DNA of 64,000 bases from an uncultured Rubrobacteraceae bacterium (GTDB lineage Bacteria > Actinomycetota > Rubrobacteria > Rubrobacterales > Rubrobacteraceae), in the NCBI GenBank assembly GCA_902806095.1, contig CADCVF010000042.1, positions 1-64,000 of the forward strand. The letters are read 5' to 3'. The notes under the pieces are model-generated. The model was given only the letters and a program-made list of their open reading frames with translations, was not told the DNA's origin and searched no databases. This document shows positions 1 through 64,000 of this stretch, in pieces. The number at the start of each line of letters is the position of its first letter. Position 1 is the stretch's first letter. The translations under genes and the position numbers were made by a program.

Positions 1-441
1 AACGGGCGCGGTCCAGCTCTCGCGCACGAAGTTCAGCTGTGCGACGTACTGGTAGGCCCAGCCTGCGACGATGGGCTGCCCCGCCGAGTGGCGCGATGGA
101 TGGTAGTAGTATCCTCGCTCCGGGCTACACTCCGCGTCGCATCGGGGCCAGACGCTCGTGTCCACTGCGTAGACGGGAGTTTCTCCGCTCCCTGCGAGCG
201 GATGGCAGACGAGCAGGTCGCGCAGGACCTCCGCGTCGATACGTCCACGGGCTAGAGCCGCGTAGAAGCTTCCCCATCCGCGCCGGTGGTGGGCGGGTTG
301 GAGGCTCAGGTGGACGGGAGAAGGAGCGGAAGCGTCCGTGCTGAGGATGGCGTCGGTAAGCTCGAAGAGGGCGTCTCTCCTGCGGTGGAGGCATTCGTAG
401 AACGAGCGGCGGAAGGCGCGAAGAGCATCGGAAGGTTCCAT
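1..441 (-). CDS. Partial DDE transposase (NF041680/IS701-like)
   Basis: The minus strand is open from an ATG at 439-441 to the window edge, giving 147 residues without a stop. The protein starts MEPSDALRAFRRSFYECL, then RRRDALFELTDAIL, and has YAVDTSVWPRCDAECSPERG around residues 90-110. This resembles a transposase family common in actinobacteria in which this aspartate-bearing segment starts the DDE nuclease fold. The C-terminal two thirds lie outside the window, so intactness cannot be judged. No terminal inverted repeat was identified in 442-600. The family name is from memory of its N-terminal pattern. Confidence 0.7.
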   Translation of the reverse strand, partial: MEPSDALRAFRRSFYECLHRRRDALFELTDAILSTDASAPSPVHLSLQPAHHRRGWGSFYAALARGRIDAEVLRDLLVCHPLAGSGETPVYAVDTSVWPRCDAECSPERGYYYHPSRHSAGQPIVAGWAYQYVAQLNFVRESWTAPV

Positions 442-692
442 AATGTTCCCATCATGCACCCATCGAGAGCTTTCCGCATCCTTTCCCACCAGCGCAGTTA
501 AAACGCAAGCTAAGACGTTGGGGGAACAAGAGCTTGCTAGTCTGCCTGCTTGCCCTTCGGGGCGCATCGGGGCGTAAGAAAAACATGGGCAAGACGTGGA
601 CAAGGTATTGGTAGACGAGGGGCTAGCCAAACCGGTGCCCTACCCGCGCTAGAGGGTAAGCTCTAGAGCCAACGACGGAGAAAGGCCGAGGA

Positions 693-944
693 ATGGAAAG
701 CATCAAGCGGGAACTGCGGGTCATACGAAACAATAACGCGTTCCCGGTTCTGCAACGGATCATCAAGTGGACGATCTTTGTAAGCGTCGCACGGAAACTG
801 CGCGGCACCCGGTGGTTCCGAGCGTGGGTGTTCGGACTACCTATCACGGGCATCGCCGTGCATATGTTCTACAGGAACAAGACCGATGCATGGACGAAGC
901 CCTGGGGCGGCTTCAGGGACGTCCAGGACTCGAAGACGGCCTAG
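693..944 (+). CDS. Small hypothetical membrane-associated protein
   Basis: An 83-residue protein with a purine-rich ribosome binding stretch just before the ATG (gagaaaggccgagga). The N-terminal half is basic (MESIKRELRVIRNN). The segment WVFGLPITGIAVHMFY around residues 45-60 could be one membrane-spanning helix, followed by a short polar tail. I recognise no family. Codon third positions are GC-rich as in neighbouring genes, which favours a real gene. It is transcribed alone between the transposase and the convergent reductase gene. Confidence 0.5.
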   Translation: MESIKRELRVIRNNNAFPVLQRIIKWTIFVSVARKLRGTRWFRAWVFGLPITGIAVHMFYRNKTDAWTKPWGGFRDVQDSKTA

Positions 945-1080
945 CGCTTAGTTCCCCCTGATACTTAAGGAGAGGCGCCGTTTCGGCGGGGCGCGTCAGG
1001 CCCGTTAGGATCGGGGCTATGCAGGATCGTGGATATGTACTTCCGAGAATTTACCTTCCACGGACTTCCGTGAATGAGCT

Positions 1081-1611
1081 CTAGGTTGGTTCGTACTCGA
1101 CGGCGTACTCCAGCGACACGATCCCCGTCTTGTAAGTCCTACTGCTGGCCAGTTTCAGCTTGAAGCGCTCCGACGAAGGCTTGGGCGGCAGCAGTGAAAT
1201 GCCCTCACCCAGCAGTACGGGAATCACAGCGACTTCGACGGCATCCACTACTCGAGCTTCCAAAAGGCTGCGGAAGAGCGAACCGCCGCCAAAGAGCCAG
1301 ATATCCTTGCCCGGCTTCGCCCGGAGCTCGGCCAGCGCTAGTTCTGGGTTCTCAGAAACGATGGTGAGGTTCGGATAGTCTTGTTGGCGCAGCGTCCGCG
1401 AGAAAACGATCGTCTGCACTCCCGGCTGCCCACTCCCCCCTGCTCCTCCCATGCCCTCAAACGTCCTGCGTCCCATGAGAAACGTGTCGAACTGCTCGAA
1501 GAGTACTTGGAAGTCGATCTCCGGATCCATGATGATCCAGTCTGCTTCGCCATTGGGCCCCGCGATGTAGCCGTCCAGGCTCATTGCAACCGCATAGCGA
1601 ACTCGTCGCAT
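1081..1611 (-). CDS. Dihydrofolate reductase family protein (RibD C-terminal domain)
   Basis: The 176-residue protein has the DHFR/RibD-C fold signature: YAVAMSLDGYIAG near residues 6-18, FLMGRRTFEGM near 44-54, and GGGSLFRSLL near 108. It belongs to the stand-alone YyaP/YwjB-type reductases, predicted to bind NADPH; the substrate is not known from sequence. The start is well supported: AGAGGAGG lies about seven bases before the ATG. Length is normal for the family. It stands alone, converging on the small membrane protein gene, with a GC-rich hairpin-like stretch between them near 978-1002. It is more likely a general pterin or nitro-reductase-like enzyme than the housekeeping folA. Confidence 0.85.
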   Translation of the reverse strand: MRRVRYAVAMSLDGYIAGPNGEADWIIMDPEIDFQVLFEQFDTFLMGRRTFEGMGGAGGSGQPGVQTIVFSRTLRQQDYPNLTIVSENPELALAELRAKPGKDIWLFGGGSLFRSLLEARVVDAVEVAVIPVLLGEGISLLPPKPSSERFKLKLASSRTYKTGIVSLEYAVEYEPT

Positions 1612-1898
1612 CGGAGCCTCCTCTAGCTCACCACCAAGCTGAAGGGAGTCTACATCAATCCCCGAACTTCTTAGAACGCCGTAAAGTGGAAGTCCAACTT
1701 CGGAGAAGGCCGAAAGGCTGGAGTTCAGCTACCGAAGACCCTCCGCCACCACGGCTTCCGTACGCCCTCCTGACCCCCTCCCACAGGGGATCTGGGCGAC
1801 CGGGTCTGCAACGCATCTTCTTCTCTAGGTTCTAGCCAGCTCTACTCGCCGGGTACCGCTTTCTGCGACGAAGATCTTGAAGCTCACAGGAGGGTGTT

Positions 1899-2993
1899 TT
1901 GTACCCTGAACGGTTGATGAACTATTTCCCGGGACCGAACTTCTGGCATGCTAAAGAAAGCCCCGACGCTCCCGAACACCACGAGACCTCGGGCGTGGTC
2001 CAGCCGCCCATTCACGCCACGGCCGCCCTCTATGTCTACAGGCACGCCCAAGATGAAGCAAACGCGAAGGACTTCCTCGAGTCCGCCTACCCCAAATTGG
2101 GTGCCTGGCACGATTATCTCTACAGGGAGAGGGACCCTGACGGTGAGGGGCTCGTGTATATTCGTCACCCCTGGGAGAGCGGCATGGACAACTCTCCGAT
2201 CTGGGACCAGATCATGCAGCGGTTGCACCTCAGGTCGGATCAGGTACCCCGCTACCACCGCGCCGATACGCACACCGTCTCGGCCTCGGACCGTCCGACC
2301 AGTGGTGCGTACGACCGTTTCGCCTACCTGGTCGCATTCTTCGCCGACCGCGACTACGACTAGGCGAAGATAAGACAGGACTGTCCCTTCCTGGTGCAAG
2401 ACGTGCTCTTCAACTCACTCCTTTACAAGGCGGATAGGGATCTCGTGGAGATAGCGCGGATTGTGGGTGAGGACCCTTCGCCCCACGAGGAACGGGCGAA
2501 GAAGACCAGGAGATCCATCGAGGAGAAACTGTGGGATGAGGATTGCGGGACATACCTTGACTACGACCTCGTCGACGGCAGACCGATACCCGTGTACTTC
2601 GGGCCTAACCTCGCTGGCCCGCTGTACGCCGGTATCGTGGAGCAAGATCGGGCAAAGCGCGTAGTAGATACCCTCGAGAATGAAGGGTTCGGGCTGGCTG
2701 ATAAGGACGTTACACCCATCCCAAGCTACGATTTGCACGGCTTCGGGTTCTCCGAAGAGAGATACTGGCGAGGTCCGGTCTGGATCAACATAAACTGGTT
2801 CTTGATGCACGGGCTGGAAGCCTACGGTTACCAGGATCACGCACAGCGCCTGCGAAGAACCATCATCGAACTTTGCAGAGACCAGGGCTTCCACGAGTAC
2901 TTCGACCCCCTTACAGGCGATGGTCTCGGCTCGATCCTTTTCTCCTGGTCAGCAGCGCTGCTCCTGGACGTACTTTTGGAAGAGGGTGAATAG
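1899..2993 (+). pseudogene. Broken GH63-type glycosidase (mannosylglycerate hydrolase-like)
   Basis: The frame from 1899 encodes YFPGPNFW, VQPPIHATAALYVYRHA, WHDYLYRERDPDGEGLVYI and HPWESGMDNSPIWD. These are typical of the (alpha/alpha)6-barrel GH63-like enzymes that act on mannosylglycerate, glucosylglycerate or related sugars. A TAG at 2361-2363 interrupts the frame. Translation continues in the same frame as CPFLVQDVLFNSLLYKA and ends with YWRGPVWININWFLMHG and a normal C-terminus. The first ~80-100 residues of the family are missing, and an in-frame TGA lies just upstream at 1878. The gene is therefore truncated at the 5' end and carries an amber codon. Readthrough is possible in principle, but the missing N-terminus makes decay likelier. 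Confidence 0.8.
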
Positions 2994-3136
2994 ACTTGCG
3001 GCCTATTTAGCACTTCAGCATTTCAGCTTGTTGTTTTCGCTCGGTGCCGAATGGTCGATTCCACTGCACATCGCTTTAGCAAGAGGATTTGGGAGGCGGA
3101 GCGCGGGCCGAGCCGGATAAGATGGGCTGGCACCGG

Positions 3137-3164
3137 CTGACACCCTGCATGGTTCTGGTAGAAT
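3137..3164 (+). promoter_or_regulatory. Sigma70-type promoter of the SRP RNA
   Basis: CTGACA at 3137-3142 and TAGAAT at 3159-3164 are separated by 16 bases. The -10 box ends six bases before the predicted 5' end of the SRP RNA at 3171. Both boxes are one mismatch from consensus. Confidence 0.7.
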
Positions 3165-3170
3165 CGGCGG

Positions 3171-3439
3171 GCCGCGCTAAGCGGGGAGCTGGCGATGCCC
3201 TGTACCTGCGATCGCCTAGCAGGGCCTAGATCCCCGCCCGAGGCGCGAACCGGGTTCGGTTGAAACCGGTGCGGCCGGCGTTGATGGCCTGGTCCCGGGC
3301 AATGGGGCCCCGTGAACCGTGTCAGGACCGGAAGGTAGCAGCACTAAGCGGGTAACCTCATGTGCTCCGGGGTAGCCAGACCGGAGTCGGCGGCCGGAAG
3401 TTCGCCTGGCACGGTTACGTCGACGGTGGGGTGCGCGGC
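3171..3439 (+). ncRNA. ffs: Signal recognition particle RNA (large bacterial type)
   Basis: The sequence has the conserved GTCAGGACCGGAAGGTAGCA apical region (helix 8 domain) at about 3319-3340 that binds Ffh. The 5' strand GCTAAGCGGGGAGC is also present. The ends pair: GCCGCGC at 3171-3177 with GCGCGGC at 3433-3439. This gives about 269 nt, the size of the long SRP RNA with an Alu domain, as in Bacillus and many actinobacteria. It acts in co-translational targeting of membrane and secreted proteins. A promoter is visible just upstream, and a GCTGAAATGCTGA-type repeat abuts the 3' end. Placement before dnaX is common in Gram-positive bacteria. Confidence 0.93.
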
Positions 3440-3498
3440 ATTTCAGCTTGTCAGCAAGTCAGCACGCCGCCTTCGGGCGGCTTGTCAGCACTTCAGCC
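3438..3498. repeat. Dispersed GCTGAAATGCTGAC repeat with hairpin
   Basis: TTTCAGCTTGTCAGC and related words flank the hairpin GCCGCC-TTCG-GGCGGC, then the words return (TTGTCAGCACTTCAGC). It lies directly after the SRP RNA and may contribute to termination. Sister copies are at about 3009-3032, 3601-3630, 8967-9028, 18565-18600, 27446-27505, 30031-30140 and 37055-37182. Confidence 0.75.
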
Positions 3499-3600
3499 TC
3501 TCTCATTCCGGCGGTACTGTCTGCGTTCCGCCAACCCCTCTGCAGCCTCCCGCCGACTTCCGAGTTCGTTCTGACTGGAAGAGTCGCGCGCTGGTTCAAA

Positions 3601-3630
3601 AAGCTGAAATGCTGACAGGCTGAGATGCTT
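3601..3630. repeat. Short copy of the GCTGAAATGCTGAC repeat
   Basis: AAGCTGAAATGCTGACAGGC followed by TGAGATGCTT, located upstream of dnaX. This copy has no hairpin core. A partial copy also lies at 3009-3032, between the glycosidase pseudogene and the SRP RNA. Confidence 0.65.
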
Positions 3631-3703
3631 ACACTCCCGATGGTTTGAAACGAGCCGTCCGGTATACTGGACACGTGAGTCAAGCGAACATACGTACCTT
3701 CTC

Positions 3704-5497
3704 ATGAAACACACGACGCTCTACCGCAGGTGGCGCCCGCGGCGCTTTGGGGGCATCGTTGGGCAGGAGCCTGTGGTGCGGACGTTGCGGCGTGCTATCG
3801 AGACGGACCGCGTCTCACACGCTTACCTGTTTAGCGGGCCTCGCGGCACGGGCAAGACCTCGACGGCGAAGGTGCTGGCGATGGGCCTCAACTGCGAGAA
3901 GGGGCCTACGCCTGAGCCCGATGGGACTTGCCAGAGTTGCCGGGCCATCGTGGGCAACTCCTCGATGGACGTTCTGGAGATGGACGCGGCCTCCAACCGG
4001 GGGATAGATGAGATCCGGGACCTCAGGGACAAGGTGAACCTCGCACCCGCCGCCGGCAGGATGAAGGTCTACATCATAGACGAGGTCCACATGCTCACGG
4101 CCGAGGCCTTCAACGCCCTCCTCAAGATGCTCGAAGAGCCGCCCGAGCACGTGGTCTTCGTGCTCGCCACGACCGAGAAGCACAAGGTCTTGCCAACGAT
4201 TATCAGCCGTTGCCAGAGCTTTGACTTCCGCCGCCCGAGCGTCGAGACGCTGGTAGCAAAGCTCGGGGAGATCTCCGAGGCCGAGGACATCGAGGTCGAG
4301 CCCGAGGCCCTGACCGTCATCGCACGCGAGGGAAGGGGCTCCTTCAGGGACGCGGAGGGTCTTCTGGACCAGCTCTCGTCTTTCGCTGAGGGTAGGATCA
4401 CGGCCTCCATGGTGCGCGAGCTGCTCGGCGGCGTCGGCCCCGAGGCGCTGATCGAGACAACCTACACCCTGCACGAACGCAGGGCCGCCGACGCTCTACG
4501 CATAGTGGACCGCCTCTCGGGCGAGGGAAAGGATCTTGGGCAGTTCGTCGTCGAACTCCTCGCGCATCTGAGAAACCTGATGCTTCTCCCTTACGCCCCC
4601 GAGGTCGCACTCGCCGGGGTCGGGGCCGAGGAACGTCCCCAGCTCGAAGAGCAGGCAAACGCCGTCCCTACGGCCGACGTCGTGCGCCTCGTCGAAGCTC
4701 TGGATGACGCCCTGGGCCGAATGCGACGAGGCGGAGACCCGAAGCTGGAGCTGGAGCTTGTCTTTCTCAAGCTCACCCGCGATTACTCGGAACCGGATAT
4801 GACAAGCATCCTGGGCCGCCTGGAGACGCTCGAAAAGGTTGTAGAGAACGGAAGCGTCGCCACGAACTCCCCGCGGGCCGCCGCTGAAGTAGTGCGTGAG
4901 GAGCCTCCTGCGGAGCGAGAGCCCGCGCAGGAAGCTGTGGAGCCGAAAGCGCCGTCCGACGAACCTTCGGGTGTGGAAGACCCTGACGACCGTCGTGAGA
5001 CTGGTGTGGACCTCGCCTCTGAGTGGCAAGGGATAATGAGCGAGCTCAAGCGCCGCAGGCAGGCGCTTACGGCCGCGGTCTACGGCGAGGCGCGGGTCGA
5101 GAGCTTCGACGGTGAGGTGCTGCGGCTCATCTACCCCGAGGAGCAGAGCTTCCACGTCGGGATGGCGAAGGATTCTGGACACCTCGAGAAGCTTGGCGCA
5201 GTACTCGAGGAGCGCCTGGGTTCGAAGCCGCGACTCGAGATCAGGGCCGCAGGAGGAGAAGCATCGGCCACGAGCGCCGCAGAAGAACCGCCCCCGCCAG
5301 CCGTCCCGACGGAGCAACACACGCCGCAGCCGGTATCCCAGGAGAGCCCGCCGGAGACAGGGAGTCCGAACGGATCTGGCGGGACGGTCGCCGAGAACAG
5401 CGGTTCCGAGTCGGCATCGATGGGGGACGATAAGATCCGCGACCAGCGTGAGGTCTTCGAGATAGCGCGCGAGGCCGGCCTGTTCGACAGGAATTAG
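3704..5497 (+). CDS. dnaX: DNA polymerase III gamma/tau subunit
   Basis: This is the clamp-loader ATPase that loads the sliding clamp and tethers polymerase cores at the fork. The 597-residue protein has Walker A GPRGTGKT at 45-52, zinc-site cysteines at 64, 76 and 79, Walker B and DE-box IIDEVHM at about 124-130, and the SRC motif at 168-170. The AAA+ domains fill the first ~370 residues. The rest is a Pro/Glu-rich linker followed by a tau-like C-terminal domain (SEWQGIMSELKRRRQALTA). The ATG at 3704 begins the conserved YRRWRPRRF start. A TATACT box at 3663-3668 could serve as the -10. The gene follows the SRP RNA and is separated from ebfC/recR by ~12 kb of accessory DNA, although these genes are often adjacent in other bacteria. 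Confidence 0.95.
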   Translation: MKHTTLYRRWRPRRFGGIVGQEPVVRTLRRAIETDRVSHAYLFSGPRGTGKTSTAKVLAMGLNCEKGPTPEPDGTCQSCRAIVGNSSMDVLEMDAASNRGIDEIRDLRDKVNLAPAAGRMKVYIIDEVHMLTAEAFNALLKMLEEPPEHVVFVLATTEKHKVLPTIISRCQSFDFRRPSVETLVAKLGEISEAEDIEVEPEALTVIAREGRGSFRDAEGLLDQLSSFAEGRITASMVRELLGGVGPEALIETTYTLHERRAADALRIVDRLSGEGKDLGQFVVELLAHLRNLMLLPYAPEVALAGVGAEERPQLEEQANAVPTADVVRLVEALDDALGRMRRGGDPKLELELVFLKLTRDYSEPDMTSILGRLETLEKVVENGSVATNSPRAAAEVVREEPPAEREPAQEAVEPKAPSDEPSGVEDPDDRRETGVDLASEWQGIMSELKRRRQALTAAVYGEARVESFDGEVLRLIYPEEQSFHVGMAKDSGHLEKLGAVLEERLGSKPRLEIRAAGGEASATSAAEEPPPPAVPTEQHTPQPVSQESPPETGSPNGSGGTVAENSGSESASMGDDKIRDQREVFEIAREAGLFDRN

Positions 5498-5508
5498 TAG
5501 TTAGGAGT

Positions 5509-6572
5509 TTGCAATTGTTTGCTTACTCGGCACTGTTTCCAAGTTCACAGTTCTCAATTCTCAGTTGGGATACTTTGAGCACCGGTAGAATACACCAGCC
5601 TCAGGGCACCCCTCCTCACATCCTCCCAGCCCCGAGGAGCAGCTTCGTTGGCCGTGAGCAAGAGTTGGAAGATCTCAGACGCGGCTATTGACCCTCACCG
5701 GAGTGGGCGGCTCTGGCAAGACGCGTCTTGCCCTTGAGGTAGCCCGCGACCTCATCGAAGCCTACCCTGATGGGGTGTGGCTGGTGCAGCTCGCTCCCCT
5801 CTCAGAGGAGGTACTGCTACCTAAGGCAGTGGCCGAGGCATTGGGGGTGATAGAGCGTCCTGGTGAGCCCCTCACAGACACGCTCGCGGAGGTGTTGCGA
5901 GCCAGGCATTCTGGTAGTGGACAACTGCGAGCACCTCATAGGGGCTGCTGCTGGGCTCGTGGATGCGCTTCTCGACTCATGCCCCCGGCTGCTGATCTTG
6001 GCCACCAGCCGGGAGGCTTTGGGAGTGGAGGGAGAGCTCAGATGGCTCGTGCCTCCGCTCTCGATTCCTGACCCGCGACGCTCGCCTACGGTCGCCGAAC
6101 TAGAAGGTTACGAGTCGGTACGCCTGTTCGTAGAGCGGGCTAGGGGCCGTGATCCTGCCTTCTCCTTGAGCCCAGAGAACGCTTTTGCGGTGGCCAAGAT
6201 CTGCCGAATGCTTGAGGGCATCCCGCTTGCCATAGAGCTTGCAGCAGCGAGAGTAGGCATGCTCTCCTTAGGGGAGATCTCACAGAGGCTCACGAATTCA
6301 CTGAAGCTCTTGAGGGGCGGCAGCAAGACGCAGATGCCCAAGCAGCGAACGCTCAGGGGCACGTTGGACTGGAGCTACGAGTTGCTCTGCGAGGGTGAAA
6401 AGAGGCTCTTCGGACGTCTATCGGTGTTCGCGGGAGGATGAGATCTTAGGGCTTCAGAGGCGGTGGGTGCAGGCGAGGTTGTCGAGGAGGTAGAAAACCT
6501 GGACTTGCTCTCAGGGCTTGTGGAGAAGTCTCTGGTCGTGTCCAAAGAGAGCGACGAAGAAGCTGTGCGTTA
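5509..6572 (+). pseudogene. LuxR/ATPase (LAL-like) regulator, 5' part, decayed
   Basis: Pieces in different frames encode SSFVGREQELEDLRRG, LTLTGVGGSGKTRLALEVA (Walker A), LVVDNCEHLIGAAAGLVDAL and LATSREALGVEGELRW. They continue with IPLAIELAAARVGML, LRGTLDWSYELL and FGRLSVFAGG. This is the NB-ARC-like ATPase of large LuxR regulators. Frame shifts occur near 5688 and near 5910, and a TGA interrupts at about 6439. The sequence continues as DLRASEAVGAGEVVEEVENL and stops at an IS630-type insertion. The true start is unclear; 5509 marks the first open codon of the leading frame. The shifts here are not in G/C runs, so genuine decay is likely. Confidence 0.8.
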
Positions 6573-7695
6573 TACCGTTCCGCTTTGTTGATGGCATAAT
6601 GAAGGCATGGCTAAGATACTCTACCCGCAGGTAATCACCGAAGACCTCGATGACCTCAAGGAACTGGAGAAGTACCATCGCTACTCTCACCTCTTCCAGC
6701 GCGTCAGGATGATAAGGCTCCTGAAGTCTGAGGAGTGTTTGAACCTGGCAGAAGCTGCCCGAGCTTTGGGGTACTCCTGGCGTCAGTGCCAGAGGTGGTT
6801 CGCCTCATATCAGAAGGGCGGCATCGAGGAGCTTCTAAAGAGCAGAGTACATGAGCGTGGTCGCCAGGAGCTGGTCACGCCTGAGGCTTTGGAGGACCTC
6901 AAGGAGACCATGAAGTTGGGAGAGATCGCCACCATCTCTCAGGCCGATGAGTTCCTTAGAGAGCGTCATGGCATCGAGTACGCTCATCCCGATGGCCTCG
7001 GCCAACTCTTAAGACGACACAAGATCAAGCTAAAGACCGGTCGCCCTCGCCACGAGGAAGCGGACCCCGAAGAGCAGGAGGCCTTTAAAAAAACTTCGCA
7101 GGCAAGATTGAGGAGGTCAAAGAGCGCCACTGCGAAGAGGGCAAACCGCTAAAGGTTCTGGCCTTCGACGAGGCGCGATTCGGACTGATCAACTGGCATA
7201 GGAGGCGCTACTGTCCGATGGGGTTGCGCCCACCGTGGATCGTCAAACGCGCTTACAAATGGACTTACCTGTACGCGGCGGTCGAACCCACGAGCGGGGA
7301 GAGTTTCTGTATGTACCTGCCAGGGATGGATGACGGATGCCTGGAGGTATTCTTGAATGAACTCTCAAAGCGATACCCAGATCACCACCTGCTCGTCGTC
7401 CTCGACGGGGCGCCAAGCCATCGCTCCGAGCAAATAGTGCATCCAGAGAACATCAGCTTCCTCCCGCTCCCGCCACGCTCGCCGGAGCTGGACCCGGCGG
7501 AGAGATGGTTTCAAGAGTTCAGGCGAAGTTTGTCAAACAGGATGTTCGAGAGCGTGGCCCTAATAGAAGATGCGCTGAGCGAGACGCTGCGCCCGTACTG
7601 GGAGACTCCTTCCCTGCTCAAGCGGCTCACCGGCTACTCATGGTGGCTAAAGGCGGCGGAGGAAGCTCTATGACATCAATAGACCGGAACGGTAT
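6573..7695 (+). mobile_element. IS630-family insertion sequence, complete
   Basis: The ends are inverted repeats: left TACCGTTCCGCTTTGTTGATG, right (reverse complement) TACCGTTCCGGTCTATTGATG. TA lies on both sides (6571-6572 and 7696-7697), as expected for IS630/Tc1-mariner targets. Removing the element with one TA copy restores GTG CGT TAC AGG ATG, reading VRYRMLEPVRQY through the regulator gene. Length is 1123 bp. Near-identical ends suggest a fairly recent insertion. Confidence 0.9.
6607..7673 (+). CDS. IS630-family transposase, two frames joined at an A7 run
   Basis: The first frame (6607-7152) holds the helix-turn-helix domains (LAEAARALGYSWRQCQRWF) and the linker GRPRHEEADPEEQEAFKK. 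The second frame holds the DDE domain: VLAFDEARFGLINWHRRR, the stretch around LVVLDGAPSHRSEQ, and PPRSPELDPAERWFQEFRR with the catalytic glutamate. Its readable part begins before 7218, because the -1 frame is open from the A7 run at about 7087-7093 (KNFAGKIEEVKERH). A -1 shift at the A run would make one ~350-residue transposase. All three acidic residues appear present, so the element may be active if the shift occurs. Confidence 0.85.
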
Positions 7696-8885
7696 TACAG
7701 GATGCTCGAGCCGGTAAGGCAGTACACCAGGGAGAAGCTCGAGGAGGCTGACGAAGGCGAGGAAATACGACATCAGCACGCTACCTTCTTCCTCACCCTG
7801 GCAGAGGAAGCCGAGCCCGGATTGCGGGGGCCGGAGGACAGGAAGTGGCTCGAACGCCTTGAAAGAGAGCCTGACAACATGAGGGCTGCTCTCTCCAGGG
7901 CGCTGGAGAGAGGAGAGGTCGAGCTAGCCTTACGACTGGGAGGAACTCTAGGACCTTTCTGGCACGCGTATGGACACCTCGGTGAGGGGAGGAGGTGGCT
8001 GGAGGCGGCGCTGGCCAAGGACACGCGAGCATCGCTGGTAGCGAGAATTAGAGCCCTGGAGGCACTGTACTGGTTGACCTTCGATCAATGGGACGTCGTT
8101 CGAGCGGAAGCGGTATCCCAGGAGGCGATGGAGCTGAGTGCCGAAGTAGAAATTGATAGTAGCCTTGCTGCCTCCTTGAAAATCATGTTGGCAGGGCCGG
8201 TGTCGATCGGAGGAAATTACGAACGAGCGGTGAAGTTGCTCGAAGAGAGCCTCGCGATCAGCCGGGAGGAAGGTGACAACGTTAAGATCGCAGAAGCACT
8301 CATGCAGCTGGGAGGCACGACGAACTCACTTGGCGACATCGCGCGGTCGAAGGAGATCTACGAAGAGGGTATCGCCCTATGTCGAGAAGTGAGCTACACC
8401 AACCGACTCCCTGACTTCTTGCTCAGCCGGGGCTACATGTTAATGCTAGATGGCGATTATGAGCGGGGAGCTACACTAAACGAGGAAGCCGTTGCGATAT
8501 GCCGCGATCACGGGTACAAGCATTTCCTTAATTACGCCCTGGACAACCTGGGGTGGGCGGCGCTGTTGCAACGCGACCACGAACGTGCCAGGATCTTCTA
8601 CGATAGTACGCCCTCTCAGAAGGTGAGCCCTCTGCGACGCCACCTTCCTACGCCACGACGCAGCCGTCGCCCCCCTCCGCGCCGGAGCATCCGGCTGGCC
8701 TGACATCTCGGGAGGTCGAGGTGCTAGGGCCGGCGGCTACCGGGATGACCAGCGCAAGGATTGCCAAGGAACTCTTCCTAAGCCCCCGCACCGTCGAGAC
8801 GCACCTGACCTCCATCTACCACAAGCTCGGAGTAAGCTCACGCTCGGCGGCCACACGCTTCGCCTTGGAGCACAACCTAGCCTGA
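7696..8885 (+). pseudogene. LuxR/ATPase regulator, 3' part with TPR and HTH remnants
   Basis: After the IS the frame reads MLEPVRQYTREKLEEADEGE, then a TPR-like helical domain with WLEAALAKDTRA and repeated ERAVKLLEESLAISREEGD-type units. Near 8610 the reading becomes abnormal (proline/arginine-rich). From about 8684 another frame reads GLTSREVEVLGPAATGMTSA, IAKELFLSPRTVETHLTSIY and HKLGVSSRSAATRFALEHNL, ending at TGA 8883-8885. This is a recognisable LuxR HTH. Part of the C-terminal TPR region is deleted. With the 5' part and the IS, this is one regulator locus that is no longer functional. Confidence 0.8.
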
Positions 8886-8922
8886 GCATCTCTGCTTCTA
8901 AAGCGATATGCACAGGCATCGA

Positions 8923-9028
8923 CCTACCGCGAATGGCGCATTCGGATACAAGAGATAGGCGGTAGGCAAAAAAGCTGAAATGCTGACAAGCGCCCGACAG
9001 GGCGCGTGCTGAAGTGCTGAAATGCTTG
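8923..9028. repeat. Composite intergenic repeat (26-bp core plus GCTGAAATGCTGAC unit)
   Basis: CCTACCGC (8923-8930) and GCGGTAGG (8959-8966) form an inverted repeat around a 26-base block (8939-8964) that recurs exactly at 27416-27441. Next comes AGCTGAAATGCTGACAAGCG, the hairpin GCCC-GACA-GGGC, and GTGCTGAAGTGCTGAAATGC. The rest of the 340-base gap between the pseudogene and 9226 shows no gene I can support. Confidence 0.75.
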
Positions 9029-9225
9029 CAAACAGCGAGCGACCTCTACGTAGAAATACCTAGGCGCTCTGATCACACTTATTCTCCACCATATCCAGAT
9101 TCACACTTCACAATTCCCAGTGCTCCACGGCTAAAGCACGGCGCCAGCGAGGTCGAAGAAGTCTCACGTTGTAAAGATGTCGCCCGTGTGCAGGGTCGGC
9201 CACTGCCAACGGAGAGGAGAGTGGC

Positions 9226-9429
9226 ATGGAAGCCTCCGTCAGGAACGTCGTGCTGGTGTGCGAAGAGTGTGGAGGGAGAACGGTACTCGGTGGTCCGCTC
9301 TCGGTATGGCGCTCTAGGAGCACCTCATTCGGGTGCGAGTGTGGGGCGAAACTCACGCTCTCGCACCAACTCGAACCTCAAGAGACAGACAGGCGGGCCG
9401 AAACACGCGCCGGCGCGCTCTACCGCTAG
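9226..9429 (+). CDS. Small zinc-ribbon-like hypothetical protein
   Basis: The 67-residue protein has CEEC near residues 12-15 and CEC near 37-39, a CxxC...CxC arrangement that could bind one zinc ion. The ATG is preceded by GGAGAGGAGAG, a good ribosome binding site. I recognise no named family. It stands alone between the composite repeat and the duplicated promoter segment. The basic, polar C-terminus (ETDRRAETRAGALYR) contains no further cysteine. Confidence 0.55.
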   Translation: MEASVRNVVLVCEECGGRTVLGGPLSVWRSRSTSFGCECGAKLTLSHQLEPQETDRRAETRAGALYR

Positions 9430-9476
9430 CGTTTGCTTTCAGACGCTACCGATACTTCTTCACGCGTCACTCGCAA

Positions 9477-9547
9477 ATGGAACCCGAGGTAGCGACCGTG
9501 CTCAGCAAGGGTCGCGTATAATCGGGTTCAAGGTGCTCGACGGCGCG
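9477..9547 (+). repeat. Orphan copy of antitoxin promoter/operator (71 bp)
   Basis: This stretch matches 10305-10375 with about nine mismatches. It keeps the inverted repeat GCGACC (9492-9497) / GGTCGC (9510-9515) and TATAAT (9517-9522). The position equal to the antitoxin ATG reads ACG, so no antitoxin can start here. It lies just past the 3' end of the aspartic protease gene. Confidence 0.8.
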
Positions 9548-9567
9548 TCGATGGGCGGGGATGCGAC

Positions 9568-9945
9568 TCAAGTCAACGGTTCGATAACCACGCTGCCACC
9601 TTCTACGACGCGGATTCGGACCTCGCTGCCATAGAGCAAAGCCATGCCCAACAGGGGAGTGCCCTCGGCGGCGAACGCGCGAACGTGACGTTCGACACCT
9701 TCCCAGAGCACAGTGGCGCGGTACACGTCCAGCGAGGCCGTCGCCCCGTCGGCCAGAGTCACGTAGCGGGCGCCCAAGAGTGGCAACTCCAAGCTACGTG
9801 CGAGGGCGGGCGGCAGAGTGAGGTGGCCGGTGAAGCCTGTATCTATGACGGCCTCGATCTCGGCGGTGTGCCCAAGGGGACCTGCCACTTTGAGGGATAC
9901 GACGGCCTCCCGTCCCCCGGCGACTATCGTGCCGGTGATCGCCAC
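9568..9945 (-). CDS. Clan AA retropepsin-like aspartic protease
   Basis: The 125-residue protein has AVIDTGFTGHLTLP at about residues 33-46, with the DTG active-site loop of clan AA proteases, and a hydrophobic C-terminal strand GMALLYGSEVRIRVVEGG. Such single-domain proteins are expected to act as dimers, like retroviral protease. It starts at GTG 9945, five bases after the stop of its upstream partner (10250-9951), so the two are almost certainly co-translated. There is no signal peptide. The same two-gene arrangement occurs in many cyanobacteria and other environmental bacteria; its role is unknown to me. Confidence 0.8.
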   Translation of the reverse strand: MAITGTIVAGGREAVVSLKVAGPLGHTAEIEAVIDTGFTGHLTLPPALARSLELPLLGARYVTLADGATASLDVYRATVLWEGVERHVRAFAAEGTPLLGMALLYGSEVRIRVVEGGSVVIEPLT

Positions 9946-9950
9946 GAGGA

Positions 9951-10250
9951 TCAGGCCCGGAAGGCGCTGGTGTCGCCGCCGAGGTATCCTGTCCTGGGGC
10001 TTCCGATGCGGGCCGAAGGGAGGCCCGGCTCGCCCACCGGTTGGCCATAGAGCATGGCGTCGGGGTTCCTGGCGAGCAGCCGCTCGGAGGCCACAAGGTC
10101 ATCATCGGCGACCTCGTAGTCGCCGGTGATGACGTCCACGACAAGGAACCGCCCCGCGTGCTCGGGCTCGACCTCGGCACGGATCTCACGCTCGTAGATC
10201 TCGCGCCCGCGCCGGGCGATCTCCTCCCTGGTGTGTCCAGGATACGGCAT
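9951..10250 (-). CDS. Partner protein of the clan AA aspartic protease
   Basis: The 99-residue protein starts MPYPGHTREEIARRGREIYE and continues VEPEHAGRFLVVDVITGDYE, with DDDLVASERLLARNPDAMLY. This pattern is familiar from small proteins encoded just before clan AA proteases, but no biochemical function is established that I know of. It is acidic and looks soluble. No strong Shine-Dalgarno is seen before the ATG. It is the first gene of a two-gene minus-strand unit and diverges from the toxin-antitoxin pair at 10368. Confidence 0.7.
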   Translation of the reverse strand: MPYPGHTREEIARRGREIYEREIRAEVEPEHAGRFLVVDVITGDYEVADDDLVASERLLARNPDAMLYGQPVGEPGLPSARIGSPRTGYLGGDTSAFRA

Positions 10251-10304
10251 GAGAGCTTATTCTACCCCGTCGCGTTGACGAAGGACCATGAAAGACCATC
10301 ATTC

Positions 10305-10375
10305 ATGGAACCCGAGGTAGCGACCGTGGTCAGCAATGGTCGCGTATAATCCGGCTGAAGGCTCTCGATGGCGCG
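10305..10375 (+). promoter_or_regulatory. Promoter/operator of the toxin-antitoxin pair
   Basis: TATAAT at 10345-10350 lies 17 bases before the ATG at 10368, implying a very short leader. The inverted repeat GCGACC (10320-10325) / GGTCGC (10338-10343) covers the -35 and spacer region, the expected place for autorepression by a RHH antitoxin. A diverged duplicate lies at 9477-9547. Confidence 0.7.
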
Positions 10376-10820
10376 AGAAAGGGATAAGTCTGCCGTGCAG
10401 CAGGCCGCCAGGGTAGAGATAGACCGCGAATTGGTGGAGAGGGTTCGGCGGCATGCCGCCGAGCAAGGCCGCTCCGAGCATGGGCTCATCGAAGAGATGC
10501 TCGAGGAGTCCATCCGCGTCCGCCGCTTGCCGGGTATCGCCTTCAGGGGCGGGCCCACCGGACGGAGAGCGTGGGTTTTGGGCACGCCCTTTGATGTCTA
10601 TGAGATGATGGAACTCTACCGCGGCAAGGGGCGGGAAAGGCTCATAGAGGAGCATAGAGTCTCCGAGGAGCGGCTAGACCTCGCGCTGGCCTATTACAAA
10701 GCTTACCCCGACGAGATAGACCGGAGGATCGCCGCCAGCGCTCGCACCCCCGCAGAATGGCACCGGCTCTCTCCCTCGGTCATACCGGCTCCTCCGCCGG
10801 AAGAGAACAAGCCCGGGTAG
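10368..10820 (+). CDS. Antitoxin-like protein, RHH/DUF433-type
   Basis: The 150-residue protein has an N-terminal ribbon-helix-helix-like part (VEIDRELVERVRRHAAEQGR, then SEHGLIEEMLEESI). Its C-terminal part resembles DUF433-type antitoxins: GTPFDVYEMMELYRGKGRER and LDLALAYYKAYPDEIDRRIA. These bind a PIN-like toxin and repress their own promoter. The toxin-like gene starts 17 bases downstream. The promoter carries an inverted repeat overlapping the -35 region. The fusion of a RHH segment to a DUF433-like segment is inferred from these motifs. Confidence 0.75.
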   Translation: MARERDKSAVQQAARVEIDRELVERVRRHAAEQGRSEHGLIEEMLEESIRVRRLPGIAFRGGPTGRRAWVLGTPFDVYEMMELYRGKGRERLIEEHRVSEERLDLALAYYKAYPDEIDRRIAASARTPAEWHRLSPSVIPAPPPEENKPG

Positions 10821-10837
10821 GCACGCGCCCAGCCCGG

Positions 10838-11104
10838 ATGAAGCTTATGCTCGACGTCCACCTCTCCGGTCGTGCGGTCGGCAAGGCTTTGGTCGAGAGC
10901 GGTCACGACGTGCGGGCCCTGGACTCGGAGAGCGTGCTCGAAGGAATGGAAGACCCTGCGGTCCTTGAGTTGGCTTTCTGCGAAAGCCGGGTGTTGGTGG
11001 CCGCCAACGTGAGCGACTTCGAGCCCCTCCTCAGAAAGTGGACCGAGGAGGGGAGACCCCACGCGGGCGTGGTTCGGATTGGGCGAACCGCGTGGAGTGG
11101 CTGA
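10838..11104 (+). CDS. PIN-like toxin (DUF5615 type)
   Basis: The 88-residue protein begins MKLMLDVHLSGRAVGKALVE SGHDV and has LVAANVSDFEPLLRKW. The first LD and the NVSDF segment match the acidic positions of DUF5615 PIN-like proteins, predicted ribonucleases of type II toxin-antitoxin pairs. The ATG at 10838 aligns with the family start; a longer upstream extension is open but would overlap the antitoxin gene. It is next to, and probably co-transcribed with, the antitoxin. Length is slightly short but typical. Confidence 0.75.
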   Translation: MKLMLDVHLSGRAVGKALVESGHDVRALDSESVLEGMEDPAVLELAFCESRVLVAANVSDFEPLLRKWTEEGRPHAGVVRIGRTAWSG

Positions 11105-11243
11105 GACGGTAGCTCTGGCCGTAGAAGGCAATTCCTACACCCCTGACTGATTGTTACAATGATGCCGAATGGGTGCACGGGCGTCCATGAAATTCTGAGC
11201 GATGCCTCCATGCACAAACGCAAGGCCACTGGCCACTTCGGCT

Positions 11244-11306
11244 TTGCACCTAAATTCGATCCTGCACCTAAAATACAAAGTTTGCACCTAAATTACGAGC
11301 GGTTGC
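11244..11306. repeat. Three tandem TGCACCTAAA iteron-like repeats
   Basis: TTTGCACCTAAATTCGATCC, TGCACCTAAAATACAAAGTT and TGCACCTAAATTACGAGCGG follow at ~19-base spacing. A fourth copy, TGCACCAAAATTACGAGCGG, lies at about 11781-11800. The two TTACGAGCGGTT copies flank the two small minus-strand genes between them. Confidence 0.7.
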
Positions 11307-11583
11307 TTGGCGCGATTGCCTTCAGGCATTTCTGCCTCTCTAAAGCTCCCGCCACCCAACAATCGATGCGTTTCGGTTCTTGGTGCTCGCCACGAAAATA
11401 CATCCTTGCCTCACGCATAGCCGCTTCTTCGAGAGTTTCAGAGCCCTCTCTCGCGGGGTCTGTAACAACCACCACATCCTCACCCGGTACCAGGCCGCGC
11501 AACAGAAGATCCTCTTCGGCATCTTGGCAATGAGAATGCAATATCAGCTCGCCGCCCACTTTATAAACCAGATAGTCCGTCAC
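11293..11583 (-). CDS. Hypothetical protein (~96 aa)
   Basis: A 96-residue protein starting at GTG 11583 (MTDYLVYKVGGELILHSHCQ), with GEDVVVVTDPAREGSETLEE in the middle. GGGGGAA lies before the start. It reads as a small soluble alpha/beta protein but I recognise no family. The start is two bases after the stop of the KGG-like fragment (11681-11586), suggesting one transcript. Its 3' end runs into the iteron-like repeats. GC content is lower than in the core genes. Confidence 0.5.
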   Translation of the reverse strand: MTDYLVYKVGGELILHSHCQDAEEDLLLRGLVPGEDVVVVTDPAREGSETLEEAAMREARMYFRGEHQEPKRIDCWVAGALERQKCLKAIAPSNRS

Positions 11584-11585
11584 GA

Positions 11586-11681
11586 CTATTCCCCCACTTC
11601 TTGCTTGCGCTTCTTAGCCCACCGTGCTTCGGCGGCTTTCTGGGCTATCGCGGACCTCTCTCTGTCGATCAACGCCACCAC
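11586..11681 (-). CDS. Shortened KGG/AEARW-type small basic protein
   Basis: A 31-codon frame reads ERSAIAQKAAEARWAKKRKQ near its end. This closely matches the C-terminal half of the intact small basic protein at 12844-12680. The N-terminal GGKKGGKAR part is missing, and the start (GTG 11681) is uncertain. It is probably a truncated paralogue left by recombination and may not be functional. Confidence 0.4.
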   Translation of the reverse strand: MVALIDRERSAIAQKAAEARWAKKRKQEVGE

Positions 11682-11821
11682 CGTAGCAAGCAGGAGGTGC
11701 TAGGCGCATCCCCCAAATGGACTATCTTTGTATGCCAGGTGGCTATTCTTTTCGGATGCTAGGACGTTGCTTGGGCAAAGTCTGCACCAAAATTACGAGC
11801 GGTTACGAAGCAGAGAACGAG

Positions 11822-12058
11822 TTAAGCGAACTCTGCCGTAAGCTCCAGGTGACCCCTTGGGGGTGTGGATTCTGCGGTACTCTTCGCCACTCCCCCCGGC
11901 TGGTCCTCATACTCGACCGTCACGCTGAGTCGAATGGAATTGCCGGGCTCAAATTCTTCTTCGTCAATTATTCGTTGGGTAGTTTGCACTACGTGTCGGA
12001 GTTGGCCGGGACTGTAGCCTTCGAGTGCGAGTGCGAGCCGAAAGTTCTCATCTGACAT
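11822..12058 (-). CDS. Hypothetical acidic protein (78 aa)
   Basis: The protein starts MSDENFRLALALEGYSPGQL and contains RHVVQTTQRIIDEEEFEPGN and RLSVTVEYEDQPG. It looks like a small alpha-plus-beta protein; no family is recognised. The opposite strand is also open here, so the call rests on a protein-like composition. It is the last of several small minus-strand genes between 12.8 and 11.8 kb that may form one transcript. Confidence 0.4.
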   Translation of the reverse strand: MSDENFRLALALEGYSPGQLRHVVQTTQRIIDEEEFEPGNSIRLSVTVEYEDQPGGVAKSTAESTPPRGHLELTAEFA

Positions 12059-12114
12059 GACGAGTATCTTGGCATTCCGCCACTCCTGAAGCTGCGCGGC
12101 TGCGGCTGCGGCGG

Positions 12115-12240
12115 TTACATCTTGGGCTGTCTTTTTTCCCTTCTGGACGAACGCTTTAATGCAAGCAAAGCTGTGGTGAGAGAGACTCCAAGTAGCACTG
12201 CACCACCAAACAATACAATGGCGTCGATCCCGCTAAACAT
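12115..12240 (-). CDS. Small single-span membrane protein (41 aa)
   Basis: MFSGIDAIVLFGGAVLLGVS followed by LTTALLALKRSSRREKRQPK: one hydrophobic helix and then a strongly basic tail, the usual cytoplasmic-side signal. AAGAGGTGAGAACG precedes the ATG, five bases after the stop of the upstream membrane protein frame. Function is unknown; position suggests it works with the upstream membrane protein. Confidence 0.5.
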   Translation of the reverse strand: MFSGIDAIVLFGGAVLLGVSLTTALLALKRSSRREKRQPKM

Positions 12241-12245
12241 CGTTC

Positions 12246-12644
12246 TCACCTCTTCGCTGAAACGACACTGGTTCCGCCAGAGATAACAGCCACCACGTAC
12301 AGCACTAGGGATATTATCACTACTACCCCCGAGTCGGTTTGATTTTGAAGGCATATTCGCCCGACACTATTGCAAAATAAAAGGAGGCGAACGCTATGTC
12401 TGCGATACAAACCACCGTTGTCACCATCTTGAGAGTTCTCCACCTATGTTGCATTAATATTAGGTCACCCAGAGCGCCCGCGCAAAGCCCGACAGTTAGT
12501 AAGAGCAGTTCTCCACGTCCAAACAAGAGCGCCGGGGGTTAGTTTCACTCCAGTTACAGTCCAGGCGTACAGAAGATTGAACGCAATGGGTAGTAGGGCA
12601 AGCACCACGCCGAACAAGAGCCATTTCCAGAATCGGTCATCCAC
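12246..12644 (-). pseudogene. Membrane protein, two single-base frameshifts
   Basis: Starting at GTG 12644 (AGGGGA nearby), the first frame reads DDRFWKWLLFGVVLALLPIA and KLTP. It then must shift at a C5 run (plus-strand G5, 12534-12538) into ALLFGRGELLLLTVGLCAGA, LGDLILMQHRWRTLKMVTTV and ASFYFAIVSGEYAFKIKPTR. A second shift at a G5 run (plus-strand C5, 12326-12330) gives GVVVIISLVLYVVAVISGG. Read through, it is a ~130-residue protein with four hydrophobic helices. Both breaks are one-base changes in G/C runs, so sequencing error, slippage or phase variation are all possible. I recognise no named family. Confidence 0.6.
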
Positions 12645-12679
12645 GCTGAGGTTCCCCTACGGAATGGCCGGGTATGACG

Positions 12680-12844
12680 CTACGAAGAATCTTGCCGCCG
12701 CTTCTTAGCCCACCGCGCTTCGGCGGCTTTCTTGGCTATCTCTTTGCGGCGTTCAGGTGTGAGTTTTTCGGCGCGGGCTTTGCCGCCCTTTTTACCGCCA
12801 AGTTTTCCTAGTGCTACGGCTGCTGGATTCTTTTCTTCGCTCAT
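12680..12844 (-). CDS. Small basic KGG-repeat protein (54 aa)
   Basis: The frame from ATG 12844 encodes LGKLGGKKGGKARAEKL, then TPERRKEIAKKAAEARWAKK. This resembles the short Gly/Lys-rich KGG and AEARW proteins found widely in bacteria, thought to bind nucleic acid, with no settled function. It is rich in lysine and arginine. A shortened paralogue lies at 11681-11586. It is the most upstream of the minus-strand cluster and diverges from the Fic gene, so its promoter probably lies in the AT-rich region 12845-13040. Confidence 0.65.
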   Translation of the reverse strand: MSEEKNPAAVALGKLGGKKGGKARAEKLTPERRKEIAKKAAEARWAKKRRQDSS

Positions 12845-12915
12845 GTAGCAATTCTAGCCTGCGCGGTCAAGCACTACAAGACCCAGCTGTAAAGTCTTTG
12901 TCTACTCCGAATCGC

Positions 12916-13030
12916 TATTGACATTTTGTGTCGTATGAAAAGATGTATTGTCAAATTTACACTGAACTTGACAATAAGATTCGTGTCCTCTAGACTACCT
13001 ATTGTTATGTTAGCGGCTAAATTGACAATA
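12916..13030. promoter_or_regulatory. Repeated TATTGTCAA operators upstream of fic
   Basis: TATTGTCAA (12946-12954) and TTGACAATA (12968-12976) form a perfect 9-bp inverted repeat with a 13-base spacer. TTGACAATA recurs at 13022-13030, facing TATTGT at 13000-13005, and TATTGACA occurs at 12916-12923. The region is much AT-richer than its neighbours and ends 11 bases before the Fic ATG. This looks like a multi-site operator for a repressor, possibly the Fic protein's own C-terminal winged helix. Confidence 0.6.
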
Positions 13031-13040
13031 GAGAGCTAAA

Positions 13041-14165
13041 ATGGTTACGGTGCCCGGTACGTACAAGCGATCCCCGGAAGGACACGATACGTTCGTTCCT
13101 CTCCCGCTGCCGCCACCTGATCTTTCCTTGCCGCCCTCGATCTATAGACAAGTGGAAGACACCGCACATCTTCTAGGACAAGTCGAAAGAAGTCGCACTC
13201 TCGTAAATGCCGACCTCCTGATCTACAGTTCGCTTCAGCGCGAAGCACTGGCTAGTTCCACCATAGAAGGAACAATCGCAACGGCAGATGAACTTGTGCT
13301 TTTTCAAGTTTCTCGCCATTTCGACCGAGAGGCCGTGCGTGAAGTCGCCAACTATAGCTCTGCCCTCGAATGGGGGGTGCAGAAAATGCACGAGCGACCC
13401 TTGGGGGCGGTGCTGATACTCGGCTTGCACGAGCGGCTTATGTCCGGTGTGCGGGGGGCACATGGCGCGGGGCGTTTCAAGGAACATCAAAACCACATCG
13501 CCAGAGGCGCTAGTCGCGACATAGAGGATGCCGTGTTTATCCCTTCCGCCCCGACAGAGGCCCCCGGCCTCATCTATGACCTAGAGCGTTACATACATTC
13601 CGAAAACCTAGAACCTAAGTTGGTCCAATGCGCCCTAGTCCACTACCAGTTCGAAACCATCCATCCCTTTCGGGATGGCAATGGCAGAGTCGGGCGGTTG
13701 CTCATAATGCTCCAGATGATAGACCTCGGACTCTTGAGCGCGCCGCTCATCCACCCCAGTGTCTATTTCGAACGAACCCGCGATGAGTACTACCAACAAC
13801 TTCAGAATGTGCGCGAGCAAGGGATGTGGAACGAATGGATAGAGTACTTCGTGCGTGGCATCAAGGAACAGTGCGAAGAAACGATCTCCTTCACCCAAGC
13901 GATCCTGGACCTCTTGACGCAGCTACGCAGGGAAATACCCAACGTGCGCCGCAGGGCTTCTATGGTCGCAGCCCTAGAAGCGTTTTTCGAGTACCCAGTG
14001 CTCACCCCGAAACAGATAAGCGACCAAGCCAAGATGTCGGTGGGGGCGGCTCGGACGGCACTCAACGAGCTTGAACGTCTCGAAATCGCCCGCGAGATCA
14101 CCGGCAGGAAGAAGGGACGAATCTACGCTTGTGAGCCATTACTAGATGCCATATTCGAGCGTTGA
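13041..14165 (+). CDS. Fic family protein, class II, with C-terminal winged helix
   Basis: The 374-residue protein carries the full FIC motif HPFRDGNGR at 208-216, where histidine is the catalytic base and Asp/Asn-Gly-Arg bind metal and nucleotide phosphates. The N-terminal SSTIEG at 72-77 fits the (S/T)xxxE(G/N) inhibitory helix, so this is a self-inhibited class II Fic. Such proteins transfer AMP (or other NMPs) to hydroxyl side chains. Residues ~310-370 look like a winged-helix DNA-binding domain (LTPKQISDQAKMSVGAARTA), typical of large Fic proteins. Repeated palindromic sites lie before the gene and a terminator hairpin after it. The target is unknown. Confidence 0.9.
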   Translation: MVTVPGTYKRSPEGHDTFVPLPLPPPDLSLPPSIYRQVEDTAHLLGQVERSRTLVNADLLIYSSLQREALASSTIEGTIATADELVLFQVSRHFDREAVREVANYSSALEWGVQKMHERPLGAVLILGLHERLMSGVRGAHGAGRFKEHQNHIARGASRDIEDAVFIPSAPTEAPGLIYDLERYIHSENLEPKLVQCALVHYQFETIHPFRDGNGRVGRLLIMLQMIDLGLLSAPLIHPSVYFERTRDEYYQQLQNVREQGMWNEWIEYFVRGIKEQCEETISFTQAILDLLTQLRREIPNVRRRASMVAALEAFFEYPVLTPKQISDQAKMSVGAARTALNELERLEIAREITGRKKGRIYACEPLLDAIFER

Positions 14166-14208
14166 TGCGGAGAGCAGAGGATCAGCGACAGTACCAGTAT
14201 AAGGCTAG

Positions 14209-14230
14209 GGGGAGCAGCGTGCCGCTCCCC
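14209..14230 (+). terminator. Hairpin terminator after fic
   Basis: GGGGAGC (14209-14215) pairs with GCTCCCC (14224-14230) across an 8-base loop, followed by a pyrimidine-rich tail. It lies between fic and the tRNA gene. Confidence 0.6.
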
Positions 14231-14242
14231 TCTCTTCAGCGA

Positions 14243-14329
14243 GGGGCAGTGACCGAGAGGCCGAAGGTGAATGGTTTCGCAGTCCATTGATCGCCAGATC
14301 CACCGCGGGTTCGAATCCCGCCCGCCCCT
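14243..14329 (+). tRNA. Class II tRNA (Ser-like body) with irregular anticodon loop
   Basis: Acceptor GGGGCAG (14243-14249) pairs with CCGCCCC (14322-14328) apart from one A-C mismatch. The D arm ACC-GAGAGGCCGAA-GGT is serine-tRNA-like. The variable arm GATC-GCCA-GATC forms a 4-bp stem. The T arm GCGGG-TTCGAAT-CCCGC is perfect. The anticodon stem AATGG/CCATT encloses nine bases, TTTCGCAGT, instead of seven. If a T-T mismatch closes it, the seven-base loop is TTCGCAG and the anticodon would be CGC, an alanine anticodon on a serine-type body. It may be a pseudo-tRNA, a tRNA decayed by element integration, or an unusual decoder. No CCA directly follows the discriminator. Confidence 0.65.
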
Positions 14330-14426
14330 TCACCATCTTCATTGTACACCATCTCCCACCTGAGAATTCCGCATAAATAAGCCAAAATACCGTTGTAACG
14401 CTTGAGCGAGTAAGTAAACTTACTCC

Positions 14427-15074
14427 ATGAAGAACCTTGAACCCTCAAGCACATGGAGCGCTTACAACGCCGCTCAAAGCGAGGAAAAGACCCGCTTCGT
14501 GGCACTTTTAGCTGACCTCTGTAACACCGTCCCGCAACCGTCGCGCCTGCCCGGTGCTGGTAGGCTGCGCTTACCGCTTTCGGATATGCTCTTTGCCGCC
14601 GCCTACAAACTGTACGTAGGTTTCTCGTCCAGACGGTTCACTTGCGATCTTCACGACGCGTACGCCAATGGACTGATTGACACCAAACCTCACTTCAACA
14701 GCGTCTCCCGCTACCTCTCGGACCCCGCCCCAACCGACACCCTGAAGTATCTGGTTGCCCTGAGTAGCCTTCCCTTGAAAGCGGTAGAGAGTGACTTTGC
14801 GGTTGACTCTTCGGGGTTCAGCACATCCAGATTCGTCCGTGGGTACAGCAAGAAGCACGGCAAGGTGAAGGACAATAGGGAGTGGGTCAAGGTCCACCTC
14901 ATGTGTGGCGTGAATACCAAGACCGTTACCAGCGTCGAAGTTTCCGGCTGGACGGCCCACGACACCAACTACTTTGTTCCGCTAGTCGAGAGGACCGCCG
15001 GGAACTTTCAACTTGGCGATGTGCTGGCAGACAAGGCGTATCTATCTCGCAAGAACTTCAAGGCCGTAGAAGAG
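14427..15074 (+). pseudogene. IS4/IS5-like transposase, C-terminus cut off by IS1182-type element
   Basis: The frame encodes SDMLFAAAYKLYVGFSSRR, DFAVDSSGFSTSRF with the first catalytic aspartate near residue 127, WVKVHLMCGVNTKT, and VLADKAYLSRKNFKAVEE with the second. It then runs into an IS1182-type element at 15079. The last segment with the catalytic glutamate is missing and is not found beyond the element at 16968, so part of the older IS has been lost. An inverted repeat GAGTAAGT-AA-ACTTACTC lies just before the ATG and could fold over the ribosome binding site. Confidence 0.75.
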
Positions 15075-15078
15075 CTAG

Positions 15079-16963
15079 GAAGCCGCTGATTTAATGGCCG
15101 TTCTATGCCGCCGGATGTAGCCTTGGGGCACCCTCAAAAAGGAGCTTCGCGCATGATGCGTCGCCGCAGCGACCTGCCTCCCGCAGACCCGCAACCGTGG
15201 TCGGAGATGATCCCCGCTGACTCCTTCTATGCTCGGCTCGCCAAATGGCGCGATGTCCTCGTTGACGATGAAGACTACGCTCCGCTCTACAAGGATTCAC
15301 CCAGGGGCCGACCGAGCATACCTCCCTCCATGGTCGTGCTCGCCATGCTCCTCGAATACTACGACGACTGCTCAGACGCGGAGGCCGAACAAAGGATGCG
15401 TTTCGACCTCAGATGGAAGCATGCTCTTGGGCTCGGACTCCAAGAGGCGGGCTTCGACGCGACCGTATTGTGCCGCTTTCGGCGCAAGCTGCTCGAGCGG
15501 GGGCTTGAGCGGAACCTCTTTGAGCGGTTGGTGAAGGCGGCGAGGGGGGCGGGACTCATCACGAAGGACGCCGCCCAGCTCTTGGACAGCTCCCACATCC
15601 TGGGGGCCGCCGGAGCGAGGGACACCTACACGCTCATCCGGGGCGCCATAAGGAAGCTGCTGCGCTCGCTCGGATACGCGTCCACGAGCACAGCCGGGCT
15701 TCCGGAGCGGCTCTGGTGGTACATCGACCTCGCCGCTCCCGAGAAGCCCGAGATCGACTGGAGTGATCCGGAGGCCCGCGCAGTCCATCTCAAAGAGATC
15801 ATCCTTGATGGGCGGGAGGCGCTTTCGCTGGCCCGAAGCGCGAACGCGAGTCCTGCAGCCAACGAAGCCTCGGCGCTGCTTTCGAAGATCGTCTCCGACG
15901 ACATCGAGGAAGGCCCGCCACCGCCGCCCAAACGCAAGGGCCGCCCGCCCAAGACGAAACCCGAAGCGAAGGACGAAGAGGCCGAGCGGTTGCCCTCTTC
16001 GGAGCGGAACACGGCCCCCGCCGAGGATCACGGCCCGAGGCTGCGCCGAGGCGTAGCCAAGGATCGCGTCCTGAGCGTGGTCGATCCCCAGATGCGCTGC
16101 GGCCACAAGTCCCAGCCTCAGGCGTGGGTCGGATACAAGGTCCACATAGCCGAGGAACCCGAGAGCGAACTCATCACCGAGGTGGGAGTGCGCCCAGCCA
16201 ACGAATACGACGCCGAGGCCGCCTCCCCGATCATGAAGCGCCAGAAAGAGTCCACGGGACTCAGGCCAAAGGAGCTTTTGTGCGACGGGGCCTACGGTTC
16301 GGCCGACGTGCGCGCCAAGCTGGGGGAGTTAGGGGTTAGGGTGGTGGCCAAACTCAGGCCGCTCACCGACGCAAAGCACTTCCGCAAAGACGAGTTCGAG
16401 ATAGATCTTCGGGCCAACGACGGCGAAGGGAGCGTGAGTTGTCCCGCCGGGGTTACGACCACAGACTACCGCATGGCCCGCGACGGATGGTACCGTCCCG
16501 TCAAGCTCTTCCGCTTTCCGAGGGAAGCATGCGACGGATGCACGCTCAAGGAGCTTTGCCTGGGCGGACCAAATGGCAGGGCGGACAATCCGGTGCGCCT
16601 CCCGCCCGGCAGACAGGTACAGATGCACTACCACGAGGAAGTGCTGCAAAAAGCGCGAGCCGAGCAAAGGACGGTCGAGCAGAAGAAGGCGCTCCGGGAT
16701 AAGTTGAGGCCTCGGGCGAAAGTGGAGCGCAAGATATCTGAGGTGATGAGGCTGCACGGGCTCAGGCGGGGACGTTATTTCGGAGAGCAGAAGACCGATC
16801 TGCAGGCGGTGATGACGGCGACTATGGTGAATAGCAAGAGGCTGTTCACCCTGACCGATGGGACTGCCGATCTGGCGGAAGCCTTGAGGGAAGAATCGGC
16901 CGCCTGAGAGAGACTGCGGGCGTTCTCTCAGCCCTGTTCGTCTTCGATTAAATCAGCGGCTTT
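15079..16963 (+). mobile_element. IS1182-family insertion sequence, complete
   Basis: The ends GAAGCCGCTGATTTAAT (left) and GAAAGCCGCTGATTTAAT (right, reverse complement) are inverted repeats. The element is flanked on both sides by CTAG (15075-15078 and 16964-16967), a palindromic target repeat. Length is 1885 bp with one long transposase gene. It inserted into the IS4/IS5-like transposase gene. Confidence 0.85.
15105..16907 (+). CDS. IS1182-family transposase
   Basis: The 600-residue protein has the N-terminal pattern of IS1182 transposases: SFYARLAKWRDVLVDDEDY, GRPSIPPSMVVLAMLLEYYD and LRWKHALGLGLQEAGFDATV, then LCRFRRKLLE. The DDE nuclease follows, with LLDSSHILGAAGARDTYTLI, LSVVDPQMRCGHKSQ and LLCDGAYGSADVRAKL. 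A cysteine cluster (CDGCTLKELCLGG) and a final HGLRRGRYFG stretch complete it. There are no internal stops and both inverted repeats are present, so it may be active. The start may be the later ATG pair near 15153 rather than 15105. Confidence 0.92.
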   Translation: MPPDVALGHPQKGASRMMRRRSDLPPADPQPWSEMIPADSFYARLAKWRDVLVDDEDYAPLYKDSPRGRPSIPPSMVVLAMLLEYYDDCSDAEAEQRMRFDLRWKHALGLGLQEAGFDATVLCRFRRKLLERGLERNLFERLVKAARGAGLITKDAAQLLDSSHILGAAGARDTYTLIRGAIRKLLRSLGYASTSTAGLPERLWWYIDLAAPEKPEIDWSDPEARAVHLKEIILDGREALSLARSANASPAANEASALLSKIVSDDIEEGPPPPPKRKGRPPKTKPEAKDEEAERLPSSERNTAPAEDHGPRLRRGVAKDRVLSVVDPQMRCGHKSQPQAWVGYKVHIAEEPESELITEVGVRPANEYDAEAASPIMKRQKESTGLRPKELLCDGAYGSADVRAKLGELGVRVVAKLRPLTDAKHFRKDEFEIDLRANDGEGSVSCPAGVTTTDYRMARDGWYRPVKLFRFPREACDGCTLKELCLGGPNGRADNPVRLPPGRQVQMHYHEEVLQKARAEQRTVEQKKALRDKLRPRAKVERKISEVMRLHGLRRGRYFGEQKTDLQAVMTATMVNSKRLFTLTDGTADLAEALREESAA

Positions 16964-17604
16964 CTAGCGGTGGTGCTATTCGTGCTGACCCTGTTCGCGG
17001 TAGTCCAGACAACCTCGACAACCAGCGACGGCGCAACCAATCCTGCGAACCACGCGATGAGTGGCACCAGGGGGTCAGGCTTCACCCATGATCCCTACTT
17101 CGATAGCGACGGAAACCCTACGATCCCCGCGATGAGCGCCGAGGGCAAAGGAGGGTCGAGCCTCGCCAAGGACCCCATCCACCGTCACGTCGAAGTAGGC
17201 GAGCGCCTGGGCGGAGGCAGGCTTCGCTAGTTGTCGCCTTCTCGCGACAATGAGTTCTCGACGGCCTGGAGGTAGCGCACTATCTCCAGGCCGTCGTTCC
17301 TGGTGGGGCCGTAGGCTGGGAGGAAGGCCATCCGGCCAGTACCCGACCAAAGACTCGATCCAAGCCGAAAGGCCGACACAGAGAGGAACAGGAGGCGAGT
17401 ATGAACCATCCACGGCTCCGTGCTCGGCTCTCTGGGCCGCCCGAGAACAGCTACTCGACTCCCACGCCACGCGTGTCCCCAATGCGCTGGACAGCCTGGG
17501 ACCCGAGGAGCGTCGAACGGTATACTCTATGCACGAACTTTGTGTAGACGCGTTACCGGAAGAGAGCTTGAGGGTGCGCGGCGCGTTTGGAGAGGAGAAC
17601 TTGG
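16908..17604. other. Intergenic remnant region with hairpins
   Basis: No intact gene is convincing. A plus-strand frame at 16970-17230 starts hydrophobic (VLFVLTLFAVVQ) but becomes low-complexity and has no family signature. TTGTCGC/GCGACAA (17231-17250) and a 13-bp perfect stem (17259-17296) give two consecutive hairpins. A serine-recombinase-like tail lies at about 17430-17618. Confidence 0.5.
17259..17296. repeat. Strong 13-bp inverted repeat (hairpin)
   Basis: CGACGGCCTGGAG (17259-17271) pairs perfectly with CTCCAGGCCGTCG (17284-17296). The inner bases GTAG/CTAT can extend the stem with one wobble, leaving a CGCA loop. A smaller hairpin precedes it at 17231-17250. There is no T run, so this is more like a recombination or RNA-structure element than a simple terminator. 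Confidence 0.7.
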
Positions 17605-17618
17605 GTGGGAAATCGTAG
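17430..17618 (+). pseudogene. Remnant of a serine recombinase C-terminus
   Basis: The frame reads AAREQLLDSHATRVPNALDS, LGPEERRTVYSMHELCVDAL and LRVRGAFGEENLGG to a TAG at 17616-17618. The LxPEERxxVYxM...L.V.G.F pattern resembles the end of large serine recombinases. No catalytic domain is present upstream, so this is at most a short leftover from an excised or deleted element. It overlaps the first codons of ebfC. Confidence 0.4.
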
Positions 17619-17937
17619 GAACGTAAACAAGATGATGCAGCAGGTTCAGCAGATGCAGCAGCAGATGCAGGAGGCCCAGGAGGAGCTCGCGAAGGAGACG
17701 GTTACCGCGAGCGCCGGTGGTGGGGCCGTGAGGGCTACGATGACCGGCGGGATGGAGCTTGTGTCGATCGAGATAGACCCTGAGGTCGTAGATCCCGAGG
17801 ACGTCGAGATGCTGCAGGACATGGTGCTTGCGGCCGTCAACGAAGCGATGGCGAGCTCTCAGGAGCTGGCCAACAAGAAGCTTGGCGGGATCACCGGCGG
17901 CCTCGGAGACCTAGGTCTTAACATTCCTGGTCTGTAA
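17605..17937 (+). CDS. ebfC: YbaB/EbfC family nucleoid-associated protein
   Basis: A 110-residue DNA-binding protein that acts as a dimeric tweezer and is usually encoded next to recR. The N-terminal coiled region (MMQQVQQMQQQMQEAQEELA) is followed by SAGGGAVRATMTGGMELVSI and DPEVVDPEDVEMLQDMVLAA, all family hallmarks. I choose GTG 17605 because GGAGAGGAG lies about nine bases before it; ATG 17632 is the alternative. It ends seven bases before recR, so they form one operon. Length matches the family. Confidence 0.92.
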   Translation: MGNRRNVNKMMQQVQQMQQQMQEAQEELAKETVTASAGGGAVRATMTGGMELVSIEIDPEVVDPEDVEMLQDMVLAAVNEAMASSQELANKKLGGITGGLGDLGLNIPGL

Positions 17938-17944
17938 GGGTTCT

Positions 17945-18544
17945 TTGGCGACCTACGCAAGGCCTGTAGAGAGACTAATAACAGAGCTCTCCAAGCTGCC
18001 CTCCATAGGGCCGAGGAGCGCCCAGCGCATCGCCTTCCACGTCATCAGGGGCAAGAAGGAGGATGCCATCGGGCTCGCCGAGGCGCTGCAGGAGGTCAAG
18101 GAGAAGATCAAACCGTGCAGGCGCTGCTTCAACCTGACCGAGACCGACGAGTGTGATATCTGCCGCGACGCCCGTCGTGACGGGTCTGTGATCTGCGTGG
18201 TCGAGGACCCCTACGACATCGGTCCTATGGAACGGACCAACGAGTACCGCGGCCTCTACCACGTTCTCGGCGGCGCCCTCTCTCCCCTGGACGGGATCGA
18301 ACCCGAAGACCTGCGGATAGCCGAGCTCCTGGAGCGTGTCCGTAATGAAGGCACCACAGAGCTCGTCATCGCGACCAACCCGAACACGACGGGCGAGGCG
18401 ACCGCGCTGTTTATCGCGCAGGAGGTAAAGGACCTGCCCGTCAGGGTCACGGCCCTCGCGAGCGGCCTCCCCGTCGGCGGGGACCTCGAGTACGCCGACG
18501 AAGTGACCCTCGGAAGGGCCTTCGCCGGAAGACGCGAGCTTTAG
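17945..18544 (+). CDS. recR: Recombination protein RecR
   Basis: RecR works with RecF and RecO to load RecA at gaps. The 199-residue protein has the N-terminal HhH segment (LPSIGPRSAQRIAFH), a zinc finger with C58, C61, C70 and C73, and a Toprim domain starting with VICVVEDPYD at about 82-91. The C-terminus LASGLPVGGDLEYADEVTLG is the conserved Walker B-like end. It starts at TTG 17945. It follows ebfC closely and ends at a terminator-like hairpin (18544-18564). Confidence 0.96.
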   Translation: MATYARPVERLITELSKLPSIGPRSAQRIAFHVIRGKKEDAIGLAEALQEVKEKIKPCRRCFNLTETDECDICRDARRDGSVICVVEDPYDIGPMERTNEYRGLYHVLGGALSPLDGIEPEDLRIAELLERVRNEGTTELVIATNPNTTGEATALFIAQEVKDLPVRVTALASGLPVGGDLEYADEVTLGRAFAGRREL

Positions 18545-18564
18545 CGGTTTGCGTTGCAAACCGC
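18544..18564 (+). terminator. Hairpin after recR
   Basis: GCGGTTTG pairs with CAAACCGC across a five-base loop immediately after the recR stop. It is followed by a GCTGAAATGCTGAC-type repeat at 18565-18600 that ends in a T-rich stretch (GCTTTTTGG). Confidence 0.6.
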
Positions 18565-18600
18565 GCACTTCAGCATTTCAGCTTGTCAGCTTTTTGGTTT
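18565..18600. repeat. GCTGAAATGCTGAC repeat copy between recR and the helicase
   Basis: CGCACTTCAGCATTTCAGCT followed by TGTCAGCTTTTTGG, the reverse-complement orientation of the dispersed unit. It has no internal hairpin. Confidence 0.7.
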
Positions 18601-18625
18601 GTGCCGATAACTTCACAGAAGATTC

Positions 18626-20908
18626 ATGACTGAGACGCGGGTCCAAAGTTCTCTGGCTGGGATGAGTCGTCGGGCGGTCGAGTCGCTTGGGGATACTGTT
18701 GCGAGTCTTCCGCCTCGTGAGGCGACGCTCGTGAAGATGCCAGATCTGGAGCCCGAGCTCTCTGAGGCGCTGCGCAAGATGGGCGCTTCGAGGTTGTACT
18801 CGCACCAGCTGGAGGCTTACGAGCGGGTACGGGCCGGTGAGAACGTGGTGGTGGCGACGGCGACGGCGAGCGGGAAATCGCTGTGCTACAAGATCCCGGC
18901 CTTCCAGAACGCGCTGGGTCGGGCGAAGAGCCGCGCTGTCTTCCTCTATCCGACCAAGGCGCTCGCCCAGGATCAGCTCGGCAAGATAGAGGCTTTCGGC
19001 CTGCGCGGCGTCCACCCGGCGACCTACGACGGCGACACGCCGCGCGCCCTCCGCGCTGACATCAGGCGCAAGGCGAACATCCTGCTCACCAACCCTGACA
19101 TGCTGAACATCGGCATCCTGCCCAACCACGAGGCCTGGGCCGACTTCCTGCGCAACCTCGAGATCGTTGCCGTCGACGAGGCGCACGTCCTGCGCGGCGT
19201 CTTCGGCTCGCACGTGGCGGCGGTGTTACGACGCCTCAGACGTGTTGCGATGCTGCACGGCGGCGGCCCGAGGTTCGTTCTTACGAGCGCCACGATAGCC
19301 AACCCGCAGGAGCTAGCCGAGAGCCTCACGGGCCTGCCTTTCGCCCTCGTTGACAACGACGGTGCATCCACGGGCGAGCGGCGGGTCGTCTTCCGCAACC
19401 CTCCCCTGCTCGATAAGGAGAAGGGGGAGAGGCGGAGCCTTCTGACCGAAGGCGCTCTGGTCTTCGCCAACCTCGTCTCGCAGGGTGTCAGGACGATAGC
19501 TTTCGCGAGGACGCGGAAGGCCGCCGAGCTCATCTACCGCTACGCCGCCAACAGGCTCGGCGTCGAAGGGGCGCGTAGAATTTCTCCCTACCGTGCGGGC
19601 TACACTCCGAGGGAGAGAAGGGAGATCGAAGGCCGTCTGTTTCGTGGCGACCTCCTCGGCGTCGTCTCCACGAACGCGCTGGAGCTCGGGGTGGACGTAG
19701 GCGCCTTGGACGCCGTGATCTGCTGCGGATATCCTGGCAGCATCGCCTCCGTCTGGCAGCAGTGGGGCCGCGCCGGACGCGGCAAGGACCCTGCCCTCGC
19801 CGTGTACATCCCCGGCCGCGACTCGCTCGACCAGTTCCTCTTCGAGAACCCGCCGAGGGTCCTCGGAAGGAGGGTCGAAGCCGCCAGGGTTACGATGGAG
19901 AACCCATACATCCTCGGCCCGCACCTGCTCGCCGCCGCCCACGAGGCACCGCTCGACGCGGACGACGAGGAGTACTTCGGGCCCGCCTACAGGAGCGTGG
20001 CCAAAGCGATGATGGAAGCCAGGGCGTTGGCTTCGAGCGGGGGCCGCCTGGTCTACGTCGGCGGGGACAGCCCGGCGCGCAACATCTCTCTGCGTTCTGC
20101 ATCGTCCGAGACGGTGCTCATAGCCGACGGTGAAGGAGAGTTGATCGGGACCGCAGAAGCCACCCGCGCCCCGAGCGAGCTGCATCCGGGGGCGACCTAC
20201 CTCCACCGCGGGATCGCATACGAGGTGGAGAGCCTGGACCTCCAATCCCACCGCGCCGTCGCCCAGCGCGTCCCGAACCGCTACTACACGAGGCCCCGCA
20301 TCGAGACCGACGTGGAGATCCTGGAGGAGGACGAAGGCCGGGACCTCACGAACGGGGCCATGCTTCACTGGGGCAGGGTAAGGACGACCGACTCTGTCAC
20401 CTACTTCAAGAAGGTCAGGGTCGCCGACGACAAGGAGGTCGGGGTCTATCCTCTGGATCTTCCTGACGTCATGCTCGAGACACAGGCCTTCTGGATCACG
20501 CTTCCTCCTCTTCCGAGAGAAGCGAGGCCGAGCTTCGAGAGCTTCGGGGGTGCATTGCACGCCGGGGAGCACGGTCTGATCGGACTCCTGCCACTCTTCG
20601 CCATGTGCGACCGCGCGGATATCGGGGGGCTCTCCACGCCTGTACACCGCCAGAGCCGACTTCCTACGGTCTTCGTCTACGACGGCTATCCCGGCGGAGT
20701 CGGCATCTCCAGGCGCGGTTACGATGCCTTCGAGTCGCTAGCCCGCGACACCCTTGGCGTCATCACCCGCTGTCCTTGCGAGAAGGGATGCCCAGCGTGC
20801 ATACAGTCCCCCAAATGCGGCAACTGGAACGAGCCCCTGAGCAAAGATGGGGCCGTGAGCCTCCTCAGGTACTTGCTCGGACAGACAAGCCGCTACCCGA
20901 CACTGTGA
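18626..20908 (+). CDS. mrfA: DEAD/DEAH-box helicase, MrfA (YprA) family
   Basis: The 760-residue protein has Walker A ATATASGKS at 77-85, LYPTKALAQDQ at about 108-118, VDEAHVLRG, and helicase domain 2 motifs VSTNALELGVDVG and WQQWGRAGRGKD. It ends in a four-cysteine cluster (CPCEKGCPACIQSPKCGNW) about 30 residues from the C-terminus. This matches the Hrq1/MrfA-type 3'-5' helicases with a DUF1998-like zinc domain. Bacillus MrfA helps repair mitomycin-induced DNA damage; that role here is inferred. Its TGA overlaps the GTG of the next gene, so the two are coupled. Confidence 0.88.
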   Translation: MTETRVQSSLAGMSRRAVESLGDTVASLPPREATLVKMPDLEPELSEALRKMGASRLYSHQLEAYERVRAGENVVVATATASGKSLCYKIPAFQNALGRAKSRAVFLYPTKALAQDQLGKIEAFGLRGVHPATYDGDTPRALRADIRRKANILLTNPDMLNIGILPNHEAWADFLRNLEIVAVDEAHVLRGVFGSHVAAVLRRLRRVAMLHGGGPRFVLTSATIANPQELAESLTGLPFALVDNDGASTGERRVVFRNPPLLDKEKGERRSLLTEGALVFANLVSQGVRTIAFARTRKAAELIYRYAANRLGVEGARRISPYRAGYTPRERREIEGRLFRGDLLGVVSTNALELGVDVGALDAVICCGYPGSIASVWQQWGRAGRGKDPALAVYIPGRDSLDQFLFENPPRVLGRRVEAARVTMENPYILGPHLLAAAHEAPLDADDEEYFGPAYRSVAKAMMEARALASSGGRLVYVGGDSPARNISLRSASSETVLIADGEGELIGTAEATRAPSELHPGATYLHRGIAYEVESLDLQSHRAVAQRVPNRYYTRPRIETDVEILEEDEGRDLTNGAMLHWGRVRTTDSVTYFKKVRVADDKEVGVYPLDLPDVMLETQAFWITLPPLPREARPSFESFGGALHAGEHGLIGLLPLFAMCDRADIGGLSTPVHRQSRLPTVFVYDGYPGGVGISRRGYDAFESLARDTLGVITRCPCEKGCPACIQSPKCGNWNEPLSKDGAVSLLRYLLGQTSRYPTL

Positions 20909-21366
20909 CGGACGGGCCTTACGTGGCCGTCGTCGGCTCGGGAACCGCAACGGGAGATCTCTACGAGAAAGCGCGCGAGGTGGGCAAGCTCATCGCTGAG
21001 AGTGGGGCCACCGTCGTCTGTGGCGGACTCTCAGGCGTGATGAAGGCCGCGGCCCGCGGGGCCACAGAGGCCGGCGGCACGGCCATCGGAATATTGCCGG
21101 ATGAGGACCGCGGGCGGGCGAACCCGTACCTCACCTACTCTGTGGCCACGGGCGCGGGGCAGGCGCGCAATCTGGCCGTGGTGTGCTCAGGAGACGTTGT
21201 GATCGCCGTCGGAGGCGAGTACGGTACGCTCTCGGAGATCGGGCTTGCCAGGAAGGTCGGGCGGCCCGTGGTGGTCCTGGAAGGCTGGGATCTCGAAGGG
21301 CACGTGTCCGTGGCGCCTTCGCCGCTTGCGGCTGTAGAGGCGGCGTTCGGGCTTATCGGTAGATAG
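20905..21366 (+). CDS. TIGR00725/LOG-like Rossmann protein
   Basis: The 153-residue protein reads PYVAVVGSGTATGDLYEKAR, VVCGGLSGVMKAAARGATEA, GGTAIGILP and ISVGG-like VIAVGGEYGTLSEIGLARK. These are the nucleotide-binding motifs of the lysine-decarboxylase-like (LOG) superfamily in its short TIGR00725 form. PGGxGT-type proteins cleave nucleoside 5'-monophosphate base bonds, but this subgroup (GGEYGT) is not well characterised. The start GTG 20905 overlaps the helicase stop (GTGA). Confidence 0.85.
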   Translation: MTDGPYVAVVGSGTATGDLYEKAREVGKLIAESGATVVCGGLSGVMKAAARGATEAGGTAIGILPDEDRGRANPYLTYSVATGAGQARNLAVVCSGDVVIAVGGEYGTLSEIGLARKVGRPVVVLEGWDLEGHVSVAPSPLAAVEAAFGLIGR

Positions 21367-21418
21367 GAGATCGTGGACGGTAAGAGATCGGAGATACAGG
21401 AGATCGGGAGGTCGAACT

Positions 21419-22114
21419 ATGGAGAACGGGCGGGTCGCGCTGGTGAGTGGGGGGAACCGGGGGATAGGATTGGAGGTCTGCCGTCAGCTCCCTGAGCGCG
21501 GGATCACGGTGGTCATGGGCTCTCGCGATGGTGAGCAGGGTAGGGCCGCCGCGGCCGGACTCCTAGGCGGCGTGATCGTCCGGCAACTGGACGTGGGAGA
21601 CCCCGAGAGCGTCGAGCGGCTCTCGCGCTCTATAGAGGAGGAGTTTGGACGGCTCGATATCCTGGTGAACAACGCCGGAATCTCCAACGACGAAGGCCAG
21701 CGTGGCGTAGATGCGGACCTCGACCGGGTGAAGGAGGCGCTGGAGGCGAACCTGTTCGGGGCCTGGCGCCTCTGCGAGATGGCCATCCCTTTCATGCGGC
21801 GCAGCGGCTACGGAAGAATCGTCAACGTCTCGACGGGGCTCGCGGCCCTGGAGGACATGGGTGGTGGCTCCCCAGGTTACCGTGTCTCCAAGACCGCCCT
21901 CAACGCCCTGACACGCATACTCGCCTCCGAGCTGCGCGGGAGCGGCATCCTCGTCAACGCGGTCAATCCCGGATGGGTGCAGACCGACATGGGTGGCTCC
22001 GGCGCCACGCGTTCCGTCGAGGAAGGCGCGGAAGCCCTCGTCTGGGCGGCGACTCTACCAAACAGCGGTCCCACAGGCGGCTTCTTCCAGGACCGCCGCC
22101 CCGTTCCCTGGTAA
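21419..22114 (+). CDS. Short-chain dehydrogenase/reductase
   Basis: A classical 231-residue SDR. The cofactor loop GGNRGIG is at 11-17, NNAG at 84-87, and the catalytic set N111, S138, Y154 and K158 (YRVSK). The loop and the following R37 suggest NADP(H). It resembles plant/bacterial carbonyl-reductase-like SDRs; the substrate cannot be told. A purine-rich leader (ATCGGGAGGTCG) precedes the ATG. It sits 52 bases after the LOG-like gene and may share its transcript. Confidence 0.9.
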   Translation: MENGRVALVSGGNRGIGLEVCRQLPERGITVVMGSRDGEQGRAAAAGLLGGVIVRQLDVGDPESVERLSRSIEEEFGRLDILVNNAGISNDEGQRGVDADLDRVKEALEANLFGAWRLCEMAIPFMRRSGYGRIVNVSTGLAALEDMGGGSPGYRVSKTALNALTRILASELRGSGILVNAVNPGWVQTDMGGSGATRSVEEGAEALVWAATLPNSGPTGGFFQDRRPVPW

Positions 22115-22189
22115 TCGTGCAATCCCGTAAGCAGAGTAACGTGCGGCATGCGCCTCCTTCAAGGCTAGCTCTTTTGCAGCTACAATTGC

Positions 22190-24620
22190 CGAAGTAGCGG
22201 AAAGGAATCCCAGGAGCAACGCCCCATTGCAAACACGCCACGTCCGTCCCGGAAGAATACTCTGAGCGACCACGGCTCGGTCGTAGAGGACCCTGGCGCG
22301 TCCGAAGGCGGGCGTCCACCCAATAACCTGCCGCTGGAGCTCTCGAGCTTCGTCGGGCGCTCTCGGGAGATCGCTGAGGTTGGGGAACTGCTCAGGGGCA
22401 ACCGGCTGCTCACCCTCACCGGTCCGGGGGCTCGGGCAAGACCCGCCTCGCCCTCGCGGTGGCTTCCGGGGTGATCGAGGGGTTCGAGGACGGGGCGTGG
22501 CTCGTGGAGCTCGCCCCGCTCTCGGACCGGGATCTCGTCCCGCAGGCCGTCTCCTCCGTCCTTGGTGTCAGGGAGGCGCCGGGCACCACGCTCTTGGACT
22601 CGCTCGTCGCCCACCTCGAGGCCCGAGAGTGCCTCCTGGTCCTGGACAACTGTGAGCATTTGGTGGAGACCTGCGCGGAGCTGGCCGCTACGCTGCTACG
22701 TTCCTGCCCGAACCTGCGGATCCTCGCCACCAGCCGTGAGGCCCTCCGCATGCCGGGCGAGATGCTCTTCGCCGTTCCTTCCCTCTCCCTGTCCGACCCG
22801 CGCCACCTGCAAGAGGAGGAGGACCTGATCGGCTACGAGGCAGCCCGCCTGTTCGTGGAGCGGGCAAGGGCGGTCAGGCACGACTTCGCGCTCACTGAGC
22901 GAAACGCGATGGCTGTCGCGCAAATCTGCTATCGCCTGGACGGGATACCGCTCGCCATAGAGCTCGCCGCGGCCAGGACGAGGGTGCTCTCCGCGGAGCA
23001 GATCGATGCCAGACTCGCTGACAGCTTCGCCTTGCTCTCTGGCGGTGGGCGTACGGCGATGCCGCACCACAGGACGCTTCGAGCGACGATGGAATGGAGC
23101 TATGAACTTCTCTCCAGCGAAGAGAGAATATTGTTTCGGCGGCTCTCGGTGTTCGCCGGTGGCTTCGCGCTCGAGGCGGCCGAGGCGGTGGGCGTGATAG
23201 ACGGACCCGAATGTGCAGACGTGCTAGAGTTGCTTGTTTCGCTGGTAGACAAGTCGCTGGTGCTGGTGGCGGAGCGTGGCGGCGAGGCACGCTACAGGCT
23301 GCTGGAAACGGTGAGGCAGTACGGACTGGAGAAACTGGAAGTGTCGGGTGAAGCGGGGGAAGTGAGAAGCCGGCATGCGACGTGGTTCGTGGCCTTGGCC
23401 GAAGAGGCCGAACCGCACCTCAAGGGGCACCTGCAGGTGGCGTGGTTGCAGCGTCTCGAGATCGAGCACGACAATCTGCGGGTCGCGCTCTCGTGGTCGC
23501 TCGAACGGGGGGAGGCCGAACTGGGGCTCACGCTCGGGGGCTTTGGGGGAGTTTTGGTATCTGCGCGGACACCTGGACGAGGGGCGGAGGTGGCTGGAAG
23601 CGGCGCTGGCGAAAGGAGAAGCCTCGGAATCGGCCCGGGCCAGGGCGCTCGGCCGGGCGGCCTGGATAGCGTGGGAACAGGGCGACTATGAGCGATCGGT
23701 AGCCCTCAGCGAAGAGTGCGTGGCGCTCTCTCGCAAGCTGGGAGATGAGACGGGGGTCGCGTTCGCGCTCTATGCCCTGGGAATGGCGGAGCTAAACCGA
23801 AATGCGCTAGAGCGGGCCTCGGCCCTGCTCGAAGAGGCCGCGACGCTCGAGTGCGCGTCGGGGGATACGACGGATGTAGCTCGCGTGCTTTCGGTGCTGG
23901 GATTAGTAGCAGTGGTTCGACACGACTACGAACGGGCGGTGGCGCTTCACGAGGAGGGTCTAGTGCTGGCCCAGAGGGCGGAAGATGACCTGGCGATCGG
24001 CCTTTCGCTGCGAATGGGGGCGCTCGCCTACTCGGGCCTGGGCGATCACCAAAGGGCGAATGATCTCTGCAAGGAGGGCCTCGAGCGGGCCCTACGACAG
24101 AGGATCCTGCACCAAACCGGCCATCACCTGCACGTGGCGGCGGTGTTGGCCGGCTCGCAAGGACGGGCGGTTCGCTCGGCCCGGCTGTGGGGGGCGGCGG
24201 AAGCCCTGCGCGAAGTCATTGGCGCTGGCCTCGTGCCCGTAGAACGCTACTATTACGAGCCCTACATCGCCGCCGCACGCTCGCGACTGGACGAGGCTTC
24301 GTGGGAAGCGGCGTGGGCCGAAGGCCGGCATATGACGTCAGAAGAGGCCGTCGAGTACGCCCTGGTACAACCGATACTTGCCGCGTCGCAAAAAGAGGAA
24401 GGCGACGCACCGCCGACCACCTACCCGGCGGGCCTCAGCGCCCGCGAGGTCGAGGTCTTGAGGCTCGTTGCACAGGGCATGACCAACGCCCAGATAGCAA
24501 GAGAGCTTTACATAAGGCCCCCGCACTGTAAATGCACACCTCGGCTCGATGTACCACAAGATAGGTTCCAGCACCCGCGCCGAGGCCACCCGCTTCGCCT
24601 CAGAGCACGACCTCCTCTGA
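22190..24620 (+). pseudogene. LuxR/ATPase (LAL-like) regulator with three frameshifts
   Basis: Read across three frame changes, the locus gives a complete large regulator. It contains LPLELSSFVGRSREIAEVGE, GSGKTRLALAVASGVIEG (Walker A), LLVLDNCEHLVETCAELAAT, LATSREAL, IPLAIELAAARTRVLSAEQ and FRRLSVFAGGFALEAAEAVG. A TPR-like domain and LSAREVEVLRLVAQGMTNAQ (HTH) follow, ending at 24618-24620. The shifts are at G5 runs at 22426-22430 and about 23545-23549, and at a C5 run at 24518-24522. Each is repaired by one base. No clear start codon is visible upstream. It is a close relative of the regulator at 5.5-8.9 kb. Confidence 0.8.
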
Positions 24621-24709
24621 CGGCGGGTCGCGGAAGGCGAGGGCCTTTCGCGACCCGCTGTACAAAGAGTACGATTGCCTATCTCCCGGTTCTTGCCGCA
24701 TCCGTTACC

Positions 24710-24946
24710 TCAGGCTTCGGAGCGTTCGCGGGGCCTGGCGTGGGTTACGTCTTCGTCTCCCACCGGCCGCACGTCTTCCGCCATCACGGTAGCCACCGCG
24801 AGCGTTCGTCCGCTGAGGGCGAAGAACTCGACCTCGTAGCCCTTGCCGCCCTCGTAGACGTGGACTACCGTGCCAGAATCCCCGGCCACGAGGCCATCTT
24901 CCGGCAGGTCGCGAGTAAGCGCGATCCTCTCGAATTCGCCGATCAT
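24710..24946 (-). CDS. DUF4926-domain protein
   Basis: The 78-residue protein starts MIGEFERIALTRDLPEDGLV and has AGDSGTVVHVYEGGKGYEVE with VATVMAEDVRPV, the compact beta-barrel-like pattern of DUF4926. An ideal ribosome binding site (AAGGAGGTGAAC) precedes ATG 24946, which selects this start over an upstream in-frame one. It follows a DUF6883-type gene, a pairing often seen. The pair's role is not established; a toxin/immunity or antitoxin role has been suggested only by context. Confidence 0.8.
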   Translation of the reverse strand: MIGEFERIALTRDLPEDGLVAGDSGTVVHVYEGGKGYEVEFFALSGRTLAVATVMAEDVRPVGDEDVTHARPRERSEA

Positions 24947-24957
24947 GTTCACCTCCT

Positions 24958-25262
24958 TCACAGCGGGTAGGCCGTGAGGAACCCGGGCCGGTCTCCATGA
25001 TCCACACGCTCCGGGTCTCCGGGTCGCGCCCGTCCGGACTCTTCAGCGGCCCGTTCAACACGTATTTTACGCCGAACGGCGTCTGCCAGGTTTGGGCAAC
25101 TTCCAGCCTCTTTGCATGCCCCAACAGGGCATCCCTGAGCGACTCGGGCTCCCGGGCGGAGAACCCGATGGCCTGGAAAAAGCCTCCCTTCCCTTCGGCG
25201 CGCAGCAGGTAGCCGAGCTTCGGCTCCTCGACGAAAGCCTCCTCGGCGTTCAGTAGTCGCAT
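24958..25262 (-). pseudogene. DUF6883-domain protein with a late frameshift
   Basis: From ATG 25262 the frame reads MRLLNAEEAFVEEPKLGYLL, LRDALLGHAKRLEVAQTWQT and PFGVKYVLNGPLKSPDGRD, then VWIMETGPG, which fits DUF6883. The expected end FLTAYPL-stop is in another frame, reached by adding one base at the CCC/GGG run near 24982-24987. Without repair, the frame runs through the DUF4926 gene in the wrong phase. Repaired, it ends 11 bases before the DUF4926 start. Sequencing error and a real mutation are both possible. Confidence 0.65.
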
Positions 25263-25532
25263 CCCCGAAGGTTACCGCGTGCTCATCACTATTTCCCGCC
25301 TCCGAAGCGCTTCCGCGACTGCCGAGAGCAACCCCTGATTACCAGCCCAGCACCTCGAGCTAACAAGAGCAGTAGGATGGCAGACGGAGGGGCGCGGGAA
25401 TGAGGTGGACCTAAAGTTCCCTGGGGTCAAAGTTCTCTTGCCATGCTCAGCGAGTCAGGGTTGACCTTCTGCACCCCGCTGCTAGAGGAATCCTACCGAA
25501 CAGGGAAGGCTTCCTCGATGCGCCTTGGGCGG

Positions 25533-27254
25533 TTAGTGGATCTCCGGTTCAGGGACTGATGGTCCTTGAGCGAGGAAGTCGAAGTCGCAACCTTCGTTGG
25601 CCTGGGTTGCGTGCCTGGCGAATATCGCCCCATAGCCGCGACCGTAAGGTCCCGGAGGCGGTCTCCACCCGGTGCGGCGACGGGCCAGTTCTCTCTTATC
25701 TACCTCGAGTTGCAGGCGACGATTCGGAACGTCGAGCTCGATTTCGTCTCCGTCTCTTACGAGGGCTAGCGGACCTCCGACGTGTGACTCGGGGGCGACG
25801 TGGAGCACGCAGGTGCCGTAGGCGGTGCCGCTCATGCGGGCGTCGGAGATGCGCACCATGTCCCTTACGCCCCGTTCGAGCAACTTCTTGGGGATGGGTA
25901 GCAGTCCCCACTCAGGCATGCCGGGAGCCCCGATAGGACCAGCCCCCCTGAGAACGAGAACGGAGCCTGCGTCCACCTTCAGGTTCGGGTCGTCTATGCG
26001 ACTGGCGAGGTCATCGTAGCCGTCGAAGACCACAGCCGGTCCTTTATGCCTGAGCAACCCCGGATCTGCGGCGGAGTGTTTTATCACGCAGCCGTCGGGA
26101 GCCAGATTTCCGCGCAACACGGCGAGTCCGCCCTCTTCCTGCAGAGGCTCGTCGAGCGGTCTGATCACCTCGTCGTCGTATACGCTGGTGAGTGTCTCAC
26201 CCACGCTGCTACCACCAACGGTGGCGCGGTCGAGGTGCAACATCTCCCCGAGGCGGGAGAGCAGACCTCGCAGACCGCCAGCGTAATAGAAGTCCTCCAT
26301 CAAGTATTCGCCGCTCGGACGTATGTTGGCGAGGACGGGTACGCGGCGGGAGATCTCGTCGAAGCGGTCGAGGTTCAAGGGTACGCCGCTGCGGCGGGCC
26401 AGGGCGATGAGATGGATGACTGCGTTGGTAGAGCCACCAAGGGCCATCACGGCCGTCACTGCGTCCTCGTAGGAGCGGTCGTCCAGGATGTCCGATGGCT
26501 TGAGGTCATCCCAGACCATCTCGACGATCCTGCGTCCACTCATCGAGGCCATCCTGGGGTGGCCAGAGTCGGCGGCGGGTATCGAGGAGGCTCCCGGTAG
26601 GGTCATGCCGAGGACTTCGGCGACGGCGGTCATGGTCGAGGCCGTGCCCATCGTCATGCAGTGCCCCGGAGAGCGGGCGATGCTGTCTTCGATCTCTTCC
26701 CATTCGAGATCTCCGATGATGCCAGCCCGCTTCTCATCCCAGTACTTCCATACGTCGCTACCACTTCCCAGAGTCTTGCCCCGCCAGTTGCCGCGTAGCA
26801 TAGGTCCTGCGGGGACAAAAAGGGCCGGCAGGTCCATGGTGATAGCACCCATGAGCAACGCCGGTGTGGTCTTGTCACAGCCGCCCATCAACACCGCGCC
26901 GTCTACGGGGTACGAGCGCAAGAGCTCCTCGGTCTCCATAGCGAGGAAGTTCCTGTACAACATCGTCGAGGGTTTCTGGAACGGCTCGGAGAGCGACATA
27001 GCCGGCATCTCGACCGGAAACCCACCGGCCTGCCAGACACCCCGTTTGACCTCCTCGGCCCTCTCCCTGAAGTGGGCGTGGCAGGGGTTTATGTCGCTCC
27101 AGGTGTTGATGATCCCGACGACCGGCTTCCCGCTATAATCCTCCGCGGCGTAGCCCATCTGCTTGGTCCGCGAGCGGTGCCCGAACGAGCGCAAGTCGCG
27201 CACCCCGTACCACCGGTGGCTGCGCAGCTCTTCTGCCCTCCTCTTCCGGTTCAT
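25533..27254 (-). CDS. IlvD/Edd family dehydratase (sugar-acid or dihydroxy-acid dehydratase)
   Basis: The 573-residue Fe-S dehydratase has its cluster cysteines at C58 (NPCHAHF), C126 (GGCDKTTPALLMG) and C199 (PGHCMTMGTASTM). The opening RSHRWYGVRDLRSFGHRSRT resembles L-arabonate/xylonate-type dehydratases more than housekeeping IlvD. The reaction would be dehydration of an aldonic acid to the 2-keto-3-deoxy acid. ATG 27254 is preceded by GGGAAGGGAGAG and is preferred over an upstream start. It is monocistronic, with repeats upstream. An amino-acid biosynthesis role (valine/isoleucine) is the alternative. Confidence 0.88.
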   Translation of the reverse strand: MNRKRRAEELRSHRWYGVRDLRSFGHRSRTKQMGYAAEDYSGKPVVGIINTWSDINPCHAHFRERAEEVKRGVWQAGGFPVEMPAMSLSEPFQKPSTMLYRNFLAMETEELLRSYPVDGAVLMGGCDKTTPALLMGAITMDLPALFVPAGPMLRGNWRGKTLGSGSDVWKYWDEKRAGIIGDLEWEEIEDSIARSPGHCMTMGTASTMTAVAEVLGMTLPGASSIPAADSGHPRMASMSGRRIVEMVWDDLKPSDILDDRSYEDAVTAVMALGGSTNAVIHLIALARRSGVPLNLDRFDEISRRVPVLANIRPSGEYLMEDFYYAGGLRGLLSRLGEMLHLDRATVGGSSVGETLTSVYDDEVIRPLDEPLQEEGGLAVLRGNLAPDGCVIKHSAADPGLLRHKGPAVVFDGYDDLASRIDDPNLKVDAGSVLVLRGAGPIGAPGMPEWGLLPIPKKLLERGVRDMVRISDARMSGTAYGTCVLHVAPESHVGGPLALVRDGDEIELDVPNRRLQLEVDKRELARRRTGWRPPPGPYGRGYGAIFARHATQANEGCDFDFLAQGPSVPEPEIH

Positions 27255-27415
27255 GCTCTCCCTTCCCCCAATCGTCCATGCGCGCAGCAAGGAGCGACAC
27301 GATTCACCGACACCCTTCTCATTCTACCCGCAGCATCATCCACCAGATTCAGGTAAGTATGTAGCCAGTAGCCTAAAGCCAAGCTCGCATCGACACCGCC
27401 CTACCCCGAGTCGCA

Positions 27416-27505
27416 CATTCGGATACAAGAGATAGGCGGTATCCGAAAAAGCTGAATTGCTGACAAGCGAAGGCGAAGCCTGAGCGTGCTGACTAGCTGA
27501 CAACT
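27416..27505. repeat. Composite intergenic repeat, second copy
   Basis: The 26-base block at 27416-27441 is identical to 8939-8964. It is followed by AAAGCTGAATTGCTGACAAG and, after a short spacer, GTGCTGACTAGCTGACAACT. The 348-base gap 27255-27602 otherwise contains only the dehydratase upstream region and the protease operon leader. Confidence 0.75.
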
Positions 27506-27602
27506 AGCCGTTTTTCCTGGTGGAAACTAGCCGGACGGGTGATGCCCGGCTTCTGGCCCGGGGATAGAGTATGCGTGTAAACCAAAGGATCAGGAGAGAG
27601 CT

Positions 27603-28505
27603 ATGGAGCAGATGGATACACTTTCCGCCCTGTCGGCCGGCATGGCGGATGCGGTAGAGAAAGCGGCGGCGTCGGTCGTGCGGGTAAACGGCCGGAGGCG
27701 TCGTTCTGGGAGCGGCGTGGTCTTTGCGCACAACAAGGTGCTGACGGCGAGCCACGTGCTCGAACGCGAGGAGGACCTCTCGGTAGAGACCGCCGACGGT
27801 AAGACTCTATCCGCGCGGTTCGCTGGGAGGGATCACTCCACAGACCTCGCGGTGCTGACCGTGGAGGGCCTCGACATCGAACCGGCAACGCCCGTAGAAG
27901 GGGAAGCCAGGGTCGGCCAGATCTCGCTGGCCGTGGGCAGCCACTCGCGCGGCGAGGGGCCGAGGGCCACGCTTGGGGTGGTTAGTGCCGTCGGAGGCCC
28001 GGTCCGCACCCGGCGGGGACCGAGGCTTGAACGTTTCATCCAGACCGACGCGACGCCTTATCCTGGATTTTCTGGAGGCCCGCTCATCGACGTGCGGGGG
28101 AACGTACTCGGCATCCTGGTCTCGGGCTGGGGACGCGGCGCGGCATTCGCCATCCCGGCCGACGTAGCCTGGCGTACCGCGGGTGCGCTCTCGGAGCGGG
28201 GCTCCGTCAAAAGCGGATACCTCGGCATCCTGAGCCAGCCGGTGCGCCTCCCCGACGGACAGCGGCTCGGCCTTACGCAGAGGGGCGGGCTGCTTGTCGT
28301 TGGCGTCGAGGAAGGCAGCCCCGCGGACCGCGGCGGCCTCATAGTGGGCGACATCATTGCGACGCTGGACGGCCAGCCCGTCGAGGACACCGACGACCTG
28401 CTCGTGCTGCTTGCGGGCGATAGGGTCGGTCGTCCCGTATCCGTCAAGCTCGTGCGTGGCGGCGAGCTCACGGACGTCGAGATAACCGTGGGCGAGCGTG
28501 GTTAG
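27603..28505 (+). CDS. Cytoplasmic HtrA-like serine protease with PDZ domain (first copy)
   Basis: The 300-residue protein has a trypsin-like S1C domain with catalytic H51 (TASHVL), D81 (STDLAVL) and S157 (PGFSGGPL). A PDZ domain spans about 205-298 (GGLLVVGVEEGSPADRGG, then GDIIATLDGQPV). There is no signal peptide or membrane anchor, unusual because most HtrA/Deg proteins are exported. AGGAGAGAGCT precedes the ATG. It is the first of three tightly linked genes: a second HtrA-like protease begins 11 bases later and a LuxR-type regulator follows. It probably cleaves or senses misfolded or specific cytoplasmic proteins. Confidence 0.88.
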   Translation: MEQMDTLSALSAGMADAVEKAAASVVRVNGRRRRSGSGVVFAHNKVLTASHVLEREEDLSVETADGKTLSARFAGRDHSTDLAVLTVEGLDIEPATPVEGEARVGQISLAVGSHSRGEGPRATLGVVSAVGGPVRTRRGPRLERFIQTDATPYPGFSGGPLIDVRGNVLGILVSGWGRGAAFAIPADVAWRTAGALSERGSVKSGYLGILSQPVRLPDGQRLGLTQRGGLLVVGVEEGSPADRGGLIVGDIIATLDGQPVEDTDDLLVLLAGDRVGRPVSVKLVRGGELTDVEITVGERG

Positions 28506-28516
28506 GAGTTCGTGAG

Positions 28517-29404
28517 ATGTCCGAAGTATCAGGAGACTCTTCTGCCGTCCTGGCCGGCGCGCGGATGATAGAGGATGCGCAGCGGAGCGTCGTACAGGTC
28601 CGCAGCAGCGGCCGGGGTATAGGGGCGGGTGTGATCTGGCCCGGCGAAGGCCTCGTCATGACGAACCATCATGTGATCTCAGGACGACGCAGGAGAAATA
28701 ACATCAGGGTGGCCCTCCACGACGGCCGGGCGCTCGACGCTGACGTAGTAAAGAGCGATAGGAGCCTGGACCTCGCGCTCCTCAGGATGGAGGGCGACCG
28801 TGGGGATCTTCCTGCGGCTCCGGTCGGGGACTCGGATACCTTGCGAGTTGGCGAACTAGTCTACGCTATCGGGCATCCCTGGGGCAGTGTCGGGGCCGTG
28901 AGCGCCGGCATCGTTGGCGGTGTCGGCGAGCTTCGTGGGCCAGGCCGGGGTTCCTCAGCGCGCTACGTGAGATCTGACGTCGCCCTCGCACCTGGGAACT
29001 CGGGCGGACCACTCCTGAACGCCAGGGGCGAGGTCGTCGCCATCAACGCGATGATATTCGGCCAGATGGCGCTCTCTATCCCAAGCAAAGCGGCAGAAGC
29101 CTGGGTCGCAGGAGGACGCCGCCCGAGGCTAGGTATCGGGGTCTTGCCCGTCGAGGTACCGGTATCTCTGAGCCGGGAAGCCGGACTAGTTATCGTCGGC
29201 GTCGAGACCGGTGGCGCCGCCGACAGGGCCGGCCTGCTTGTCGGCGACGTCTTGCTCGCCGTCTCCGGGGCACCGCTCGGGAAGCCGGGGACCCTGTTGG
29301 AGGCCGTAGCGCGGGCCGATGATGCCGTCTCCTTGCGCGTGATGCGCGGCGGTAAAATCATGGTCATGGAAGTGCGCCTGAAAGAGTCGGGACGCGCCGC
29401 ATGA
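28517..29404 (+). CDS. Cytoplasmic HtrA-like serine protease with PDZ domain (second copy)
   Basis: The 295-residue paralogue of the preceding gene has H52 (TNHHVIS), D85 (SLDLALL) and S162 (PGNSGGPLL), so all catalytic residues are present. A C-terminal PDZ domain reads GLVIVGVETGGAADRAGLLV, GDVLLAVSGAPL. It also lacks a signal peptide. The two copies differ in active-site loops (GFSGG versus GNSGG) and probably in PDZ ligand preference. The stop overlaps the ATG of the regulator gene (ATGA), meaning translational coupling. Hetero-oligomer formation by the two proteases is an inference. Confidence 0.88.
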   Translation: MSEVSGDSSAVLAGARMIEDAQRSVVQVRSSGRGIGAGVIWPGEGLVMTNHHVISGRRRRNNIRVALHDGRALDADVVKSDRSLDLALLRMEGDRGDLPAAPVGDSDTLRVGELVYAIGHPWGSVGAVSAGIVGGVGELRGPGRGSSARYVRSDVALAPGNSGGPLLNARGEVVAINAMIFGQMALSIPSKAAEAWVAGGRRPRLGIGVLPVEVPVSLSREAGLVIVGVETGGAADRAGLLVGDVLLAVSGAPLGKPGTLLEAVARADDAVSLRVMRGGKIMVMEVRLKESGRAA

Positions 29405-30027
29405 CGCCTACGCGGGTGTTCGTCGTGGCCCCGACCCCCACCATGCGGGCGGGGCTGCGTTCGATGCTCGCGGCCGTCGAGACCGCCGACTTGCTGGTCG
29501 TCGGTGAAGCCGGTCTATCCGCCGGACCCGTCCCCCCGCTCTCCGGAGCCGATGTGGTACTCGTCGCAGACGAGGGGTTGCTCGAAGAGACCGCGCTTTC
29601 CGTCTCCGAAGACGGTACCCAGTCGCTTCTCTTACTCTCGGAAGACGAAGCTGAAGCGTCGAGGTTGCGCACCTTGTCTCTCAGAGGTTGGGGTGTCGTG
29701 CCGCCTGACGCCCCGTCGGAGGAGCTGGGGGCCGCCGTCGCCGCGGTTGCCCATGGCCTCACCGTCCTCCCCAAAACCCTGGCCGAGCGTTTGCTCGACG
29801 AGCCTGCGACGGCCGTCGAGGATCTCTCGGATCCGTTGACCGCGCGCGAGAGCGAGGTGCTCGATCTACTCGGGCATGGACTCTCCAACAAGATGATCGC
29901 GCGCGAGCTCCACATCAGCGAACACACGGTCAAGTTCCATATCTCCTCCCTCTACTCCAAGCTCGGGGTAAGCAACCGCGCCGAGGCTGTCAGCCAGGGC
30001 GCCCGACACGGTCTCATCTCTCTTTGA
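29401..30027 (+). CDS. LuxR/NarL-type regulator with degenerate receiver domain
   Basis: The 208-residue protein has a good LuxR HTH at about 143-205 (LTARESEVLDLLGHGLSNKM, then HTVKFHISSLYSKLGV). The N-terminal ~120 residues align with a response-regulator receiver but lack its key residues. The DD pair is replaced by APTPT, and the phospho-acceptor position (DVVLVADEG, around residue 56) is alanine. The conserved lysine region reads VVPPD. It is therefore unlikely to be controlled by normal phosphorylation. It is translationally coupled to two HtrA-like proteases, so control by proteolysis or protein binding is a reasonable inference. Confidence 0.85.
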   Translation: MTPTRVFVVAPTPTMRAGLRSMLAAVETADLLVVGEAGLSAGPVPPLSGADVVLVADEGLLEETALSVSEDGTQSLLLLSEDEAEASRLRTLSLRGWGVVPPDAPSEELGAAVAAVAHGLTVLPKTLAERLLDEPATAVEDLSDPLTARESEVLDLLGHGLSNKMIARELHISEHTVKFHISSLYSKLGVSNRAEAVSQGARHGLISL

Positions 30028-30030
30028 GAG

Positions 30031-30164
30031 AGCAATTCAGCAAGTCAGCACGCTCCGGCTTTTAGCCTTCGCTTGTCAGCACGTCAGCCAGCACCCGAAA
30101 GCTGAAATGCTGACAAGTCGCCTGGCGACGTGCTGAAATGAGGAAGGGTCGACCCTTCCTCATT
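30031..30164. repeat. Repeat cluster with 28-bp perfect palindrome
   Basis: Two facing copies of the GCTGAAATGCTGAC-type unit (30031-30140) follow the protease operon. They are joined to a perfect palindrome at 30137-30164 centred on GGGTCGACCC. The palindrome could act as a bidirectional terminator or protein site. A similar pairing of repeat and palindrome is at 37015-37182. Confidence 0.75.
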
Positions 30165-30226
30165 CCGCTGTAGAATGGAGTCGACCATGCGGGGTGACGG
30201 AAGGCAGGGCCAACTCGGGTTCCCCT

Positions 30227-30955
30227 ATGAAGACGGCGATTCTACCTATCCTTGCACTGCTTTGCCTCCTCGTTGGGTGCGAGGAAGATAGGAATACAGG
30301 GGAGTCGCGTTCTGTTGGCGGGGATAGGCAGCGTGAACCTGTAGTTCGTCAGGAGCCTACGCGGGTGATCGTCACCAGTGACGACGCCTCGCTCCCCGAC
30401 GGTTGCCACCCACGGCAGGTTGCCGGGCTCGTGATCTCCTTCGTCGATGCTTTCAACAGTGGGGATCAGGCGACGTTGTCCCGCATCTTCTTCGTGTCCG
30501 AGGGCCCTAGTCCCCCTGATTTTGCGGAGAGGGGCTACGAGCCGTGGTCCTGGTACACCGTGGGCAAGGTGGAGGTAGGGGGCAAGATAGAGAGCAGCTT
30601 CGTTACCTACGATCAAGGCGAGCTGCTCCGCTACTTCGCCAAGCGACACAGAAAGGGAGAGCAACTGAGGCTGCTCAAGATCAGCCTGACGCAGACGGGT
30701 CTGCTCGGTAAAGTCGACAACGTTGGCTTTGTCTACGTCCTGAACCGGACCGCCAGGGACCTGGAACCCGGCCTCGGTGGACCGGCTCGGATAGCCTCGG
30801 GCCAAGGGGCTATCAACTGCAGGAACCGCCGCATCTTCGCCTGGCGCATGGATATGAAGGCCGAAGAGCGCCGTACGTCCCGCGAAGCGGCCGACTGGCT
30901 CTGTACCGACCCGCCTAATTGGAAGCCGGGCAAGGCTGTCGTCGCGTGTACTTAA
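30227..30955 (+). CDS. Putative lipoprotein
   Basis: From ATG 30227 the protein starts with a lipoprotein signal, MKTAILPILALLCLLVGC, whose lipobox cysteine is residue 18. About 225 residues follow the signal. They include SFVDAFNSGDQATLSRIFFV, which resembles NTF2-like or lumazine-binding folds in secreted proteins. Two later cysteines (INCRN and WLCTD) plus a near-terminal cysteine might form disulfides. It would be anchored on the outer face of the membrane. No family is recognised and no operon partner is evident. Confidence 0.7.
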   Translation: MKTAILPILALLCLLVGCEEDRNTGESRSVGGDRQREPVVRQEPTRVIVTSDDASLPDGCHPRQVAGLVISFVDAFNSGDQATLSRIFFVSEGPSPPDFAERGYEPWSWYTVGKVEVGGKIESSFVTYDQGELLRYFAKRHRKGEQLRLLKISLTQTGLLGKVDNVGFVYVLNRTARDLEPGLGGPARIASGQGAINCRNRRIFAWRMDMKAEERRTSREAADWLCTDPPNWKPGKAVVACT

Positions 30956-31074
30956 GGCTTCAGGCAACAGGTGTCAGGTGGAGCCAATGTCGAGATGTTG
31001 TCAGGAGGAGTTTCGGATGGTGGGTGGAGCTCCTTTGTTGCGCAGGAGTCCGCCCGCCCTCTGAAACCTGAAGC

Positions 31075-32220
31075 CTACAAGATCAAGTGCAGGTCCCCGA
31101 ACTCGTGCCAGAGATATTCTTCCTTCAGGGCCTCGGAGTAGGCGACCTCGAGATGCTCCGTGCCCGAGGTGGCGAGGTGGCGCACCGATCCGCGTCCTGC
31201 GAGTGCCTGAAGCATCGACAGATGGGTCGAGCGCGGTTCGTGAAGTCCTGTCAGCATCGCGTCGACAGACCTTACGCCGCGCTCCGGGGTTATAAAGAGG
31301 TCCGTCCAGCCCTTGCCGGGATGGGTCGAGCCGTCCCTATCCGTGACCGTCTCGAGTGCGCGCACGACCGTTGTCCCGACGGCGACCACACTGCGTCCCG
31401 CAGTGTGTGCCGTGTTGACCGCCTCCGCTGTCTCAGGTGGGACACGGTAGAACTCCTCATATGGTGGCTCGTCGTCTTCGAGGCTGGCGACGCCCGTGTG
31501 CAGTATGAGCGGCACGACCCTGACCCCTTTAGCGACGAGGCGGGTGATCAGATCCGGTGTGAACGCCCTGCCTGCCGAAGGCATCTCGGCGCTTCCTACC
31601 TCAGTGGCGTAGACCGTCTGGTAGTAGCTCGCCGGCCAGCTCTCCCTGACGTAGCGGTACCTGATGGGTGACCCGTACCTGTCCAGATAATCATTAAAGC
31701 TAATAGACAGGTTTAGAGTCGAGATCCAGAGTCGGTTGGACCCCTCGCCCCTTTGCCGCTTCTCAGATAGATAAGGGGTTTGCAGGACTATGCTGGCGCC
31801 ATCCGGAAGTGCCAGGACCTGTCCTGGTTTACCGTCGAGCACAGGTTCATCGCCGGAAGATGTTCTCAATTCGACGACCCACAGGTCCGCAGGCAGGTGG
31901 GTCGAGAGGTGCACGGTAAGGGGCGTACCGTCTCTGCGCTCGGCGGGGAGCGCGGCGTTCATGGTGCCGCTTGTGTTGACGACGAGGGTATCGCCGGCTC
32001 TGAGAAACGCGGGGAGGTCGCCGAACCTGGAGTGGACGACGCTGTCGTCGTCAAGGTATGAGACCATCAGGCGTACTTCGTCGCGGCGCAGTCCTCGCGC
32101 CTCGGGCGGTTCGCCGGCCTCTAGCTCCTCGGGCAACTCGAAGTGCAACGGGGATGTCGCCTCGGGATAGTCGGGGAAGGTGTCTAGAGGTTCCAATGCT
32201 GCTGTAGTCGCGTCGAACAA
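31075..32220 (-). CDS. queA: S-adenosylmethionine:tRNA ribosyltransferase-isomerase (QueA) family
   Basis: QueA transfers and isomerises the ribosyl part of SAM onto preQ1-modified tRNA to make epoxyqueuosine. The 381-residue protein shows FRAGDTLVVNTSGTMNAALP, SAEMPSAGRAFTPDLITRL, VVPLILHTGVAS and FITPERGVRSVDAMLTGLHE, matching the family. It starts at TTG 32220 with GAGAGG nearby. Several positions differ from canonical QueA (for example ASLEDDEPPYEEFY), so it may be a divergent actinobacterial subgroup. An SDR gene lies just upstream on the same strand, 15 bases away. Confidence 0.85.
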   Translation of the reverse strand: MFDATTAALEPLDTFPDYPEATSPLHFELPEELEAGEPPEARGLRRDEVRLMVSYLDDDSVVHSRFGDLPAFLRAGDTLVVNTSGTMNAALPAERRDGTPLTVHLSTHLPADLWVVELRTSSGDEPVLDGKPGQVLALPDGASIVLQTPYLSEKRQRGEGSNRLWISTLNLSISFNDYLDRYGSPIRYRYVRESWPASYYQTVYATEVGSAEMPSAGRAFTPDLITRLVAKGVRVVPLILHTGVASLEDDEPPYEEFYRVPPETAEAVNTAHTAGRSVVAVGTTVVRALETVTDRDGSTHPGKGWTDLFITPERGVRSVDAMLTGLHEPRSTHLSMLQALAGRGSVRHLATSGTEHLEVAYSEALKEEYLWHEFGDLHLIL

Positions 32221-32235
32221 TCTGGGCCTCTCGTT

Positions 32236-32964
32236 CTAGGAGTCCGCGGCGGTCGTGCCCACGCTCGTGGACAGCTCGCGTGCTTCGTAGCGTCCGCTCG
32301 GCAGGTCGCCAGTCAAGAGCTCGATGAAGCCAGGCACGCTCTCTTCGGGGAGCGGGCGGTCGCTGATATCCTCGTCTGGGAAGGCTTCCTGCTGCATCCT
32401 GGTACGCATGTCGCCGGGGTCGACGCGGTAGACGCGCAGCTCCGGGTTCTCGGCTGCGAGGATGTTGGAGAGCTGTTCCAGTGCGGCCTTGCTCGACCCG
32501 TATCCGCCCCAGCCTTCGTACGGCTCGACGGCGGCGTCGCTCGTGACGTTGATAATGCGCGCCTGTGGTTTCAGTTCCTTACTGAGTGCCTGGATGAGCG
32601 CGAGCGGTGAGATCACATTCTGGCGGTAGACCTCTTCGAGTACGTCGAGCGGGTAGTCGAGCAGCTCAGGCTGGGGGCTAGGGCCGAGGATGCTCGCGTT
32701 GTTGACGAGCGCGTCCACACCGCCGGCCTCGTTCGCCGCCTCAGAGATCGCAGCCCGATGCACTTCGTCGGCCACGTCGCCACGGATGGCGGTGACGTGC
32801 GTATGCCTGGATAGCTCAGCGCGTGCGTTCTCCAGGGCTTCCTCGCCACGGGCGTCGATGATCAGGGCCCAGCCATCCTCGGCCAGGGTGCAGGCGAGCG
32901 CCAGGCCGAGGCCGCGCGACGCGCCCGTAATGATCGCTGTGCGATCCAAAGATTCTCCGGTCAT
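32236..32964 (-). CDS. Short-chain dehydrogenase/reductase
   Basis: A 242-residue classical SDR with GASRGLG at 14-20, NNAS at 88-91 (in place of NNAG), S142, Y155 and K159 (YGSSKAALEQL). AGGAGG lies eight bases before the ATG. The C-terminal tail (LPEESVPGFIELLTGDLPSG) resembles a group of actinobacterial SDRs encoded next to QueA-like genes. The two genes are 15 bases apart and likely co-transcribed. The substrate is unknown. Confidence 0.88.
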   Translation of the reverse strand: MTGESLDRTAIITGASRGLGLALACTLAEDGWALIIDARGEEALENARAELSRHTHVTAIRGDVADEVHRAAISEAANEAGGVDALVNNASILGPSPQPELLDYPLDVLEEVYRQNVISPLALIQALSKELKPQARIINVTSDAAVEPYEGWGGYGSSKAALEQLSNILAAENPELRVYRVDPGDMRTRMQQEAFPDEDISDRPLPEESVPGFIELLTGDLPSGRYEARELSTSVGTTAADS

Positions 32965-33063
32965 TGCGTATGCCTCCTGGTCTTGTTTGAATACAATGTA
33001 TCGCCGTGACCGGCGCCAAGAAACGTCAGGAGGGACGGTTTTCGGCCTGTACTTTGGTACAGG

Positions 33064-33708
33064 TCAGGGAGCGTCTACGAGACCGCGGCGGACGGCTATT
33101 CTCGCCGCCTCGGTACGGTTCTGGGCTTCGAGCTTGGCGAGGATGGAGCCGACGTGGAACTTGACCGTCCGTTCGGAGATAAAGAGTTGTTCTGCGATCT
33201 CGGAGTTTTTCAGGCCGCTTGCGACGAGATCGAGCACCTCGAGTTCCCTGGGTGTGAGGCGGCGGTTCGAAGGGACGTTTCCCTCAGGGTCTATACGCTC
33301 GAGCAGCCGGTCCGCGACGGCAGGTTCGAGGAGGGAGCCTCCGGCCTGGACGGTGCGGATGGCGCCGAAGATCTCCTTTCGGGACGCGCCCTTGAGCAGG
33401 TAGCCGCGGGCTCCAGCTCGCAGAGAGCCGAGAATCCTCTCGTCCGAATCGTAGGCCGTAAAGACGACGGTGCGTGCGCGCGAACCCGCGTCGCGGAGTC
33501 TTTCGAGGGCTTGGACGCCGTCGGTCCCTGGCATTTCCAGATCCAGCAGTATCACATCAGGGTCAAGACTCTCTGCGAGCCTGACTACCTCATCCCCGTC
33601 AGCTGCTTCGCCCACGACCTCGAAGTCAGGCTGGGTGGCTAGCACGGCGACGAGGCCCTCGCGCAGCATCGGGTGGTCGTCGGCGACGAGGAGCCTGACC
33701 TTATCCAC
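33064..33708 (-). CDS. NarL/LuxR-family response regulator
   Basis: The 214-residue regulator has a complete receiver: D10/D11 ([13 protein letters not shown]), phospho-acceptor D56 ([11 protein letters not shown]), and the [24 protein letters not shown] region with the conserved lysine. The HTH ([20 protein letters not shown], then [12 protein letters not shown]) is at the C-terminus. It overlaps the end of the histidine kinase gene by eight bases, so it is its cognate partner. It should bind DNA as a phosphorylated dimer. Confidence 0.95.
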
Positions 33709-34894
33709 CCTGGAGTCCTTCGAGCGGCACGGTGACCTCGATTCGGGTTCCCTCGCCTGGGCTACTCTCTATCGACAGGGAGCCGCCCAGCATCTCCACC
33801 CTCTCCCTCATGCCGACGATGCCGTGCCGATCATCCGGGGTACAGGTGGGGTCGAAACCGTGGCCGTCGTCTTTGACGAGGAGTTGCACCGCTCCTGGTG
33901 TGGCCACGAGCCTGACCGTCACACGGCCCGCGGCCGCGTGGCCGGCGATGTTGGTGAGAGCCTCCTGGCAGACGCGGTAGAGGGCGACCTCGACCCGCGG
34001 CGGGAGCGGGCGGCTGCCGTTCACGGTCCCGAACCTCGTGGCCACGCCCGTCTCCACTTCCCAGCGGTCGACGAGAGTCTTCAGCGCTTCTGGCAGCGAG
34101 CGGCCTTCGAGTGGAGCGGCACGGAGGTCGAGGACCGAGCGACGCGCCTCATCGAGGTTGGCCCTGGTAAGCGAGAGGGCGCGGCGCAGCGGTTCGCGGG
34201 CGCGCTCGGCGCCTGACTCCTCGTCGAGTAAGGCTTCGGCCGACTCGAGTTGGAGCCCCGTGGCGGTAAGCCCCTGGGCGAGGGTATCGTGGATCTCACG
34301 GGCCAGGCGGTTGCGCTCCTCGACGGCGCCGAGCCTGGTGCTACGGTCGAAGAGGCTGGCCCGCTCGACGGCGATGGCCAGCAGGTCGCCTATGGTGGAG
34401 AGAAGCTGCAGGTCTTCGGGTAAGAGACCTCGCCATTGGGGGCTCGCGACGTTCATGACGCCGAGCTTCTTCTGCCCGGCGTAGAGGGGGATACTTGCGT
34501 GGTAGCGCAGGCCCCCCGTGCCGTCGACCAGGCCTTTGAGACGGGTGCAAGTCAGGACGTTTACGTTGGCAGCGCCCTCCAGGTCACCCTTCTTGTAGGT
34601 GTCGAGGCAATAACAGTAGCCCGAGCCATCCATGCGGCGCGGGTCATCAGCGAGGGCCGGAGGGAGGTTGCGGGCCGCGGCGAGGTAGGGCTCCGGGGAA
34701 GAATCGTCCACGAGCCAGATCCAGGCCGTACGCAAGCCCAGTAGCTCGGCTACCTGCGACAAAGTGAATCCGAGCGCCTCACCCAGCTCGACAGAGCGGT
34801 TGAGCTCGCGCGCTATCTCGTTGAGCACCGAGAGCTCGTGGTTGAGCCGCTGCAGGTCTCTGGTCTCTTGCGCCTCAGAAGCATCTGCCATCAC
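33701..34894 (-). CDS. GAF-domain sensor histidine kinase (HisKA_3 type)
   Basis: The 397-residue kinase has a GAF domain at about 25-178, a HisKA_3 dimerisation helix with phospho-acceptor H202 ([14 protein letters not shown]), and a HATPase_c domain ending [13 protein letters not shown]-like ([20 protein letters not shown]). There are no membrane segments, so it senses in the cytoplasm. The GAF domain contains C94, C96 and C116 (GYCYCLDTY and VLTCTRLKG), a possible metal or Fe-S site. It starts at GTG 34894 with GAGGAGG before it. The response regulator gene follows with an 8-base overlap. Confidence 0.93.
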
Positions 34895-35055
34895 GCCGCA
34901 CCTCCTCTTGCGGGAGTTTAGCAGCGGGATACGACAACAGGGCTTGAAACTAGCCGTTCGGGTGATGTGCTGCCCCCACGACGAATGTAGAGTGGGACGA
35001 ACGTTTCTAGCGGGAGGTCTTGGATGTTAGCCAGGAGCATCAGGGTCGGCAGAGC

Positions 35056-36300
35056 ATGGCTGGTTTTCGATGGCTGAATTGGAGGGGTGGTGTGAGAGAC
35101 CTCAGTGAGCCCGAAGGCCTGAGGGCCCGGCTGTTACGCCCACAGGTATTGCGCGATCCTTCCGAAGATAACCGTACCTCGACCTGGCTCGAGTTGTTCT
35201 TCGACCTCTGCTTCGTCGTTGCTGTCGCGGCGCTCGCCAAGGGACTGCACGACGACCCGACGTTCGGCGGCGCGTTGCGCTTCGCCGCCTTTTTCATACC
35301 CGTGTGGTGGGCGTGGATGGGCTTCACCTGGTACGCGACCGCCTTCGACAACGACGACGTTGTCTACCGGACGGCGTTGCTAGGGGCGATGCTCTGCATA
35401 CTCTGGCTGGCCGCGTCTATCTACGGCCTCTACGAAGGAGAGACCGCCAGCTTCGTGCTTGCCTATGTGGCGATGAAGCTGCTGCTCGTGGGGCTCTACG
35501 CCAGGGCGTGGCGCGACGCGACGAACGTCCGTCACTTCGCAGGCCTGTACGCGATCGGGAACGCGGTCGGGGCGACGATCTGGCTGTCTTCGTTGCTAGT
35601 GCCCGTCCCTGGAAGGTATGGTATCTGGGCGCTGGCGCTACTCGTGGAGATCCTTACGCCGATGATGGCGGTGAGCGTAGCCTATCGGGGGACGTCCTAC
35701 GCGCCAAGGGTCTTCCATCCCGAACACATCCCCGAGCGCTACGGTCTGTTCACCCTGATCGTGCTCGGCGAGTCGGTCCTCGCTGTGGCCGCGGGGACGG
35801 CAGGGACAGGATGGTATCCCGCTGCCGTGGCGACGGGGATATTCGGGTTCGTGATCGCCGCCTGCATCTGGTGGCTCTACTTCGACTACGTCGGGTCTTC
35901 GGGACTCCAGATCAGCCCGCGCGCCTCTTTCTACTGGGGTTACGGGCACCTCCCGATCTACGCCGGCATCGCCGCCTCTGGCGTTGGCATCCTGCTCGCC
36001 ATCGAGGGTGCCGCCGAAACGACGGCGCATGGAGACCTCGGCGGCCTGGCGATCCTGGGCGGCGGCCTGGCGATCTATCTGCTGGCCGTAAGCTTTATCC
36101 ACTGGGTGAACCGGGGTTCGCTGGACGACCGCGCTCTCTTCGCCAGGCTCGCAACCGCCGCGTTCCTGATTCTCCTCGTACCACTCGGCTTTTTCATTTC
36201 CCCGCTCGTCTTCGCCGCCCTCACCGCCCTCGCCCTGCTCGCCCTGACGACCTACGAGACGATCAGCACGGACGTGCCAGGGGATCCTCCAGCAGGATAG
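35056..36300 (+). CDS. Low temperature requirement protein A (LtrA) family membrane protein
   Basis: The protein of ~414 residues begins with a short cytoplasmic stretch, then TSTWLELFFDLCFVVAVAAL, the signature start of LtrA. About 10-12 hydrophobic segments follow, including WVAWMGFTWY-like VWWAWMGFTWYATAFDNDD, HIPERYGLFTLIVLGESVLA and WWLYFDYVG. LtrA proteins are polytopic membrane proteins of uncertain biochemical role, linked to cold growth in Listeria. The start is uncertain: ATG 35056 is used here; TTG 35020 has GGGAGG but too close. It is monocistronic. Confidence 0.9.
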   Translation: MAGFRWLNWRGGVRDLSEPEGLRARLLRPQVLRDPSEDNRTSTWLELFFDLCFVVAVAALAKGLHDDPTFGGALRFAAFFIPVWWAWMGFTWYATAFDNDDVVYRTALLGAMLCILWLAASIYGLYEGETASFVLAYVAMKLLLVGLYARAWRDATNVRHFAGLYAIGNAVGATIWLSSLLVPVPGRYGIWALALLVEILTPMMAVSVAYRGTSYAPRVFHPEHIPERYGLFTLIVLGESVLAVAAGTAGTGWYPAAVATGIFGFVIAACIWWLYFDYVGSSGLQISPRASFYWGYGHLPIYAGIAASGVGILLAIEGAAETTAHGDLGGLAILGGGLAIYLLAVSFIHWVNRGSLDDRALFARLATAAFLILLVPLGFFISPLVFAALTALALLALTTYETISTDVPGDPPAG

Positions 36301-36335
36301 GGCAGTAGAGACCTGCCAGGCACTGCGTGGCGGTT

Positions 36336-37007
36336 CTACTCAGGCTTGTGCCTGACCCACCAAAGCCTGAGAAGGTAGGCGAGTAGCGCAAGCGCCACGA
36401 GGGCGATGACGCCGTAGCCGAGGGACCTCACGATGGCGAGCAACTCCTCCCAATACTGGCCGAAGATGTAGCCGACCAGCGAGTAGGCCACGGCCCACAC
36501 GACGCCTGCTGCCAGGTTATAGGGGAGGAACCTATGGTATTTCATCCTGGTTACCCCGGCGAAGAGTGGGGTCATACTGCGCAGGCCAGGCCCGAAGCGT
36601 CCGACGAAGACGGTCTTCCCACCGTGCGCGTCGAAGTAGCGTTCTACCCTGTCGAGACTCTTCTCGCTGACCAGGAAGTGGAGGAAACGCATCTTCAGGA
36701 TGCGGTAGATCATTGGCCTGCCGCCGATGCGTCCGATCCAATACACGGAGTTGTCGGAGATAAAGGCCCCAGCGAAGCCGCTTAGCATCACCAGCGGGAG
36801 CGCGAGTTGTCCGCCGTTGGCGAACAACCCGCCTGCCAGTAGGACGATATCTCCCGAAGCAGGCAGACCGAAGTTATCCAGTGCCGCCCCGAATAGAATG
36901 ACGAGGTAGCCGTGGGCTATGAGCAGGTCCGTTACGAAACCCAGTACAGCACTGGGAGAACTCGGGATGGATCCGATGAAGTCCAGAAGGCTTTCCATGC
37001 GCCGCAC
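36336..37007 (-). CDS. DedA family membrane protein
   Basis: The 223-residue DedA/VTT-domain protein has FGAALDNFGLPASGDIVLLA, GRFGPGLRSMTPLFAGVTRM and four to five hydrophobic segments. DedA proteins are membrane transporters, several of which move lipid carriers such as undecaprenyl phosphate. The family motif F.RF.P..R......G is intact. The gene starts eight bases from a 44-bp perfect palindrome (37015-37058) that probably affects its expression or separates it from the cobalamin operon. Confidence 0.9.
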   Translation of the reverse strand: MRRMESLLDFIGSIPSSPSAVLGFVTDLLIAHGYLVILFGAALDNFGLPASGDIVLLAGGLFANGGQLALPLVMLSGFAGAFISDNSVYWIGRIGGRPMIYRILKMRFLHFLVSEKSLDRVERYFDAHGGKTVFVGRFGPGLRSMTPLFAGVTRMKYHRFLPYNLAAGVVWAVAYSLVGYIFGQYWEELLAIVRSLGYGVIALVALALLAYLLRLWWVRHKPE

Positions 37008-37014
37008 GGGTTAT

Positions 37015-37058
37015 ACCATGCTGGATAGGAAAGGGTACCCTTTCCTATCCAGCATGGT
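37015..37058. repeat. 44-bp perfect palindrome
   Basis: The left arm ACCATGCTGGATAGGAAAGG and the right arm CCTTTCCTATCCAGCATGGT are exact complements around a GTAC centre (GGGTACCC). There is no loop. It lies between the divergent dedA and cobalamin operon, beside GCTGAAATGCTGAC repeats. Confidence 0.9.
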
Positions 37059-37182
37059 CAGCATTTCAGCACGCTCAGGCTTTGCCTCCGCTAGTCAGCA
37101 TTTCAGCCGGGTCTTGCATAAGCTGAAATGCTGACTAGCGCCCGACAGGGCGCGTGCTGACTTGCTGAAATGCTGATGTGTT
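37055..37182. repeat. GCTGAAATGCTGAC repeat cluster upstream of the cobalamin riboswitch
   Basis: Facing copies read GGTCAGCATTTCAGCACGCT and AAGCTGAAATGCTGACTAGC, with GCCC-GACA-GGGC as hairpin and GTGCTGACTTGCTGAAATGC after it. The layout matches the copy at 8967-9028. Confidence 0.75.
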
Positions 37183-37204
37183 GACGCGCGTTGGCAGCCC
37201 AGCT

Positions 37205-37375
37205 ATGCTGCTCCAGACAAGCAGGGGGTGAAAGGGCCCAGGAAGCCGGTGCGAGTCCGGCACGGTCCCGCCACTGTAACCGGGGAGCGAACCCGAAGAG
37301 GCCACCGCCGCCGCGGGAAGGTAGGGTTAGCAGAGAGCCGGGAGTCAGGAGACTGGCCTTTCGCCCGTGAGCCCA
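37205..37375 (+). promoter_or_regulatory. Cobalamin (AdoCbl) riboswitch
   Basis: The conserved core GGAAGCCGGTGCGAGTCCGG, CACGGTCCCGCCACTGTAAC and CGGGGAGCGAACCC is present, followed by GCCGGGAGTCAGGAGACTGG, the B12-box region. It ends ~35 bases before cbtB, whose leader contains CGGGG/CCCCG and AAGGAGG. High adenosylcobalamin should reduce expression of the whole downstream operon; this is inferred from the family. Confidence 0.95.
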
Positions 37376-37408
37376 AACCGGGGCGAGGACCCCGAGAAGG
37401 AGGCATCG

Positions 37409-37618
37409 ATGGAGAAGACCCTCGGGCGGAGACATCCTTCGACCCTGCCGCTGTGGAGCTTGCTCGTCCTCGCTCTGTTGCTCCTTGCGCTGTTAGTGCT
37501 CCTATCGGCAAGCGGGGCCCTGCTCGCACCGCTCCTGGGGCAGGCTGCCGGCCCCTTCGATTACCTGCACGAGTTCGCCCACGACGGGCGGCACCTGCTC
37601 GGCGTTCCCTGCCACTAG
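37409..37618 (+). CDS. cbtB: Cobalt transporter subunit CbtB
   Basis: The 69-residue protein has one membrane helix (WSLLVLALLLLALLVLLSAS) and the His-rich C-terminus HEFAHDGRHLLGVPCH typical of CbtB. CbtA and CbtB are predicted B12-regulated cobalt importers. ATG 37409 follows AAGGAGG. It is the first gene after the cobalamin riboswitch, and cbtA begins eight bases later. Confidence 0.93.
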   Translation: MEKTLGRRHPSTLPLWSLLVLALLLLALLVLLSASGALLAPLLGQAAGPFDYLHEFAHDGRHLLGVPCH

Positions 37619-37626
37619 AGTATCCC

Positions 37627-38349
37627 GTGGTCTCGGCATACCTGCGCCGCGGCATGGCCGCCGGGCTGCTCGCCGGGCTGCTCGCCGGCCTCTTCGCCTT
37701 CTTCGTCGGAGAGCCCATCCTCGACCGGACGATAGCGCTGGAGGAATCGGCCCATGTGCATGCTCCTGGGGGCGGAGGAGGGGACGAAGAGATCTTCTCC
37801 CGCCCGACCCAGAAGGTCGGCCTGTTTTTCGCCACGGGGCTCTTCGGGGTGACGGTGGGTGGGGTATTCGGTATCGTCTACGCGTACTTCCGCGAACGCC
37901 TGGCCGCTGGCAGCGATCTCAAACGCAGCATCTCCCTGGCCGGCGCGATCTTTGCGGGGGCGTTCCTGGTTCCCTTCCTGAAGTATCCGGCCAACCCGCC
38001 GTCCATCGGTGACCCTTCGACCATAAGGGAGCGCACCGCGGCCTACTTCACACTCGTCGCCCTCTCGCTTCTGGCCATACTCATCGCCTGGCTCGCCGCC
38101 AGGACGCTGGAGGCCCGCGGTGTCGGCGCCTCGCGCCGACGTTTGACGGTCGGCGCTGGTCTGGTCGTCGTCGTTGGCGTGCTGTTCTTACTCTTGCCTG
38201 CTGCGCCATCAGCTGATGGGTTCCCGTCAGGGACGCTCTGGGCTTTCAGGCTCTCATCGTTCGGTACCCAGCTGGTCTTCTGGGCTGGTCTAGGACTACT
38301 CTTCGGGGTGCTGTGCGAGCGTGCAAGGAAGAAGGGCGTGACGGCTTGA
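37627..38349 (+). CDS. cbtA: Cobalt transporter CbtA
   Basis: The 240-residue membrane protein starts at GTG 37627 (MVSAYLRRGMAAGLLAGLLA) and has about six hydrophobic helices. Conserved family parts include GEPILDRTIALEE with HVHA, and KVGLFFATGLFGVTVGGVFG. The FLKYPANPPSIGD loop is typical of CbtA. It works with CbtB in cobalt uptake. Its stop overlaps the TTG start of cobQ. Earlier in-frame codons exist but would overlap the riboswitch and cbtB. Confidence 0.92.
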   Translation: MVSAYLRRGMAAGLLAGLLAGLFAFFVGEPILDRTIALEESAHVHAPGGGGGDEEIFSRPTQKVGLFFATGLFGVTVGGVFGIVYAYFRERLAAGSDLKRSISLAGAIFAGAFLVPFLKYPANPPSIGDPSTIRERTAAYFTLVALSLLAILIAWLAARTLEARGVGASRRRLTVGAGLVVVVGVLFLLLPAAPSADGFPSGTLWAFRLSSFGTQLVFWAGLGLLFGVLCERARKKGVTA

Positions 38350-39980
38350 GCGGTGCCCTCCTCGTCGCAGGGACCCACTCCGACGCGGGGAAGAGCGTCG
38401 TCGTGGCCGGTATCTGCCGCTGGCTCGTGCGCGAGGGTGTGAGCGTCGCGCCGTTCAAGGCCCAGAACATGGCTCTCAACTCTTTCGTTACGCTGCAAGG
38501 GGCTGAGATCGGACGTGCACAGGCGGCCCAGGCCGCAGCCGCGATGGTCGAGCCCGAGGTGGCAATGAACCCGATCCTGCTCAAGCCATCGGCCGAACGG
38601 ACCACGCAGGTCGTCGTGCGCGGCAAACCCTGGGCGAAGGCGAGCGCCCTTGGCTACGGAAAGATGAAGCAGACGCTGATGCCCGTCGTACTCGAGTCCC
38701 TCGAAGATTTGCGAAGCCGGTTCGATGTCGTCGTCTGCGAAGGGGCGGGGAGTCCGGCGGAGATCAACCTGCGCGAGAACGATCTCGCCAACATGGGCCT
38801 GGCGCGCGCCGCTGACCTGCCGGTCCTCCTCGTCGGGGACATCGACCGCGGCGGCCTCTTCGCAAGCCTCTACGGTACTCTCGCGCTCCTCTCGCCGGAT
38901 GATCAGTCACTCCTCGCCGGCTTCCTCGTCAACAAATTCAGGGGGGACCCCGCGGTCCTGGCCCCTGGCCTGGAACAGATGACTTCTTTGACTGGCCGCC
39001 CGTTCTTCGGGACGCTGCCCTGGATCCCCGGTCTCGGCCTCGACGGGGAAGACTCCCTGGCCCTCGATGCTCCGCGCCCCATCAAGCCTCCGCTAGGCCG
39101 CGACGTGCTAAGGATCGCCGTCGTCCGCCTCGGGCGGATCAGCAACTTCACGGACTTCGACGCCCTGGCCCACGAGCCAGGCGTCTCCGTGCACTTTACA
39201 GGGTCGGCGGAAGAGGTACTGGATGCGGACCTCGCCGTCCTCCCTGGAACGAAAGCGACGATTGAGGACCTGAAGCTACTCCGCACCCGCCGCATCGACA
39301 AGGCCTTTGCCGAAAGGGCGGAGCGTGGTCTGCCCACGCTCGGCATCTGCGGCGGCTACCAGATGCTCGGCGGGCGCATCGAGGATGGTGTGGAGAGCGC
39401 TGAGGCGGAAGCCGCCGGACTCGGGCTCTTGCCCGTCGAGACGTTCTTCGAGGAGGAGAAGGTCCTGGGGCGTCCTTCCGGACGGGCTTCTGGTTTCGAG
39501 GACGCGGAAGTATCGGGGTATGAGATCCACCACGGAAGAGTCAGACGAGACGGAGGCGACCCGCTCTTCGAGACCGGCGACGATACGGAAGGCTGCATGA
39601 CAGGGACTACGCTCGGCACCTCCTGGCACGGTATTCTGGAGTCAGACGGCTTCCGTCGCGCTCTGTTGTTATGGGTAGCCGGAGAACGCGGCCTCGACTG
39701 GAGCCCTGGCGAAGCTTCCTTTGCCGTAGCCCGCGAAGCGCAACTGGAGAAGCTCGGGGATCTGGTAGCGGATCACGTGGACCGTGAAGCGTTGCTGAGG
39801 GTGATCGAACAGGGTGCCCCCTGCGGCCTTCCCGTCGTCAGGCTACATGCTACAGGCATCAGGCCTCAGGAGGGGAATGGCGATGGCTCGCTGATCGGGG
39901 CAGCAGAGCCTGCGACCACACCCAAAAACCTGAAAGCTGAAACCTGTAACCTTACCCGAAACCTGAAGCCTGATGCCTGA
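38346..39980 (+). CDS. cobQ: Cobyric acid synthase (CobQ/CbiP)
   Basis: CobQ amidates carboxylates b, d, e and g of adenosylcobyrinate diamide using glutamine and ATP. The 544-residue protein has the P-loop GTHSDAGKS at 9-17, FKAQNMALNS, GDIDRGG, and a triad glutaminase domain with nucleophile C335 (LGICGGYQML) and GYEIHHGR. It starts at TTG 38346, overlapping the cbtA stop. The last ~45 residues (from about GIRPQEGNG) have no family counterpart. They seem to be encoded by repeat-like intergenic DNA containing ACCTGAAGCCTGATGCCTGA. Confidence 0.94.
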   Translation: MSGALLVAGTHSDAGKSVVVAGICRWLVREGVSVAPFKAQNMALNSFVTLQGAEIGRAQAAQAAAAMVEPEVAMNPILLKPSAERTTQVVVRGKPWAKASALGYGKMKQTLMPVVLESLEDLRSRFDVVVCEGAGSPAEINLRENDLANMGLARAADLPVLLVGDIDRGGLFASLYGTLALLSPDDQSLLAGFLVNKFRGDPAVLAPGLEQMTSLTGRPFFGTLPWIPGLGLDGEDSLALDAPRPIKPPLGRDVLRIAVVRLGRISNFTDFDALAHEPGVSVHFTGSAEEVLDADLAVLPGTKATIEDLKLLRTRRIDKAFAERAERGLPTLGICGGYQMLGGRIEDGVESAEAEAAGLGLLPVETFFEEEKVLGRPSGRASGFEDAEVSGYEIHHGRVRRDGGDPLFETGDDTEGCMTGTTLGTSWHGILESDGFRRALLLWVAGERGLDWSPGEASFAVAREAQLEKLGDLVADHVDREALLRVIEQGAPCGLPVVRLHATGIRPQEGNGDGSLIGAAEPATTPKNLKAETCNLTRNLKPDA

Positions 39981-42900
39981 TACCTCGAAATCGAAGCTGC
40001 TTTTCGTTACAACCGCCGACACCGAGATCCTGGCCGCCGCCAGGGCCTCGGAGCTCTTGCCCGAAGGTTTCCCGAAGCTCCTGTGCGCCAACCCTGCTGC
40101 GCTGGATGATCCTACGGCGTTCTTCGAGAGGGAGCTACCCGAGACCAGGGCTGTGCTGGTGCGCCTTCTCGGTGGACGGAGGGCATGGCCAGAGGGGCTC
40201 GAGGAGCTGCGGCGGCGTTGCGCTCGGCTGAGAGTTCCGCTGCTCGCGTTCGGCGGGGAGGCCGAGCCGGACGCGGAGCTTGCGGCGTTGTCGACCGTGC
40301 CATCGGGGACCGTGCTGGAGGCTTTCGAGTATCTGCGTCATGGCGGCGTCAGCAACACGGAGAACCTGCTACGTTTTGTGGCTGACACGGTACTCATGGA
40401 GGGCTTCGGCTTCGAGCCTGCCTCGGCGCTACCTGAGGTGGGCGTCTACCATCCGCGGTTGCAGGAGGGCTCTCTGGTCGAAGATCTGCTCGAGCGGCAA
40501 GATCCGGCGCGGCCCAAGGTCGGTGTGATCTTCTACCGCGCGCACTGGATGAGCGGGAACACAGCCTTCGTTGACGATCTCGTCGAGGCGCTGGACGAGG
40601 CCGGGGCGGATGCCCTGCCCGTCTACTGCTACTCGTTGCGCGCAGGTCCTGACGGAAGGGTGCCGGCCCTGGAGTTGCTGAAGGACAGAGTAGACTGCCT
40701 CGTCACCACCGTCCTCGCTGGTGGCGGGTCCAACGCGGCCGACGCCAGTACATCCGGCTCCCCAGAGGGATGGCTGGAGTGGGACGTCTCTGCTCTCGAA
40801 GAGCTCGGCGTACCAGTGATCCAGGGTATCTGCACGACCTCGACGCGCGAAGCCTGGCTCGCCTCGGATGCTGGTCTCTCCCCGCTGGATACAGCCTGGC
40901 AGGTGGCGATACCGGAGTTCGACGGGCGCATCATCGGGGTCCCCTTCTCATTCAAGGAACGCTTGGGCGTCGACTCGCCCGTCGGCGTCCCGCTCACCCT
41001 CTACAGAGCCGACCCCGAACGCACCGCCCGCCTCGCCGGGCTCGCCGCGCGCTTCGCCGGCCTCGGACGCTCCCCGAACCAGGAGAAGAAGGTCGCCGTC
41101 TTGCTCTCCAACTACCCGACCAAACACTCTCGGGTAGGGAACGCCGTGGGACTGGATACGCCGGCGAGCGCCATCAAGTTGCTCGACGCGCTGCGCCGGG
41201 CCGGCTACGCGGTCGAAGGCGCGCCCGAAGACGGGGATGATCTCATCCACTCCCTTATCGCCGCCGGGGGCCATGATCTGGAGTTCCTGACCGCGGACCA
41301 GCTCGGGGACGCCGCAGGGCGTCTGGATTCGAAACGCTACGCAGAATGGTACGGCCTGTTGCCCGAGGACCTGCGAAGCGGGGTCGAGGAGCACTGGGGA
41401 CCACCGCCGGGTGATCTGTACGTGGACGATGGAGACTTTGTGGTGGCTGGACTCTCGTTCGGGAACGTCTTCGTCGGCATCCAGCCTCCGCGGGGATTCG
41501 GGGAGAACCCGATCGCGATCTACCACGACCCAGACCTCTCGCCAACGCACCACTACCTCGCCGCCTACTGGTGGATGATCGAGGAGTTCGGTGCCGACGC
41601 GATAGTCCACCTCGGCAAGCACGGTACGCTGGAGTGGCTGCCCGGCAAATCTCTGGGCCTCTCGCCTTCGTGCGCCCCCGATGCCGCATTGCGCGACGTG
41701 CCTCTCTTCTATCCTTTTGTCGTCAACGACCCTGGCGAGGGGACGCAGGCCAAAAGGAGGGCGCACGCGACCGTGGTAGACCACCTGATCCCACCGATGA
41801 CCCGCGCCGAGACTTACGACGATCTGGCGAAGCTCGAGCAACTCCTCGACGAGTACTACCAGGTAGAGACGCTCGACCCTTCGAAACTCCCCGCGATAAG
41901 GGTCAGGATCTGGGAGACCCTGCGCGAGGCTGAGCTCCACCGCGACCTCGGTGTCGAGGAGCAGCCCGAGGAGTTCTCGGACTTCCTCATCCACGTCGAC
42001 GGATACCTCTGCGAGATAAAGGACCTCCCTATCCGCGGAGGCCTCCACATCCTCGGCGAGACGCCCGAAGGCGAGCCCCTGCGCCACCTCCTCGCCTCGA
42101 TCCTGCGCCTCGGCGCCGGTGAGATACCTGGATTGCGCCGCGCCGCCGGCGCCGCCTTCGGCCTCGACGAGAATCTCCTTGCGGAGCACGGCGGTACGAA
42201 GGTCGAGCCCCCGCCAGGGCTCGCCGATCGCTTGCCCGGAACAGTGGTGACGGCCTCGGATCTCCTCGACAGGCTGGAGGAGGCGCAGCAGGCACTGCTT
42301 CTCGCACTGGAAGAGCGTGGCTGGGACGCGGACTCTGCAGCCGCGGTGTGCGAGGAGACCCTAGGTGTCACCGACGCCGGCGTGGAGCGGTCATTGCGTT
42401 TTGCGGCCGATGAGGTCCTTCCTCGCCTGATGCGTACGCCGGAGGAGATGGGGAACCTCCTCTCCGGCCTCGGTGGCGGATACGTGCCCGCGGGGCCGTC
42501 GGGCTCTCCTACGCGGGGACTGGTGAACGTGCTCCCGACGGGGCGTAACTTCTACTCAGTAGACCCGAAAGCGCTGCCTAGTGCCCTCTCTTGGGAGGTC
42601 GGACAGGGGCTCGCAGACGACCTGCTGCGGCGCTATCTGGAAGAAGAGGGCCGCCATCCGGAGACGGTCGGCATCGTAGTGTGGGGGACGGCGGCCATGA
42701 GGACCCAGGGCGACGACATCTCGGAGATCCTTGCGCTGCTCGGCGTGCGGCCCGTGTGGAACGAGGAGTCGCGGAGGGTCGTCGGGCTCGAGGTGATCCC
42801 GCTCCAGGAGCTCGGACGGCCAAGGATCGACGTTACCGTTAGGATCAGTGGCTTCTTCAGGGACGCTTTTCCGAACCTGATCTCCCTCCTCGACAAAGCT

Positions 42901-43728
42901 TTCACCACCGTCGCCGGCCTCGAAGAGCCAACAGAGATGAACTTCGTCAAAAAACATGCCGACGAGGAGAGGAGTCAGGGTGCCGACGAACGCCGCTCGA
43001 CCACCCGCATCTTCGGGTCCAAACCAGGCGCTTACGGCGCAGGCCTCCTCCCCCTGATGGACGCCCGCAACTGGCGTAACGACGAGGATCTGGCCGAAGT
43101 CTATGCCGTCTGGGGGGGGTATGCCTATGGTAGAGGGTTAGACGGCGTCGAGGCGCGGGAGGCGATGGAGTCCAACCTGCGCAGGACGGAGGTTGCCGTA
43201 AAGAATATAGACAACCGCGAGCACGACCTCTTCGACTCGGACGACTATTTCCAGTACCACGGCGGCATGATCGCCGCCGTCCGCGCCCTGACGGGCCGCG
43301 ACCCGAAAGCGTACATCGGAGACTCCGCAGACCCATCGAGGGTGAAGACGAGGGATCTCTCCGAAGAGGCCCGCCGCGTCTTCAGGAGCCGCGTTGCCAA
43401 CCCGAAGTGGATCAACGCCATGCAGTGCCACGGTTACAAGGGCGCCTTCGAGCTCTCGGCCACCGTTGACTACCTCTTTGGCTACGACGCCACCGCAGGC
43501 GTCGTCGAAGACTGGATGTACCGCGACGTAAACAGGAAGTACGTCCTCGACGAGGGAGTAAGAGACTTCATGCAGCAGTCCAACCCCTGGGCCCTGCGCG
43601 CCATCTCCGAGCGCCTGCTGGAGGCGGCGCAACGCGGCCTGTGGTCGGAGCCTGACCCCGAAGACCTCGAAGCTCTGAAACAGGTTTATTTAGAGAACGA
43701 AGGTTTGCTGGAAGAAGGCATCTCGTGA
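39973..43728 (+). CDS. cobN: Cobaltochelatase subunit CobN
   Basis: The 1251-residue large subunit of the ATP-dependent cobalt chelatase (BchH-like) binds the corrin substrate and catalyses insertion. Typical stretches are [38 protein letters not shown]-like [40 protein letters not shown] and the C-terminal [20 protein letters not shown]. It starts at ATG 39973, overlapping cobQ by eight bases. A run of eight Gs (43112-43119) inside the gene is in frame (VWGGYAYG). It needs AAA+ partners, supplied by the next gene. Confidence 0.96.
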   Translation: [1251 protein letters not shown]

Positions 43729-45665
43729 ACGCTTACGAGCATCCCTATCCATTCTCAGCCATCGTCGGGCAGGAAGACCTGAAGCTGGCGCTCCTGGTCA
43801 ACGCCGTCTCCCCCGAGGTCGGTGGCGTGCTGGTGCGTGGCGAGAAGGGGACTGCGAAGTCCACGGCGGTAAGGGCGCTGGCGAGTCTACTGCCCAGCAT
43901 CCGGGTCGTCTCCGGCTGTCCCTACTCCTGCGACCCTGCCGCCCCGAACCCTGAATGTCCGGCGGGACCACACCAGCCTGACGCTCCAACCGGGACGAGG
44001 CCGGTCAGGCTGGTGGAGCTGCCTGTGGGGGCGAGCACCGACCGTCTCGCCGGGACGCTGGACATCGAGAAGGCGCTCTCGGAGGGGAGGAAAGCGTTCG
44101 AGCCTGGGTTGCTGGCGGCGGCGCACAGGGGCATCCTGTACGTGGACGAGGTTAATCTTCTCTCCGACCACCTCGTCGACCTGCTCCTTGACGTCGCGGC
44201 GATGGGCGTTAACCACGTCGAGCGCGAGGGTGTAAGCGTGAGGCATCCTTCGCGCTTCATCCTGGTCGGCACGATGAACCCTGAGGAGGGCGAGCTCCGT
44301 CCCCAGCTCCTTGACCGCTTCGGCGTCACCGTAGAGGTCTCTGGCAGCCCCGACCCCGCGGATAGGGTCGAGGTCGTCCGCCGCCGCCTGCGCTACGAGG
44401 CCGACCCGGCAGGGTTCGCCGCAGGATGGTCTGCCGTCGACGGGGAGCTCGCTACTTCTGTAGAATCGGCACGCCTGCGGCTTCCTGAGGTGGGGCTCGA
44501 CGAGGAGATCCTGTTCAGGATCTCGACGCTCTGTGCAGAGCTTGGTGTCGACGGTCTGCGTGGCGACCTCGTAACGGCCAGGACCGCGCGCACGCTGGCC
44601 GCCTGGGAAGCCAGGGACCGGGTGGTCCTCGACGACGTCAAGCGGGCCGCCATGCTGGCCCTCTCGCACCGCCGTAGACACGGTCCCTTCGAGCAGCCCG
44701 GCATGGACCCTGAGGAACTCGAGAACGCCCTCTCCGAGGACCCGGATCCACCTGACGGCCCAGGGGGTGCTACCAGCCCGCCAGTTACGGGCGAGGATAG
44801 GGGAGAGGGTTCTCCCCGCGCGCAGGACTCGGAGGCGCGGACAGGGGCAGGGGAACGAAGCCACGCCTCTACAGAGACGTTCGACCCCGTACGGCTCGAG
44901 GCCCCGGAGAAGGGCAAGGGCGGGCCTCTCGGCCGCAGGAGCCGTATCTCGGGTGAGACAGGGCATCCTGTCGCGGATCGGGAGTATGGAGGGAGTCCGG
45001 CGGACGTGGCGCTTGCGGCGACGATCAGGGCTGCAGCGCCGCACCAGAGGGCGCGCGGGCGGGAGGGTACGAACCTCGTTATACGTGCGGGTGATCTTCG
45101 GGAGAACGTTAGAGAGGGGAAGGAGGGGAACCTGATCCTCTTCCTCGTCGACGCGAGCGGTTCTATGGCGGCCCGTAAACGCATGTCCGCTGTGAAGGGT
45201 GCCGTCCTCTCCCTGTTGAACGACGCCTACCAGCGCCGGGACAAGGTCGCCCTGATCTCCTTCCGCAAACAGGAAGCCAAAATACTCCTTCCCCCGACAT
45301 CGAGCGTGGAGCTCGCCGCCCCGCGCCTGGAAGAGCTCCCTACCGGGGGCCGCACACCCCTCGCGGCCGGTCTCGAGAAGGCCGCCGAGGTGCTGAAAAG
45401 GGAAGAAGCGCGCGATAGAGAGCGCCGGCCGCTGCTGGTCCTGTTGACCGACGGCAAGGCTACGACGGGGCCCGACCCGCTGGCGGGCGCGGCGCGACTG
45501 CGCTCCTTCGGGACAACTTCATTCGTTGTGGACACCGAGGAGGGTTACGTCCGGCTCGGGATGGCGGGCGAACTGGCCGGGGCGATGGGGGCGCGGTGCC
45601 TGCGCCTCGAAGAACTGCGGGCCGAGTCGCTGGTCGAGCTCGTCGAGAGGAGAACGGTGGCGTGA
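43725..45665 (+). CDS. chlID: Fused ChlI/ChlD-type cobaltochelatase ATPase subunit
   Basis: The 646-residue protein joins a BchI-like AAA+ domain to a BchD-like von Willebrand A domain. Walker A GEKGTAKST is at 39-47, and YVDEVNLLSDHLVDLLLDVA is the Walker B region. A linker rich in Pro, Gly and acidic residues is at ~340-440, and the MIDAS motif DASGS is at 476-480. In actinobacteria this fusion takes the place of CobS and CobT beside CobN. The GTG start overlaps the cobN stop by four bases. It powers metal insertion by CobN. Confidence 0.94.
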   Translation: MNAYEHPYPFSAIVGQEDLKLALLVNAVSPEVGGVLVRGEKGTAKSTAVRALASLLPSIRVVSGCPYSCDPAAPNPECPAGPHQPDAPTGTRPVRLVELPVGASTDRLAGTLDIEKALSEGRKAFEPGLLAAAHRGILYVDEVNLLSDHLVDLLLDVAAMGVNHVEREGVSVRHPSRFILVGTMNPEEGELRPQLLDRFGVTVEVSGSPDPADRVEVVRRRLRYEADPAGFAAGWSAVDGELATSVESARLRLPEVGLDEEILFRISTLCAELGVDGLRGDLVTARTARTLAAWEARDRVVLDDVKRAAMLALSHRRRHGPFEQPGMDPEELENALSEDPDPPDGPGGATSPPVTGEDRGEGSPRAQDSEARTGAGERSHASTETFDPVRLEAPEKGKGGPLGRRSRISGETGHPVADREYGGSPADVALAATIRAAAPHQRARGREGTNLVIRAGDLRENVREGKEGNLILFLVDASGSMAARKRMSAVKGAVLSLLNDAYQRRDKVALISFRKQEAKILLPPTSSVELAAPRLEELPTGGRTPLAAGLEKAAEVLKREEARDRERRPLLVLLTDGKATTGPDPLAGAARLRSFGTTSFVVDTEEGYVRLGMAGELAGAMGARCLRLEELRAESLVELVERRTVA

Positions 45666-46225
45666 GAGAGCCAAGAGAGCAGCGGTTGAGAAAGAGGTCG
45701 AGCAGGGAGAGGCCTCTACTCATCGTCAACACAGGCTACGGCAAAGGCAAGTCCACGGCCTCCTTCGGGGTCATGCTCAGGGGATGGGCGCGCGGGTACC
45801 ACATAGGGGTCTACCAGTTCGTCAAGAGCGGCAAGTGGAACGTCGGCGAGCAGAAGGCCGCTGAGGCCCTAGGCAACATCGACTGGTTCAAACAGGGCGA
45901 CGGATGGACGTGGACCGTGAAGGACCTGGAGCACTCCGCCGACCTCGCCCGCGAGGGCTGGGAAGAGGTCAAACGCCGTCTGGCAGACGAGACCTACGAC
46001 ATGCTGCTCCTCGACGAGTTCACCTACCCGATGAAGTTCGGTTGGGTGGATACGAACGAGGTCGTCGAGGTCCTCCAGAACCGCCCCGGCTTCCAGCACG
46101 TCATCATCACGGGCCGCGACGCCCCGCCTGAACTGGTGGAGATCTCCGACCTCGTAAGCGAGGTAAACAAGATCAAGCACCCCTTCGACGAGGGCTACAG
46201 GGGACAGAAGGGTATAGAGTGGTAG
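45662..46225 (+). CDS. cobO: Cob(I)yrinic acid a,c-diamide adenosyltransferase (CobO/BtuR)
   Basis: CobO attaches the 5'-deoxyadenosyl ligand from ATP to the Co(I) corrinoid. The 187-residue protein has the P-loop TGYGKGKST at 24-32, GWARGYHIGVYQFVKSGKW, LLDEFTYPMKFGWVD and VIITGRDAPPELVEISDLVS, all hallmarks of the BtuR/CobO family. The GTG at 45662 overlaps the previous stop by four bases. It overlaps cobB by seven. Confidence 0.95.
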   Translation: MREPREQRLRKRSSRERPLLIVNTGYGKGKSTASFGVMLRGWARGYHIGVYQFVKSGKWNVGEQKAAEALGNIDWFKQGDGWTWTVKDLEHSADLAREGWEEVKRRLADETYDMLLLDEFTYPMKFGWVDTNEVVEVLQNRPGFQHVIITGRDAPPELVEISDLVSEVNKIKHPFDEGYRGQKGIEW

Positions 46226-47580
46226 ACACCCCGCGCATAGTGGTCGCCGGTACCCATTCAGGGGTCGGCAAGACGACTGTTGCCTCGGGACTCATGGCCG
46301 CGCTCTCGTCAGAGGGCTTTCGGGTCGCCCCCTTCAAGGTCGGCCCCGACTTTATAGATCCCTCGTACCACACCCTCGCCGCAGGCAGGCCGGGACGCAA
46401 CCTCGATGCCTTCCTCTCAGGCCCCGAACTTATCGGCCCGCTCTTCGCCCACGGCGCACAGGACGCTGATATAGCCGTGATCGAAGGCGTCATGGGCCTC
46501 TTCGACGGCAAGGGAGGGGGGGATCTCGCCTCCACAGCCCACGTCGCCAGACTGCTCGAAGCGCCCATAGTGCTCGTCGTCGATGCCAGGGCTATGTCCC
46601 GCTCCGTGGCCGCTATGGTCCACGGATACACGACATTCGACTCGAAGTCGAGAGTCGCCGGAGTCGTCCTCAACCGTGTCGGCTCAACGACCCACCAGAA
46701 GATGCTCCGCGAAGCCCTGAGACCACTAGGCATCCCTGTCCTGGGCGTCCTGCGCCGCGACGACGAGCTGGAGACGCCTGACAGGCATCTCGGCCTCGTC
46801 CCTGTCGCCGAGCGCCATGGGGAGGCCGCCCGCACGCTCGATGCCCTGGGAATGGTGATCTCCCGTTCTCTAAACCTCGACGGTATAGTGAGACTTGCCC
46901 GCTCCGCCGGAACTCTAGGGGTCGAGCGCTGGAGTCCTGAGTCTCCGGACCTGGATCTGTCGGAGGGCGTCCGCGTTGCGGTCGCGGCAGGACCATCGTT
47001 CAGCTTTCTGTACCGCGAGAACCTGGAGCTACTGCGGGGCGCCGGTGCTGAGATCGTAACCTTCGACCCGACCACAGAGGAGGAGCTGCCCGTCGGAACG
47101 GACGTTCTCTATCTCGGTGGAGGGTTCCCTGAGACCTACGCGGAGACGCTGTCCGTGAACGGCCGGATGCGCTATAACGTCCGGGATTTCGCCGAAAGTG
47201 GGCGCCCCACCGTAGCCGAGTGCGGCGGACTGTTGTACCTGGTGCGCGAGCTCGACGGGCATCCGATGTGTGGTGTGCTCGACGCGGAGGCCACTATGAC
47301 TCACAGGCTCACGCTCGGTTACAGGGAAGCCCGCGCGCTAACCGCCTCGCCGCTGGTCGAGTCGGGCGCCGACGTTCACGGGCATGAGTTTCACTACTCT
47401 GCCGTCGAGCCCGGAGCTGGGGAGAGGCCGGCCTGGGATCTGGCCGGCCGCGCTCCAGAAGGCTTCGTGGCCGGTGGTGTGCACGCGAGCTACCTGCACA
47501 CCCACTGGGCCGCAACGCCGGAACTACCGCGCAGGCTGGTGCGAGTGGCATCGCGGAGATCGATGGAGGTAGCGTTATGA
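46219..47580 (+). CDS. cobB: Cobyrinate a,c-diamide synthase (CobB/CbiA)
   Basis: CobB amidates the a and c side chains of the corrin ring. The 453-residue protein has P-loop GTHSGVGKTT at 11-20, FKVGPDFIDPSYH, a GVMGLFDG motif, and the amidotransferase nucleophile C335 (VAECGGLLYL). The final HGHEFHYS and GGVHASYLHTHW are family ends. It starts at GTG 46219. A seven-G run at 46516-46522 is in frame. Confidence 0.95.
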   Translation: MVDTPRIVVAGTHSGVGKTTVASGLMAALSSEGFRVAPFKVGPDFIDPSYHTLAAGRPGRNLDAFLSGPELIGPLFAHGAQDADIAVIEGVMGLFDGKGGGDLASTAHVARLLEAPIVLVVDARAMSRSVAAMVHGYTTFDSKSRVAGVVLNRVGSTTHQKMLREALRPLGIPVLGVLRRDDELETPDRHLGLVPVAERHGEAARTLDALGMVISRSLNLDGIVRLARSAGTLGVERWSPESPDLDLSEGVRVAVAAGPSFSFLYRENLELLRGAGAEIVTFDPTTEEELPVGTDVLYLGGGFPETYAETLSVNGRMRYNVRDFAESGRPTVAECGGLLYLVRELDGHPMCGVLDAEATMTHRLTLGYREARALTASPLVESGADVHGHEFHYSAVEPGAGERPAWDLAGRAPEGFVAGGVHASYLHTHWAATPELPRRLVRVASRRSMEVAL

Positions 47581-48290
47581 GCGGGCGACTCGTCGGGGTG
47601 GGGGTAGGGCCCGGAGACCCCGAGCTGTTGACGGTCAAGGGGCTGCGCGTGCTGCGTGAGGCCGACGAAATCTTCGTGCCCGTGGCCGACACGGGCGAGG
47701 TCGGGCGGGCCGAGGCCACCGTGCGCGAGTATCTGGAAGAAGGGCGGATCCGACGTCTCCTCTTCGCCCTCTCGGACGATACGGAGGCAAGGGAGCGTAA
47801 CTGGACGAACGCCGCGCGAAAAGTCTCTGAGCACCTGCAAAGTGGCAGGACGTGCGCGTTCGCCACCATCGGAGACCCGAACGTCTATTCGACCTTCACA
47901 TACCTGGCACGCACCGTTCGAGAGCTAGAACCTGACGTAGAGGTAGAGACTGTGCCAGGGATCACGGCCCTGCAGGACCTTGCTTCGCGGAGTGGGACGG
48001 TCCTCCTCGAAGGCGACGAAAGGCTGGCGCTCCTGCCTTTCACGGCTGGGGAGGAGCCCCTGAGGGATGCGCTCGCCGGGTTCGAGACCGTGGTCTGCTA
48101 CAAGGGTGGGAGCCGGCTCGCTGAGGTGCTCAGGGTTGCGGAGGGAGGCGGGCGACTAGAAGGGGCTGTGTACGGAGCTAGGCTCGGCATCGAGGGCGAA
48201 GAAATCGTGTCCGCGCAGGAGATGATAGGGCGGGAAGGGACCTACCTGTCGACCGTTATCTTCACCAGAAGGAGTTCGGAGCTTGGGTAA
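47577..48290 (+). CDS. cobI: Precorrin-2 C20-methyltransferase (CobI/CbiL)
   Basis: The 237-residue SAM-dependent methyltransferase has the N-terminal GVGVGPGDPELLTVKGLRVL motif, FATIGDPNVYSTFTYL (GDP loop) and VETVPGITALQDLASRSG. It transfers a methyl group to C20 of precorrin-2 or the cobalt form. It starts at ATG 47577, overlapping the cobB stop by four bases. The cobM start overlaps its end by eight bases. Confidence 0.93.
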   Translation: MSGRLVGVGVGPGDPELLTVKGLRVLREADEIFVPVADTGEVGRAEATVREYLEEGRIRRLLFALSDDTEARERNWTNAARKVSEHLQSGRTCAFATIGDPNVYSTFTYLARTVRELEPDVEVETVPGITALQDLASRSGTVLLEGDERLALLPFTAGEEPLRDALAGFETVVCYKGGSRLAEVLRVAEGGGRLEGAVYGARLGIEGEEIVSAQEMIGREGTYLSTVIFTRRSSELG

Positions 48291-49071
48291 GGTGTGGTTT
48301 ATCGGGGCTGGACCGGGGGCGCCCGACCTGCTGACGGTCAGGGGAGCCAGGCTCATCGGCGAGGCCGACGTTGTGGTCTGGGCCAGGAGCCTCGTCCACG
48401 AAGGTATCCTCGAATACGCCAGTCCAGGAGCCAGTATCTTCGAGTCGACGACCATACCGCTCGAAGGCGTGCGCGGGTTCTACGAGCGTGCGGTGGATGA
48501 GGATTTGAAGGTAGCGAGGGTACATTCAGGCGACCCAAGCCTGTACGGGGCTGTGATGGAGCAGATCGAACTTTGCGACGAGTTGGGGCTCGATTGGGAG
48601 ATAGTCCCCGGCGTCTCGTCTTTGGGCGCCGCCGCTGCTGCCATCGGGCGCGAGCTGACCGTACCCGAGGTCTCGCAGTCCGTGATCCTGACGCGCCGCG
48701 CGAGCCGCACCCCGATGCCTGAGGGCGAGGACATAAGGAGTTTCGCTGAGCACGGGACGACGATGGCGATCTTCCTCTCCGCAGCCAAGCCGCGCGTCCT
48801 GCAGGAGGAGCTTCTGGAGGGCGGCTACGCCCCTGAGACCCCTTGCGCCGTGGTCTACAGGGCGAGCTGGCCCGACGAACGAGTCATAGAGTGCAGCCTC
48901 GAAGACCTCGCCGAAAGGGTGCGGGAGGCTGGCTTCACCAGGCAGGCGCTAATACTGATTGGACCTGGTCTAGGCGCCGGCGGGACGCGCTCTCATCTGT
49001 ACAGCCCGGCGTTCTCACACATGTTCCGCCGGGCGGAGTCTGAGCAGAAGGGAGCAGATGCCGCCACGTAA
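48283..49071 (+). CDS. cobM: Precorrin-4 C11-methyltransferase (CobM/CbiF)
   Basis: The 262-residue methyltransferase reads KVWFIGAGPGAPDLLTVRGA, VARVHSGDPSLYGAVMEQIE, VPGVSSLGAAAAAIGRELTV and VILTRRASRTPMPEGE, diagnostic for CobM/CbiF. It methylates C11 of (cobalt-)precorrin-4. It starts at TTG 48283, overlapping cobI. The C-terminal ~20 residues (FRRAESEQKGADAAT) extend past the family core and overlap the start of cbiD by 14 bases. Confidence 0.94.
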   Translation: MGKVWFIGAGPGAPDLLTVRGARLIGEADVVVWARSLVHEGILEYASPGASIFESTTIPLEGVRGFYERAVDEDLKVARVHSGDPSLYGAVMEQIELCDELGLDWEIVPGVSSLGAAAAAIGRELTVPEVSQSVILTRRASRTPMPEGEDIRSFAEHGTTMAIFLSAAKPRVLQEELLEGGYAPETPCAVVYRASWPDERVIECSLEDLAERVREAGFTRQALILIGPGLGAGGTRSHLYSPAFSHMFRRAESEQKGADAAT

Positions 49072-50224
49072 GCTCAGCGAGCCCTCCATGCCCCCTAGCA
49101 TGGAGAAGGTCAAGGGCCAGCAGCTCAGGACGGGCTGGACCACAGGCACCTGCGCCGCCGCCGCTGCCAAGGCCGCGGCCCGTGCGCTGGTGAGCGGCGA
49201 GCCGCAGACCAGCGTCGACGTAAAGCTGCCGGGTAAAGGCCGGAAGCGACGCGTCGAGTTCGATGTGGTGCGGTGTGATCTCGGCGATTCGTGGGCTGAG
49301 GCCGTCGTCATCAAGGACGCGGGCGACGACCCCGACGTCACCGACGGCGCTCATCTCACCGCCTGCGTCTCGTGGCGGGACGAGCTTGGGCTCGAACTGG
49401 ACAGAGGCGATGGCGTCGGCGTCATCACCAGACCGGGGCTCGGGCTCCCTGTCGGAGGGCCGGCCATAAACGCCGTGCCGCGGCGTATGATCTCCTACTC
49501 CGTAGAGGGAGTCCTCGACCCGGAGGAGCGTGGCGTCAGGGTCGTCATAAGCGTCCCTGGCGGCCAGAAGATGGCCGAGAAGACCACCAACGCCCGCCTC
49601 GGCATCGTCGGCGGAATCTCGATCCTCGGTACCACGGGCATCGTACGTCCCTTCTCGACGGCCGCCTGGGCCGCCAGCGTGGTGCAGGCTATCAACGTCA
49701 TGGGCGCGCAGGGCCACAAGTCCTTCGTCCTCTCGACCGGAGGCCTCACCGAGAAAGCCGCGATGCGCCTGCTGCCAGATCTGGAAGAGGTGAACTTCGT
49801 AGAAGTCGGGGACTTTACAGGGCAGGCCATAAAGAAGGCCGTGGAGAACGGGCTTGAGCGTTGCTACTTCGTCGGAATGGCGGGTAAGATCTCCAAGCTC
49901 GCCGCAGGGGTCATGATGACCCACTGGACCCGCTCGAAGGTGGACAACGATCTGCTGGCAGAGATAACTGTAGAAGCCGGTGGCCCTGTCGCTCTCATCG
50001 AAGAGGTCAAAGGCGCCAATACAGCCCGTCACGCATACGAACTCTGGCGGTCGGCGCATCTCGACCGCGCCGCTGACCTCCTCTGCAAACTGGCCGCGGA
50101 GAACCTCGCTGAGTACGCTGAAGGTAAACTCGAGGTTCATGTCATCCTCGTCGACTTCGACACCCTCGAACCCGCAGGAGCCAGTCCTGGCGCTCTGGCG
50201 CTGACGGCGAAGGGACCAGCGTGA
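49058..50224 (+). CDS. cbiD: Cobalt-precorrin-5B C1-methyltransferase (CbiD)
   Basis: CbiD methylates C1 in the anaerobic (cobalt-first) route. The 388-residue protein has LRTGWTTGTCAAAAAKAAAR, VVIKDAGDDPDVTDGAHLTA, GVGVITRPGLGLPVGGPAIN, and GTTGIVRPFSTAAWAAS. Presence of CbiD points to the anaerobic-type branch. It starts at ATG 49058 with a short extra N-terminus (MPPRKLSEPSMPPSMEK) before the conserved region; a later ATG near 49088 or 49103 is possible. It overlaps cbiET by four bases. Confidence 0.95.
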   Translation: MPPRKLSEPSMPPSMEKVKGQQLRTGWTTGTCAAAAAKAAARALVSGEPQTSVDVKLPGKGRKRRVEFDVVRCDLGDSWAEAVVIKDAGDDPDVTDGAHLTACVSWRDELGLELDRGDGVGVITRPGLGLPVGGPAINAVPRRMISYSVEGVLDPEERGVRVVISVPGGQKMAEKTTNARLGIVGGISILGTTGIVRPFSTAAWAASVVQAINVMGAQGHKSFVLSTGGLTEKAAMRLLPDLEEVNFVEVGDFTGQAIKKAVENGLERCYFVGMAGKISKLAAGVMMTHWTRSKVDNDLLAEITVEAGGPVALIEEVKGANTARHAYELWRSAHLDRAADLLCKLAAENLAEYAEGKLEVHVILVDFDTLEPAGASPGALALTAKGPA

Positions 50225-51429
50225 GCCGGGAGCGCATAACCGTCATTGGCCTCGATGGAAGGCCGCTCGATGAGGATACCGAACGGTTGCTGCGGGATGC
50301 AGATCTCGTCGCCGGCGGCAGAAGGCACCTGGAGATGCTCGGCGTGGAGCGTGGGCGCGCCGTAGTTTTCGAGGGGAACCTCTCTGGGGCGCTCGCGAGG
50401 ATCGAGGGCACTGGGGGTCCCGTGGTCGTGCTCGCGTCCGGGGATCCTGGTTTCTTCGGGATCGTGCGCCTGCTCGGCGGACGGTTCGGGAGGGAGAACC
50501 TGCGCATCTTGCCGGGTCTCTCCTCGGTAGCGCTGGTGTTCGCCCGCGCCGGGCTTGCGTGGGACGACGCGGTCACGGTCAGCGCCCACGGCCGTGATCC
50601 CCGCCGCGCCGTCAACGTCTGCCGCACCCACCCCAAGGTCGCCGTCCTCACCTCCCCGGACTTCGGACCAGCCGAACTCGCGGAGGCGCTGGATACGATG
50701 GAGCGCACCTTCGTTGTCGCCGAGCTTCTCGGCGAGCCGGGCGAGCGGGTCTTTCACGGCGACGCAGGGACGGTCGCTGGTATGCAGTGGGAAGACCCTA
50801 ACGTAGTACTGGTCCTGGACGAAGAGAGGATGCCGGGGACCAGAGGTTGGATCTCATCCGGCATGCAGGGTCGGGGGCGGTGGGCGCTTCCCGAAGAAAA
50901 GTTCGAGCATAGGTCTGGCATGATCACCAAGTCAGCGACCCGCGCCTTCGTACTCTCGCGCCTCGGTCCCCGACAGGGAGACCTGATCTGGGACGTCGGG
51001 GCCGGTAGCGGCTCTGTGGCCATCGAATGCGCCCGTCTCGGTGCCGCCGCCATCGCCATCGAACGCGACCCCGAGAGCTGCGCCCGTATCCGACGCAACG
51101 CCGGGCGCCACAAAGCCCACGTACAGCTCGTCGAGGGCGCAGCCCCCGAGGCTCTGCACGATTTGCCAGAACCCGAGGCCGTCTTCGTCGGCGGGACCGG
51201 CGGTGCCTTCGAGGAGATCGTCAAGCTCTCCGCCGTCAGGGCGCGCCGGACGGTCGTGCTGGCACTCGTCACCCTCGAAAGGGTCGTTCCTGCCGCAAAG
51301 CTCCTCGAAGATTGCGGCCTCGAGGTGGAGACTACCTTTCTGCAGACATCCACGATGAAGGGCGTCGGTGATCTGCACCGCCTGGCCGCAGAGAGCGCCG
51401 TGTTCGTCGTCTCCGGGAGCCGGCCTTGA
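50221..51429 (+). CDS. cbiET: Precorrin-6Y C5,15-methyltransferase, CbiE-CbiT fusion (CobL)
   Basis: The 402-residue bifunctional enzyme joins CbiE (residues 1-~200: ITVIGLDGRPLDEDTERLLR, VVVLASGDPGFFGIVRLLGG) to CbiT (~210-402: ITKSATRAFVLSRLGPRQGD, LIWDVGAGSGSVAIECARLG, EAVFVGGTGGAFEEIV). It methylates C5 and C15 and decarboxylates the C12 acetate. It starts at GTG 50221, overlapping cbiD by four bases, and ends overlapping the cbiG-cobJ start. Confidence 0.94.
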   Translation: MSRERITVIGLDGRPLDEDTERLLRDADLVAGGRRHLEMLGVERGRAVVFEGNLSGALARIEGTGGPVVVLASGDPGFFGIVRLLGGRFGRENLRILPGLSSVALVFARAGLAWDDAVTVSAHGRDPRRAVNVCRTHPKVAVLTSPDFGPAELAEALDTMERTFVVAELLGEPGERVFHGDAGTVAGMQWEDPNVVLVLDEERMPGTRGWISSGMQGRGRWALPEEKFEHRSGMITKSATRAFVLSRLGPRQGDLIWDVGAGSGSVAIECARLGAAAIAIERDPESCARIRRNAGRHKAHVQLVEGAAPEALHDLPEPEAVFVGGTGGAFEEIVKLSAVRARRTVVLALVTLERVVPAAKLLEDCGLEVETTFLQTSTMKGVGDLHRLAAESAVFVVSGSRP

Positions 51430-53111
51430 TCGGGCTAGTAGCCGCCACCGCGAACGGCCGCCGCAACGCCAAGCACCTCGCCGGCACCTGGCCCGATGCA
51501 CGCTTCTATGAGGGCAAGGCGAGAGTAGTGCTCCGCAGGGCCTGGAACGAGTGTGATGGTATCGTGCTCTTCCTCGCCACCGGCGCCGCTGTCCGTCTCG
51601 TCGCTCCCCTGCTCGAAGGCAAGCATCAAGACCCCGGGGTGGTCACCGTCGACGACGCCGGCAACTTCGCCGTCGCCCTCTGCGGCGGGCACCAGGGCGG
51701 GGCCAACGCCCTCGCCGCACGGGTCGCTGATACCCTGGGCGGGACGCCGGTGATCACCACCGCAAGCGACTCTGTTGGCTTCCCCGCCCTCGACTCCCTC
51801 GGCGAGAAGCTCGGCCTCCGATTGGAAGAAGGCCCTGACCTAGCGGCGGTCGGAGCCGCGCTAGTCTCCGGCGAGCAGGTTGGCCTCGTCACAGACACGC
51901 GCTGGCCGCTCGGACCGCTACCCGAAAACGTCGTCTCTACGGACGAATGGGAGGCACCGCTGATCCTAATCTCCGACCGGCTCGCGGAGACGCCCCGTCC
52001 CGCTGTCGTCTACCGCCCGCCCTCGCTCGTCGCCGGCGTCGGTTGCAGCAGGGGGGTGGGTGCTGATGAGATAATCGACCTGCTCCACCGCTCCTTCGCT
52101 GAAGCTCGATTGTCAGAGAGGAGCGTCGTGGCCCTCGCCAGCATCGACGTGAAGCGCGACGAGTCGGGATTGCTCGAAGCAGCGGAGAAGCTGGACGTCC
52201 CGATCCATTTCCACTCAGCAGAAGATCTCCGTGCGGTGAAAACTCCCAACCCGTCGGAGGTAGTACGAGAGGCGGTCGGGACGCCGAGCGTCTCCGAGGC
52301 TGCGGTGATCTCCTCCGGCGCGGAGCTGGTTATGGAGAAGCGTAAGTCCGCGAACGCGACGGTGGCCATCGGCCGTCTGCCCGTGCGGGGGAGGCTCGCA
52401 TTAGTGAGCCTTGGGCCTGGTGAGGACACCCTGGTTCCACCGCTCGCCCGTGAGACCCTCGCTGCCTCGGAACTCGTGGTCGGGTTGGAGCAGTACGTTG
52501 ATCGAATCAGGCATTTGCTGCGACCTGGGACGCGGGTGCTCACGCCTCCGCTCGGCTACGAGGTGGAGCGGGGGGAGCTCGCGCTCGCCGAGGCCCGCGC
52601 GGGCGGCAGCGCGGCACTGGTGTCGAGTGGTGACGTCGGTGTATACGCGATGGCCTCGCCGGTGCTCGAGCTCGCGGGTAATGACGTGGACATTGTGGTC
52701 GTCCCTGGGGTTACGGCCGCGCAGGCGGCGGCTTCGTTGCTCGGCTCGCCGCTCGGGCACGACCATTGTTCCGTAAGCCTCTCCGACCTGCTTACGCCGT
52801 GGGCGGTGATCCAATCCAGAATCATGGCGGCGGCCGAGGGAGACTTCGTGGTCTCGCTCTACAACCCGCGCTCGAAGGGCCGCGACTGGCAGCTCGGAAA
52901 GGTGAAGGAGATCCTGCTCGGGCACCGTCCGCCGGACACGCCCGTCGGCATAGTAAGGGACGCCTACCGCCCGACGCAGCAGATCATCCTCACCGACCTC
53001 GCTTCCTTACAACCGGAAGAAGTGGACATGTTGACGACCGTTATCGTCGGAAGCACCCAGACCAGGGTCGTGGCAGGCCGCATGGTTACACCGAGGGGAT
53101 ACCTGTCGTGA
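51426..53111 (+). CDS. CbiG-CobJ fusion: cobalt-precorrin-5A hydrolase and precorrin-3B C17-methyltransferase
   Basis: The 561-residue protein joins two consecutive pathway enzymes. Residues 1-~320 are CbiG-like (CDGIVLFLATGAAVRLVAPL, VVTVDDAGNFAVALCGGHQG GANALAARVAD, VAGVGCSRGVGADEI). Residues ~325-561 are CobJ/CbiH (LALVSLGPGEDTLVPPLARE, ALVSSGDVGVYAMASPVLEL, VPGVTAAQAAASLLGSPLGH, FVVSLYNPRSKGRDWQL). CbiH closes the ring contraction and CbiG removes the C2 unit in the cobalt route. No C-terminal Fe-S extension is seen, but a ferredoxin gene follows with a 4-base overlap. Confidence 0.93.
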   Translation: MIGLVAATANGRRNAKHLAGTWPDARFYEGKARVVLRRAWNECDGIVLFLATGAAVRLVAPLLEGKHQDPGVVTVDDAGNFAVALCGGHQGGANALAARVADTLGGTPVITTASDSVGFPALDSLGEKLGLRLEEGPDLAAVGAALVSGEQVGLVTDTRWPLGPLPENVVSTDEWEAPLILISDRLAETPRPAVVYRPPSLVAGVGCSRGVGADEIIDLLHRSFAEARLSERSVVALASIDVKRDESGLLEAAEKLDVPIHFHSAEDLRAVKTPNPSEVVREAVGTPSVSEAAVISSGAELVMEKRKSANATVAIGRLPVRGRLALVSLGPGEDTLVPPLARETLAASELVVGLEQYVDRIRHLLRPGTRVLTPPLGYEVERGELALAEARAGGSAALVSSGDVGVYAMASPVLELAGNDVDIVVVPGVTAAQAAASLLGSPLGHDHCSVSLSDLLTPWAVIQSRIMAAAEGDFVVSLYNPRSKGRDWQLGKVKEILLGHRPPDTPVGIVRDAYRPTQQIILTDLASLQPEEVDMLTTVIVGSTQTRVVAGRMVTPRGYLS

Positions 53112-53311
53112 AGGCTGTCTTCGCTGTTACGGACGCCTGCGCCGGCTGCGGCGCCTGCATAAAGACCTGCCCGGAGAAGGCGATCCGCCCGGCTCCCAGG
53201 GACTACGGTGCGCCCCTCCTCGTCCTCGAAGACCGCTGTTCGGGATGCGCCGAGTGCGCCGAGGTCTGCCCGGTCTCGGCTTGCGTCGAGGTACTTCTGG
53301 AAGCCGAATGA
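53108..53311 (+). CDS. 2[4Fe-4S] ferredoxin-like protein in the cobalamin operon
   Basis: The 67-residue protein has two CxxCxxC...CP clusters: CAGCGACIKTCP at 11-22 and CSGCAECAEVCP at about 44-55. This fits a small bacterial ferredoxin. GTG 53108 overlaps the CbiG-CobJ stop and the end overlaps the cbiC ATG, so it is co-translated with pathway enzymes. It may donate electrons to a reductive step (ring contraction or precorrin-6A reduction). That is inference; it is not a named pathway enzyme. Confidence 0.85.
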   Translation: MKAVFAVTDACAGCGACIKTCPEKAIRPAPRDYGAPLLVLEDRCSGCAECAEVCPVSACVEVLLEAE

Positions 53312-53892
53312 GGCGCGTCCATCCCATAGAGACGGAGAGCTACCGTATCCTGCGCGGGATGGTTGACTTCTCGCATCTCGGGCCGCTCTCCCGCGCTGTT
53401 GCGGAACGAATCATCCACGCATCGGCGGATCTGGACTACGCCGAGAGCCTCGTCCTCGACGAGGGTGCCCTGAAAGATGGGATCTCAGCCCTGCGGCGAG
53501 GCGATCCCGTCGTTACCGACGTGGGGATGGTGGCGGCCGGGATCACTGGCCGCCAGACGCGATGCTTCGTCTCAGACCCACGCGCCCGCGAGCTGTCCGA
53601 ACGACTCGGCATCACGCGCTCTGCGGCCGGCTTCAGGCTCGCCGCTGAGGAGGTTAGTGGAGGGGCCGTCTGGATCGTCGGGAACGCGCCGACGGCGCTC
53701 TTCGAACTGCTCGGGCTCGACGTTGCACCCTCGCTCGTGATCGGTCTTCCAGTCGGCTTCGTCGGGGCCGCCGAATCCAAGGACGATCTCGTAGCCAGCG
53801 GCCTGCCCGCCGTCGCTAACCGGGGACCGAAAGGCGGTTCCGCGGTCGCGGCGGCGGCCCTGAACGCCCTCATCTACTACGAGGAGGAATGA
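53308..53892 (+). CDS. cbiC: Precorrin-8X methylmutase (CbiC/CobH)
   Basis: CbiC moves the C11 methyl to C12, giving (cobalt-)hydrogenobyrinate. The 194-residue protein has HPIETESYRIL with the catalytic-type histidine near residue 5, VVTDVGMVAAGI, FVGAAESKDDLVAS and NRGPKGGSAVAAAALNAL, all conserved. It starts at ATG 53308, overlapping the ferredoxin stop (ATGA). It ends two bases before cbiX. Confidence 0.95.
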   Translation: MRRVHPIETESYRILRGMVDFSHLGPLSRAVAERIIHASADLDYAESLVLDEGALKDGISALRRGDPVVTDVGMVAAGITGRQTRCFVSDPRARELSERLGITRSAAGFRLAAEEVSGGAVWIVGNAPTALFELLGLDVAPSLVIGLPVGFVGAAESKDDLVASGLPAVANRGPKGGSAVAAAALNALIYYEEE

Positions 53893-53893
53893 A

Positions 53894-54820
53894 GTGAGGC
53901 AAACTGTGAATGTCGAACGAAACGGCGTCTACGAAACCGGAGACGCCCCGGCGCTGCTGATCGTGGGCCACGGCAGCCGCAACCCTCGCGGGGTGCGAGA
54001 GTTCCACGACCTGGTCGGCCTCGTGCGCCGAAAAAACCCATCCCTGACTGTCGAGGGAGGCTTTATCGAGCTCTCCCGCCCGCCTATCTCGGAGTGCGTG
54101 GACAGGCTCGCCGAAGGCGGGGCGCTAAACGTCGCAGCCGTCCCCCTTATGCTCCTGGCCGCAGGCCACGCCAAAGACGACATCCCTGCGACCCTCGTGC
54201 GCGAGAAGATGGGACATCCCAACATGAGCTTCGGATACGGGCGTGCCCTCGGCATAAGGCCCGAGCTTCTCCAGCTGATGGAAGAGAGGATCTCCGCCGT
54301 CGTCCCCGAAAGGGAGAAGGTAGAGACCGCCGTCCTGATAGTCGGGCGCGGCTCCTCCGACCCCGACGCCAACTCGGACCTCTCCAAGATAGCCCGCCTG
54401 TTCTACGAAGGGCGCCCTTACCCCGTAGTCGAGAGCGCCTACGTCAGCATGACGCCGCCCGACGTGGCGGAAGGGTTGGATCGCTGCTTCAGGCTCGGCG
54501 CCAAGCGCGTCGTCGTCTTCTCCTATTTCCTTTTTACCGGCATCCTGGAGGAGCGTATCCGCGAGCAGAGTCGAGGATTCGCTGAAGCACACACCGGCGT
54601 CGAGGTGCGCTACGCAGGGTACTTCGGTCCGGACCAGAGGATGGTTGATCTTGTGATCGAGCGTTACTCAGAGGCCGTGAAAGGAGATATCCGTATGAAC
54701 TGCGACGTGTGCGTCCACCGCGTCGCCATGCCCGGCTTCGAGGAGAAGGTCGGCGCCCCTGCCACGCCCCACCACCATCCTGACGAGCAGGGACACCACT
54801 CGCACGACCACCATCATTAG
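53894..54820 (+). CDS. cbiX: Sirohydrochlorin cobaltochelatase CbiX with His-rich tail
   Basis: The 308-residue protein is a two-domain CbiX. The first half has LLIVGHGSRNP with catalytic-type H26, and GHAKDDIPATL. The second half has the matching LIVGRGSSDPDAN, in which histidine is replaced by arginine. After the domains comes MNCDVCVHRVAMPGFEEKVG, with a CxxC, and a tail with about ten histidines (HHHPDEQGHHSHDHHH). It inserts cobalt into sirohydrochlorin early in the anaerobic route. The tail may store or sense metal. It starts at GTG 53894. Confidence 0.9.
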   Translation: MRQTVNVERNGVYETGDAPALLIVGHGSRNPRGVREFHDLVGLVRRKNPSLTVEGGFIELSRPPISECVDRLAEGGALNVAAVPLMLLAAGHAKDDIPATLVREKMGHPNMSFGYGRALGIRPELLQLMEERISAVVPEREKVETAVLIVGRGSSDPDANSDLSKIARLFYEGRPYPVVESAYVSMTPPDVAEGLDRCFRLGAKRVVVFSYFLFTGILEERIREQSRGFAEAHTGVEVRYAGYFGPDQRMVDLVIERYSEAVKGDIRMNCDVCVHRVAMPGFEEKVGAPATPHHHPDEQGHHSHDHHH

Positions 54821-54822
54821 CT

Positions 54823-55884
54823 TTGGCCCTCGAAGAGAAGGTAAGCGAACTTGCGGCGGAGGTACCGCCTTTCGACGGGGATGTCGCGGAAGAAGCGCGA
54901 AGACGATACCTTGGCCTCGCCAAACCGCCCTTTAGCCTGGGACGGTTGGAGGAGATCGGTGCGCGGCTCGCGGGGATGGCAGGCGAGTGTCCGCCTCCCT
55001 TCCCTGAGAGCCCCGCCGTGGTGGTCTGCGCCGGGGACCACGGCGTCCTCGAACGCGGCGTCTCGCCGTGGCCGCGGGCGGTAACGGCCGCGATGGTGAG
55101 TAACTTCTGCAGAGGAGGAGCGGCGGTGAACGCCATCGCTACGACGGTAGGGGCGAGGATGAGCGTTCTCGATGTCGGGGTCGCCAGCGAGTTGGAGAGT
55201 CACCCGCTGCTACGGGCCGCGAAGGTTCGGCGCGGTACCGGCGACCTGAGTCGCGGGCCTGCGATGAGCCGTGAGGAGGCCGCGCGGGCTGTGATGGCGG
55301 GTGCAGGAGTAGCGGAGGAACTCGTCGAGAGCGGTGGGGTGAGCCTCCTCGTTACCGGGGACATGGGCATCGGCAACACTACGGCGGCAGCGTGTCTGAT
55401 CTCCGCTTTTACGGGAAGTCCGCCCGATAAGACCACGGGCCGCGGCACGGGCATCGACGACAAGACCCTGAAGCTCAAGGTTAACGTAGTGGAGGAGGCG
55501 TTAGAGTTGCACGCGCCTGACACCGAAGATCCCCTCGGAGTCCTGGCGGTGATAGGAGGATTGGAGCACGCTGCTATCGTCGGTGTGATCCTGACCGGAG
55601 CCGTCTACGGCGTGCCTGTCGTCCTCGACGGGGTCGTCTCCAACTCCGCGGCGCTCGTAGCCCGCGCCTTGGCGTCGCATTCGGCAGATTACGTCATAGC
55701 AGGTCACCGCTCCGCCGAGCCGGGGTCCCGAATCGTCTTGGAGTATCTGGAACTGGAACCGCTCCTCGACCTGGGCATGCGACTCGGTGAAGGGACGGGA
55801 GGCTTGCTTGCCGTGCCGCTCGTGCAGGCAGCGGCCAGGACGCTTGCAGAGATGACGACGCTGCAGGAGGTGGGGTTAGGGTGA
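54823..55884 (+). CDS. cobT: Nicotinate-nucleotide:dimethylbenzimidazole phosphoribosyltransferase (CobT)
   Basis: CobT makes alpha-ribazole phosphate for the lower ligand. The 353-residue protein shows VVCAGDHGVLERGVSPWPRA, LLVTGDMGIGNTTAAACLIS, GRGTGIDDKTLKLK, and PVVLDGVVSNSAALVARAL. The end GMRLGEGTGGLLAVPLVQAA carries the family glutamate. It starts at TTG 54823 just two bases after cbiX. The GTG of birA overlaps its stop. Confidence 0.95.
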   Translation: MALEEKVSELAAEVPPFDGDVAEEARRRYLGLAKPPFSLGRLEEIGARLAGMAGECPPPFPESPAVVVCAGDHGVLERGVSPWPRAVTAAMVSNFCRGGAAVNAIATTVGARMSVLDVGVASELESHPLLRAAKVRRGTGDLSRGPAMSREEAARAVMAGAGVAEELVESGGVSLLVTGDMGIGNTTAAACLISAFTGSPPDKTTGRGTGIDDKTLKLKVNVVEEALELHAPDTEDPLGVLAVIGGLEHAAIVGVILTGAVYGVPVVLDGVVSNSAALVARALASHSADYVIAGHRSAEPGSRIVLEYLELEPLLDLGMRLGEGTGGLLAVPLVQAAARTLAEMTTLQEVGLG

Positions 55885-56684
55885 GCGGTCTCTCGCCGGA
55901 GTCCATCCAGGGGCTGCGCAGCCCGCTGGCCCGCGTCGCCGAGGTACACGAGGCGCTCGGCTCGACCCAGGAGCGCGCCCGCGAGTTGGCCCGTGCAGGG
56001 ACACCGCACGGGACGCTAGTCGTAGCTGAGGTCCAGACCGGAGGACGGGGACGGCTCGGGCGGCCGTGGGGGTCTCCGAAGGGCGGACTGTGGATGTCGC
56101 TCGTGCTGCGTCCGTGGTTTGACGCGAGCCTCGCTTCCCGCATCACGCAGACGGCGGCGGTCGGGGTTGCGAAGGCGTTGTGGGAGATCGGGGTCGAGGC
56201 GCGTATCAAGTGGCCCAACGACCTGCTCGCCGGCGGGAAGAAGATCTGCGGCATCCTCGCTGAATCGAGCGCGGAGAATACCACAGGACCGGCAAAACAG
56301 AGACGCCTCGATTACGCCATCCTCGGGGTTGGGATGAACGCTAACCTGGATCCGGCCGAACTCGGGGTCCCGGATCGGGAGGTGACCACGATCCGTTCCG
56401 AACTGGGTCGTGCCGTGAATCTACTGGACCTGCTCCGCGCTCTGCTCTCGAACCTCGAGGCAGAGCTTGGCCGGATAGGGGACTTCGGCGCTGTCCTCGA
56501 AGAATGGCGAAGCTTGAACTGTACCCTGGGAGAGAAGGTACGCGTCCGGCGCTTCGGCCACACCATCGAAGGCCGTGCCTTGGATCTGAGCCAGGAGGGT
56601 GCGCTCCTGCTCGCCACCCAATGTGGGACCGTAGAGGTGCTCGAAGGTGATATCGAACATCTCAGGCATGGGGGTGAGGGCTGA
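55881..56684 (+). CDS. birA: Biotin--[acetyl-CoA-carboxylase] ligase (monofunctional BirA)
   Basis: BirA activates biotin with ATP and attaches it to carboxylase BCCP domains. The 267-residue protein has GRGRLGRPWGSPKGGLWMS at about 55-73 (nucleotide/biotin loop), KWPNDLLAGGKKICGILAE and the SH3-like C-terminal domain (VRVRRFGHTIEGRALDLSQE). It lacks an N-terminal repressor HTH. GTG 55881 overlaps the cobT stop, so it is co-translated with the cobalamin genes. Biotin ligase has no role in B12 synthesis; shared regulation is an oddity of this operon. Confidence 0.94.
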   Translation: MSGLSPESIQGLRSPLARVAEVHEALGSTQERARELARAGTPHGTLVVAEVQTGGRGRLGRPWGSPKGGLWMSLVLRPWFDASLASRITQTAAVGVAKALWEIGVEARIKWPNDLLAGGKKICGILAESSAENTTGPAKQRRLDYAILGVGMNANLDPAELGVPDREVTTIRSELGRAVNLLDLLRALLSNLEAELGRIGDFGAVLEEWRSLNCTLGEKVRVRRFGHTIEGRALDLSQEGALLLATQCGTVEVLEGDIEHLRHGGEG

Positions 56685-56927
56685 TCAGGTGAGCTCCTCT
56701 TCCTCCTCTTCCAGGACGGCCACCGAAGTAGCCCTGAAGACCAGGATCTTACCCCGCTCGGGGAAATCTACGATCTCCACGTCCCCGGTTACGGCGATCT
56801 GGTCCCCTACAAGCTCGTCAGCATCCTGTATGGCCGAAACGTCTATCTCCGTCTCCAGAACGTAGCCCGTATGCTCCTCCCCGGCTTCGGTGGTCGCCCG
56901 TTTGAGTTGTCCTTCGAAGTAGGCCAT
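56685..56927 (-). CDS. Hypothetical acidic protein (80 aa)
   Basis: An 80-residue protein reading FEGQLKRATTEAGEEHTGYV, TEIDVSAIQDADELVGDQIA and VTGDVEIVDFPERGKILVFR. It looks like a small beta-barrel (OB- or SH3-like) ending in a run of glutamates (LEEEEEELT). GAGAGAGGATCGGCC precedes the ATG. It converges on birA with almost no gap. No named family is recognised. Composition and codon use support a real gene. Confidence 0.65.
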   Translation of the reverse strand: MAYFEGQLKRATTEAGEEHTGYVLETEIDVSAIQDADELVGDQIAVTGDVEIVDFPERGKILVFRATSVAVLEEEEEELT

Positions 56928-57036
56928 GGCCGATCCTCTCTCTGAGTGTCACGTGGAGACATAGTACCCGTATTCGCGGCCGCGGACCGGGCCACCGTTC
57001 GGTATGCCAGGCAAGGCGAGAGCCTGCGACCAGAGA

Positions 57037-57120
57037 TGGTGTGTCGGGAAGGGTTCGAACTTCTACCCACGGTTCGGGAATTCGTACGCTCGCGTTCCCG
57101 GCTGTGGGTTGCAGACCCAC
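57037..57120 (-). other. tRNA-like 3' half (decayed class II tRNA)
   Basis: Read on the minus strand there is an anticodon-like arm GTGGG-TCTGCAA-CCCAC (57120-57104). A long variable-type arm CGGGAA/TTCCCG follows. Next is GAAG-TTCGAACC-CTTC, a T arm lacking one base, then CCGACAC-A-CCA. A proper 5' acceptor and D arm are not found; GTGACAG further out pairs at only five of seven positions. It is likely a tRNA remnant at an old integration junction. Confidence 0.35.
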
Positions 57121-57225
57121 AAACAAAGCGTACAGGGACGGCAGTTTGCTATCCTGTCACTCGTACTATTTAATGACCCTGATGGGCAGGTGCCTCGAAC
57201 CTGGATCGGGGGGGAGAGGAGAGGG

Positions 57226-58020
57226 ATGAGCACAACGTTGGTGTATGTCGGCATCGGAGCCGCCCTGGCCACAGTCGTGGGGATCTTCGCTGTGGCCATA
57301 CTTTTCTTGCAGACGGCGCGCCGCTACGTCGACCTGACCGAGAAACGCCTGGAGCTACTGCGCGAAGGGGAAGCATTCCTGCTGAAGGTCGTGCAGCGCC
57401 AGGGCCGCGCCCTTGAGGAGAGTCGGGAGCGAGAAGCAGACCGACGCGGGTGGGTCCCCGAGATGGTCGGGTATCCTCTCGGACGCCAGCAGGGCGAAGA
57501 GTATTCCGAAAGCCGGTGGCCTGAGGGGTTGGATCGGCATGTGCCAGAAGCGTCTGGTGTGCACGAGCCCCCTGCAGAAGACAGAGAGCAGAGGCGGGGG
57601 AGGACACCGAAGACGGGCGAAGCGGCGTCGCTGCCCAAAGATGGTGCACCGCTGCTTGGAGTCCAGGTGCCGCACCCTGACGACGATGTGCCCCGTCGCG
57701 GCTGGAACAACTCGCCGGCCAAATTCTTCCAGAAGTGCTATGACAGATACCTTGAGCACTACGAGGGCTACGTGCGGCTCGCCGAGCGGATCCACGGGAT
57801 GCGTGCCGAGGATGAGGCTAGCCATGGCACCCTCTCGAGGCGGGAGTGGGAGGACAAGCTGCGCCGGGCGTACGACGCCATTGAGAGGACCACCCAGAGA
57901 CTGGATATGCTCGAGGAGCACTACCCCGAGTTGGCGACCGACAGCGATCGCATCTCGTCCCGCATCGGTACCGCCCGCCTTCATGCCGGTCTCGCAGAAC
58001 GCTTCGGCCGCATACCCTGA
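57226..58020 (+). CDS. Hypothetical membrane-anchored coiled-coil protein
   Basis: From ATG 57226 the 264-residue protein has one N-terminal membrane helix (TLVYVGIGAALATVVGIFAV, continuing AILFLQ), then RRYVDLTEKRLELLREGEAF LLKVVQRQGRALEESREREA, a likely coiled coil. A Pro/Glu/Arg-rich linker and a C-terminal helical part follow (FFQKCYDRYLEHYEGYVRLA, ERTTQRLDMLEEHYPEL). The leader is purine-rich (seven Gs, then AGAGGAGAGGG). No known family is recognised. It could be a membrane-tethered scaffold. Confidence 0.65.
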   Translation: MSTTLVYVGIGAALATVVGIFAVAILFLQTARRYVDLTEKRLELLREGEAFLLKVVQRQGRALEESREREADRRGWVPEMVGYPLGRQQGEEYSESRWPEGLDRHVPEASGVHEPPAEDREQRRGRTPKTGEAASLPKDGAPLLGVQVPHPDDDVPRRGWNNSPAKFFQKCYDRYLEHYEGYVRLAERIHGMRAEDEASHGTLSRREWEDKLRRAYDAIERTTQRLDMLEEHYPELATDSDRISSRIGTARLHAGLAERFGRIP

Positions 58021-58638
58021 ACATAGGACCTCACGTGCGCAATGCACTTGCCGCCCAGGCATGAATCAGCGCTAGCGCGATGGCCGCTGCGCTCGGAAAG
58101 CCGCGTTGCGAACCCCGTCACAAACCCCACGTACGTAGAGGGACCTAGCTCGGCAGAAATCTGCTCGTGGTTGGTTTCTCTCGTTCGGCCAGTAGTGTCG
58201 TGGAGACGGATAGCGCCCCCCGGAGGTCACTCGGGCGTAGATCTATGCAAGATCCCGTATGCCAACTTCCCGGAATCATCCAGCGTACTGAAAAACGCCA
58301 TGCTTCGATCGTGCGATGTCGGCAGGGTGGGTGCGGGGATGGCTTTTCGGGCGAGCGCAGGGCCGCCACCATCGCGGGCTTCCTCGGACCTCTGCTCCCG
58401 AAGGCCAAGAGCCGCTTGACGTTTTGCCCCGAAGCGATCATGAGTGCCTCTGAGTTCACCTTCTCTAGCCCCCTTAGCCTGAACCTCCTCGATACGTGCC
58501 ATTCCTTGGCCTCCCCGAACAGCGGCTCTACCCATACCGCGCGCTTGGTGGGAGACGGCGAGCCGTCAAAGGCGCCGTGCTCTAGGGGAGCCGGAGACCA
58601 TCGAAGAGCAGCGACAGAAGCTCTCGGGATCGGTGAAG
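58021..58638. other. Region without a convincing gene
   Basis: Open frames exist on both strands (for example 58042-58419 plus and 58227-58535 minus), but they are rich in Ser/Arg/Pro, overlap one another and match no family I know. A plus-strand stretch reading LGLPEQRLYPYRALGGRRRA near 58500-58590 hints at a coding remnant. Confidence 0.5.
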
Positions 58639-58791
58639 ATGAGGAGAGAGGTAGTTGCAGAGCTCGGCACGGACCCCGAGTTTGTCCGAGCGGTACAGGA
58701 CGCTCTCGCCCAAAGAGATGCTGTTCTGTACGGAGATGGTCGCCCCGGACCTGTGGACCTACCGCCAGACGGGCGAGACGCTCTGGAGTAA
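58639..58791 (+). CDS. Small hypothetical protein (50 aa), possibly partial
   Basis: The frame MRREVVAELGTDPEFVRAVQ DALAQRDAVLYGDGRPGPVD ends at TAA 58789-58791. Upstream it remains open (ALGEPETIEEQRQKLSGSVK), so the start could be earlier or lost. GC-rich third positions and a protein-like composition support coding. A 20-bp palindrome (58814-58833) follows and may terminate it. Confidence 0.4.
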   Translation: MRREVVAELGTDPEFVRAVQDALAQRDAVLYGDGRPGPVDLPPDGRDALE

Positions 58792-58813
58792 GCAGCCAGC
58801 GAAGCTAGCCAGA

Positions 58814-58833
58814 CGGCACGGAGCTCCGTGCCG
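58814..58833. repeat. 20-bp perfect palindrome
   Basis: CGGCACGGAG and CTCCGTGCCG form an exact palindrome with no loop, after the small gene ending at 58791 and before the coiled-coil gene. It could be a terminator-like structure or a protein-binding site. Confidence 0.7.
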
Positions 58834-58853
58834 AGATCCGCCACCGCCGCTGT

Positions 58854-59608
58854 GTGAGACCTTCGGAGTGGGAAGAGATAGAGCGGATGCTAAAGGGCAA
58901 GGCCAAACGACGAGAGGAGAGGCGAGTTTTGGGCACGGAAGAACCACAGACGAAGCTAGAGGAAAGCCGCAGAGGGGCACGGGAGGCCCGCGAGGAGGCC
59001 ATCTCGACCATCGAGCGCCTTATAGAGGAGCGCCGGCACCTAATCCCTGAGGCGGTGGCCGGAGAGGAGACAGCCTACGAACGGCTGGTGGAGCTCGAGC
59101 GCCTCGTCCACGAGGCGCGAGTACGCCAGGAGTTGGCCGAGAGCGCCCTCCAAGAGTTGGATCGGCGCGAACAACAGGAGCGCGAGCGGGTAGCAGAGGA
59201 ACGCCAGCGCGAACTCGAAGCACGCTTCGACGAACTCGTCGGGGACGCAAGAAGCTGCTTGGGGAGGTCGCGAAGGCCCTCGACGTTTTAGAGAAGAAGG
59301 CGAAGGCTTTGCTGGAGCTCCACCAAGAGCAGAGAGAGGTTGGAGAGGAGATGGGGCGCTACCGGCATGTGGCGGCCTACGATTACGTCCTCAAGGATCG
59401 CATCCTCGCTAGGCTGGGAGGCGTTCTCATGGGCGTTCCGGGCGCAGCTACTTGGAGGCACACACCGCTAACCGAAGACGAGTGGTTTACCAGGACCATC
59501 GTCGAAGAGAAGCGGGTGAGAGAAATCCAGGAGAAGGCGAAAAGGCTCCAGGAGGAGAGGGAAGACCCTGGCGCGGAGATCGTCGAGCAGGTGAGAGGGA
59601 TAGGGTGA
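58854..59608 (+). pseudogene. Coiled-coil protein with one frameshift (phage-like context)
   Basis: The first frame (GTG 58854) reads PSEWEEIERMLKGKAKRREE, ISTIERLIEERRHLIPEAVA and RREQQERERVAEERQRELEA. Near 59247-59250 the continuation KKLLGEVAKALDVLEKKAKA lies in another frame, which then reads LLELHQEQREVGEEMGRYRH, HTPLTEDEWFTRTI and ends at 59608. One base is missing (GACGC-AAGAAG). Rejoined, it is a ~250-residue, mostly helical, charged protein. I recognise no family; similar proteins lie beside terminase-type genes in actinophages and integrated elements. Confidence 0.55.
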
Positions 59609-59638
59609 GCGTTCGTAGCAGAGCGAGCAGACACCCTC

Positions 59639-59923
59639 TTGGACCGGATTGAGGCTTTGCAGCGCCGGATTGAGGAGTTTCTGTCTCGGGTTGAGCACAC
59701 CGAAAACTACTCCGCCACGCTTGGGGCATTTCGCGAGATGCGCTCCACCCTGGAGCTGATAGGAGAGGTAACGAAGGAGCTTGATCGCGCCGGTACCGTA
59801 AACCTGGAGTTGACTGTCGAGTGGCAGGAGGTAAAGAATCTGATCGTAACCGCCCTTATCCCGTACCCGCAGGCCCGGGCGGCGGTGTTTAGCGCCCTTG
59901 AGGAGGCACCTGATGGGCATTAG
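59639..59923 (+). CDS. Phage-like small terminase-region protein
   Basis: The ~94-residue protein reads LQRRIEEFLSRVEHTENYSA, TLGAFREMRSTLELIGEVTK and VEWQEVKNLIVTALIPYPQA RAAVFSALEE. The pattern (a helix, REMRSTLELIGE, then EWQ...I..AL.P.P.AR..V..AL) is familiar from small proteins encoded near phage terminases. The start is uncertain (TTG 59639 is the first open codon). It follows the coiled-coil gene and suggests a prophage or phage-derived island remnant. Confidence 0.55.
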   Translation: MDRIEALQRRIEEFLSRVEHTENYSATLGAFREMRSTLELIGEVTKELDRAGTVNLELTVEWQEVKNLIVTALIPYPQARAAVFSALEEAPDGH

Positions 59924-59988
59924 AGATCGCCCTGTGTCCTAAGCCTTAGCCGTGCAAGGGGGCCATCACCACGAGCCAGAGGCGATTC

Positions 59989-60222
59989 ATGCCGGACGGC
60001 AGCGTGGAGGTCTCCGGCGAGCTCCCACCTCCGCTCTGTGAGGCCTGTCTGGAGCGCGACAACCCCAACTCTCCGATCCGCCACATCGAGATCCTGCACG
60101 GTTTCCCCCCTGGACGAGACGTCTGGGAGGTCATGGATACCGAAAGCGCCGCTCGAGAAGGCGAAGGCAAGGCGATCCTCAAAGTTGTGTACGACGACCC
60201 ACCCGAAAGCGAAAGCGTCTAG
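59989..60222 (+). CDS. Hypothetical small protein with CxxC
   Basis: The 77-residue protein starts MPDGSVEVSGELPPPLCEAC and continues IRHIEILHGFPPGRDVWEVM. One CxxC could take part in metal binding or a disulfide, but there is no second pair. AGAGGCG precedes the ATG. An in-frame TAG upstream at about 59947 limits the start. It is the last of a row of small plus-strand genes in the phage-like island. Confidence 0.5.
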   Translation: MPDGSVEVSGELPPPLCEACLERDNPNSPIRHIEILHGFPPGRDVWEVMDTESAAREGEGKAILKVVYDDPPESESV

Positions 60223-60596
60223 TCAACGACAGCGGGGCAGCGGCAGTTGACCTCCTTGCTGCCGTCCACATCAGCCCCTTCAGAGGGTGTCCTGTTGAGA
60301 GGTCCAGGACACCCTCCGATGACCTCACAGCGCTCGCTATGACCGAAGCGGCGTACCTCGAGGCCCGGCGCCGCAGGGATCTCTAGCTAGTTGGCGAGTC
60401 GGCACTCAATCTAGTAGTCAAACAAGGTCCGCGCCATGATTCTGCGGTGCTCGACCTCGAAGCGTCGAGATGCCTACGGTGCACAACGAATGGGCACCCT
60501 CGCATCCCCCGTAGGGTGTGGTGACGAACAACAATGCCGAATATTGGCGTGGCGGATAAACTGTATGCAAGCTGGTAACTAGCGAGGGAGACGAAC
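60223..60596. other. Intergenic region with terminator-like hairpin
   Basis: AGGGTGTCCTG (60284-60294) pairs perfectly with CAGGACACCCT (60305-60315) across a ten-base loop. A short frame near 60320-60385 (ALAMTEAAYLEARRRRDL) may be a gene fragment. Nothing else is convincing. Confidence 0.55.
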
Positions 60597-60830
60597 ATGG
60601 AACCCAAAGGGGAACGGCAGATCTCGGACCGATGGAGGGGCGAACCCGTGGAGGTGATACACCACATCCAGCAGGGCGGCGTCTTGTCGGTGGGACCCAC
60701 CGCCGGCGTCCTGGAAGAGAGCGACGACACGGGCGTACTCCTCTCGGTTACCGACCCTCAACGGGGCAGTGTGGAGCATCGCTTCTTTCCCTGGTCCTCT
60801 GTAATCCAGATGATCGCGCCCCTAGGGTAA
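60597..60830 (+). CDS. Hypothetical protein (77 aa)
   Basis: The 77-residue protein reads EVIHHIQQGGVLSVGPTAGV LEESDDTGVLLSVTDPQRGS and HRFFPWSSVIQMIAPL. The strand-rich pattern resembles a small Sm-like or SH3-like barrel, but no family is recognised. AGGGAGACGAAC precedes the ATG, a good ribosome binding site. It is monocistronic in the accessory zone. Confidence 0.6.
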   Translation: MEPKGERQISDRWRGEPVEVIHHIQQGGVLSVGPTAGVLEESDDTGVLLSVTDPQRGSVEHRFFPWSSVIQMIAPLG

Positions 60831-60985
60831 GGCGGGGGTATCGCACAGCGTCTAGTTGGACGTATTGCATCTCATCCTCTGCAGGTCGGGAACCCGAAAG
60901 CCCCGGCCCGCTACGGGAGAGGCTCAGGAGGCCGCACGGCTGCCGTAGTGGCGTAGAATGTTTCGTAGCCGAACGGGAGGTGGTG

Positions 60986-61231
60986 ATGGAACGAGATGAT
61001 GCCGAGTTCAGGGCTGCAAACGAGCGGATTACGACGATGGCCGAGGAGCTGCGCAAGGCGGAGTTGGTGCGCGACAGGCTAGAAGACCTGGACCGGCTCA
61101 TGGGCTCCTACCCGGAAGGCCACGACATGCGGGCGCGCCTGGAGGAGCTGCATGTGGATCGGGCTCTTGAGGGGGTGAACGAAGACATCCGAGTACTGAT
61201 GGACGCTCTACAGTACCCGCGCGGTACCTGA
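60986..61231 (+). CDS. Hypothetical helical protein (81 aa)
   Basis: From ATG 60986, with GGGAGGTGGTG before it, the protein reads MERDDAEFRAANERITTMAE ELRKAELVRDRLEDLDRLMG and VNEDIRVLMDALQYPRGT. It is strongly helical and charged and likely forms a coiled coil. No family is recognised. Confidence 0.55.
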   Translation: MERDDAEFRAANERITTMAEELRKAELVRDRLEDLDRLMGSYPEGHDMRARLEELHVDRALEGVNEDIRVLMDALQYPRGT

Positions 61232-61391
61232 GCGCCTCCCAGGGTAGTCATGGCTGCGCCGCCGACGATCTCGTGCCGAACCTCGTCACAATGACCGCAC
61301 CTATGGCCCGACCGTTGGCGCTTGTAAAGCAACCACAACGCGCCCCGAAGGGATAAGCTTGCGTCTACCGGCAACGTAGGAGGTAAAGGGA

Positions 61392-61949
61392 GTGGACCTC
61401 GCGAGCATCGCGCAAGTGGTTTCGGCCGTCGGCACCGTGGGCCTTACGGTCCTGTTCGGGTTCCAGCTGAGGGTGTTCTACCGGCAGGTATTGGTAAACC
61501 GTGACACCCTAAAGGAGATGCGCGAGGCCCGCCTCTCCCACGAACGTCCCCAGGTTGTGGTCACCGCGGAGTATCGTCACGGCACCCTCGTCGAGGTCGT
61601 CATCTCCAACATCGGAAGGGGTGATGCGAAGGACATCACGTTCGAGTTCTCCGCGCCGATGGAGAGCTCGGTGAGCTACCGGCGGGACTCGGAGGTCATC
61701 CCCTTGAGCGAGCTGCCCCACTTCAAGGAGGGTTTAAGCTACCTCGCACCCGGCGCGGAGATCACTACCGTCTGGGACTACCACGCGAACCTCGTGCCGC
61801 TGCTGCGGGAGATGGAACTGCACGAGGGGATCATGGTCACCAGCCGCTACGAGTCGCTCACCGGCGAGCCCTACGAGACCCTCTGGACGATCAACCCGCT
61901 GCTCCTGCCGGGAGGCCTCTACGCCACGGAGACGGGCACGACAGAATGA
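61392..61949 (+). CDS. Hypothetical membrane-anchored protein
   Basis: The 185-residue protein starts at GTG 61392 after AGGTAAAGGGA. One N-terminal membrane helix (IAQVVSAVGTVGLTVLFGFQ) is followed by a basic coil (LRVFYRQVLVNRDTLKEMRE). A beta-rich domain then reads PQVVVTAEYRHGTLVEVVIS NIGRGDAKDITFEFSAP, an immunoglobulin-like pattern. Such single-helix proteins with a cytoplasmic Ig-like domain are common but uncharacterised. Function is unknown. Confidence 0.65.
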   Translation: MDLASIAQVVSAVGTVGLTVLFGFQLRVFYRQVLVNRDTLKEMREARLSHERPQVVVTAEYRHGTLVEVVISNIGRGDAKDITFEFSAPMESSVSYRRDSEVIPLSELPHFKEGLSYLAPGAEITTVWDYHANLVPLLREMELHEGIMVTSRYESLTGEPYETLWTINPLLLPGGLYATETGTTE

Positions 61950-62103
61950 GCGATCGCTTGGTTAAGGCAGGAGATCCTGGTCTAGGACCCGCTCATTGTT
62001 TCCCGCCAGCTGTGCCAAGGTCGTTAGGTTCGGGGTAAAGCGTTCGTCCGGAAACAACCCCATTAGTGCAGTGCTTCCAGGACAAACAGCGAAGGTCCAA
62101 GTT

Positions 62104-62283
62104 TTACGGGGCGGTCTCGCGCTCGATGCGCTCCACCTCCTCGCGAGGGATGTGGACCGCGCCGGCGAACTTGTCGGCCTTGAGCACCCCGCGTTCCACC
62201 ATATCCTGAACCGTCGTACGAGTGAGGCCGAGATAGTCGGCCGCTTCCGTTATGGTGACTTTCTTGCGGTTTTTGTCTTCCAC
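62104..62283 (-). CDS. Excisionase-type helix-turn-helix protein (59 aa)
   Basis: From GTG 62283 the protein reads VTITEAADYLGLTRTTVQDM VERGVLKADKFAGAVHIPRE EVERIERE. This is the winged helix-turn-helix of MerR/excisionase-like DNA-binding proteins (HTH_17), with the usual length. These regulate plasmids and prophages or help excision of integrated elements. It stands next to phage-like small genes, fitting an island. It is too short to be found by length-limited gene calls. Confidence 0.75.
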   Translation of the reverse strand: MEDKNRKKVTITEAADYLGLTRTTVQDMVERGVLKADKFAGAVHIPREEVERIERETAP

Positions 62284-62383
62284 CCTAGTATCTCCCCACC
62301 CGGCAACCGTTGCCGGGTCGCCCCAAAGGATACCCCGGTCCGGAGATCCTGGTGCGTGTAAGAGTGCGGGTACCCCGTTCGCC

Positions 62384-62527
62384 CTAGTTGCCGCGCAGCC
62401 TGGACTTCAGTGCCCACTTCCTCTCCCTCAGCTTCTTCCTTCTAGCGGGGTTCTGGGTCGACTCTAGCTTGGCATTGATCCGCCCGATATTTTGCTCGAG
62501 CCTCTGCCTGATCTTCTCGTTGTTCAT
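62384..62527 (-). CDS. Small basic hypothetical protein (47 aa)
   Basis: From ATG 62527 the protein reads MNNEKIRQRLEQNIGRINAK LESTQNPARRKKLRERKWAL, then KSRLRGN. It is strongly basic and helical, possibly nucleic-acid binding. GAGGAGGAGAA directly before the ATG is an excellent ribosome binding site. No family is recognised. Confidence 0.6.
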   Translation of the reverse strand: MNNEKIRQRLEQNIGRINAKLESTQNPARRKKLRERKWALKSRLRGN

Positions 62528-62543
62528 TTCTCCTCCTCACGAT

Positions 62544-62572
62544 AAAGGGCCGGAGCCCGAAAGCCCCGGCCC
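62544..62572 (-). terminator. Rho-independent terminator, minus strand
   Basis: GGGCCGG (62547-62553) pairs with CCGGCCC (62566-62572), and the minus strand continues TTTAT. It follows the end of the gene at 62820-62593. Confidence 0.7.
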
Positions 62573-62592
62573 AGCATAACGCCCCTCTTGTT

Positions 62593-62820
62593 CTACTCTT
62601 GCTCGCTCTGGAAGCGGGGCACGAGCATCTCCTTGGCCCGCTGGGTGGCCTCCAGATTGTTCTCGAGCACGGCGTTGAAGAACTCCACGAGCTCCTGGTC
62701 GCCCTCCTGCTCGGCGTCCTGGATGTAGGTCTTCAGCGACTCTACGTTGTCGGAGGAGTGGTAGAGAACGCTGATGAGGTTGTAGTTTTTGTCCTTGGGC
62801 TGTCTTGAGGCTTCGGTCAT
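62593..62820 (-). CDS. Hypothetical protein (75 aa), stress-type
   Basis: From ATG 62820 (AGAGAGGGAGAGACG before it) the protein reads KDKNYNLISVLYHSSDNVES LKTYIQDAEQEGDQELVEFF and NAVLENNLEATQRAKEML. It is a soluble, acidic, mostly helical protein. The pattern YNLISVLYHSxxxxxxxxxYxxDA is familiar from small uncharacterised proteins of stress-tolerant bacteria. A terminator follows. Confidence 0.65.
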   Translation of the reverse strand: MTEASRQPKDKNYNLISVLYHSSDNVESLKTYIQDAEQEGDQELVEFFNAVLENNLEATQRAKEMLVPRFQSEQE

Positions 62821-62924
62821 CGTCTCTCCCTCTCTGCTCTGGGTGTCCTTATTGCTCTTTCTCATACCGAATCCGCTTGTATGGTCTCGCTTTCCGGTTG
62901 CGGGCACACACTATGACCCTTCCC

Positions 62925-62960
62925 CTTCGTCATTCCCGCGAAAGCGGGGATCCACGGGTA
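62925..62960. repeat. REP-like palindrome CATTCCCGCGAAAGCGGGGATCC
   Basis: CGTCATTCCCGCGAAAGCGG followed by GGATCCACGGG forms the hairpin CCCGC-GAAA-GCGGG. The same sequence is widespread as an extragenic palindrome in unrelated bacteria. Confidence 0.7.
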
Positions 62961-63097
62961 GTAGAAGACGTAGGTCCGTGCCTACTGGCGTCACTGTTCA
63001 CCCGGATTCGGTATCATACCCCGATCCGAGGATTCTACAAACACGTAAGGGGCCGGGGCTCTTCGCAGCCCTGGCCATGCTGGTTAGTGGAGCTACC

Positions 63098-63340
63098 TTA
63101 ACGCCCCGACAAGGTGTCGCCTAGGTTGCCTAGCAACCCCTTGTCCTTGAGCTCTTGCTTGTCTCGCTCCCTCTCCGCTTCCTTGGCTTTGGCCTGCTCC
63201 TGGCGGGTCTTCTCCTTCTGCGCCGCTTCCTCTCCTGCTGCACCGGCCCTCTGTTGGGCGTGGCCTTCGGCCTTCTTGTCCTCGTCGCCGGTTATGGCCC
63301 CGGCGGCTTCCTTCATCTTGCCCTTGGCTTTGTCCGTCAT
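63098..63340 (-). CDS. CsbD family stress protein
   Basis: The 80-residue protein starts MTDKAKGKMKEAAGAITGDE DKKAEGHAQQ, the CsbD signature, followed by a long Ala/Glu/Lys helix (EKTRQEQAKAKEAERERDKQ) and a C-terminal GLLGNLGDTL. CsbD-like proteins are small hydrophilic proteins induced by general stress; the biochemical role is unknown. GAGGAGGCCGCACC precedes the ATG. It is monocistronic. Confidence 0.9.
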   Translation of the reverse strand: MTDKAKGKMKEAAGAITGDEDKKAEGHAQQRAGAAGEEAAQKEKTRQEQAKAKEAERERDKQELKDKGLLGNLGDTLSGR

Positions 63341-63638
63341 TTTTGGTGCGGCCTCCTCTTCGTCGTTTGGCCCTTATCTCTTACGTAACCCGATCCCTGA
63401 AAGCCTAAACACGAAGAGCTTAAAGCCCGTGCCCCAGGTCCGTTCGGCCCAGGATCGCCGGTGAGGTAGTTATACTCCGATGGGTATTGTGTTTCTTTTG
63501 TACAGGATTAGCAGGCTTGTGGTCCTGGCGTACGTAAGAAACACCCTGCGGCATAGGGTCGGGGCAAAGCGAAGGGCCGGGACCGTCAGGAGCCTCGGCT
63601 CTTTCATCTAGCTCTCGAACCCTCTCTGTGTGTCTCGC
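63341..63638. other. Intergenic region, no gene seen
   Basis: No coding frame is convincing. Near 63568-63602 there are GC-rich inverted stretches (GGGCCGG and GAGCCTCGGCTC) that may end transcription of the downstream minus-strand gene. Confidence 0.5.
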
Positions 63639-63929
63639 CTAGCCCGCCTTGTACACGACAACCTCACCGGCCGTGACTTGCGGTGGGTTCGGCATCAAGG
63701 GAGCTAGATGCTCTGCCACGAACTCTCCAGCCCTAAAGGTAGACTGCTCCTCGGCGTCCTTATGCTCAAAGAGGCTAATCCCAACCAGTACGCCGTCCCC
63801 GGCGTCGACCGTGTAGTGAGCCACGAACCCCGGCATTTCGCTGATGATGGGCACAAAGCCCTCCTTGGCAACCTGCGCCACCTTTTGCGAGTCTCTCACG
63901 CCCTCGAACCGTCGCACTGCAGCGTACAT
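63639..63929 (-). CDS. Antibiotic biosynthesis monooxygenase-like (ABM) domain protein
   Basis: The 96-residue protein reads MYAAVRRFEGVRDSQKVAQV, GFVPIISEMPGFVAHYTVDA and GDGVLVGISLFEHKDAEEQS, ending EVTAGEVVVYKAG-like VTAGEVVVYKAG. It matches a small ferredoxin-like dimeric alpha/beta-barrel family (ABM/Dabb). Many members bind haem or act on small aromatics; many have unknown substrates. GGAGGTGAGCG precedes the ATG. It stands alone. Confidence 0.8.
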   Translation of the reverse strand: MYAAVRRFEGVRDSQKVAQVAKEGFVPIISEMPGFVAHYTVDAGDGVLVGISLFEHKDAEEQSTFRAGEFVAEHLAPLMPNPPQVTAGEVVVYKAG

Positions 63930-64000
63930 AGCTTTCGCTCACCTCCTAAGAGAGGGCGGGACCCTTAGGCTCCGCCTAAAGTTGTTCAACGTCTTCAGTG

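Follow-up and report, generated by a model that had tools for sequence, protein, structure and literature searches.

A signal-less HtrA-like PDZ protein and a NarL-type pseudo-receiver regulator form a conserved gene pair with a candidate operator

The PDZ domains of HtrA proteins such as DegS, AlgW and DegP bind C-termini and gate the protease. DegS and AlgW are periplasmic or membrane-anchored and cleave a membrane anti-sigma factor (RseA or MucA). In the HspR-DnaK and HrcA-GroE systems, a transcription factor controls the gene of a proteostasis protein that is thought to modulate the factor; HspR and HrcA are repressors paired with chaperones, and Helicobacter pylori is said to be an example of such chaperone feedback loops. 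MamO and MamE are a pair of HtrA-like proteins, one degenerate and one active, that serve magnetosome biomineralisation, and catalysis was lost independently more than once among them (PMC4794232). Atypical response regulators with pseudo-receivers include Rem with MirA, NblR, and WhiI with BldM, and a 2025 review concluded that the mechanisms activating or inactivating pseudo-receivers remain a mystery (PMC12632262). The same review makes no mention of a protease, HtrA or PDZ (PMC12632262).

The window, a 64,000-nucleotide stretch of DNA from an uncultured Rubrobacteraceae bacterium, carries an operon of two HtrA-like genes (P1 and P2) and a regulator gene (R), with the following features.

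27504-27520, + strand: operator repeat 1, CTAGCCGTTTTTCCTGG, in tandem with repeat 2 and 23 bp upstream of it
27527-27544, + strand: operator repeat 2, CTAGCCGGACGGGTGATG, overlapping the expected -35 position
27565-27570, + strand: -10-like hexamer TAGAGT, 20 nt after the operator
27603-28505, + strand: P1, 300 aa, Trypsin_2 and PDZ_2 (Pfam), signal-less S1C-PDZ protein, conserved partner of R
28517-29404, + strand: P2, 295 aa, Trypsin_2 and PDZ (Pfam), signal-less S1C-PDZ protein, optional member
29401-30027, + strand: R, 208 aa, NarL/LuxR-type regulator with a GerE helix-turn-helix (HTH) and a pseudo-receiver
30016-30024, + strand: codons of the R tail, Ile-Ser-Leu-COOH, candidate PDZ ligand

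Both P1 and P2 have the HtrA/Deg (S1C) architecture of a trypsin-like domain followed by a PDZ domain (Pfam). The catalytic residues in the window sequence are H51/D81/S157 in P1, which has an atypical GFSGG with Phe ahead of the catalytic Ser, and H52/D85/S162 in P2, which has GNSGG. The first-pass annotation was therefore correct in reading two complete S1C-PDZ proteases, as it was in describing R as a LuxR-type regulator whose gene overlaps the upstream protease gene by 4 nt (ATGA, 29401-29404). P1 and P2 are separated by 11 nt, and a Shine-Dalgarno-like AGGAG is found at both. With scores of 187 and 192 bits, P1 and P2 missed the curated cut-off of NCBIfam degP_htrA_DO (416 bits). Neither protein has a hydrophobic N-terminal segment that could be an export signal or anchor, and residues 2-22 of the P1 model (pLDDT 93) form a helix in the place of an export signal. 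No signal peptide or anchor was found in the relatives, in which the few higher hydrophobicity values lie upstream of the conserved starts. The cytoplasmic location first suggested was thus upheld, since the proteases look cytosolic at every locus checked, and no signal peptide was hidden under a corrected start in the window or its relatives. The structure matches of the P1 model were DegQ, DegP, DegS, AlgW and MucD, and P1 is like DegS and AlgW in its HtrA fold, its C-terminus-sensing type of PDZ domain and its tie to transcription. It differs from them in that P1 and P2 lack export signals and P1 is often catalytically dead. There is no anti-sigma or sigma factor in the operon and no membrane anti-sigma substrate among the recurrent neighbours.

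The GerE/LuxR HTH (E 2.4e-21) was the sole Pfam match of R above the cut-off, and Response_reg was not detected. The AlphaFold model of R, built with 62 relatives (pLDDT 92.9), consists of a receiver fold and the HTH, with ChrA, VraR, LiaR and NarL as the nearest structures (Foldseek). In place of the acidic pair R has A10-P11, while the phospho-Asp is replaced by A56 and the Lys by P101, in agreement with the earlier description of a receiver with Ala for the phospho-Asp and without the acidic pair. The acidic pair and the Asp occurred together in none of 99 R proteins, and the receiver Lys was retained in only two. The decay is graded, since many cyanobacterial and some Chloroflexota R proteins retain the Asp without the full pair. 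R is hence a pseudo-receiver regulator, with the receiver fold and without the key phosphotransfer residues, and as judged from its residues it cannot use the normal phosphorelay. These counts fit the proposal that R would act without phosphorylation. No histidine kinase is encoded in the operon; a complete kinase/regulator pair is encoded separately, at a distance of about 4 kb. R resembles Rem, NblR and WhiI, which are regulated by other means, in having a receiver fold without phosphotransfer residues, and differs from them in having a genetically fixed HtrA-PDZ partner across phyla.

When 84,980 species genomes were scanned with an alignment of R, 80 loci were obtained, from Chloroflexota, Cyanobacteriota, Acidobacteriota, ANGP1 and Rubrobacteria. 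Only loci with S[ED]HTVKFH were taken, so the conservation of this helix is by construction; adjacency, tail and promoter were not selection criteria. Many of the scan records are metagenome bins, in which mis-binning is possible. When a Deinococcus locus was added to the 80, P1 adjoined R at 76 of the 81 R loci, three of the remaining five being contig ends and the other two L095 and L107. A second protease-like match was present at 34 of the 81. In Rubrobacteria, the P1 orthologue adjoins the R orthologue wherever the contig permits, P2 lies between them in some genera and is missing in others, and in two cases the second protease is downstream of R. The P1-R pair is also found on a Deinococcus plasmid, and a Rubrobacter indicoceani plasmid carries protease-R-protease. 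A protease on a Thermomicrobium plasmid was rejected as a member of the unit, as no R adjoins it. The same gene order was observed at about 90 loci in several phyla and is far from a chance arrangement. The conserved core consists of P1 and R, with P2 as an optional member. The trio proposed as the module by the first-pass annotation therefore had to be reduced to P1-R, since many lineages have P2 elsewhere or not at all, and the unit itself extends well beyond its own genome into several phyla.

Among 397 Actinomycetota genomes, the R family (at least 202 bits) was separated from its paralogues (at most 178 bits) by a clean gap and occurred solely in Rubrobacteria, with protease neighbours. 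A protease neighbour was seen at 0/11 of the nearest R paralogues and a hydrophobic-x-hydrophobic end likewise at 0/11, and no other GerE locus in the window's own genome has a P1-like neighbour. The P1 and R trees have 40 of 86 splits in common, including the deepest, and the correlation of P1 and R distances is 0.79 compared with at most 0.11 in permutations, a value to which the species history common to both contributes. No extra conserved partner gene was found across phyla among the neighbours of the unit; in one Anaerolineales clade it lies near an electron-transport-like operon. An anti-phage defence reading was rejected, because the PADLOC matches are generic protease or HTH parts only.

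Several other elements surround the operon in the window. A dispersed repeat with the core GCTGACAAGCGAAGGC flanks it in opposite orientations (27451-27500 and 30037-30088). The core has 168 genome copies within one mismatch, compared with none for the reversed control, and this copy number ruled out the repeat as the R site. A perfect 28-bp palindrome, AATGAGGAAGGGTCGACCCTTCCTCATT (30137-30164), lies between R and a lipoprotein-like gene; it is absent at that place in relatives and was rejected as a conserved element. The lipoprotein-like gene itself (30194-30955, downstream of R) has no Pfam or NCBIfam match; it adjoins the unit in several Rubrobacteria with 53-96% identity and was not seen outside Rubrobacteria.

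The catalytic triad is broken in 25 of 90 P1 proteins, with at least five changes on the tree. Most cyanobacterial P1 proteins have His to Glu together with Ser to Ala and others have His to Asp, several Rubrobacteria P1 proteins have Ser to Gly or Ala, and one acidobacterial P1 has Ser to Ala. The PDZ domain is retained in all 93 P1 proteins, and its aromatic-hydrophobic-Gly (YLG-type) carboxylate loop in 92 of the 93, dead copies included. Since the triad was lost repeatedly while the PDZ was always kept, proteolysis is not the conserved function of P1. The residue ahead of the Ser is never Asn or Asp in true P1; in P2 it is Asn or His, and His-Asp-Ser is intact in all full-length P2 proteins. 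The PDZ is missing from some Chloroflexota P2. At L077, L079, L115, L118 and other Chloroflexota loci, the PDZ-less P2 proteins often end in hydrophobic residues (EGVI, EPLI, EGVL) and therefore might also be ligands of the P1 PDZ. At seven loci (L051, L054, L069, L073, L104, L106 and L134), P1 is dead and the operon lacks P2, so that proteolysis by the products of the operon cannot be the function common to the units. The earlier suggestion that protease activity or PDZ binding controls R is accordingly narrowed: activity does not hold as a general signal, and PDZ binding is the better option. The unit is like MamO/MamE in that a degenerate HtrA is paired with an active one and in its repeated independent loss of catalysis; it differs in that a dedicated transcription factor or operator is not described for MamO/MamE (PMC4794232).

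A hydrophobic-x-hydrophobic carboxyl end was found in all 81 R proteins, in 79 of them at an identical distance from the HTH, and is still present at L095 and L107, where no P1 adjoins. The tails of other GerE proteins of the same genome are variable and often polar. The last six residues of the R model are coil, and by its residues the R end looks like a candidate class II PDZ ligand. The tail could alternatively serve hydrophobic packing, folding or dimerisation.

A composite tandem-repeat operator (27504-27544 in the window) precedes P1 across phyla. When regions upstream of P1 were compared, ACTAGCCGnACGGGTGATG was located in Rubrobacteria at a distance of 66 to 104 nt upstream of P1. A second CTAGCC...CCnGG copy lies 23 bp upstream of it, and a -10-like hexamer follows after 20 nt; a TATACT/TACACT/TAGAGT-like hexamer stands at equal spacing at 37 of 71 loci. 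A search for gapped palindromes upstream of P1 found none common to the loci, because the operator is a direct repeat. With a matrix from Rubrobacteria only, 18 of 58 P1 promoters of other phyla exceeded the 99th percentile of same-locus control segments. With a matrix from Rubrobacteria and Chloroflexota, all 20 cyanobacterial and acidobacterial P1 promoters exceeded it, all on the plus strand. This leave-phylum-out result is the fair test, since a refined matrix that marked 71 of 74 P1 promoters was fitted to that set and its count is hence inflated. Where R is a separate upstream gene, the control level was passed upstream of P1 in 5 of 10 cases and upstream of R in none of 10. A recognisable operator was not found at the Deinococcus copy or at two Anaerolineales loci. 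Locus L239 (G031:C109) has a second P1 with its own operator, with a P1-P2-R operon on another contig of the same genome, a possible duplication or assembly mix. As the site overlaps the -35 position, activation is suggested, and R probably acts as an activator.

Repeat 2 also occurs with 0-1 mismatch in Rubrobacteria at the P1 promoters and at the promoter of ltrA, in the second region of interest in the window.

33064-33708, - strand: RR, canonical NarL-type regulator, recognition helix SERTVKFH, nearly that of R
33701-34894, - strand: HK, GAF histidine kinase, canonical pair with RR, divergent from the ltrA-side site
34949-34967, + strand: operator-like site, repeat 2 only, ACTAGCCGTTCGGGTGATG, upstream of ltrA
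34988-34993, + strand: -10-like hexamer TAGAGT of ltrA, at the same 20-nt spacing
35020-36300, + strand: ltrA, PF06772 membrane protein, putative second target

The site at 34949-34967 is the only other strong operator site in the genome. Together with N20-TAGAGT it recurs in six other Rubrobacteria genomes, either immediately ahead of ltrA or ahead of a gene of ABM-domain or peroxidase-like type (recognised by eye only), which leads on to ltrA in two of the six. For the partial second gene in the ltrA operons of relatives, Pfam yielded no match.

We propose that P1(-P2)-R is a cytoplasmic, self-contained proteostasis feedback loop, a model that we consider to stand at even chances as a whole. 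R would bind both tandem repeats, which lie just ahead of the -35 position of the P1 promoter and extend into it, and from there would switch on P1(-P2)-R; in Rubrobacteria it would act at ltrA as well. Binding of the operator by R is very probable from the sequence comparisons. P1, active or dead, would capture R by its free hydrophobic C-terminus, docked in the PDZ groove of P1, and thereby stop R from activating. Damaged client proteins with exposed C-termini would fill the PDZ and free R, so that more P1 and P2 would be made, with P2, where present, as the active protease. Docking of the R tail in the P1 PDZ is, on the residues of both, an evenly balanced proposition, and the sign and titration logic of the loop are more tentative, falling somewhat short of even. 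The proposed loop would resemble HspR-DnaK and HrcA-GroE in that R, through the conserved operator before P1, would govern the expression of P1, and P1 in turn may modulate R. It differs from them in using a NarL-type regulator, by site position probably an activator, with an HtrA-PDZ protein.

Stated more generally, the proposal is that four or more phyla possess a new class of cytoplasmic signalling system. A PDZ protein of HtrA fold, in many cases a pseudoprotease, would stand there in place of the sensor kinase for a pseudo-receiver regulator; it would sense unfolded C-termini through competition for its PDZ and release the regulator to activate the shared operon. Phosphorylation would play no part, and many lineages would dispense with proteolysis as well. 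We regard this as possible, with doubt outweighing belief. An alternative account, in which the protease operon is switched on by R without any feedback from P1 or P2 and R is set by its own amount, a pseudo-receiver ligand or another protein, seems to us unlikely. In its favour, the operator precedes P1 in both gene orders, which makes P1 a target. Regulator genes often neighbour their targets, and several pseudo-receiver regulators are possibly constitutively active or regulated by availability (PMC12632262). This account leaves unexplained, however, why the hydrophobic R tail keeps a fixed length across phyla while paralogue tails vary, and why a dead P1 with an intact PDZ is retained beside R, sometimes without P2.

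Proteolytic control, with P2 or an active P1 cleaving, degrading or trimming R to its active form, would agree with the His-Asp-Ser of full-length P2, the intact P1 triad of the window and the gating of HtrA proteases through PDZ-bound C-termini; the seven loci with a dead P1 and no operon P2 nevertheless argue that cleavage by P1 or P2 is not the shared mechanism, and we judge this reading improbable. A role of R as partner or competitor of the canonical HK/RR pair, for example through heterodimers at shared operators, appears very improbable. The canonical RR shares most of the recognition helix of R and might bind the same site, the RR gene is near the R operon in several Rubrobacteria and adjoins the second operator site, and WhiI-BldM provides a precedent (PMC12632262). 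However, the kinase also occurs in Rubrobacteria without R (e.g. G013, G027 and G028), which have no site within 2 mismatches, so that R is favoured as the binder; several kinase loci have no site, and no such pair recurs beside the unit in other phyla.

No description of a P1-R-type system was found by full-text search of open-access papers, in line with the first-pass statement that no described system with the trio is known. In the large natural P1-R family, a pseudo-receiver regulator comes with a fixed partner, catalytic knock-outs of that partner that arose in nature, an assayable operator and a candidate docking motif of three residues, and for this reason the family makes the question of pseudo-receiver activation directly testable. 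If the proposed loop is true, HtrA signalling would extend from the envelope to the cytosol, and the family would be a widespread further case of a protease fold retained as a binding module.
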